DNA from: Rhizobacter sp.
GTDB lineage: Bacteria; Pseudomonadota; Gammaproteobacteria; Burkholderiales; Burkholderiaceae_C
Assembly: GCA_025361845.1 (NCBI GenBank)
Contig: JANYJL010000014.1
Span: forward strand, 1-33,566
Direction: 5' to 3'
Length of the DNA stretch: 33,566 nt
In this document: positions 1 through 33,566 of the stretch, one piece after another
How the letters are laid out: each line of letters starts with the position of its first letter
Position numbering within the stretch: the first letter of the stretch is position 1
Position numbers and translations under genes: made by a program
The notes under the pieces: model-generated
Told to the model about the DNA's origin: nothing
The model's input: the letters and a program-made list of their open reading frames with translations, nothing else
The model's database searches: none

Positions 1-108
1 GACAGCAATGCCATCGAGGTCCACATCCACCACCTGCGCCGCAAGCTGCGGCCGGACCTGATCGAAACGGTGCGCGGCGTCGGTTACGCGATGGCGCGCA
101 CGCCCTGA
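1..108 (+). CDS. OmpR/PhoB-type response regulator, C-terminal end only
   Basis: Only the last 35 codons are inside the window, so the gene is cut by the left edge. The residues [15 protein letters not shown] followed by [11 protein letters not shown] are the recognition helix and beta-hairpin wing of an OmpR/PhoB winged-helix DNA-binding domain; the VRGVGY motif near the C-terminus is nearly diagnostic of the family. The stop codon is 25 nt before a histidine kinase on the same strand, so the two form a standard two-component operon with the regulator first. The receiver domain, phosphorylated aspartate and target genes are not visible. Confidence 0.93.
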
Positions 109-133
109 GCTTGCCGGCTGCCATGATGGCGCC

Positions 134-1483
134 ATGACACGCACCCGCTCCTTGCAGGGCCGACTGCTCGCGCTGGTGCTCGGCGCCGTGGCCCTGGTGT
201 GGTTGGCGGCGACGACGGCGATCTGGTTCGATGCGCGGCACGAACTGGACGATCTGCTCGACAACCACCTGTCCCAGGCCGCCGCCCTGCTCGTCGCGCA
301 GCAGGCGCATGGCGCGGACGGCGACGACCGGGAATTCGACGCCGCCCCGGCGCCGGGGCGCTACGCCACACGTGTGGCCTTCCAGGTCTGGCACGAGGGC
401 CGGTTGGCGCTGCGCTCGGCCGGCGCATCGACCGAGCCCTTGTCGCAGCACACCAGCGGCTTCGAAACACGCCTCGTCGACGGCACCGCCTGGCGCGTCT
501 ACGCCGCCCGCGGCAACGAACACGACGTGCAGGTCTACGTGGCCGAACAGCTCGGCTCGCGCAGCGCGATCCTGTGGGCCTTGCTGCGCAGCATGCTGTG
601 GCCGATGGCGGTGGCGCTGCCGCTGCTGGCGATGCTCGGCTGGTGGGCGGTGCGGCGCGGCCTGGCGCCGCTGCAAGGCCTCAGCGCCGGGTTGGCGCAA
701 CGTGCACCGCAAGCGCTCGACCCGGTGCAACTCGAAGACACACCCACCGAAATGCAGCCGCTGCTGCAGGCGCTGAACGGCCTTTTCGCGCGCATCGCCA
801 CGCTCATGGAAACGGAGCGCCGCTTCACCGCCGATGCCGCGCACGAGCTGCGCACGCCGATCACCGCGATCCGCGCGCAGGCACAGGTCGCGCTCGGCGC
901 GGAGGGCAGTGACGAGCGCCGCCACGCCCTGCTGGCCACGCTGGAGGGCTGCGACCGCGCGACGCGGATGGTCGAACAATTGTTGACGCTCGCGCGGCTC
1001 GAAGCGGCGCCCGAGGCGGCGAGCACGCGCACGGACCTGAGCAAACTCGCGCGGCGCATCGTCGCCGACCTGGGCGGCAGTGCGCTGGACAAGCAGCAAT
1101 CGATCGCGCTCGACGCGCCCGAGGGCTGCATATTGCGCGCCGACGAGACCCTGGTCGGCATCCTGCTGCGCAACCTGGTGGACAACGCGATCCGCTACAG
1201 CCCGGCGCGTGCGCGGATCCGCGTCCACCTCGGCACCTCGGCAGCGCAAACGACGCTGCGGGTGGAGGACAGCGGCCCGGGCCTGAGCGACGAACAGCGC
1301 GGCCGGCTCGGCGAACGCTTCTTCCGCGTGCTCGGCAACGAGCAGCCGGGCAGCGGCCTGGGTTGGTCAATCGCTCAGCGCATCGCCACCGCGCAGGGCG
1401 CCACGCTCAGCGCCTCACGCTCCGACGTTTTGGGGGGGCTGGCGGTGACGGTGACGTGGCCGCAGGGCTCGCCACCGCACTGA
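134..1483 (+). CDS. Two-component sensor histidine kinase (QseC/TctE-like)
   Basis: An inner-membrane kinase of 449 residues, partner of the preceding regulator. Visible order: first membrane helix about residues 9-31, a periplasmic sensor segment about 32-148, second membrane helix about 150-172, then the cytoplasmic kinase core. The dimerisation box AHELRTPITAIRAQ carries the predicted phospho-acceptor His237. The N box is LLRNLVDNAIRYS (about 344-356), G1 is VEDSGPGL (about 377-384) and G2 is GSGLGWSIAQRI (about 407-418), with Trp where Leu is usual. The short sensor region of QseC/TctE style does not reveal the ligand. Its 3' end overlaps the convergent Hsp70-like gene by 77 nt, but the G2 box and a family-like C-terminus show that this frame is genuine to the stop. 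Confidence 0.95.
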   Translation: MTRTRSLQGRLLALVLGAVALVWLAATTAIWFDARHELDDLLDNHLSQAAALLVAQQAHGADGDDREFDAAPAPGRYATRVAFQVWHEGRLALRSAGASTEPLSQHTSGFETRLVDGTAWRVYAARGNEHDVQVYVAEQLGSRSAILWALLRSMLWPMAVALPLLAMLGWWAVRRGLAPLQGLSAGLAQRAPQALDPVQLEDTPTEMQPLLQALNGLFARIATLMETERRFTADAAHELRTPITAIRAQAQVALGAEGSDERRHALLATLEGCDRATRMVEQLLTLARLEAAPEAASTRTDLSKLARRIVADLGGSALDKQQSIALDAPEGCILRADETLVGILLRNLVDNAIRYSPARARIRVHLGTSAAQTTLRVEDSGPGLSDEQRGRLGERFFRVLGNEQPGSGLGWSIAQRIATAQGATLSASRSDVLGGLAVTVTWPQGSPPH

Positions 1484-2771
1484 GTGCGCGGCCTTCGAAC
1501 CAGCGCCGCGCGTACAGGCCGAGACCGGTGGCCACGCTCGCGAAGCGGTCGCCCCGCACCGCACGAGCAGCCGGGAAGGCCGCCCCGATCTGCTGTGCCA
1601 GCAGGCGCAGGCCGGTCGAGCCGCCGGTGAAATAAAGCGCATCGACCTGGTCGGCGCGCAGGCCGGCCTGCCGCACCGTCACGCGGGCGGCATCGACGAT
1701 GCGTGCGAGGTCGGCTTCGATCGCCTGCACCGCCTCGCGTTCGTCGAGCATCACGGCGAGCGCACGTTCCACATGGCTCAGGTCGATGCGGGTGGTGCCG
1801 CCTTCGGCGACCGCGATCTTGGCGCCCTCGGCGCGCGCTGCCAGCTCGTGCCCAAGGCGTTCGGTGACAACCGTCAGCAGCCGTTCGTGGTGGCGCGCGT
1901 CGGCGTAGAAGTCGCGCATGCTGCGCAGTTCGGCCACCCGCTGCGGGCTGTAGACGGTGTTGATGAGGTGCCAGGTGGCGAGGTCGAAGTACACGCCGCT
2001 CGGCACCTCGCGCGGGGCAGCGCCGCGGATGCTGGGGCCGAAGGAACCGAGGCCGAACTCGGGCAGGATCGCGGCGAGCTCGACGCGGCGGTCGAAGTCG
2101 GTGCCAGCAATGTGCACACCGTGGTTGGCGAGGATGTCGTCCTTGCGTTCGAGCCGCTTCGCGCGTTCGGGGCCGACACGCACGACCGAGAAGTCGGATG
2201 TGCCGCCGCCGATGTCGGCCACCAGCACGATCTGTTCGTGCAACGCACTGCTTTCGAAGTCGAGCGCCGCAGCGATCGGCTCGTACTGAAAATGGATCTC
2301 GCTGAAGCCGACCTGGCGCGCCGCCGTCTGCAACGCGGCCTGGGCCTGCGCGTCGCGTGCCGGATCATCGTCGACGAAAAAGACCGGGCGGCCGAGCACC
2401 GCATGCTCGATGCGCTGGCCAGCCTGCGCCTCGGCCATCGTCTTCAGGTATTTGAGGTAACCCGCCACGATGTCGAGGTACTTCACGCCGCGGCCGCCGC
2501 CCACGTCGGTGGTCTGGTCGATCAGGCTGCTGCCGAGGATGCTTTTCATCGAGCGCATCAGCCGCCCGTCGATGCCGTCCACATAGGCCGCCACCGCGGC
2601 GCGGCCGAAGGCGCGCGGCGGCCCGTCGCGCTCCGGGCCTTCGACCATGTAGAAGACCGCCGTCGGCATCGTGGTGTGGCCGGGCTCCAGTTCCACGAGG
2701 CGCATGGCGGCATCGCCCTGGGGAATGGCGATGGCCGAATTGGAGGTGCCGAAATCGATGGCGCAGAACAT
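1407..2771 (-). CDS. yegD: Hsp70-family chaperone-like ATPase, YegD type
   Basis: An actin-fold Hsp70-like protein of 454 residues, close to the roughly 450 of E. coli YegD and lacking the Hsp70 peptide-binding domain. Phosphate-1 motif AIDFGTSNSAIA is at residues 4-15, phosphate-2 motif VADIGGGTSDFSVV is near 185-198, and the adenosine motif LYFTGGSTGLRLL is near the C-terminus. These predict ATP binding in the cytoplasm; clients and partners of YegD are poorly known. The last 25 or so residues are a Pro/Ala/Ser-rich tail ending in KRRSVRR. They run antisense through the end of the kinase gene, so the tail is probably an unselected extension. A TAGAAT -10 box lies about 46 nt upstream of the ATG. 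Confidence 0.88.
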   Translation of the reverse strand: MFCAIDFGTSNSAIAIPQGDAAMRLVELEPGHTTMPTAVFYMVEGPERDGPPRAFGRAAVAAYVDGIDGRLMRSMKSILGSSLIDQTTDVGGGRGVKYLDIVAGYLKYLKTMAEAQAGQRIEHAVLGRPVFFVDDDPARDAQAQAALQTAARQVGFSEIHFQYEPIAAALDFESSALHEQIVLVADIGGGTSDFSVVRVGPERAKRLERKDDILANHGVHIAGTDFDRRVELAAILPEFGLGSFGPSIRGAAPREVPSGVYFDLATWHLINTVYSPQRVAELRSMRDFYADARHHERLLTVVTERLGHELAARAEGAKIAVAEGGTTRIDLSHVERALAVMLDEREAVQAIEADLARIVDAARVTVRQAGLRADQVDALYFTGGSTGLRLLAQQIGAAFPAARAVRGDRFASVATGLGLYARRWFEGRALSAVASPAATSPSPPAPPKRRSVRR

Positions 2772-2816
2772 GGGGGCAGCGCGTGGGAGCTGCGCTCGAT
2801 GGGGGAAAGGGCCGCG

Positions 2817-2822
2817 ATTCTA
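2817..2822 (-). promoter_or_regulatory. Putative -10 box (TAGAAT) for the yegD-like gene
   Basis: Read on the minus strand this is TAGAAT, identical to boxes found upstream of tetR, hutC and hutU in this window. It would give a leader of about 40 nt to the start codon at 2771. No convincing -35 hexamer is visible. The recurrence in front of four unrelated starts is the main support. Confidence 0.5.
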
Positions 2823-2922
2823 CTGATGTCGTCGATGGGGTCATGCCGATACTCGGATAGCGGCACGGCCGGGCATGCGCCCACAATTCAAGCCACTGCA
2901 ATTTCGCTGCAAGGAGCAAGGC

Positions 2923-3429
2923 ATGAAGACACCGATGAAACCGCTGTGGGCCGTGGCCGGAATGGGCCTGATGACGGCCGCGATGCTGGCCGGCACCGGC
3001 CCGGCCCGCGCCGCCGACATGACCCCGAGCCCGCCGGCGGCCGCCGCCACCGACCCGCTGGCCACGGCGCGCGCGCGCATTGCCGAGAAGAAGTGGCCGG
3101 CGGCGATCGACGAACTCAAGCGTGTCAACGCGACCGGCAGCGCCGACTGGAACAACCTGATGGGCTACAGCCTGCGCAAAGGCAAGACGCCCGACCTGGC
3201 CGGCGCCGGGCAGTTCTACGAAACCGCGTTGCGCATCGACCCGAAACACCGCGGCGCGCTCGAATACTCGGGCGAGCTATTCCTGATGACGGGCGACTTG
3301 CCGAAGGCCGAACAGCGCCTGGCTACGCTGGAAAAGGTGTGCGCGATGAAGTGCGAGGAATACGGCGACCTGAAGCAGGCCGTGGCCCGGTTCAAGGCGG
3401 CAGGCAACCGCTACGTGGCCGAGCCCTGA
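2923..3429 (+). CDS. Exported TPR-repeat protein
   Basis: A 168-residue protein starting at the ATG with an AAGGAG ribosome-binding site 6 nt upstream (2911-2916); an earlier in-frame codon at 2875 has none. Residues 1-30 form a Sec signal peptide (positive start, hydrophobic core, GPARAAD cleavage region), so it should be periplasmic. The mature part has helical pairs typical of tetratricopeptide repeats: WNNLMGYSLRK, then AGQFYETALRIDPKHRGALEYSGELFLMTGD and a third pair starting at PKAEQRLATL. A CAMKCEEYGDL segment holds two cysteines four residues apart, which could form a disulfide. TPR proteins bind partner proteins; no partner is apparent here. It is convergent with the next gene. Confidence 0.8.
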   Translation: MKTPMKPLWAVAGMGLMTAAMLAGTGPARAADMTPSPPAAAATDPLATARARIAEKKWPAAIDELKRVNATGSADWNNLMGYSLRKGKTPDLAGAGQFYETALRIDPKHRGALEYSGELFLMTGDLPKAEQRLATLEKVCAMKCEEYGDLKQAVARFKAAGNRYVAEP

Positions 3430-3458
3430 CGCGCGGCGAGTGATGCGGGCGCGGGCGC

Positions 3459-3650
3459 TCAGCGCGCGCTGCCATCGGCACGTGTCGGCGTCGCATTCGA
3501 GTCGGGCTGGGCCGTGCCCGTGTTCGCGTCATCAGCATGCTCGTGCCCGAAGTCCGACACACCCGACTCCACCGCCGCCAACAGCAGCGCGCTGAGCACC
3601 GCCGCGGCCACAGTGCCCCAGGTGAGTGCTTTGAACGTCGTCGTGTTCAT
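3459..3650 (-). CDS. Small single-pass membrane or secreted protein of unknown function
   Basis: A 63-residue protein starting MNTTTFKALTWG. I chose the ATG at 3650 because GGAG lies about 8 nt upstream; a longer frame begins 57 nt earlier but lacks a site. Residues 9-27 form one hydrophobic helix (signal anchor or uncleaved signal peptide), followed by a polar tail containing HEHADD and rich in Asp, Thr and Ala that looks disordered. I do not recognise a family. The HEH/DD cluster could bind a metal, but that is only a guess. The gene is convergent with the TPR gene and separated from phoD by about 210 nt in which I see nothing definite. Confidence 0.55.
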   Translation of the reverse strand: MNTTTFKALTWGTVAAAVLSALLLAAVESGVSDFGHEHADDANTGTAQPDSNATPTRADGSAR

Positions 3651-3860
3651 GGTGTGACTCCGGTACGGCGAGGGGCCGGTTGCGAGTGGCTGCTGAAGTG
3701 ACGCCACGCGAGCCCGGCCCTCGAATCAACAATAGACGATCGATGCCGGAATGACATCCATCTGTCGGGGGGCACGGCTGCCGAATCCGGCCGAAGATCG
3801 CGGTGCTCTGCGCCTGCGACGAGCAATTGCCGCGCCAGCGCCCATGCACAATCTGCGGGC

Positions 3861-5429
3861 ATGAAACCCGCCCCGATGAACCGCCGGCTGATGCTGAAAC
3901 GCCTGAGCCGAGGTGCCGCGGCGCTTGCGCTCACACGCTTGTTCGCGAACCCCGTCGGTGGCGTCGCGGCCGAGGCACCCGTGGGCACCTACCCGTTCAC
4001 CCTGGGCGTGGCCAGTGGCATGCCGCGGCCCGACTCGGTGGTGCTGTGGACACGCCTCGCACCGCAGCCGCACGCCCCCGGCGGTGGCCTGCCCGACCTG
4101 CCGCTGAAACTGCGCTGGGAAATGGCCGATGACGACAACTTCTCGACCCGCCTGCGCTCCGGCACCGTGACCGTGCACCCCGAGCACGCGCACAGCGCAC
4201 ATGTGCAGGTGGACGGCCTGCCACCCGGCACGCCGTTCTACTACCGCTTCATGACGGGCGACGCCGTCAGCCCGATCGGCCGCACCCGCACCGCGCCGGC
4301 CGCAGACGCCGACGTGGCCTCGCTGCGCATCGCGCTGGCGTCTTGCCAGCACTACGAGCAGGGCGCCTTCGTCGCGCACCGCGAGATTGCAGCGCGCGAA
4401 CTGGACTTCGTGCTCTTCGTCGGCGACTACATCTACGAGAGCAGCAACCGCCGCTATCAGGTGCGCGCCCACGAAGGCCCGCCACCGATGACGCTGGCCG
4501 AGTACCGCGCCCGCCACGCCACCTACAAGCTCGACGCCGACCTGCGCGCCGCGCACGCCGCGCACCCTTGGGTGCTGACCTGGGACGACCACGAGGTCGA
4601 GAACGACTACGCCGGCGACCGCGATCCGCTGGAGCTGCCGCCGGCCGTTTTCCTGCAACGCCGGGCGGCCGCCTACCAGGCCTACTTCGAGCACATGCCG
4701 GTGGCGCCCTACATGGCGCCGCAGGGCGCGGCCATGCGCATTCAGGACCGCTACACCTGGGGCTGCCTGGCCGAGATCTGGACCCTGGACAACCGCCAGT
4801 ACCGTGACGTTCAAGCGTGTGGCGACGGCGTCGGCGGCACCGTGGTGGCGCCGTGCGACGAACTGAACATCGAGTCGCGCAGCATGTTCGGCGCCGAGCA
4901 GGAGCGCTGGCTCGCGCAAGGCCTGGCCACCAGCACACGGCGCTGGAAGCTGCTCGGCCAGGGCACGCAGATCAGCCCGAGCGGCATCGACACGGCCCTG
5001 GTGCGGCGTGTGCACACCGATGGCTGGGACGGTTACCCGAAGGCGCGCGAACGCCTGCTGCGCGCCATCGCCGAGCCGCGGGTGAACAATGTGCTGTGCC
5101 TGGGCGGCGACGTGCACCGCCATGTGGCCGCGCAATTGCGCCTGCGCGCCAACGACGAGCGCTCGCCCATCGTCGCCAGCGAGTTCGTGTGCAGTTCGAT
5201 CACGAGTCGCGGCCTCTCGGAAGCCATGACCGCGCTGATCCGCTCCAGCAACCCCGACATGCTGCACGCCCGCAGCGACGAGCGTGGCTACGCCCTGATC
5301 GAGTTGACCGCCAAGGCAGCCGAGTGCGACTTCCGCGCCACGCCGTTCCCGGCAGATGCGCGGGCGCGCCTGAACACGCAGGCGCGCTTCGTCGTCGAGC
5401 AGGGCAAGGCGGGCGTCATCAGCGCCTGA
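3861..5429 (+). CDS. phoD: Alkaline phosphatase D family metallophosphoesterase, Tat-exported
   Basis: A 522-residue PhoD-type enzyme hydrolysing phosphate mono- or diesters outside the inner membrane. The N-terminus has NRRLMLK followed by a hydrophobic Ala/Leu stretch and an Ala-rich cleavage region, which fits a twin-arginine signal and matches the cofactor-loaded, pre-folded export of known PhoD enzymes. An Ig-like N-terminal domain (about 45-145) precedes the catalytic domain. Metal-binding blocks are ASCQHYEQGAF, FVGDYIYESS, LTWDDHEVENDYAGD and CLGGDVHRHVAA, all intact. The start may be the ATG at 3861 or the one at 3876, since both retain the signal. A CACAAT -10-like sequence (3847-3852) lies only 8 nt before the first ATG and no clear ribosome site is present. 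No Pho-box is evident. Confidence 0.92.
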   Translation: MKPAPMNRRLMLKRLSRGAAALALTRLFANPVGGVAAEAPVGTYPFTLGVASGMPRPDSVVLWTRLAPQPHAPGGGLPDLPLKLRWEMADDDNFSTRLRSGTVTVHPEHAHSAHVQVDGLPPGTPFYYRFMTGDAVSPIGRTRTAPAADADVASLRIALASCQHYEQGAFVAHREIAARELDFVLFVGDYIYESSNRRYQVRAHEGPPPMTLAEYRARHATYKLDADLRAAHAAHPWVLTWDDHEVENDYAGDRDPLELPPAVFLQRRAAAYQAYFEHMPVAPYMAPQGAAMRIQDRYTWGCLAEIWTLDNRQYRDVQACGDGVGGTVVAPCDELNIESRSMFGAEQERWLAQGLATSTRRWKLLGQGTQISPSGIDTALVRRVHTDGWDGYPKARERLLRAIAEPRVNNVLCLGGDVHRHVAAQLRLRANDERSPIVASEFVCSSITSRGLSEAMTALIRSSNPDMLHARSDERGYALIELTAKAAECDFRATPFPADARARLNTQARFVVEQGKAGVISA

Positions 5430-5556
5430 ACACGCGCCGCGCAGTGACGCACATTTTGTTGCGAACTGCACGCAAACAAGGCCTCACATCGGGGCATCGA
5501 CCGAGCACGCAGCAACTCACACTGCGATCATCAAGCCAGGTCGCGTGGGGGTCATC

Positions 5557-5769
5557 ATGAGCAAATGGTCGGGTCGTTCTTGGTGGTCGTCACTCGGCCT
5601 GGGCAAGCGCGCGGCCGATGACGCTGACGACTTTGGCGACATGGGCACCGCCTTCGGGCTGGATGCGAGTATGGCCGGCGATCTGGACGGCCCCATGGAA
5701 AACGGACGCCTCGAAACCGAAGCGCCCGTGAGCCCCACCGACCGCCAGCACCGGCGGTCGAGGTACTGA
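5557..5769 (+). CDS. Small acidic hypothetical protein (70 residues)
   Basis: An open frame starting at an ATG preceded by a G-rich stretch (GTGGGGGTC) that may serve as a weak ribosome site. The product begins MSKWSGRSWWSSLGLGKR, a tryptophan- and Arg/Lys-rich head. A strongly acidic middle follows (DDADDFGDMG, LDASMAGDLDG), and then a basic tail ending RQHRRSRY. I see no signal peptide, membrane helix or known motif. The patterned charge and normal third-position GC suggest a real gene rather than noise, but I do not recognise it. It is convergent with the fasciclin gene, its stop being 9 nt from that gene's stop, and it follows phoD on the same strand after 127 nt with no evident terminator. 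Confidence 0.5.
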   Translation: MSKWSGRSWWSSLGLGKRAADDADDFGDMGTAFGLDASMAGDLDGPMENGRLETEAPVSPTDRQHRRSRY

Positions 5770-5778
5770 TCTACCGAA

Positions 5779-6231
5779 TCACTTCGGCAGCAACACGCTG
5801 TCGATCACGTGGATCACGCCGTTGTCTGCCACGATGTCGGTGGCGGTGACGTTCGAGTCATTCACCTTCACGCCACCCATGGTGCTGACCATCAGGTCGG
5901 TGCCCTGCACCGTGCGCACGCTGCCCGGCTTCACGTCCGCGGCCATCACCTTGCCGGCAACCACGTGGTATGTCAGCACGGCGGTGAGCTTGGCCTTGTC
6001 AGCCAGCAGCGCATCCAGCGTTGCTTTCGGAATCTTCGCGAAGGCCGCATCGGTCGGCGCGAACACGGTGAACGGGCCCTTGCCCTTGAGCGTATCGACC
6101 AGGCCGGCGGCTTGCAGCGCGGCGGCCAGGGTCTTGAAATTGCCCGCGCCGACGGCGGTGTCGACGATGTCCTTGGCCTGCGCGCCCAGCGCGGCGAACG
6201 AGAGGGCGGTGATGGCAAACAGTTTTTTCAT
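5779..6231 (-). CDS. Secreted fasciclin (FAS1) domain protein
   Basis: A 150-residue protein consisting of a Sec signal peptide ([19 protein letters not shown]) and one FAS1 domain. The H1 motif [13 protein letters not shown], the central YHVV and the H2-type ending [13 protein letters not shown] are all present. Single-FAS1 secreted proteins are common in bacteria and are thought to act in adhesion or cell-surface and matrix binding; no enzymatic activity is known. A GGAG ribosome site lies just upstream of the ATG. It follows a second fasciclin gene by 52 nt on the same strand, so the two are probably co-transcribed. The paralogues share the FAS1 core but differ in anchoring: this one is soluble, the other a lipoprotein. 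Confidence 0.93.
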
Positions 6232-6283
6232 GAGGAACTCCAGAGTTGAAAAGCAGAGCGAAAAAAAGCGGGGCAGGCGTCGT

Positions 6284-6784
6284 TCAAGGCGCCGGCAGGA
6301 TGACCTTGTCGATCACGTGAACCACGCCGTTCGAGGCGGCCACGTCGGTGGCGATGATGTTGGCGGTGCGCCCGCGCTGGTCGGTGATGACGAAAGCTGA
6401 ACTGACCGTGAAGGTTTCACCTTCGACCGTCTTGATCGGCATGTTCACCGGCACCTGGGCCTTCAGGACCTTGCCCGAGACCACGTGGTAGGTCAGCACC
6501 TTGGTCAGCAGCGGCTTGTCGGCCAGCAGCGCGGCCTTGCTGATGCCGAGTTCGGTGAGCAAAGCGGCGAAGGCGTCGTTGGTCGGTGCGAACACGGTGA
6601 ACGGGCCGGGGCCGGACAAGGTGGTGGCCAGGTCCGCCGCCACCACCGCCTCGACCAGGATGCTGAGATTCGCCTGCGTCTTGGCAATGCCGACGATGTT
6701 CGGGGTGGGGTCGTCGCTACCGCCGCAAGCTGCGACGAGTGCCACGGTCGAAAGCGCTGCCAGGCGCTTGAGCCAATTTATCAT
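6284..6784 (-). CDS. Fasciclin (FAS1) domain lipoprotein
   Basis: A 166-residue protein with a lipoprotein signal: [20 protein letters not shown], where VAAC is the lipobox and Cys20 the predicted lipidated residue, followed by GGSDDPTP. Aspartate is not at +2, so outer-membrane sorting is expected. The FAS1 domain carries [17 protein letters not shown] and [13 protein letters not shown]. It is first in a two-gene unit with the secreted fasciclin. A ribosome site GGAG sits 8 nt upstream. The intergenic region toward the divergent tetR gene holds a possible promoter (TTGACT at 6849-6854, weak -10 at 6826-6831) with a palindrome in its spacer. Control by the TetR protein is therefore plausible, though unproven. 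Confidence 0.93.
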
Positions 6785-6825
6785 TTTGCGTCTCCAAAAA
6801 AAGCTGTTGATGAAGGGGCAGGCGG

Positions 6826-6854
6826 AATGTGAACTACTAAGTTCACGAAGTCAA
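6826..6854 (-). promoter_or_regulatory. Putative promoter of the fasciclin pair with embedded palindrome
   Basis: On the minus strand TTGACT (6854-6849), a good -35 hexamer, is followed after 17 nt by CACATT (6831-6826), a weak -10. A perfect inverted repeat GTGAAC-N6-GTTCAC (6829-6846) fills the spacer and touches the -10. A protein bound there would block RNA polymerase. The -35 and spacing are seen directly; promoter function is inferred. Confidence 0.45.
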
Positions 6855-6868
6855 CTGTGTGGTTTTTA

Positions 6869-6888
6869 TTAATACCGATTGGTCTTAA
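6869..6888. promoter_or_regulatory. Near-palindrome, candidate TetR-family operator (NemR-box-like)
   Basis: The sequence reads TTAATACC-GATT-GGTCTTAA: two 8-bp arms with one mismatch around a 4-bp centre. It lies 47 bp before the divergent tetR start and about 85 bp before the fasciclin lipoprotein start. The ACC-N4-GGT core resembles operators of NemR-like TetR repressors. A second, overlapping pairing (TGGTC at 6880-6884 with GACCA at 6892-6896) is also visible. Autoregulation by the adjacent TetR protein is the simplest reading. Confidence 0.5.
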
Positions 6889-6923
6889 CTCGACCAGCTC
6901 GTCCATTTCGGGGCGCGCGAGGC

Positions 6924-6929
6924 TAGAAT
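6924..6929 (+). promoter_or_regulatory. -10 box TAGAAT for tetR; start codon 6 nt downstream
   Basis: TAGAAT is followed by exactly 6 nt and then the tetR ATG at 6936. Transcription normally begins 6-7 nt after the -10, so the mRNA would begin at or within a base of the start codon. No Shine-Dalgarno sequence is present, which agrees with a leaderless message. No strong -35 is visible. Confidence 0.5.
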
Positions 6930-6935
6930 CTGGCG

Positions 6936-7553
6936 ATGGCCAAGGTGTCGTTTCGAGAGCACGTGTTGCAGGCGCGAGAAGACGCGATCGTCGCGTCGGC
7001 GAATCGCTTGCTGGCGGAAAAGGGTTTCGACGTGATGACGGTCGATGAGGTCGCGGCCGATGTCGGCATCGCCAAAGCGAGCCTGTACAAACACTTCACC
7101 TCGAAGGAAGAACTGGCCGCCGCCGCCATGATTCGGGTGCTGGACCGCGCGCTGGCCTTCATCGTCACGCTCGACACGACCACCCGGGCCGGCGCCATCG
7201 ATCAGCTCAAGGCGGTGGCATGCTGGACCATGCAGGTGCAACTGGCCGGCGAGATGCCGTCGTTGCCGGCGCAGAACTCGGCGCTGCGCGCGGCGCTGAT
7301 GACGAACAAGCTCTATCTCGACCGGCTGATGGAGGTGAGCGACAAGCTCGGCGCCTGGATCACCGCGGCCCAGAAAGCCGGCCACCTGAACCGCAAGCTG
7401 CCGCCCGAGGTGGCGCTCTACACGCTATTCGCACGCGCCTGCGACCCGGTGCTCGGACTGCTGAAGGCGAGCGGCCAGCACAGCGACGAAGACATCATCG
7501 AGATGCTGCTGTCGACTTGCTTCGATGGCTTGAGCGGCCCGGGCGGGCGCTGA
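6936..7553 (+). CDS. TetR/AcrR-family transcriptional regulator
   Basis: A 205-residue regulator. The N-terminal helix-turn-helix spans about residues 10-60 with the signature ANRLLAEKGFDVMTVDEVAADVGIAKASLYKHFTSKEEL broken over helices 1-4; VGIAKASLYKHF is the recognition helix region. The rest is an all-helical ligand-binding and dimerisation domain of unidentified specificity. It is divergent from the fasciclin pair and shares with it a 151-bp intergenic region holding two palindromes, so it probably controls itself and perhaps the fasciclin genes. The start is set by the TAGAAT box 6 nt upstream; there is no ribosome-binding site. It is convergent with the metallophosphoesterase gene, 13 nt between stops. 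Confidence 0.92.
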   Translation: MAKVSFREHVLQAREDAIVASANRLLAEKGFDVMTVDEVAADVGIAKASLYKHFTSKEELAAAAMIRVLDRALAFIVTLDTTTRAGAIDQLKAVACWTMQVQLAGEMPSLPAQNSALRAALMTNKLYLDRLMEVSDKLGAWITAAQKAGHLNRKLPPEVALYTLFARACDPVLGLLKASGQHSDEDIIEMLLSTCFDGLSGPGGR

Positions 7554-7566
7554 ACCACCGGCCTCG

Positions 7567-8337
7567 TCAGACCTCGAAAACGCGCATCGCGTCGTAGCCC
7601 TCGGCCTCGCCCTTGCGCGCATGGCCGCGGGCGTTGCAGACCACGCGGGTTTCGCCGTGCGCGTGCACCACGCGGTAGTCGTGCCGGCAATGCAGGTGCC
7701 CGTGGATCCACAGGTCGGCGCGTGGAATCAACGCGTCGTCGGCATTGCAGAAGCTCGCCGTGCCCGGCACCCCGCCATAGCGCGGGTCGGCGCTTTGCAG
7801 GCTCGGCGCGAAGTGGGTGACGACGACGGTCGCGTCCCACTCGCCATGGCTGCGCGAGAGTTCCGACTGCAGCCAGGTGCGGCAGGCCAGCGCCTCGTCG
7901 CGCACGGCCACCGCGTCGAAGGGCGTGCCGCCGCGGGTGGCGCGCATCACGCGCATGTAGTAGCTCGCCGCGCGCATCGCCTTGTCGCGCCCGGACGGGC
8001 CGAACAGGTCGAAGTCGCACCAGCGCGTGGTGCCGACGAAGCGGACGCGCTTGCCGGCCGCATTGGTCAGCACGCGGCTTTCGCATTCGAGCATCGTGAA
8101 GCCGAGCTGCGCGCAACGCTCGCGCAGCATCGGCCAGGCCTGCGGAATCTCGCGCCCGTCGAACTCGTGGTTGCCGGCGATGAAGAGCACCGGCACGGGC
8201 CAGCCGCGAAAGCGCTCGAAAGCCGACCAACTGCTGTCGATGTCGCCCGCCAGCACCAGCAGTTCGGCGCCAGGTGCGGGCTCGGGGTCGAAGGCTTCGG
8301 TTTCGAGGTGGAGGTCGGACAGCAGTTGCAGTCGCAT
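7567..8337 (-). CDS. Calcineurin-like metallophosphoesterase
   Basis: A 256-residue cytoplasmic protein with all metal-binding blocks of the calcineurin-like phosphoesterase fold: SDLHLE (residues 6-11), AGDID (near 30), GNHEF (near 55), THFAPS (near 173) and HGHLH (near 214). These predict a two-metal centre hydrolysing a phosphomonoester or diester; the substrate cannot be read from sequence. There is no signal peptide. It lies 108 nt downstream of the UPF0149 gene on the same strand with a structured repeat in between, so it may be transcribed separately. The sequence just before the ATG (CCTTTAACTCAAG) has no clear ribosome site. Confidence 0.9.
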   Translation of the reverse strand: MRLQLLSDLHLETEAFDPEPAPGAELLVLAGDIDSSWSAFERFRGWPVPVLFIAGNHEFDGREIPQAWPMLRERCAQLGFTMLECESRVLTNAAGKRVRFVGTTRWCDFDLFGPSGRDKAMRAASYYMRVMRATRGGTPFDAVAVRDEALACRTWLQSELSRSHGEWDATVVVTHFAPSLQSADPRYGGVPGTASFCNADDALIPRADLWIHGHLHCRHDYRVVHAHGETRVVCNARGHARKGEAEGYDAMRVFEV

Positions 8338-8370
8338 CTTGAGTTAAAGGTCAGCGCAGAGGAACGCGCA

Positions 8371-8439
8371 GGCCGGCGCCGGGCCGCCCCCAAGCGGCCA
8401 GCGCACCCCCTTGGGGGGTGGCTGCGGTATGCCGCAGCC
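8371..8439 (+). repeat. Three-hairpin dispersed repeat, copy 1
   Basis: Three successive inverted repeats: stem I GGCCGC (8382-8387) with GCGGCC (8394-8399); stem II CACCCCC (8404-8410) with GGGGGTG (8414-8420), loop TTG; stem III GGCTGCGG (8420-8427) with CCGCAGCC (8432-8439). It starts 6 nt beyond the stop codon of the UPF0149 gene and occupies most of the gap before the metallophosphoesterase. A second copy is at 26088-26155 in opposite orientation, with compensatory base changes in stems II and III. It has no poly-T tract on either strand, so it is not a classical terminator, although the hairpins could pause or stabilise RNA. Confidence 0.8.
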
Positions 8440-8445
8440 GGGGGC

Positions 8446-9222
8446 TCAAGTCACGCCGTGGCATTGTTTGTACTTCTTGCCGCTGCCGCACGGGCACGGA
8501 TCGTTGCGGCCGACCTTGGGTGCGTCGCGCTTGACGGTCTCGACCTTGTAGCGCTGCTCGCTGGTCAGGTCGTGCAGGTCGGCGACGGTCGCCACCAACT
8601 CTTCCATCGCTTCATCGAGTGTCGCCAGCGGATGTTCGCGGTCGAGGGTGGCGACGACCTCGCGCTCTTCGTCGGTCTCGGCCGGCAGGTGGCGGTACAG
8701 GCGCGCGAGCGCGGCCATCACCGCATCGTCGGGCATTTCCATCAGGTCGGGGAAGCAGGTGCAGGCGTGCTGGAAGCCCGCCGCCCAGGGCATGAGCGAC
8801 TGCGAGACCGGGCTCAGGCCGGCAAGCGGATCGACCTCGCCTTCAGGCACCGGCGTGCGCGGGTGTTCGTCGTCGAATTCGAGCACCAGCGGGTCGAACC
8901 AGCCATCGTCCACCAGCGCCCGGTTCAGCGCCGCGTGCCGGCGCAAGATGAGCGCGGTGGTGCGCTGCTGCCAAGCCGTGTCCACGTACTCCGACAGCGG
9001 TGTGGCATCGAAATCGAACACATGCGCGAGCCAGGTGGCCGGCTCCAGCAGCACCGGCTGCACGAGCACGCCGCAGAGGTAGCCATCGAGCATCACCGCG
9101 TCCAGCGGCTCCAGCGGTTCGGGCGTGGCGGCGAGCAGTTCGTCGAGCTCGGCGAACTCGGCGTCGGTCAGGTCGTGCGCGACCGGGCGGGCGATGTTGG
9201 GGGTGGACGAGGGAGCGGGCAT
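8446..9222 (-). CDS. UPF0149 (YecA/YgfB-like) family protein with SEC-C zinc motif
   Basis: A 258-residue protein. The N-terminal and middle portion (ALDELL-type helices, [18 protein letters not shown]) match the all-helical UPF0149/YecA domain. The C-terminus is a SEC-C motif, [19 protein letters not shown], with Cys-X-Cys-X8-Cys-His ligands that bind zinc, as at the end of SecA and E. coli YecA. YecA-type SEC-C proteins have been linked to ribosome or SecA binding, so a role near translation or secretion is likely but not assigned. It is transcribed leftward; a structured repeat follows directly after its stop. Confidence 0.88.
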
Positions 9223-9274
9223 GGGGGCTTTCGGTCGAAGAATGCGCGATTGTCCTCCGCGCGGCCCCAGTGAC

Positions 9275-10009
9275 TCAGACCGAGAAGCGTCCCACCAGCC
9301 GGTAGCGTGCCCCGGGGTGATAGAGCCGCGCGATCGAGGCCACGGCCCCTTGCGACACGGTGCGGCGCGACACCATCAGCAGCGCACTGCCAACCGCCAC
9401 GTCCAGCCGACGCGCTTGTTCCGCGTCGGCCAGCACGGCTTCGACCACCTGCTCGGCTTCGGTCAGCGGCGCATGTTCGAACAACACATGCGAAGGCGTG
9501 ACCCGGGTGTAGTCCTGCGCCAGCAGGTCGGGCGCCAGGGCCGGGTTGACATGCCGGTCTTCGAGCTGGATGGGCACGCCGTTTTCGCAGTGAACCAGCT
9601 CGATGCGCACCACCGCCGCGCCCTTGCGCAGGCGCATCGCCGCGGCAACATCGGCGTCGGCGCGCACCGGCGCGACGCTGCACACACGCGTGCTGTGCAC
9701 GTGGCCGCGCTCGGCGATCTCCTCGTGGATGTCGCGCACCTGGAGCAGGTTGGAAATCGGGTGCAGCTCGGCCACGTAGGAGCCCGAACCCTGGCGGCGC
9801 TCGATCAGGCCTTCGTCTTCGAGTTCACGCAGCGCGCGGTGCACCGTCATGCGAGCGCAGGCAAATTCCAGCACCAGTTCGCGTTCGGAGGGCAGCTTCG
9901 TCCCGGGTTGCCAGCCGCCTTCGGCGATGCACCGTTTCAGCGAGGCCTTCACAGCTTCATAGGGCAAGGTCCGGGGGCGCTTTCGGGTACGTTCAGTCAC
10001 GGCGTTCAT
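9275..10009 (-). CDS. hutC: Histidine utilisation repressor, GntR/HutC family
   Basis: A 244-residue repressor with a GntR winged helix (about 15-80; [40 protein letters not shown] split across helices and wing) and a C-terminal UTRA ligand-binding domain (about 95-238). HutC proteins bind urocanate or its product and release the operator. It is divergent from hutH, and a 20-bp operator lies between them, which supports both the name and autoregulation. On its own strand TAGAAT (10021-10016) precedes the ATG by only 6 nt with no ribosome site, suggesting a leaderless transcript. Its operator lies about 25 bp upstream of that -10. Confidence 0.95.
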
Positions 10010-10015
10010 CGAACC

Positions 10016-10021
10016 ATTCTA
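10016..10021 (-). promoter_or_regulatory. -10 box TAGAAT for hutC; start codon 6 nt downstream
   Basis: On the minus strand TAGAAT is followed by GGTTCG and the hutC ATG, the same box and 6-nt spacing as at tetR. The predicted transcript begins at the start codon. The -35 region (about 10039-10044) is weak. Confidence 0.5.
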
Positions 10022-10045
10022 GCCAGCCGAATCTGTCGGCATGGT

Positions 10046-10065
10046 AAAGTTGTCTAGACCACTTT
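10046..10065. promoter_or_regulatory. HutC operator in the hutC-hutH intergenic region
   Basis: AAAGTTGTCTAGACCACTTT is a palindrome broken at a single base pair. It is identical at 19 of 20 positions to the core of the perfect palindrome upstream of hutU. The GT-CTAG-AC core fits the half-site spacing of GntR/HutC-subfamily operators. A TAAAGT -10-like hexamer for hutH (10045-10050) overlaps its left end, so binding would block hutH transcription directly. Confidence 0.8.
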
Positions 10066-10087
10066 GTCGAACCCGACAACACGCGCC

Positions 10088-11593
10088 ATGACCACGACGA
10101 CCCACACGCTGACTCCGGGCAGCCTCACACCCGCCCTGCTCGAACTCGCCGCGGCCGGCGGCTTGCGCGTGCGCATCGCCGAATCGGCCCGCGCCGGCAT
10201 CGAAGCGAGCGTCGCCACGGTGCGCACCCTGGTCTCGCGCGAAGCGCCGGTCTACGGCATCAACACCGGCTTCGGCAAGCTGGCGCAGACACGCATCGAC
10301 AACTCCCAGCTCGCGCAGTTGCAAAAGAACCTGGTGCTCTCGCACAGCGCCGGCATCGGCAAGCCCTTCGAAGCGCCGATCGTGCGGCTGATGCTGCTGC
10401 TGAAGGCAGCGAGCCTGGCGCATGGTGTGTCGGGCGTGCGCCCACAGATCATCGATGCGCTGCTCGCCTTGCTGGCCGCCGACGTGCTGCCGGTCGTGCC
10501 CGAGAAGGGCTCGGTCGGCGCCTCGGGCGATCTGGCGCCGCTCGCGCACATGGCGGGTGTGTTGATCGGCGTGGGCGAAGCCTTTGTCGACGGCAGGCGT
10601 TTGCCCGCCGCGCAGGCTCTCACGCACGCCGGCCTCACGCCGCTCGAACTCGGCCCGAAAGAAGGCCTCGCGCTGCTGAACGGCACGCAGGCTTCGACCG
10701 CGCTCGCGATCCACGCGGCGCAGCGCCTGAACCGCTTGTTCGACACCGCGGTCGGTGTCGGCGCGATGACGGTCGATGCCGCCAAAGGCTCGGACACGCC
10801 CTTCGACGACCGCATCCACGCGGTGCGCGGCCAGCGCGGCCAACGCGAGGTGGCGACGCGCTACCGCGAGTGGCTGGCCGGCAGCGCGCTGCGCCAGTCG
10901 CACCTCGATTGCGAAAAGGTGCAAGACCCGTACTGCCTGCGTTGCCAGCCGCAGGTGATGGGCGCCTGCCTCGACCAGATGCGCCACGCCTGGGACATTT
11001 TGCTGATCGAAGCGAACGGCGTCTCCGACAACCCGCTGGTGTTCGCCGACACGCTCGAAGCCCTCTCGGGCGGCAACTTCCACGCCGAGCCGGTGGCTTT
11101 CGCGGCCGACAACCTGGCGCTTGCCATCGCCGAGGTTGGCGCACTCGCCGAGCGCCGCACCGCCATGCTGATGGACCCGGGCCTGTCGAACCTGCCCGCC
11201 TTCCTGATCGAGAACGGCGGCTTGAATTCAGGCTTCATGATCGCGCAGGTGACCTCGGCCGCGCTCGCCTCCGAGAACAAGTCGCTGGCACACCCGGCGA
11301 GTGTCGATTCACTGCCCACCTCGGCCAACCAGGAAGACCATGTGTCGATGGCGACCTACGCCGCGCGGCGTCTGCACGCCATGCTGGACAACAGCGCCGG
11401 CATCGTCGCGATCGAATGGCTGGCGGCGGCGCAGGCGCTCGACTTTCAGCGCCCGCTGCGTTCGTCGAATGCGATCGAGGCCCTGCACGCGCGCCTGCGC
11501 GCCCGCGTGCCGTTCCTCGATGTGGACCGCCTGATGGCGCCCGACATCGAAGCCGCGACCGAGCTGGTGGAACGCGGGCCGGTGCCGGCCTGA
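10088..11593 (+). CDS. hutH: Histidine ammonia-lyase
   Basis: Converts L-histidine to trans-urocanate and ammonia, the first step of histidine breakdown. The protein is 501 residues, the normal length. The Ala-Ser-Gly triad that cyclises to the MIO prosthetic group is at 145-147 in [24 protein letters not shown] (56-65) carries the catalytic tyrosine. GLALLNGTQ, the FHAEPVAF block and the NQEDHVS motif are also present. I start at the ATG at 10088 (MTTTTHTL); a TTG eight codons upstream lies inside the operator and is unlikely. No clear ribosome site precedes the ATG. It is divergent from hutC and separated from the other hut enzymes by unrelated genes. Confidence 0.97.
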
Positions 11594-11616
11594 ACCCTGC
11601 TCGATCTTCGCGCGGT

Positions 11617-11814
11617 TCAGCCGCCCACCGCGTTCCTGCGCGGCGCGTGGACCCAGACCACTTTCACGCCGTGCAGCGCTGCTGCGCGTTCGATCGCGGC
11701 CATGCGCGCAAGGTCGATGTCGTCAGCGCGCAGCGCTTGCGGGGACGGGGCCGGCAGGGCAGCACAACCGGTCAGGGCGATCAGGGCCAGGGCGGCCAGG
11801 ATTCTGTGGGTCAT
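11617..11814 (-). CDS. Small predicted lipoprotein
   Basis: A 65-residue product beginning MTHRILAALALIALTGC, a compact lipoprotein signal with lipobox LTGC and Cys17 as the lipidated residue. A GGGAG ribosome site lies about 8 nt upstream of the ATG at 11814; an in-frame extension of 63 codons further upstream has no support. The mature part (ADDIDLARMAAIERAAALHGVKVVWVHAPRR, broken here by no known motif) is a helix followed by a beta strand. I do not recognise the family. It is convergent with hutH, with 23 nt between stops. The 95 nt on its other side, up to the phosphopantetheinyl transferase stop, hold nothing I can identify. Confidence 0.65.
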   Translation of the reverse strand: MTHRILAALALIALTGCAALPAPSPQALRADDIDLARMAAIERAAALHGVKVVWVHAPRRNAVGG

Positions 11815-11909
11815 GGGTGCACTCCCAAGCGGTGGGTTGGTCACAACAGTAGGTGGCTGCCGGGTTGGCGTCAAGGCGCGTCGCCGGCGAGCGCGTACCG
11901 CAACGACCC

Positions 11910-12710
11910 TCAGGCCAAGTACGGGCTGACGCGCAAGGACGGTTGAGGCGGCCACCGCGTGACCGTGAGCACGCCGGGCGGCAAGGCGGTCGCCAGCGTG
12001 CAACTCAGCTCGGCTGGGGCTTCGATGCGGGTCAGGCTCGCTCGCGCAATGGCCAGCCCGGCCGGGTGATTCAAGGCCACCGCGATGTCACACCCGCGGT
12101 CGGCCTCGGCCCCGGGCACGACCTCGATCGAATCGGGCGCGAGGCTCATGCCCAAACCATTGAGTTTCATGAAGGCTTCTTTCGCAGTCCAGTGAGCGAA
12201 GAAGCGGCCGGCCCGCAGCGCGGGCGGCGTCGCGGCGAGTTGGCGCTGCTCCGCCGCGGTCATCGTGGTCGGGACCAGGGCCTGCCAGCCGGTGCCGTCG
12301 AAGCGCTCCAGGTCGATGCCCACCCAGCTGTCCGTGGACAAAGCCAACGCAGCCCAGTCGCCGGAGTGCGACAGGCTGAAATCGACCGCACCGCAGGCAT
12401 TGCTCACCCAGGGCCGGCCGTGGGAGCCATGCGCCAACTGGATCTCGCTCGGCGCCATGCCGCAATACCGGCCGAGCAACTCGCGCAGCGCCGTGTGGCG
12501 CTGGATGAAGCGGCGGCGGTGTTCCGCAAAGACAAAGCGTGCAGCCACTCGTCTTTCTTCTGCAGACAGCGGCGACGCCCGAAGCGACGAATCACATTCA
12601 TGCGGCGAGAGATGGCACAGAACGACCTCGACACGCGGCCCGCCCACCGGCGGCGGCTGCCGGCCCGACGACAGACCGGGCAAGCCGAGCTGGTGACGAT
12701 CGTGCGGCAC
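11910..12710 (-). CDS. 4'-phosphopantetheinyl transferase, Sfp/Gsp type
   Basis: Transfers the phosphopantetheine arm of CoA to a serine of carrier proteins (acyl, peptidyl or aryl). At about 266 residues it has the length of the Sfp type rather than of AcpS. The conserved blocks are GIDLERF (magnesium-binding acidic residues) and WTAKEAFMKLNGLGMSL (the W-x-x-KEA motif), plus GRPWV and FSLSHSGD in the middle. I use the GTG at 12710, which has a GAGGG-type site about 7 nt upstream; no better ATG precedes the conserved region. Its start is 9 nt after the stop of the truncated GT87-like gene. No carrier protein, NRPS or PKS gene is in view, so the substrate is unknown. Confidence 0.88.
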   Translation of the reverse strand: MPHDRHQLGLPGLSSGRQPPPVGGPRVEVVLCHLSPHECDSSLRASPLSAEERRVAARFVFAEHRRRFIQRHTALRELLGRYCGMAPSEIQLAHGSHGRPWVSNACGAVDFSLSHSGDWAALALSTDSWVGIDLERFDGTGWQALVPTTMTAAEQRQLAATPPALRAGRFFAHWTAKEAFMKLNGLGMSLAPDSIEVVPGAEADRGCDIAVALNHPAGLAIARASLTRIEAPAELSCTLATALPPGVLTVTRWPPQPSLRVSPYLA

Positions 12711-12719
12711 CCGGCGCCC

Positions 12720-13499
12720 TCAGCTCCCGGCAAGTGGCTGGCGCGTGCGCCAGCTGCCCAGGGCATCGGCACGCACCGGCTGGAGGCTCGCAACGCTGCC
12801 GCTGTGCAAACGCCAGTAGAGCAACAGGCCCAGCGTGGCCAGGGCAGCGAACCACATGTGCGAACCCAGCAAGCCTTGCAGCGGCCCGGTGAACACATGC
12901 TGGGGCGCGAGCCACACATTGGCCATCGCGACGAAGCCGAAACCGAGTGCGACCCATGCTGCACGCGGTGCATTCGCCTGGCTCGCCGTCACGCCCAGCA
13001 GCAAGGCGAAGATCGCGATGAAACAACCGTAGTGGTGCTCCCAGCCCACCGGCGATGCGATCGTCAGCGCCGCGAGCATGGTGGCGAAGTCGAGATCCCG
13101 GCGCACCGTGGCCGCACGCGCCGGCGGCAGCCACAGCGCGCCGCCGAGCACCGGCAAAGCACCGAGCAAGGTGCCCCAGCGCACCACCGGGTGGTAGGTC
13201 GGAAAGGCGCCCGGCACCCAGTTGACCGGTTCACCCGTCGAGAGCAGGCGGTTCAGCACGCCGTTGAGCGTCTGGTTGCCCCAGAACACCTCGCCGGTCT
13301 GCGACAGGCCGCGCAGGAAGGCGATGTATTCCAGATGCAGGTCGAGCCCGTACGACGCCAGCGCCGCGGCGGTGCCGAGGCCGAAGACGGTCAGCAGCCC
13401 GGCGCAGAACCGCCCCTCGCGGCGCAACGCGCCCCACGCACGCACTGCGGCTTGAGCAGGCAGCACAGACCAGAACCGCTTCTTCAACTGGATCGACAT
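12720..13499 (-). pseudogene. GT87/DUF2029-type polyprenol-linked mannosyltransferase, N-terminally truncated
   Basis: An open frame of 259 codons encoding about six membrane helices and the region NQTLNGVLNRLLSTG. This motif and the later SPVGWEHHYG match the second half of GT87 (DUF2029) membrane glycosyltransferases, which use polyprenyl-phosphate sugars. Full-length members are about 400 residues, with the NQ-LNG block well past the middle; here it is near residue 76. Roughly 150-170 N-terminal residues are therefore missing, including the catalytic first loops. The first 15 residues (MSIQLKKRFWS) are antisense to the opposing gene and not family-like. The break coincides with that of the head-to-head gene at about 13455-13470. 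An active product is unlikely, though the frame remains open. Confidence 0.72.
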
Positions 13500-13905
13500 C
13501 GGCCGCGTGAGCGACTACTGGAGCGCGCTGCAACGGGTGCTGCGCGGCGAAGTGGCGCAGATGGACATGCCCGGCCGCGAGGTGCAGACGGGTGTGTGGG
13601 TCGGCCTGAACACACGCATCGCCTGGGGCGACGTGAACATCGAGGGCGAGGTCTACATCGGCTCCGGCGTCGAGATCGAACCCGGCGTGACCATTCAAGG
13701 CCCGACCTGGATCGGCTCGGGCAGCCACCTGCGCGAAGGCTCGACCGTCGTGCGCAGCGTGCTCTTCGAGTACACGCGCATCGCGCAAGCGCAGAACTTC
13801 CACGAGATGATCGTCGCGCCGCAGTACTGCGTGGACCGTGCGGGCACGACCTTCTACATCGGCGACGAGAGCTGCCCGCTGCGTTGGGGCGATGCGCGCG
13901 GTTGA
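13468..13905 (+). pseudogene. Sugar nucleotidyltransferase, C-terminal left-handed beta-helix remnant
   Basis: The frame reads DQNRFFNWIDIGRVSDYW, which is the end of an NTP-transferase (mannose-1-phosphate guanylyltransferase-like) catalytic domain (the WIDIG-x-x-DYW block). It is followed by hexapeptide-repeat turns (VYIGSGVEIEPGVTIQGPTWIGSG) and a family-like C-terminus FYIGDESCPLRWGDARG. An in-frame TGA at 13453-13455 stops any extension upstream, so the Rossmann-like catalytic domain with the GGxGTR signature is gone. A shorter frame could start at GTG 13507. Full-length relatives are about 350 residues; about 145 remain. It is head to head with the truncated GT87 gene, and both breaks fall at the same place. 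Both suggest a lost polysaccharide function. Confidence 0.75.
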
Positions 13906-13923
13906 GGCCGACGGCCCGGCGCG

Positions 13924-14634
13924 TCAGTAAGCGATGCGGTAGCGGTGGCCCTTGGTGGACAGCACTGCTTCTTTCAAACGGATCTCTTCGAGCATGACCT
14001 CGGGCGCGACCTTGTCGCCTTCACGCAGCACCTGGCCATTGACGATCAGCATGCGGCTCTCCGCGTTCTGCGAGTAGCTCGCGCCGCCGACCACCAGGGT
14101 CGGCAGGCCGCGCTGGATGTCGTCGGGCAACTCGCTCGCCGTGGGCAAACGCGATGCGGCCAGCGCTGCCGCTGGCCCGTTGACGGCTGACGCGGCAGCG
14201 GCGACGGCACGTGGCGTTGCGGATGCCGCTGGCTTCGCTGGCGACACGGGCTTGCGGACGGCCGCCACCGCGGCCTGAGTGGGCACGGTCGGCGGCGCCA
14301 CGGCAGGCGGTGGGGCCGGCAAGGCCGCTGCGGGCACGAGTGGCTGCGGCGCTTCGGCCAGGGGCGGCGGTGCCGGTGTGACGGGCAGCGGCGCGGCGGC
14401 GGCACGGGCCGCATCGGCAGCGTCCGGCGCTGCGTCGTGCCCCATCCATTGCCAAGCCAGCACCACCACCAACACGGCGGCGAGCGTGAGGCTCACACCC
14501 ACCCACAGGCGCGAGGGCGGCGCCGCCTTCGCCTCGGCCGAGCCCAGCGGCACCGGCTGCGCATGCACGCCGGGCACGGCGCCGCGTTCGCGTTCCGAAT
14601 CGGCGCGGCGCAGGGCGTCGAGGATGTAGGACAT
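13924..14634 (-). CDS. gspB: Type II secretion system protein GspB/ExeB
   Basis: A 236-residue inner-membrane protein with the characteristic start MSYILDALRRADSERERGAVP, one membrane helix near residues 43-63, a long Pro/Ala-rich periplasmic linker (about 70-165), and a C-terminal GspB domain (LPTLVVGGASYSQNAESRMLIVNGQVLREGD split over two strands, ending GHRYRIAY). GspB works with the ATPase GspA to insert the secretin GspD through the peptidoglycan. The ATG at 14634 is preceded by the gspA stop with only 4 nt between, so the pair is translationally close. The main gsp operon is not in the window; an isolated gspAB pair is usual. Confidence 0.92.
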   Translation of the reverse strand: MSYILDALRRADSERERGAVPGVHAQPVPLGSAEAKAAPPSRLWVGVSLTLAAVLVVVLAWQWMGHDAAPDAADAARAAAAPLPVTPAPPPLAEAPQPLVPAAALPAPPPAVAPPTVPTQAAVAAVRKPVSPAKPAASATPRAVAAAASAVNGPAAALAASRLPTASELPDDIQRGLPTLVVGGASYSQNAESRMLIVNGQVLREGDKVAPEVMLEEIRLKEAVLSTKGHRYRIAY

Positions 14635-14638
14635 CGGC

Positions 14639-15715
14639 TTACTTCTCCGTCTTGGCGCGTGGCGCAGTGATCGGCGCAGTGGTGAGTGCGATCGAGGCCG
14701 GCGCTGCGGCCGGCACCACCGCACGCGCCTTGTCGGCCGCCGCGGAGGCCAGCGCCGTCGCGTGGCGCGGGCCGGCGTCCATCGCCCAGCTGATCGCCCC
14801 GAACAGCGCCGCGCCCATCACGAGCCCGAGGCCCCAGACCAGCGCCTTCGGCAGCGCCATGCGCGCCCACCAGCCGGCCAGGCCGCGGCCCGAAGGCTTG
14901 TCGAACACCTCGGCCGCCGCCTTGTCGACGATCTCCACATCGACGCGCGATTTGCCGGCCGAGTACGCACCGAGCAGCGCCCGATCGCACAGCAGGTTGA
15001 TGCGCCGCGGTACGCCGCGCGACCATTCGTGGATGCGCAGGCGCGCCGGCCGGTCGAAGGGCAGCGGCGAGTTCATGCCGGCCACGGCCATGCGGTGGCG
15101 GATGTACTGCGCGGTCTCGTTCTCCGACAGCGCGCCGAGGTGGAAACGGGCGATCACGCGCTGCGCCAATTGCTCGAGCTCGGGCCGCGCGAGCATCTCC
15201 CGCAGCTCCGGCTGGCCGATCAGGATGATCTGCAAGAGCTTGCGTTCGCTGGTCTCCAGGTTCGTCAGCAGGCGCAACTGCTCCAGCACATCGGCCGAGA
15301 GGTTCTGCGCCTCGTCGATGATGAGCACGTTGTTCTGCCCGACCGCGTGGGTGCGCAGCAGGTACTCGTTGATCGGGTCGAGCAGGTCCTTCACCGTCGC
15401 CGTGCCCGGCTCGCGCGCGGGCCCCGGGATGTGGAACTCGTCGCACACCGACTTCAGCAACTCCGTCACCGTGAGCTTGGGGTTGAAGATGTAGGCAACG
15501 TTGCAGCGCTTGGGCACCTGCTCCAGGAAGCAGCGGCACACCGTGGTCTTGCCCGCGCCGATCTCGCCGGTCAGCAGCACGAAGCCGCCGCCACCGGCCA
15601 GGCCGTAGAGCAGGTGGGCGAGCGCCTCCCGATGGCGCTCGCTCATGAAGAGGTAACGGGGGTCGGGCGCGATCGAAAACGGCTCTTGTTTCAGGCCGAA
15701 GAATTGCGCGTACAT
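14639..15715 (-). CDS. gspA: GspA/ExeA-type AAA+ ATPase of type II secretion
   Basis: A 358-residue protein beginning MYAQFFGLKQEPFSIAPDPRYLFMS, the standard start of ExeA ATPases. Walker A is GEIGAGKTT (about 50-58), Walker B is VLIIDEAQNL (about 129-138), and an arginine-finger region and the helical lid follow (RGVPRRINLLCDRALL). A single membrane helix sits near residues 285-307, followed by a short Ala-rich periplasmic tail without the peptidoglycan-binding domain of longer ExeA proteins. It pairs with gspB directly downstream. Its start is only 18 bp from the divergent hutG start. On this strand TATTCT precedes the ATG by 7 nt and no ribosome site is seen, so a leaderless message is possible. 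Confidence 0.92.
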   Translation of the reverse strand: MYAQFFGLKQEPFSIAPDPRYLFMSERHREALAHLLYGLAGGGGFVLLTGEIGAGKTTVCRCFLEQVPKRCNVAYIFNPKLTVTELLKSVCDEFHIPGPAREPGTATVKDLLDPINEYLLRTHAVGQNNVLIIDEAQNLSADVLEQLRLLTNLETSERKLLQIILIGQPELREMLARPELEQLAQRVIARFHLGALSENETAQYIRHRMAVAGMNSPLPFDRPARLRIHEWSRGVPRRINLLCDRALLGAYSAGKSRVDVEIVDKAAAEVFDKPSGRGLAGWWARMALPKALVWGLGLVMGAALFGAISWAMDAGPRHATALASAAADKARAVVPAAAPASIALTTAPITAPRAKTEK

Positions 15716-15721
15716 GGGGTG

Positions 15722-15728
15722 GAGAATA
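15722..15728. promoter_or_regulatory. Candidate shared -10 element of divergent gspA and hutG
   Basis: The 7-bp sequence GAGAATA reads GAGAAT toward hutG, with 6 nt to its GTG. On the other strand it reads TATTCT toward gspA, with 7 nt to its ATG. Each matches four of six -10 consensus bases. Any other promoter would have to lie inside the opposite coding region. Confidence 0.35.
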
Positions 15729-15733
15729 GCGCG

Positions 15734-16537
15734 GTGGACATCTGCACCCTCACCTCGGGCACGGCGCCGCTGCTGATCTCGTTCCCGCACTCGGGCACGC
15801 ACATCCCGGATGCGCTGGCCGCGCGGATGACCGAGGCCGCGCTGCAACGCGCCGATGTGGACTGGCATCTGCCCCAGCTCTACGCCGCCTTCGCCCGCGC
15901 GCTCGGCGCGAGCACGCTGATCGCGCACCACGCGCGCCATGTGATCGACCTGAACCGCCCGCCCGAGGACACGAGCCTGTATCCGGGACAGGACGTGACC
16001 GGCCTGCTGCCACTCGACACCTTCCGCAAGGAGCCGCTGTACCGGCCCGGCCAGGCGCCCGATGCGGCCGAGACGAACGAACGCCGCGAGCGGTACTGGC
16101 GGCCGTACCACGATGCCTTGCGGACCGAGCTGGAAAGGCTCCGCGCGCTGCACGGCGCCGTCGTGCTCTGGGACGCGCATTCCATCGCCAGCGTGATGCC
16201 GCGGTTCTTCGCCGGCAAGCTGCCCGACCTGAACCTGGGCACCGACGAGGGCCGCGCCTGCGCGCCGGGTGTGCAGTCCGCAGTCGAGGCGGTGATGGCT
16301 TCGCAGACCCGCTACACCCACATCAGCAACGCGCGCTTCAAGGGCGGCCACATCACGCGCCACTACGGCCAGCCCGAGGTGGGCATCCACGCCTTGCAGA
16401 TGGAGATGTGCCAGAGCACCTACATGATCGAGGCCGCGCCCTTCGGCTACCGCGCCGACCGCGCGGCGCAGGTGCAGCCGCTACTGCAAGCGATGCTGAA
16501 GGCCGCCATCGAGGCCGCCGTGGATGCGTGCGCGTAG
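15734..16537 (+). CDS. hutG: N-formylglutamate deformylase
   Basis: Hydrolyses N-formyl-L-glutamate to glutamate and formate, the last step of the five-step histidine pathway. The protein is 267 residues, of the FGase (pfam05013-type) family, not the arginase-like formiminoglutamase that shares the hutG name. Blocks seen: [12 protein letters not shown] near the start, [28 protein letters not shown] and [24 protein letters not shown]. The histidines and acidic residues in these are the metal-site candidates. The start is GTG at 15734 (read VDICTL), with no Shine-Dalgarno and a GAGAAT box 6 nt upstream. Its 3' end overlaps hutI, on the opposite strand, by 57 nt. Presence of hutF fits this enzyme type. 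Confidence 0.93.
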
Positions 16538-17716
16538 CGGGCTTGCGCCGATCGCATAGGCCAGCTCGGCCGGGTGGTCGATGTTCCACAGGCACAGGTC
16601 GGCACGCTTGCCGATCTCGACCGTGCCATGTGTCGCCAACAAACCCAGCGCGCGCGCGGCGTGGCGCGTGACGCCGAGCAGGGCTTCGGCCGGCGTCATC
16701 CGGAACAGCGTGCAGGCCATGTTGAGCATCAGCGGCAGATGCGTCGTCGGGCTGGTGCCGGGGTTGCAATCGGTGGCCACGGCCATCGGCACACCATGGC
16801 GGCGGAACAGCGCGATCGGTGGCACGTGCGTGTCGCGCAGAAAGTAGTAGGCGCCGGGCAGCATCACCGCCACCGTGCCGGCACGCGCCATCGCCGCCAC
16901 GCCGGCTTCATCCACGAACTCCAGGTGATCGGCCGAGAGCGCGCCGAACTCGGCCGCCAGCGCCGCGCCGCCTTGGTTGGACAACTGCTCGGCATGCAGT
17001 TTCACGGGCAGGCCATGCGCTTGCGCGGCCTCGAACACCCGCCGCGTTTGCGCGGACGTGAAGCCGATGTTTTCGCAGAAGGCATCGACCGCATCGGCCA
17101 GCTTCAGGCGCGCCGCTTCCGGAATGATGTGCTGCACGACATGGTCGATGTAGTCGTCCGCACGGCCGGTGAATTCGGGTGGCAGCGCGTGCGCGGCGAG
17201 CAGGGTCGTCACCACGTTCACGGGCTGGTGCTGGCCGAGCTCACGTGCCACCTGCAGACACTTCAACTCGGCCTTCAGCGAGAGGCCGTAGCCCGACTTG
17301 ATCTCGACAGTCGTGACTCCGTGCTGCATCAGGCTCGCCAGCCGCCGAGTCGACTGCGCGAGCAGGTCGCCCGCGTTCGCCTCCCGTGTGCGCTGCACGG
17401 TCGACAGGATGCCGCCGCCGGCGCGCGCAATGTCTTCATAGCTCGCGCCTTCGAGCCGCAGCTCGAACTCGCGTGCGCGGTCGCCGGCAAACACGAGGTG
17501 GGTGTGGCAATCGATCAGGCCGGGTGTGAGCAGGGCGCCTTCGGCGTCCAGCTCCTGCGCGCCGCGCGCGTTCGGGTCGAGCTGAGCCATCGTGCCCAGG
17601 CCGGCGATCTGGCCGTGCGCGACGGCGAGAAAGGCCGGCGGCGAAACCGCGCAGGCATCGTCCGCGCAGGTCACGACACGCGCATTGCGGATCAGCAGGT
17701 CGATCGTCGGCGTCAT
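16481..17716 (-). CDS. hutI: Imidazolonepropionase
   Basis: Opens the ring of 4-imidazolone-5-propionate to give N-formimino-L-glutamate, the third step. The protein is 411 residues of the amidohydrolase superfamily. [12 protein letters not shown] holds the His-X-His metal ligands, IKSGYGL and the [12 protein letters not shown] block follow, and [12 protein letters not shown] contains the catalytic aspartate. The ATG at 17716 overlaps the stop of the lysE gene in an ATGA arrangement, implying translational coupling. An upstream in-frame extension is ignored. The family-like C-terminus ends near RARIHGG; the last ten or so residues run antisense to the end of hutG and look like an unselected tail. 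No HutC operator was seen upstream of the operon. Confidence 0.96.
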
Positions 17717-18336
17717 CGTGTCGCTCTTCCAGATATCGCGGTGTACAGGCCCAGCCCCAGGTAGACCGCAGCGGTGACATGCCGCCCCCACACGGAGCCG
17801 GCACCGAGGGCCGGTGCCGCCGCGGCGGCGACCAGAACATAGACCGTGTCGGTGCTCGCCGCAATCAACACGAAGCCAGCCCCGAACGCGGCGCTCTGCA
17901 ACAGGGCGGAAGCCGCCGGGTCCATGAACTGCGGCAAGAAGGCAGCGAAGAACAAGGCCGTCTTCGGGTTGAGCAGCGCCACGACAAAACCTTCGCGCAG
18001 GATGCGGCCGGCTTCGGGCGGCGCGAACCCCGCATCGACGGGCGCAGGTGCGAGGGGATGCAACGCGCGCCAGCCCAGGTAAAGCAGATAGGCCGCGCCC
18101 ACGAGCTTCACGACCGTGAAGGCGACCGACGACACCGCCAACAACGCGGCCAGCCCCAGCGAGGCGCCCATCGCATTGCCCAGGTTGCCGAGCCCCACGC
18201 CCGCCACCGACAGCAGCCCGGCCCGCCGCCCCTGCGCCACCGTGCGCGTGACGATGTAGACCACGCCCGGCCCCGGCGTGGCCGCGAGCACCAGGCTGGC
18301 GAGGGCGAAGGCCCAGGGGCCGAGGCTTGGTGTCAT
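17713..18336 (-). CDS. LysE/RhtB-family amino-acid exporter
   Basis: A 207-residue inner-membrane protein with six predicted helices. The family signature [23 protein letters not shown] is near the N-terminus and [22 protein letters not shown] in the middle. Members export amino acids or their derivatives by proton antiport; substrates cannot be read from sequence. The start MTPSLG is chosen because the 35 codons upstream are not family-like and overlap the previous gene. It lies 10 nt after the small membrane-protein gene and its stop overlaps the hutI start by 4 nt. The coupling to hutI suggests, as inference only, relief of excess histidine, glutamate or an intermediate. Confidence 0.92.
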
Positions 18337-18346
18337 CGGCCTGGTT

Positions 18347-18856
18347 TCACGCTCTGGCAGGGGCCAGCGGCTGGGTCGCCCTCGACCGCAACCAGCGAAG
18401 CTGTGTACCCAGGCCCACGACAAACAGCAGCAGGAGCGCACCGGCGATCGACTTCAACTCGGGCGCCTCGGCGTTCGGCAACAGCGGCTGGCCGGGGGGC
18501 AGGCGCGTCAAGGATTCGGTGAAGCCGGGAATCATGTGGAAGAGCATGGTGGCCGAGTAGCAGGCAGCCTGCGCCTGACGCGACCAGCGCCCCAGCACAC
18601 CCGAGAATTCAGCGGCCGCGCCGGCAGCGAGCGCGAGCAGGGTGAGGATCGACAGCGCATGAGGCGGGCCGAAGCCTCCGTGCTGGAAGATACCCAGGCC
18701 CGTCGCAGCGGTGAGCAGGGTCGTCAGCAGATAGGTGCGGCCGAGCGAACTCCGCGCCGAGATTTCCTTGTCGCGGGCGAGCACCCAGAACCCGCTGACC
18801 ACCGCGACCAGGCTGATGGCGGTGTGGACCATTCCCAGCGTTGTCAAACCCAGCAT
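18347..18856 (-). CDS. Four-helix membrane protein of unknown function
   Basis: A 169-residue protein with four or five hydrophobic helices: about residues 4-25, 40-58, 65-90, 95-112 and a last one near 139-160. The start is the ATG at 18856, where AAGGAG lies 7 nt upstream. Charged loops contain VLARDKEISARSSLGRTY and HGGFGPPHA; histidines in HTA, QHGG and FHM lie at helix ends and recall small heme- or quinone-binding membrane proteins, but I cannot assign a family. A loose resemblance to DUF2306-type proteins is possible. It is first gene of an operon with lysE and hutI (10 nt and a 4-nt overlap respectively). Confidence 0.75.
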   Translation of the reverse strand: MLGLTTLGMVHTAISLVAVVSGFWVLARDKEISARSSLGRTYLLTTLLTAATGLGIFQHGGFGPPHALSILTLLALAAGAAAEFSGVLGRWSRQAQAACYSATMLFHMIPGFTESLTRLPPGQPLLPNAEAPELKSIAGALLLLFVVGLGTQLRWLRSRATQPLAPARA

Positions 18857-19221
18857 CGTGATCTCCTTGAAGGTGCAGGCCGTGACTCGATGCCATTGAC
18901 GATCGACTTCGCCGAGCGTCTCACAGACGCAGCCCATTCCGTGAGGCTTCGATGAGCCTGGCCAGGCGCAGAACGGGGCGGGGGATTCGAAGAATCTCTG
19001 CATGCGAACCTGCCCAGCGCCGGATGTGCGCGAGCTCGACTCCGGATCTGGCTGAGGTACACACGATAGCCGGAGCCATGGTCAACGCGCAATTCCGACA
19101 CCCTGTCGCAAGCGGCCGACCGACCGACCGACCGAAGCAAAAACTGTCGATCTGGCTTGCAAGCGATGGCATAAAGCAAGCAGGATCGCGCGGATGTGCC
19201 GCGCAAGGAAAGGAAGTGGTG
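18857..19221. other. 365-nt intergenic stretch, no recognised gene
   Basis: This gap lies between divergent genes (membrane protein-lysE-hutI leftward, RibD/DHFR-like rightward). Open frames exist on both strands but none has a recognisable domain, and their codon use is not like the flanking genes. It contains a (CCGA)5 microsatellite and is visibly less GC-rich than its surroundings near 19136-19221. I find no HutC-type palindrome. It may be a recombination border, since a truncated antitoxin-like gene lies at the far side of the next gene. Confidence 0.5.
19116..19135. repeat. Tetranucleotide microsatellite (CCGA)5
   Basis: Five perfect tandem copies of CCGA, about 86 bp before the start of the RibD/DHFR-like gene. 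Such runs can change length by slipped-strand mispairing. It is not inside a supported coding region, so any effect would be on promoter spacing. Confidence 0.85.
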
Positions 19222-19752
19222 ATGGCCAAACTCGTGTTCGGAATGAACCAGTCCCTGGACGGCTACGTCGATCACACGGCGTTTGCGCCGGGCCCCACGC
19301 TCTTCCGCCACTTCGTCGAGGAGGCTCAGCGGCAGGCGGGCAGTGTGTACGGTCGCCAGATGTACGAGGTCATGCGCTACTGGGACGACGATCAACCTGA
19401 ATGGGGTGCCGAGGAACGCGCCTTCGCAGCCGCGTGGCGGAAGCAGCCAAAATGGGTCGTCTCGCGCTCCTTGAAGTCGGTCGGCCCCAACGCCAGCCTT
19501 GTCGGGAATGATCTTGAGGGCGCGATCCGCGAGCTGAAGGCCGAGCGCGACGGGGAGATCGAAGTTGCCGGCCCGAACTTGGCGCAAAGCCTCACCGAAC
19601 TCGGCCTGATCGATGAGTATCGAATCTACCTGCACCCCGTCGTGGTCGGTCGCGGCAAGCCCTATTTCGCCGGACCCCGGCCGCGCCTACGCCTTGTGGC
19701 CAATGAGCGGATGAGCGAGGACGTGATCAGGCTGACCTACGTCCCTGGGTGA
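19222..19752 (+). CDS. RibD C-terminal / dihydrofolate reductase-like protein
   Basis: A 176-residue protein of the RibD-C/DHFR superfamily. It begins MAKLVFGMNQSLDGYVDHTAF, the usual substrate-site strand and loop (FGMNQSLDGYV), and has GRQMYEVMRYW, WVVSRSLKS, a dinucleotide-site region IEVAGPNLAQSLTELGLIDEY and the ending HPVVVGRGKPYF. Such proteins probably reduce a pteridine- or flavin-related substrate with NADPH; the substrate is unknown and it is not a housekeeping folA. AAGGAAGTGGTG provides a ribosome site before the ATG at 19222. GC and codon use are visibly lower than in flanking hut genes. A truncated antitoxin-like gene overlaps its end, which suggests acquisition by transfer. 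Confidence 0.88.
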   Translation: MAKLVFGMNQSLDGYVDHTAFAPGPTLFRHFVEEAQRQAGSVYGRQMYEVMRYWDDDQPEWGAEERAFAAAWRKQPKWVVSRSLKSVGPNASLVGNDLEGAIRELKAERDGEIEVAGPNLAQSLTELGLIDEYRIYLHPVVVGRGKPYFAGPRPRLRLVANERMSEDVIRLTYVPG

Positions 19753-19873
19753 CGTGACAGCCATTCGTGGCACGCGCAAAGTTCCGAGCCTTCATTTGTC
19801 GGACAGACTCGAGCAACTTGAGGCCCAGCACTTTGCCGGACGACGGGCCTTTGGTGGATTGACGTGTGGGCAT
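19727..19873 (-). pseudogene. 5' remnant of an XRE-type antitoxin-like regulator
   Basis: A frame from ATG 19873 reads MPTRQSTKGPSSGKVLG and then LKLLESVRQMKARNFARAT before turning into unrelated residues and stopping at 19727 inside the end of the DHFR-like gene. LESVRQMKA-x-x-ARAT is the typical opening of helix-turn-helix antitoxins of RelE/HigB-type modules (commonly L-x-SVRQMKAGQ-ARVT), whose XRE domain follows this segment. Here that domain is absent, so the match ends near 19767, close to the DHFR-like stop. The start is 14 nt beyond the hutF stop. No toxin gene is adjacent. The match is short and made from memory of the family, so the call is tentative. Confidence 0.4.
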
Positions 19874-19887
19874 CTGGATGAGGTGAT

Positions 19888-21285
19888 TCAGGCCTTCGCC
19901 AGCAACTGCCCGCGCGCCTTCACGAAGGCCTCGCAGGCCGCGCCCTCGTACTCGTGCCGCCCCTCGCTCACGCGGCACACACCCGCAGCCCACACATCCC
20001 GCACGCCGTTGCCTCCATGGCTCGCAAATACGTGGCTGGCGAGCGTCTGCGCCGGGCTCAGACCGGCGAGCGCCTGGTCAGCGCGCAGCACGAGGAAATC
20101 AGCCTTCTGCCCTTCGATGAGCCCAGCCACCGCACGCGCACTGGCCCGCGCGCCGCCAGCCACCGCACCAAGCCACAGGCCATCGGCCAGTTGCTCGTGC
20201 GCCGGGCTCGCGAGCACATTGCGCTGGCGCTGCGCGAGGCGCTGGGTGTATTCGAGCAGCCGCAGTTCTTCGGTGGCCGAGAGGCTCGCGTGGCTGTCCG
20301 AGCCGATGCCCCAGGAGGAGGCGCCCGCGCCCAGGCACGTGGCCGCGTCGAAGATGCCGTCGCCGAGGTTCGCTTCCGTCGTCGGGCACAGCCCCAGCGT
20401 CGCGCCCGAGGCGGCGATGGCGCGGCCTTCGCCGGCATCGATGTGGGTGGCGTGCACCAGGCACCAGCGTGCATCCACACGCGCATTGGCCATCAGCCAC
20501 TGCACCGGCCGCTGGCCGCTCCAGGTGATGCAGTCGGCCAGCTCCTGCTCCTGCTCGGCGATGTGGATGTGGATGGGCGCGGCAGCGTCCAGCCACTCCA
20601 GGCCCGACAGTGCCGCGCGCAAGGCACTGGGCGCAACGGCGCGCAGCGAGTGCGGCGCGATGCCGATGCGTGCGCCCTGGCCGCGCACGCGCTGCACGAT
20701 GTCGAGAATGCCGTCGACGTTGTTGAGGAAGCGCCGCTGCTCGGGCCGCGCCGGCGCGGCACCAAAGCCGCTGTGCTGGTAGAGCACCGGCAGCAGCGTG
20801 AGGCCGATGCCGGCCAGGCGCGCGGCGGACATCAGGCGCAGCGACATCTCGGCCGGGTTGGCGTAGGGCTTGCCGCTCACGTCGTGGTGCAGGTAGTGGA
20901 ACTCGCAGACCGAGGTGTAGCCGGCCTTCAGCATCTCGATGTAGAGCTGGGTGGCGATGTCTTCGAGCTGCACTGGCGAGACGGCGAGCGCCACGCGGTA
21001 CATCTGCTCGCGCCAGCTCCAGAAGCTGCTGGCACCATCACCGCGCAGTTCGGTCAGGCCGGCAAACACGCGCTGGAAGGCATGCGAGTGCAGGTTCGGC
21101 ATGCCCGGCACCACCGGGCCGGCGGCCCGCGCGATGCCGTCGGGCCGCGGCGCACCACGCCGCACTTCGCCGAGCACGCCGTCGCTGTTCCAGGCCAGCA
21201 GCACGTCGGCCGCCCAGCCGTCGGGCAGCAGGGCGTGGGGGGCGAAGAGCGCGCGACTGGGGTGGATGGGAAGGTCTGAACTCAT
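19888..21285 (-). CDS. hutF: Formimidoylglutamate deiminase
   Basis: Deaminates N-formimino-L-glutamate to N-formyl-L-glutamate and ammonia, feeding HutG. The protein is 465 residues of the amidohydrolase superfamily, the usual HutF length. GMPNLHSHAFQRVFAGL contains the metal-binding His-X-His, followed by EFHYLHHD, IHIHIAEQ, LVHATHID and IGSDSHASLS, the remaining metal and catalytic residues. The ATG at 21285 overlaps the hutD stop in an ATGA arrangement; the 55 codons upstream in frame belong to hutD read in another frame. It is last in the hutU-hutD-hutF operon, which is led by a perfect HutC operator. Confidence 0.96.
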   Translation of the reverse strand: MSSDLPIHPSRALFAPHALLPDGWAADVLLAWNSDGVLGEVRRGAPRPDGIARAAGPVVPGMPNLHSHAFQRVFAGLTELRGDGASSFWSWREQMYRVALAVSPVQLEDIATQLYIEMLKAGYTSVCEFHYLHHDVSGKPYANPAEMSLRLMSAARLAGIGLTLLPVLYQHSGFGAAPARPEQRRFLNNVDGILDIVQRVRGQGARIGIAPHSLRAVAPSALRAALSGLEWLDAAAPIHIHIAEQEQELADCITWSGQRPVQWLMANARVDARWCLVHATHIDAGEGRAIAASGATLGLCPTTEANLGDGIFDAATCLGAGASSWGIGSDSHASLSATEELRLLEYTQRLAQRQRNVLASPAHEQLADGLWLGAVAGGARASARAVAGLIEGQKADFLVLRADQALAGLSPAQTLASHVFASHGGNGVRDVWAAGVCRVSEGRHEYEGAACEAFVKARGQLLAKA

Positions 21286-21875
21286 GGGGCGGCATCGTGA
21301 CACAGGCGGATGAACAGCAGGCTCGCCTTGGGTGCGGCCCGCTGCGGTTCGACGTGAATCGCGACGCGGCCTTCGCGCCACAGCAAGCCTTGCAACGGGG
21401 CAAGCGTCGGCGCGTCGGGCAGGTCGCTGCGCCAGTCGCCGGCCACGCACAGCAGCAGCGCGACGCCATCGGCATGCAGCATGGTCGATGCGCCGTGCGC
21501 GCTCACAACGCTGCGCAGCCGACCACGGCGCGTCATCACATTGAAATCGCTGCTCGGGCCGTCGATGGGTTCGGCCGACAAGGGCAGGTCGCCGGAGAAG
21601 TGAAACGGTTCGCCGGGAATCGCGAGGCGATGGTCGAGTGCCCCGTCGTCACTGCGCAAATGCAAGCCCGCGCCAGCCAACAACACGATGCAGCGGCCGA
21701 TGCCGGCGAACACCGAGAACGGCGCGGCGCGCTCGACCTCGGCCACGCTGAAGCGCCAGTCGAAGTTCGTGGAGTCCGCGCCGGGCGGGCCCACGGCGAT
21801 TTCGCGCGTGAGCCCGGCACCGTTCTTCCATGGCTGCGCGCGGACGCTGCGCAGGTCGAAGCGTTCGACTTGCAA
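21282..21875 (-). CDS. hutD: HutD-family cupin protein
   Basis: A 197-residue protein with the HutD signature: ERFDLRSVRAQPWKNGAGLTREIA near the N-terminus (the PWKNGAG block), FDWRFSVAEVERAAPFS, and a C-terminal LLFIRL strand. HutD has a bicupin fold. In Pseudomonas it is linked to control of the hut response rather than to a catalytic step; the exact mechanism is unsettled. It lies between hutU (2 nt gap) and hutF (4-nt overlap), the standard order, so all three are co-translated. Nothing is missing relative to the family. Confidence 0.93.
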   Translation of the reverse strand: MQVERFDLRSVRAQPWKNGAGLTREIAVGPPGADSTNFDWRFSVAEVERAAPFSVFAGIGRCIVLLAGAGLHLRSDDGALDHRLAIPGEPFHFSGDLPLSAEPIDGPSSDFNVMTRRGRLRSVVSAHGASTMLHADGVALLLCVAGDWRSDLPDAPTLAPLQGLLWREGRVAIHVEPQRAAPKASLLFIRLCHDAAP

Positions 21876-21877
21876 GG

Positions 21878-23593
<1,716 letters not shown>

Positions 23594-23596
23594 GAC

Positions 23597-23622
23597 GCGG
23601 TCCTCGAACAGGTGAGGACCGC
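23597..23622 (-). promoter_or_regulatory. Inverted repeat overlapping the hutU ribosome-binding site
   Basis: GCGGTCCTC and GAGGACCGC form a perfect 9-bp inverted repeat around an 8-nt loop, exactly filling the space between the -10 box and the GTC before the ATG. On the transcript the second arm contains the GAGGA ribosome site. If transcription starts upstream of the repeat, a hairpin would hide the site. If it starts about 7 nt after the TAGAAT box, most of the first arm is not transcribed, and the repeat would have to work as a DNA site. Confidence 0.65.
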
Positions 23623-23628
23623 ATTCTA
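23623..23628 (-). promoter_or_regulatory. -10 box TAGAAT of the hutU operon
   Basis: TAGAAT on the minus strand, one base beyond the HutC palindrome. The expected -35 position (around 23646-23652) falls inside the palindrome, so repressor binding would exclude RNA polymerase. Confidence 0.55.
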
Positions 23629-23629
23629 A

Positions 23630-23653
23630 CCAAAGTGGTCTAGACCACTTTGG
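23630..23653. promoter_or_regulatory. HutC operator upstream of hutU, perfect 24-bp palindrome
   Basis: The central 20 bp read AAAGTGGTCTAGACCACTTT, flanked by CC on the left and GG on the right to give 24 bp of perfect dyad symmetry. The hutC-hutH intergenic site matches 19 of the central 20 bp. It lies directly upstream of the hutU -10 box. The shared sequence at two hut promoters beside a hutC gene is strong evidence for the operator. Confidence 0.88.
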
Positions 23654-23677
23654 CTGACCCCGTTCGATGCGCGCCGA

Positions 23678-25975
<2,298 letters not shown>

Positions 25976-26087
25976 GGTGGCTCCGGGTGGTGGGCAGGCA
26001 GCGCCGCTTCGATGGCGCAGCTCGGTCTGCAAGGGTAGACCTGTGGCCCGGCGCGCGCGTGGTGAAAACTACCTAGACAGGGCACCC

Positions 26088-26155
26088 GGCGCCGGCGTAC
26101 CGACGCCACCCGCCAAGCGGGCGCGCGGCCGCTTGGGAGCGGCCCGGCGCTGGCC
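26088..26155 (-). repeat. Three-hairpin dispersed repeat, copy 2
   Basis: On the minus strand the order matches copy 1: stem I GGCCGC with GCGGCC (plus-strand 26139-26144 and 26127-26132); stem II CCCGC-TTG-GCGGG (26109-26121); stem III GGCGTCGG with CCGGCGCC (26107-26100 and 26095-26088) around TACG. Stem II carries a C:G to G:C exchange and stem III a double change (T:A to G:C, G:C to T-G wobble) relative to copy 1, so pairing is kept while sequence differs. It starts 2 nt beyond the rsmI stop codon. The remaining 110 bp up to maeB hold nothing else I can identify. Confidence 0.8.
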
Positions 26156-26157
26156 GC

Positions 26158-27066
26158 CTAGTGCGCGTTCTTGAGCGCCAGCGCGCGTTCGTAGAGCGCG
26201 TTGCGCGGTGCGCCGGTCAGCTGCGCGGCGAGCGCAACGGCCTGTTTCAAGGGCAGCTCGGCCAGCAGCAGTTGCAGGGTGGCGTCGTGGCCGGCCGATT
26301 CGGCATCCGGTGCCGGGCCGGCCAGGGCGTGCAGGACCAGCACGAACTCGCCGCGGCTGCGGTTGGCATCGGCGGCGAGCCAAGCGGGCAACGCATCGGC
26401 GGGCAAGGTGAAGACGGTTTCGAACTGCTTGGTCAGCTCGCGGCAGACGGTCACGCTGCGCGCGCCGCAGGCTTGTGCGAGGGCGCTTGCGAGGGCGTCG
26501 ATGCGGTGCGGCGCTTCGAACAGCACCTGCGTCTGCGTGCTGTCGGCCACCGCCTTCAACGCGATCGAACGTTCGCCACTGCGGGCCGGCAGGAAGCCGA
26601 TGAAGGCGAAGGGCGCGCCCGAAGCATCGCCCGCCACGCTGAGCGCCGCCAGTGCGCTGCTCGGGCCGGGGATCGGCACGCAGCGGTAGCCCGCTGCCTG
26701 GGCCGCTGCAACGAGCGCGGCGCCAGGGTCGCTCACGGCCGGCGTGCCGGCGTCGCTGACATAAGCCACACGCTCGCCACGCGCCAGCCGCGCCAGCACC
26801 GCACCGGCGGCCTCGCGCTCGTTGTGCTGGTGCACGGCGAGCAGAGGTTTGTCGAGGCCCAATTGGCGCAGCAGCGGCGCGCTGTGGCGTGTGTCTTCGC
26901 AGGCGATCGCGTCCACCAGGCCGAGCACGTGGATGGCGCGCAGCGTCAAGTCGGCCAGGTTGCCGATCGGCGTGGCCACGACATACAAGGCGCCTGCGGG
27001 ATACTGCTGCCCGCCGGCCGCACTGGCGGCGGCTTGCTGCATCAACGAGGCGTCAAAGGTGGTCAT
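26158..27066 (-). CDS. rsmI: 16S rRNA (cytidine1402-2'-O)-methyltransferase
   Basis: Methylates the 2'-O of C1402 in 16S rRNA using S-adenosylmethionine, fine-tuning the decoding centre. The protein is 302 residues of the tetrapyrrole-methylase fold. Blocks: ALYVVATPIGNLADLTLRAI, ACEDTRHSAPLL, VSDAGTPAVSDPG, IPGPSSALAALSVAG, GFLPAR and FEAPHRI, then VTVCRELTKQFE. The ATG at 27066 (MTTFDASLM) is chosen; a second ATG at 27042 is also possible and would leave more room for a promoter. The longer open frame upstream is antisense to yraN and diaA. It is divergent from yraN with only 3 nt between start codons, as the first member of a block conserved in Proteobacteria. Confidence 0.96.
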   Translation of the reverse strand: MTTFDASLMQQAAASAAGGQQYPAGALYVVATPIGNLADLTLRAIHVLGLVDAIACEDTRHSAPLLRQLGLDKPLLAVHQHNEREAAGAVLARLARGERVAYVSDAGTPAVSDPGAALVAAAQAAGYRCVPIPGPSSALAALSVAGDASGAPFAFIGFLPARSGERSIALKAVADSTQTQVLFEAPHRIDALASALAQACGARSVTVCRELTKQFETVFTLPADALPAWLAADANRSRGEFVLVLHALAGPAPDAESAGHDATLQLLLAELPLKQAVALAAQLTGAPRNALYERALALKNAH

Positions 27067-27069
27067 GCC

Positions 27070-27459
27070 ATGGTCACGGAAGTCACGAAGGGTCTGACGA
27101 CGAAGGCGCTGGGGGATGCGGGCGAGGCGCTCGCGCTGGCGCACCTCGTGCGCCACGGGCTGACACTGGTGCAGCGCAATTATCGGGTCGCGGCCGGCCC
27201 GCATGCGCGCGGCGGCGAGGTCGACCTGATCCTGCGTGAACGCGATGGCACCCTCGTGTTCGCCGAAGTGCGGGTGCGCCGCAGGGCCAGCCACGGTGGC
27301 GCGGCGGCGAGCGTCACCACCACCAAGCAGCGGCGCATCGTCTATGCGGCGCAGCACTTCCTGCGCAAGTTCACGCAGTTGCCGCCCTGCCGATTCGACG
27401 TGGTGGCCATCGACGGCAGCGAGATCGAGTGGCTGAAGGGAGCGTTCGACGCGGCCTGA
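27070..27459 (+). CDS. yraN: UPF0102 (YraN) nuclease-like protein
   Basis: A 129-residue protein of the UPF0102 family, which has a restriction-endonuclease-like fold resembling Holliday-junction resolvases. The core is KALGDAGEALALAHLVRHGL, RNYRV, GGEVDLILRERDGTLVFAEVRVR: the Glu/Asp-X-n-Glu-X-Val/Arg residues form the predicted metal site. Its biochemical role is not established. The ATG at 27070 is the only plausible start since no other start codon lies before the conserved region. It opens the yraN-diaA-dolP run, divergent from rsmI. In E. coli the same order has lpoA inserted before yraN; that gene is absent here, as expected outside gammaproteobacteria. Confidence 0.93.
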   Translation: MVTEVTKGLTTKALGDAGEALALAHLVRHGLTLVQRNYRVAAGPHARGGEVDLILRERDGTLVFAEVRVRRRASHGGAAASVTTTKQRRIVYAAQHFLRKFTQLPPCRFDVVAIDGSEIEWLKGAFDAA

Positions 27460-27528
27460 CGGCGGGCGATGAACGCGCCACCGGCCGCGGAACCAGAGGC
27501 TCGAACCCGTGTCATATGATCCATGCCC

Positions 27529-28125
27529 ATGCTCGAACAACGAATCCAACAGCAGTTCTTCGACAGCGCGGACCTGAAATACGCCGCCGCTGAAGTTTTG
27601 GCCAAGCCGATTGCCGATGCCGTGAGCGCCATCGTCGGCTGCATCACCGCGGGCGGCAAGGTGTTGGCCTGCGGCAATGGCGGCTCGGCCAGCGACGCGC
27701 AGCACTTCGCGGCCGAGTTCGTCGGCCGCTTCGAGCGCGAGCGGCCGGGCCTCGCGGCGATCTCGCTGTCCACCGACACCTCGATCCTCACCGCCATCGG
27801 CAACGACTACCACTTCGACGCGATCTACTCGAAGCAGGTGCAGGCGCTCGGCGCGCCGGGCGATGTGCTGCTGGCCATCACCACCAGCGGCAACTCGGCC
27901 AATGTGCTGGCAGCGGTGCAAGCGGCCCATGCCAAGGAAATGACCGTGATCGCGCTCACCGGCCGCCAAGGCGGCAAGATGAACGCGCTGCTCTCCGAAA
28001 CCGACGTGCACATCTGCGTTCCCCACGAACGCACCGCACGCATCCAGGAAGTGCACATCCTCGCGCTGCATTGCATTTGCGACGCGGTGGATCTGCAACT
28101 GCTGGGCGAACAGGAAAACACATGA
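27529..28125 (+). CDS. diaA: DiaA/GmhA-like SIS-domain protein
   Basis: A 198-residue SIS-domain protein. CGNGGSASDAQHFAAEFVGRFERERP, AISLSTDTSILTAIGND and LLAITTSGNSANVLAAVQAA are the sugar-isomerase blocks, and the ending RTARIQEVHILALHCICD is that of DiaA and GmhA. Position between yraN and dolP argues for DiaA, which binds DnaA and promotes initiation at oriC. A phosphoheptose isomerase role is the alternative, as the active-site residues look intact. I choose the ATG at 27529 (MLEQRIQQ, aligning with the short DiaA N-terminus) over one at 27523. TATGAT (27515-27520) ends 8 nt before it, with no ribosome site. Its stop overlaps dolP by 4 nt. Confidence 0.9.
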   Translation: MLEQRIQQQFFDSADLKYAAAEVLAKPIADAVSAIVGCITAGGKVLACGNGGSASDAQHFAAEFVGRFERERPGLAAISLSTDTSILTAIGNDYHFDAIYSKQVQALGAPGDVLLAITTSGNSANVLAAVQAAHAKEMTVIALTGRQGGKMNALLSETDVHICVPHERTARIQEVHILALHCICDAVDLQLLGEQENT

Positions 28126-28751
28126 CGACTCCGACTCCCCACACACTTCAACGCCGCCTGGGCGCCATCGCACTCGCGCTGGCCGCGGCCGGCACGCTCA
28201 ATGGCTGTGCGCTGCTGGTCGGCGGCGCCATGGTCGGCGGCACGATGATGATGGCCGACCGGCGCACCTCGGGCGCGCAGGTCGAAGACCAGGGCATCGA
28301 GATGAAGTCGGCCAGCCGCGTGCGTGAAGTGATCGGCAGCGCCGGCCACGTCAACGTGACGAGCTACAACCGCCAACTGCTGCTGACCGGCGAGGTGCCT
28401 GCCGAAGCCGACAAGGCGGCGATCGAGGCGGCCATCGCCCGCACCGAGAACCTGCGCACGGTCGTCAACGACCTGGCGGTGATGGCGCCCAGCTCGATCG
28501 GTGGCCGCTCGAACGACACGCTCATCACCAGCAAGGTGAAAGCGAGCCTGGTCGATGCGAAGGACATCATCTCGTCCGCCTTCAAGGTGGTCACCGAACG
28601 CAGCGTGGTCTACCTGATGGGCCGCGTGACCGAGCGTGAAGCCAACCGCGCCACCGACGTGGCACGCGGCGTGCCCGGCGTCGAGAAGGTCGTGCGTGTG
28701 TTCGAGGTCGTCAGCGAAGCCGAACTCGCGGGCCAGGTGCCGGCGAAGTAA
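28122..28751 (+). CDS. dolP: Dual-BON-domain outer-membrane lipoprotein (DolP/YraP)
   Basis: A 209-residue lipoprotein. Residues 1-29 form a signal ending LNGC, with Cys29 lipidated and AL after it, so outer-membrane sorting is likely. Two BON domains follow, roughly 60-125 (VREVIGSAGHVNVTSYNRQLLLTGEV broken at the turn) and 137-205 (LITSKVKASLVDAKDIISSAFKVV, GRVTEREANRATDVARGVPGVEKVV). DolP binds anionic phospholipid at the division site and supports envelope integrity and BAM function in E. coli. The ATG overlaps the diaA stop as ATGA, so translation is coupled. A glycine/methionine-rich patch GGAMVGGTMMMADRR just after the lipobox is typical of the family. Confidence 0.93.
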   Translation: MTTPTPHTLQRRLGAIALALAAAGTLNGCALLVGGAMVGGTMMMADRRTSGAQVEDQGIEMKSASRVREVIGSAGHVNVTSYNRQLLLTGEVPAEADKAAIEAAIARTENLRTVVNDLAVMAPSSIGGRSNDTLITSKVKASLVDAKDIISSAFKVVTERSVVYLMGRVTEREANRATDVARGVPGVEKVVRVFEVVSEAELAGQVPAK

Positions 28752-28757
28752 ATCAGC

Positions 28758-28925
28758 TCAGGCGCGGCCGGCCATCATGGCCTGCCAGCGTCGCTGCATC
28801 TCGGCCGGGCTCACGTCGTCGACCCGGCTGGCGATGGACCAGCAGTAGCCGAACGGGTCGGCCAGCAAGGCCGTGCGGTGGCCGTGGAATTCGGGCTTCA
28901 AGGCACGCAGCACGGTGGCACCCGC
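28758..28925 (-). pseudogene. VOC/PhnB-like protein, C-terminal remnant
   Basis: About 55 codons reading AGATVLRALKPEFHGHRTAL, LADPFGYCWSIASR and VDDVSPAEMQRRWQAM before the stop. This is the final strand and tail of PhnB-type VOC (glyoxalase/bleomycin-resistance fold) proteins, where GDR-x-x-x-x-x-DPFG-x-x-WSIA and the VSPEEM tail are standard. The first two-thirds of the roughly 150-residue protein is missing. Family similarity ends at the base where similarity to a TetR C-terminal domain begins on the opposite strand, so a deletion has joined the two. No start codon or promoter remains that would give a functional product. Confidence 0.75.
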
Positions 28926-29276
28926 GCAGCCTGGGTGGCGCATGTGGCGAGCGTCATCCGCACCCTGGCCACGAACCGCGGCCGGCAGATCACGCTGACG
29001 ATGGGCTCGGCCGACCCGGACAGCGAACTGGCGAAGGCCTTTCGCAACCAGGTCATCCTGAAGAGCCGGGAGGTGGGGCGGCGCCTGATCGCGCTGGCGG
29101 TTCAGACGGGCGAGATGCGCGCCCCCGCCGACATCGAGGCCGTGCTCGACATGGTCTACGGGCCGCTGTTCTTCCGCCTGCTGGCCGGCCACCTGCCGCT
29201 GTCGCCGGCGTTCGCGGCCCAGCTCATCGACACCTTGTTTGACGGTCTCGCAGATTCAGTTCAACGCAAGCGCTGA
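28926..29276 (+). pseudogene. TetR-family regulator, C-terminal remnant lacking the DNA-binding domain
   Basis: The frame encodes AAWVAHVASVIRTLATNRGR, then SADPDSELAKAFRNQVILKSREV, and ends with VLDMVYGPLFFRLLAGHLPL and FAAQLIDTLFDGLADSV. This is the C-terminal ligand-binding domain of a TetR subgroup in which the YGPLFYRLL block is typical. The N-terminal helix-turn-helix of about 60-80 residues is absent. An open frame continues upstream to 28878 but those codons are antisense to the VOC remnant. A divergent VOC/TetR pair that lost its shared promoter and both 5' ends is the simplest ancestor. The last 16 nt overlap the convergent dehydrogenase gene. Confidence 0.78.
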
Positions 29277-30160
29277 ATCAGGCTCGACGTGTCCCAGCGC
29301 TGGCCGCCTCGGGCCTGGATGTCGGCATAGAACTGGTCGACGATGGCGGTGACGGGCAGGCGGGCGCCGTTGCGGCGCGCTTCGGCGAGCACGAGGCCGA
29401 GATCCTTGCGCATCCAGTCGACCGCGAAGCCGAAGTCGAATTTGCCTTCGACCATGGTCGGCCCGCGGTTTGCCATCTGCCAGCTCTGCGCCGCGCCCTG
29501 GCCGATGACACCGAGCACGGCGTTCATGTCGAGGCCGGCCTTTTCGCCGAAGGCGATCGCCTCGGCCAGGCCCTGCACGAGGCCGGCAATCGCGATCTGG
29601 TTGACCATCTTCGCGAGCTGGCCGGCGCCGCTGTCGCCGAGCAGGGTCACTGCTTTCGAGAACGCGAGCGCGACCGGGCGCATGGCCTCGAATGCCGCCG
29701 CATCACCGCCGCACATCACCGTCAGCACGCCGTTGACGGCGCCAGCCTGGCCACCCGAGACCGGCGCGTCGATGAACTGCAAGCCGCGTTCGCGTGCGAT
29801 GGCAGCCAGCTCACGCGCCACTTCGGCCGAGGCCGTGGTGTGGTCGGCGAAGACGGCGCCGGGTTTCATGCCGGCGAAGGCGCCGGCATCACCAAGAACC
29901 ACCGAGCGCAGATCGGCATCGTTGCCGACGCAGGCGAACACGATGTCGGCGCCAGCCGCGGTTTCACGAGGCGTGGGCGCGCTCGTGCCGCCGTACTCGG
30001 CCACCCACGACACGGCCTTGGCCGCACTGCGGTTGTAGACGCACACGCGGTGCCCGGCGCGCACGAGGTGGCCCGCCATCGGGTAGCCCATCACGCCGAG
30101 GCCGAGGAAGGCGACGGTTTTCGGAGCGGTGGGTTCGTAGGTTTTGCCGAGGCTCATCAT
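29261..30160 (-). CDS. NAD(P)-dependent beta-hydroxyacid dehydrogenase (GarR/HIBADH family)
   Basis: A 299-residue soluble oxidoreductase of the 3-hydroxyisobutyrate/tartronate-semialdehyde reductase family. VAFLGLGVMGYPMAGHL is the dinucleotide-binding loop plus family signature, DAPVSGGQAGAVNGVL the substrate site, and GAGQLAKMVNQ carries the catalytic lysine with its asparagine partner. WMRKDLGLVLAEA near the C-terminus is also typical. The exact substrate cannot be fixed; no glyoxylate or valine genes are adjacent. The start is one of two adjacent ATGs (30160 or 30157) behind a GGAA site; a TTG at 30169 is less likely. A 9-bp terminator-like hairpin sits 22 nt upstream of the start, between it and pilU. 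Confidence 0.9.
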   Translation of the reverse strand: MMSLGKTYEPTAPKTVAFLGLGVMGYPMAGHLVRAGHRVCVYNRSAAKAVSWVAEYGGTSAPTPRETAAGADIVFACVGNDADLRSVVLGDAGAFAGMKPGAVFADHTTASAEVARELAAIARERGLQFIDAPVSGGQAGAVNGVLTVMCGGDAAAFEAMRPVALAFSKAVTLLGDSGAGQLAKMVNQIAIAGLVQGLAEAIAFGEKAGLDMNAVLGVIGQGAAQSWQMANRGPTMVEGKFDFGFAVDWMRKDLGLVLAEARRNGARLPVTAIVDQFYADIQARGGQRWDTSSLIQRLR

Positions 30161-30167
30161 GAGTTCC

Positions 30168-30204
30168 AAAAGAAGAATTGAGAACGGCCTCGACTGAGGC
30201 CGTT
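30168..30204 (-). terminator. Rho-independent-type terminator after pilU
   Basis: AACGGCCTC and GAGGCCGTT (30183-30191 and 30196-30204) form a perfect 9-bp stem with a 4-nt loop. On the minus strand it is followed by a T-rich tract CTCAATTCTTCTTTT. It begins 21 nt after the pilU stop. The tract is close to consensus but interrupted by C and A, so termination may be partial. The dehydrogenase ribosome site begins immediately after it. Confidence 0.75.
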
Positions 30205-30225
30205 TCGAACCAGCGCAGCGCCGGA

Positions 30226-31362
30226 TTAAAGAATAGTCAGGTGTTCCGTGCCGGCGGACAGATCGCTGCTGCGCGCACGCTGGCTGTTGAGCTTGATCTG
30301 CAAGCGCAGGTCGTTCACCGAATCGGCATTGCGCAGCGCGTCTTCGAAGGTGACGAGCTGGTTCTCGTACAGATCGAACAGGCTCTGGTCGAAGGTCTGC
30401 ATGCCGAGTTCACGCGAGCGTTTCATGATCTCCTTGATCTCGGCGACTTCGCCCTTGAAGATCAGGTCGGCGATCAATGGCGTGTTCAGCAGCACTTCGA
30501 CCGCGGCAACACGGCCCTTGCCTTCCTGGCGCGGCAGCAGGCGTTGCGACACGAGGCTGCGCAGGTTGAGCGACAGGTCCATGAGCAACTGACCGCGCCG
30601 CTCTTCGGGGAAGAAGTTGATGATCCGGTCGAGCGCCTGGTTGGCGCTGTTGGCATGCAAGGTGGCCATGCACAGGTGGCCGGTTTCGGCGAACGCCACG
30701 GCATGTTCCATCGTCTCGCGGTCGCGGATTTCGCCCATCAGGATGACGTCCGGCGCCTGGCGCAGGGTGTTCTTCAGCGCCTGCTCCCAGCCGTCGGTAT
30801 CGATGCCGACTTCACGCTGCGTGATGATGCAGTTCTTGTGCGGGTGCACGAATTCGACCGGGTCTTCGATCGTGATGATGTGGCCGAAGGTGTTTTCGTT
30901 GCGGTGGTCCACCATCGCGGCGAGCGAGGTGCTCTTGCCCGAGCCGGTGGCGCCAACGAAGATCACCAGGCCACGCTTGGCCAGCGCCACGTCTTTCAGC
31001 ACCTGCGGCAGGTTCATGCTGTCAATCGTGGGCAGTACCTGCGGGATCGTCCGGAGCACCAGGCCCACGTTGCCCTGCTGCACGAAGGCATTCACGCGGA
31101 AGCGCCCGATGCCCTGCGGCGAGATCGCGAAGTTGCACTCCTTGGTGCGCTCGAACTCGGCGGCCTGCTTGTCGTTCATCACCGAGCGCGTCAGCGCCAA
31201 CGTGTGCTGGCCGGTCAAGGGTTGCGGCGAAACCTTGGTGACCTTGCCGTCGACCTTGATGGCGGGCGGAAAGTCGGCCGTGAGGAAGAGGTCCGAGCCA
31301 TTGCGCGAGATCATCAGGCGCAAGAGGTCGTTGACGAATTTCGAAGCCTGGTCGCGTTCCAT
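30226..31362 (-). CDS. pilU: Twitching-motility retraction ATPase PilU
   Basis: A 378-residue hexameric ATPase of the PilT/VirB11 class, an accessory motor for type IV pilus retraction. Walker A GATGSGKSTSLAAMV (about 134-148), Asp box ITIEDPVEFVH, Walker B VILMGEIRDRETM and His box GHLCMATLHANSA are intact. PilU rather than PilT is indicated by the longer C-terminus with RARSSDL and by the family form NGSDLFLTADFPPAIKVDG near the start. It lies 17 nt downstream of pilT on the same strand, the normal order. A terminator-like hairpin follows. Confidence 0.96.
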   Translation of the reverse strand: MERDQASKFVNDLLRLMISRNGSDLFLTADFPPAIKVDGKVTKVSPQPLTGQHTLALTRSVMNDKQAAEFERTKECNFAISPQGIGRFRVNAFVQQGNVGLVLRTIPQVLPTIDSMNLPQVLKDVALAKRGLVIFVGATGSGKSTSLAAMVDHRNENTFGHIITIEDPVEFVHPHKNCIITQREVGIDTDGWEQALKNTLRQAPDVILMGEIRDRETMEHAVAFAETGHLCMATLHANSANQALDRIINFFPEERRGQLLMDLSLNLRSLVSQRLLPRQEGKGRVAAVEVLLNTPLIADLIFKGEVAEIKEIMKRSRELGMQTFDQSLFDLYENQLVTFEDALRNADSVNDLRLQIKLNSQRARSSDLSAGTEHLTIL

Positions 31363-31379
31363 GTCGGATCCTTGAACAT

Positions 31380-32423
31380 CTACCCGGGAAAGTTTTCGGG
31401 AAACTTGGCTTTGGCGCGTGCCTCGGCCGGCGCGACGATGTTGCGGCGAACCAGGTCGGCCAGGTTCTGGTCAAGCGTCTGCATGCCCATGCCGTTGCCG
31501 GTCTGGATCGACGAATACATCTGCGCGACCTTGTTCTCGCGGATCAGGTTGCGGATGGCCGCGGTGCCCAGCATGATTTCGTGCGCCGCGACGCGGCCGC
31601 TGCCGTCCTTCATCTTGCACAGCGTCTGCGAGATCACGCCGATGAGCGATTCGGACAACATCGCGCGGACCATTTCCTTCTCGGCCGCGGGGAACACGTC
31701 GACGATGCGGTCGACGGTCTTGGCGGCACTCGAGGTGTGCAAGGTGCCGAACACGAGGTGGCCCGTTTCAGCGGCCGTCAGCGCCAGGCGAATGGTTTCC
31801 AGGTCGCGCATTTCGCCGACGAGGATCGCATCCGGGTCTTCGCGCAGCGCCGAGCGCAGCGCGTTCGAAAAGCTCAGCGTGTGCGGGCCGACCTCGCGCT
31901 GGTTGATCAGGCACTTCTTGGATTCGTGCACGAACTCGATCGGGTCTTCGACCGTGAGCACGTGGCCAAACTCGTTTTCGTTCAAGTGGTTGACCATCGC
32001 CGCCAGCGTGGTCGATTTGCCGGAGCCGGTGGGGCCGGTGCACAGCACCATGCCGCGCGGCTTGAGCGAGAGCTCGGCGAAGATCTTCGGCGTGTTGAGC
32101 TGCTCCAGCGTCAGGATCTTCGACGGAATGGTCCGGAACACTGCGCCCGAACCGCGGTTCTGGTTGAAGGCGTTGACCCGAAAACGCGCCAGGCCCTGGA
32201 TCTCGAACGAGAAGTCGCACTCCAGCGTTTCTTCGTATGCCTTGCGCTGCGAGTCGTTCATGATGTCGTACACCATGTCGTGGACCTGCTTGTGTTCGAG
32301 CGGGTCGACGTTGATGCGGCGCACATCGCCATGCACGCGGATCATCGGCGGCAGGCCGGCCGAGAGGTGCAAGTCCGACGCCTTGTTCTTGACCGAAAAC
32401 GCCAGCAGTTGGGTGATGTCCAT
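31380..32423 (-). CDS. pilT: Twitching-motility retraction ATPase PilT
   Basis: A 347-residue hexameric ATPase at the base of the type IV pilus that powers retraction for twitching motility and DNA uptake. Start MDITQLLAFSVKNKASDLHLSAG is nearly invariant in the family. Walker A is GPTGSGKSTTLAAMV (about 129-143), Asp box LTVEDPIEFVH, Walker B AILVGEMRDLETI, His box GHLVFGTLHTSSAAKTVDR. The C-terminal region contains the AIRNLIRE block (AIRNLIRENK) needed for retraction. AGGA lies 4 nt upstream of the ATG. First gene of pilT-pilU and divergent from yggS, a very common arrangement in Proteobacteria. Confidence 0.97.
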   Translation of the reverse strand: MDITQLLAFSVKNKASDLHLSAGLPPMIRVHGDVRRINVDPLEHKQVHDMVYDIMNDSQRKAYEETLECDFSFEIQGLARFRVNAFNQNRGSGAVFRTIPSKILTLEQLNTPKIFAELSLKPRGMVLCTGPTGSGKSTTLAAMVNHLNENEFGHVLTVEDPIEFVHESKKCLINQREVGPHTLSFSNALRSALREDPDAILVGEMRDLETIRLALTAAETGHLVFGTLHTSSAAKTVDRIVDVFPAAEKEMVRAMLSESLIGVISQTLCKMKDGSGRVAAHEIMLGTAAIRNLIRENKVAQMYSSIQTGNGMGMQTLDQNLADLVRRNIVAPAEARAKAKFPENFPG

Positions 32424-32526
32424 GGGTCCTGGGGTGGTTGGCGCAGGTGCGCGTCGAGGGCGGGGCCAAGGCCAATACCTGTGCCTGTACGGATCCCGAC
32501 AACAAGGCGATTAGGCTCGGCAGATT

Positions 32527-33237
32527 ATGGCGATGATCGCAGACAACTTACAACAAGTGCACCGGCGCCTGGCCCGCGCTTGCGAGGCTGCGGCGCGCCC
32601 CGTGGAAAGCGTCACGCTGCTGGTGGTGAGCAAGACCTTCGGCCCGGTTGCGGTGCGCGAGGCGTTCGCGGCTGGCGAGCGCCGCTTCGGCGAGAACTAC
32701 GTGCAGGAAGGTGTCGACAAGATCGCGGCGCTGGCCGATCTGCGCCCCCAACTCGAATGGCATCTGATCGGGCCCCTGCAGAGCAACAAGACACGGCTCG
32801 TGGCCGAGCAGTTCGACTGGGTTCATACGGTCGACCGCTTGAAGCTCGCGCAGCGCCTGAACGACCAGCGCCCGGCCACGGCAGCGCCTTTGCAGGTCTG
32901 CCTGCAAGTCAACATCAGCGGCGAGGCCAGCAAGAGCGGGCTGGCGCCGGGCGAGGTGGCGGCGGTGGCGCAGGCGATCGCGGCGCTGCCGCGTTTGCGG
33001 CTGCGCGGTTTGATGGCGATCCCGGAACCCGCGCCGACCTTCGAGGCGCAACGCGCGCCGCACCGTGCGCTGCGCGAACTGCAGTTCGCCTTGAACGCGC
33101 AGGGCCTGGCGCTGGACACCTTGTCGATCGGCATGAGCGCCGATCTCGAAGCCGCCGTGGCGGAGGGTGCGACCCTGGTGCGTGTGGGCTCGGCGATCTT
33201 CGGCGCGCGCCCGGCGGGGGTTACGCCGGCCGGCTGA
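32527..33237 (+). CDS. yggS: YggS/PROSC-family PLP homeostasis protein
   Basis: A 236-residue pyridoxal-phosphate-binding TIM-barrel protein without known catalysis, involved in vitamin B6 and amino-acid homeostasis. LLVVSKTF holds the PLP lysine (Lys36), followed by GERRFGENYVQEGVDKI, WHLIGPLQSNKTR, LQVNISGEASKSG and the phosphate-binding ending LSIGMSADLEAAVAEGATLVRVGSAIFG in two strands. The ATG is at 32527 or 32533 (MIADNL); neither has a clear ribosome site. The neighbourhood of pilT on the opposite strand is the standard context. It is convergent with the ROK-family gene, 12 nt between stops. Confidence 0.95.
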   Translation: MAMIADNLQQVHRRLARACEAAARPVESVTLLVVSKTFGPVAVREAFAAGERRFGENYVQEGVDKIAALADLRPQLEWHLIGPLQSNKTRLVAEQFDWVHTVDRLKLAQRLNDQRPATAAPLQVCLQVNISGEASKSGLAPGEVAAVAQAIAALPRLRLRGLMAIPEPAPTFEAQRAPHRALRELQFALNAQGLALDTLSIGMSADLEAAVAEGATLVRVGSAIFGARPAGVTPAG

Positions 33238-33249
33238 AGCAAGGTTCGA

Positions 33250-33566
33250 TCAGCGCGGGGCGCCGGTCTGGTGAAACGGCCGCACGGCGGCATGCAGCAC
33301 CAAGGCGGCCGCGCCCACGGCCACGGCGTCGCGGCCGAAGCGCGCAGAAGTCACCTGCGGGGCGGTCAAACCGGCCTCCTGCGCGTAGCGGTAGAGGCTG
33401 CGCTGCGCGGCCCCCAGGAACACCGAGCCCAGCTCACAGGTCGGCCCGCCCAGCACAAAACGCGCGGGGTTGAAGCTCATCCACAGGTTTTGCAGCAGCG
33501 CACCCAGGCAGTCGCCGGCGCGCTCGACGGCTTGCACCGCCGCGGCATGGCCTGAAGCCAGCAGCG
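33250..33566 (-). CDS. ROK-family protein, C-terminal part
   Basis: The gene runs off the right edge; 104 codons plus stop are visible and the frame stays open to the edge. AGDCLGALLQNLWMSFNPARFVLGG matches the end of ROK (repressor, ORF, kinase) proteins, where a glycine-rich helix is followed by N-x-FNP-x-x-VLGG. The segment VTSARFGRDAVAVGAAALVLH is the usual closing helix. Whether it is a NagC/XylR-type regulator with an N-terminal helix-turn-helix or a glucokinase-like sugar kinase cannot be decided, as the diagnostic N-terminal half lies outside. A GTG at 33537 should not be taken as a start. Confidence 0.85.
   Translation of the reverse strand, partial: LLASGHAAAVQAVERAGDCLGALLQNLWMSFNPARFVLGGPTCELGSVFLGAAQRSLYRYAQEAGLTAPQVTSARFGRDAVAVGAAALVLHAAVRPFHQTGAPR

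What the first reader, a model, noticed from the sequence alone, without database searches (positions are those of the whole stretch)
13440..13510. Head-to-head truncation scar: GT87 transferase against sugar nucleotidyltransferase
The minus-strand GT87-like gene lacks its N-terminal 150 or so residues. The plus-strand nucleotidyltransferase starts abruptly at NRFFNWIDIGRVSDYW just after an in-frame stop. Both similarities break within about 20 bp of one point (about 13455-13470). A single deletion that removed the shared promoter and both 5' halves of a divergent pair explains this. Both genes belong to polysaccharide or glycan synthesis.
Basis: partly seen in the sequence, partly recalled or inferred. 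Interest (0 to 1): 0.55.

Follow-up and report, generated by a model that had tools for sequence, protein, structure and literature searches.

The report
Junction of two broken sugar-enzyme genes
Two unrelated sugar-processing genes have both lost their front halves and are joined head to head at one point, inside a part of a histidine-breakdown gene cluster whose contents vary between related bacteria; this is an ordinary scar of DNA loss or rearrangement.

Summary
On the minus strand (12720-13460) lies the 3' half of a GT87-type glycosyltransferase gene. On the plus strand (13471-13905) lies the 3' 39% of a sugar nucleotidyltransferase (NTase) gene. Similarity stops at about 13458 (GT87) and at 13471 (NTase), so the junction lies in about 13461-13470. 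GT87 has lost about 205-250 residues (not 150) and the NTase 224 of 367. Neither missing half was found elsewhere in the 91%-complete assembly. The NTase remnant shows no frameshift, indel or acceleration, so the join is recent, or an artefact.

A deletion is the simplest cause, but no fetched relative shows these genes as a divergent pair, and no promoter evidence exists. The whole block (PPTase, GT87 remnant, NTase remnant, gspB, exeA) sits between a small lipoprotein gene and an N-formylglutamate amidohydrolase gene inside a hut (histidine utilisation) cluster. In 15 of 16 comparable relatives that interval holds an ABC transporter; in the sixteenth it is almost empty. Hut genes on both sides argue against a random contig chimera, although reads could not be checked. 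Verdict: an ordinary dead-gene junction in a variable slot; low interest.

The parts
13461..13470 (.). junction: bases assigned to neither parent gene with confidence
   Evidence: NTase DNA similarity starts at 13471; GT87 protein similarity ends at about Pro14 of the ORF, 13458-13460
12720..13460 (-). 3' remnant of a GT87-type glycosyltransferase gene, natural stop kept
   Evidence: 29-36% identity to the C-terminal halves of full-length GT87 proteins
13471..13905 (+). 3' remnant of a sugar nucleotidyltransferase gene (left-handed beta-helix part only), natural stop kept
   Evidence: 61-80% identity to the C-terminal 144 residues of 55 family places; Hexapep repeat
13453..13455 (+). in-frame stop codon just upstream of the NTase remnant
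11910..12710 (-). Sfp-type 4'-phosphopantetheinyl transferase gene, downstream of the GT87 remnant (start 9 bases after its stop)
13924..14634 (-). gspB, type II secretion assembly factor (start taken at the Met of MSYILDALRRAD)
   Evidence: T2SSB above the Pfam cut-off; NCBIfam GspB below its cut-off; 18 bases between its stop and the NTase stop
14639..15715 (-). exeA/gspA-type ATPase gene, the only close copy in the assembly
   Evidence: start ATG read at 15713-15715
10064..11593 (+). hutH, left flank of the variable slot
   Evidence: TIGR01225 above cut-off
11617..11814 (-). small lipoprotein-like gene next to hutH, left border of the slot
   Evidence: weak matches at the same place in L196 and L200; no Pfam family
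15734..16537 (+). N-formylglutamate amidohydrolase (FGase) gene, right border of the slot
   Evidence: start GTG read at 15734
16481..17791 (-). hutI (imidazolonepropionase, by position and amidohydrolase domain)
9275..10009 (-). hutC (GntR/UTRA regulator)

Best explanation
An illegitimate recombination event, most simply one deletion of at least about 1.3 kb, joined the 3' half of a GT87 glycosyltransferase gene (minus strand) to the 3' 39% of a sugar nucleotidyltransferase gene (plus strand). Both remnants are most likely dead as enzymes: the NTase lost its N-terminal region with most of the catalytic domain, and the GT87 protein lost its N-terminal half. Shown: the truncations, the common point, full-length relatives, and the absence of the missing halves from the assembly. 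Inferred: that it was one deletion, that it is in the organism's DNA, and that it is recent. The join lies in cargo that occupies a variable slot of the hut cluster, where most relatives have an ABC transporter.
For: Both similarities break within about 10-13 bp. Relatives are full length: 54 of 55 NTase matches lie in open frames of at least 367 aa, and 5 of 5 GT87 places in open frames of at least 488 aa. The NTase 5' half finds only 29-45% identical paralogs in the own genome, and the GT87 N-half finds nothing. The NTase remnant has no indel in 144 residues, is as close to relatives as they are to each other, and has dN/dS of 0.25 to the nearest relative with GC3 0.91, so decay has hardly begun. 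Hut genes flank the block on both sides in the order seen in relatives. Sequence left of 13471 does not resemble the NTase parent by more than about 1 bp, so no long shared word is visible that would make a de Bruijn assembler join two molecules there.
Against: The window is one contig of a 399-contig, 90.65% complete assembly and reads cannot be seen. Missing decay would fit an artefact as well as a recent event. No locus fetched shows GT87 and NTase as neighbours, so the deletion may have been far larger, or the join may come from another rearrangement. GT87 relatives are only about 30-35% identical, so its break is known to about 10-30 bp only.
Confidence: 0.7

Rival explanations
1. The junction is an assembly or strain-mixture artefact: the contig joins two true pieces wrongly at about 13466, perhaps skipping a longer insert.
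For: Fragmented 399-contig assembly, 90.65% complete. No decay in the NTase remnant. The adjacencies PPTase-GT87, GT87-NTase and NTase-gspB are not seen in any other fetched locus. The closest named relative, L186, has a contig that ends at the same slot.
Against: Hut genes on both sides in the expected order and orientation. No shared word longer than about 1 bp seen on the NTase side. Missing halves were not found on another contig.
Confidence: 0.17
2. The two genes were joined by translocation or several rearrangements into the hut slot, not by one deletion of a divergent pair; each fragment arrived with a different neighbour (GT87 with PPTase, NTase with gspB-exeA). This is a variant of the real-junction reading and overlaps with it.
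For: No fetched locus from another genome holds two of the units PPTase, GT87, NTase and exeA-gspB together. gspB-exeA lies elsewhere in relatives. The slot is variable.
Against: No insertion-sequence gene was found among the Pfam-scanned ORFs and there are no convincing flanking repeats. One deletion needs fewer steps for the GT87/NTase point itself.
Confidence: 0.35
3. The short proteins are functional: the NTase remnant as a stand-alone beta-helix protein and the GT87 remnant as a membrane protein.
For: Both frames are open and the NTase remnant is conserved so far.
Against: The start codons available (GTG 13507, ATG 13499) lie inside or antisense to the old NTase frame, with no promoter-like match in 13200-13750 and no ribosome-binding motif seen by eye. 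No relative has such a short form among the 55 near-complete NTase matches, apart from G306, whose frame holds an internal TAA.
Confidence: 0.04

Closest known systems
Bacterial pseudogenes formed by truncating deletions (gene remnants)
   Same: Two gene 3' parts with intact stops, lost 5' parts, a sharp common break and full-length homologs elsewhere
   Different: Both partners are broken at one head-to-head point; no decay yet in the NTase remnant
Sugar-1-phosphate nucleotidyltransferase, PF00483 plus left-handed beta-helix (C-terminal part)
   Same: C-terminal 144 residues up to 79% identical, no gaps
   Different: First 224 of about 367 residues are missing
Glycosyltransferase family 87 (PF09594)
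   Same: 29-35% identity to the C-terminal halves of five GT87 proteins
   Different: N-terminal half, including roughly 40-50% of the Pfam domain, is missing; no Pfam hit of its own
hut cluster of Rhizobacter/Piscinibacter-type Burkholderiales
   Same: UPF0149-hutC-hutH ... FGase-hutI ... hutF-hutD-hutU order
   Different: The ABC transporter between hutH and FGase is replaced by PPTase-GT87 remnant-NTase remnant-gspB-exeA; LysE and RibD_C genes lie between hutI and hutF

Membership tests
Truncation pseudogene pair | Homologs are full length | tested here: met
   (the A. lipoferum GT87 CDS spans 1461 bases)
Truncation pseudogene pair | Both similarities end at one point | tested here: met
   about 13458-13471
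Truncation pseudogene pair | Missing halves not found elsewhere in the genome | tested here: met
   in a 90.65% complete assembly
Truncation pseudogene pair | Junction present in the organism's DNA (reads) | not testable with these tools
   no reads held
Deletion of a divergent gene pair with a shared promoter | Relatives keep the intact divergent pair | tested here: not met
   0 of 46 NTase loci and 0 of 12 GT87 loci hold the other gene
Deletion of a divergent gene pair with a shared promoter | Microhomology at the junction | tested here: inconclusive
   at most about 1 bp on the NTase side by comparison with relatives; the parental GT87 sequence is unknown
Active sugar nucleotidyltransferase | N-terminal PF00483 domain | tested here: not met
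   absent in the window fragment, present in L077
Active GT87 glycosyltransferase | Complete GT87 domain | tested here: not met

The most novel reading that the evidence does not exclude
The short interval between the hutH-side lipoprotein and the FGase gene is a recurrent exchange site in Rhizobacter/Piscinibacter-type bacteria. A presumed histidine-uptake ABC transporter there was replaced in this lineage by type II secretion accessory genes plus glycan-gene debris. In a Piscinibacter MAG (L191) a MurA-like gene that neighbours gspB-exeA in four genomes of genus g135 also sits in this interval, so cargo from one source may have entered the slot in more than one lineage.
Probability: 0.15. 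Interest if true: 0.35.

Novelty: new member of a known kind. Interest (0 to 1): 0.12.

Why it matters
Mainly for annotation: the two short ORFs should be marked as remnants and not as a small glycosyltransferase and a small acyltransferase-like protein. If the slot is a true exchange site, it would also explain why this organism's hut cluster lacks the ABC transporter that relatives keep there.

Tried and rejected
A genome-contig scan with the GT87 fragment found no relative. Searching 40 near relatives with each fragment gave no GT87 beyond the own copy and three other genomes with an NTase match, one of them weak and covering only residues 59-127. Plasmid searches gave only distant GT87 (Azospirillum, about 31-34%) and two distant NTase matches, with no neighbour of the other kind annotated in the two regions opened. 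Repeats in 11590-15760 were short, most of them imperfect, and none flanks the block as a target duplication would. The promoter scan of 13200-13750 found nothing, as expected by chance too. Reading the slot ORFs on the hutH strand of L171 and L175 first gave a HipA-like gene and proteins without a Pfam family; the conserved genes are on the other strand and are an ABC transporter.

Considered and rejected: frameshift or sequencing error instead of truncation (the DNA left of 13471 does not resemble the relatives' NTase genes); old decayed pseudogenes.

Full report
What was checked. The window is a whole contig (C90, 33,566 bases) of a 4.5-Mb assembly in 399 contigs, 90.65% complete with 2.28% contamination; no other genome of its genus is held. 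Named relatives of its hutC gene are Rhizobacter, Piscinibacter and related Burkholderiales records, many of them MAGs.

The NTase fragment. The plus-strand frame from 13456 to the stop at 13905 gives 149 residues, closed upstream by TGA at 13453-13455. In 349 family genomes, 57 have a match, the own genome included. Of 60 non-own places, 55 align from query residue 5-6 to 148-149, and 54 of these 55 lie in open frames of at least 367 aa; the exception, G306, has an internal TAA. The other five places are weak or cut: G175 47% over part, G201 at a contig edge, and G008, G346 and G106 distant. Full proteins are about 367 aa; the one scanned (L077) carries PF00483 plus a hexapeptide repeat. The window keeps only the repeat part. 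In L077 the match starts at residue 225. At DNA level 11 relatives agree with the window from 13471 (CAGAACCGC...) but not to the left, except perhaps for one base.

The GT87 fragment. The minus-strand ORF 12720-13499 has family relatives at only 5 places in 3 genomes besides its own (of 349), 31-36% identical, in open frames of 488-644 aa; all five are GT87 by Pfam. Alignments begin at ORF residues 11-14 (13458-13469). Matching is weak up to Trp22 and clear after it. The relatives carry about 205-250 further residues before that point, allowing for likely starts. The first part of the window ORF (MSIQLKKRFW...) is antisense of the NTase gene.

The NTase 5' half of a relative finds in the own genome only four paralogs at 29-45% identity, and the GT87 N-half finds none. 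The second statement rests on one joined query with a distant relative's sequence.

State of the remnants. The NTase remnant aligns without gaps over 144 residues. It is 79% identical to the nearest relative (L072), while L072 and L079, from two relatives in one genus, are 72% identical. dN and dS to L072 are 0.14 and 0.56, and GC3 is 0.91. So either the truncation is recent or the join is an artefact. The GT87 remnant has no near relative for such a test; it is an open frame with GC3 0.85.

Surroundings. Left of the block: UPF0149, hutC, hutH and a small lipoprotein-like gene. Right of it: FGase, hutI, LysE, RibD_C, hutF, hutD by position, hutU. In seven relatives fetched by hutH, the interval hutH-FGase holds three conserved genes: an NMT1-type binding protein, a permease and an ATPase. 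Four further hutH loci could not be used (no FGase in the stretch, or another order). Of 25 hutC loci I gave 21; the four Vibrio and Mangrovibacter loci were left out. Of these 21, 15 contain both hutH and FGase in this order, and 14 of the 15 have the transporter between them; L196 has only about 0.5 kb there, with a lipoprotein-like match. Six were not usable: L186, L198 and L203 cut by contig ends; L197 without FGase within 8.4 kb; L204 and L205 with another arrangement. The transporter's permease finds only paralogs of up to 47% identity in the own genome. That the transporter takes up histidine is a guess from its place. Besides the transporter the slot holds further variable genes in some relatives: HipA-like (L189/L175), arginase and a LysR regulator (L188), a MurA-like gene (L191) and a DsbA-like gene (L201).

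gspB-exeA. The pair has one close copy of exeA in the own genome, here, and lies elsewhere in relatives with changing neighbours. In four loci of genus g135 its neighbour is a MurA-like gene; the same kind of gene, about 70-72% identical, sits in the hut slot of L191. This hints at shared cargo but proves nothing.

Is it a divergent pair? In one search, loci from other genomes held NTase in 46, PPTase in 29, GT87 in 12, and gspB and/or exeA in 50 (48 with both, one with each alone). No locus held two of these units together. Several loci overlap or come from one genome, and many have flanks of only 1.5 kb. So the ancestral neighbourhood of the two broken genes is unknown, and 'shared promoter' is a guess.

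Artefact or real? For real: hut synteny on both sides, no visible shared word of assembler length on the NTase side, and the missing halves not found on other contigs. Against: no reads, a fragmented assembly, no decay, and adjacencies not seen elsewhere. I put about four in five on a real junction, and somewhat less on a real junction made by deletion.

Conclusion. It is an ordinary remnant junction of a known kind, in an interval whose contents vary between relatives. Interest is low.

Noticed in passing
11815-15733: Variable slot in the hut cluster: 15 of 16 comparable relatives have an NMT1-type ABC transporter here, L196 has about 0.5 kb, and the window has PPTase-GT87 remnant-NTase remnant-gspB-exeA.
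   Followed up: partly
17713-19752: LysE-type translocator and RibD_C genes lie between hutI and hutF; in the Rhizobacter/Piscinibacter-type relatives with both genes in the stretch these two lie close together.
   Followed up: no
L191:7087-8409: A MurA-like (EPSP_synthase domain) gene in the hut slot of a Piscinibacter MAG is 71% identical to the gene next to gspB-exeA in G134 and is found beside gspB-exeA in three more g135 genomes.
   Followed up: partly
12710-12722: The only Sfp-type PPTase match in the assembly starts 9 bases after the stop of the GT87 remnant, so it may have lost its upstream promoter with the truncation.
   Followed up: no
5779-6784: Two fasciclin-domain proteins in tandem on the minus strand.
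   Followed up: no
L186:1-62: The closest named relative by hutC (a Rhodoferax MAG) has a contig that ends right after hutH, at the same slot.
   Followed up: no
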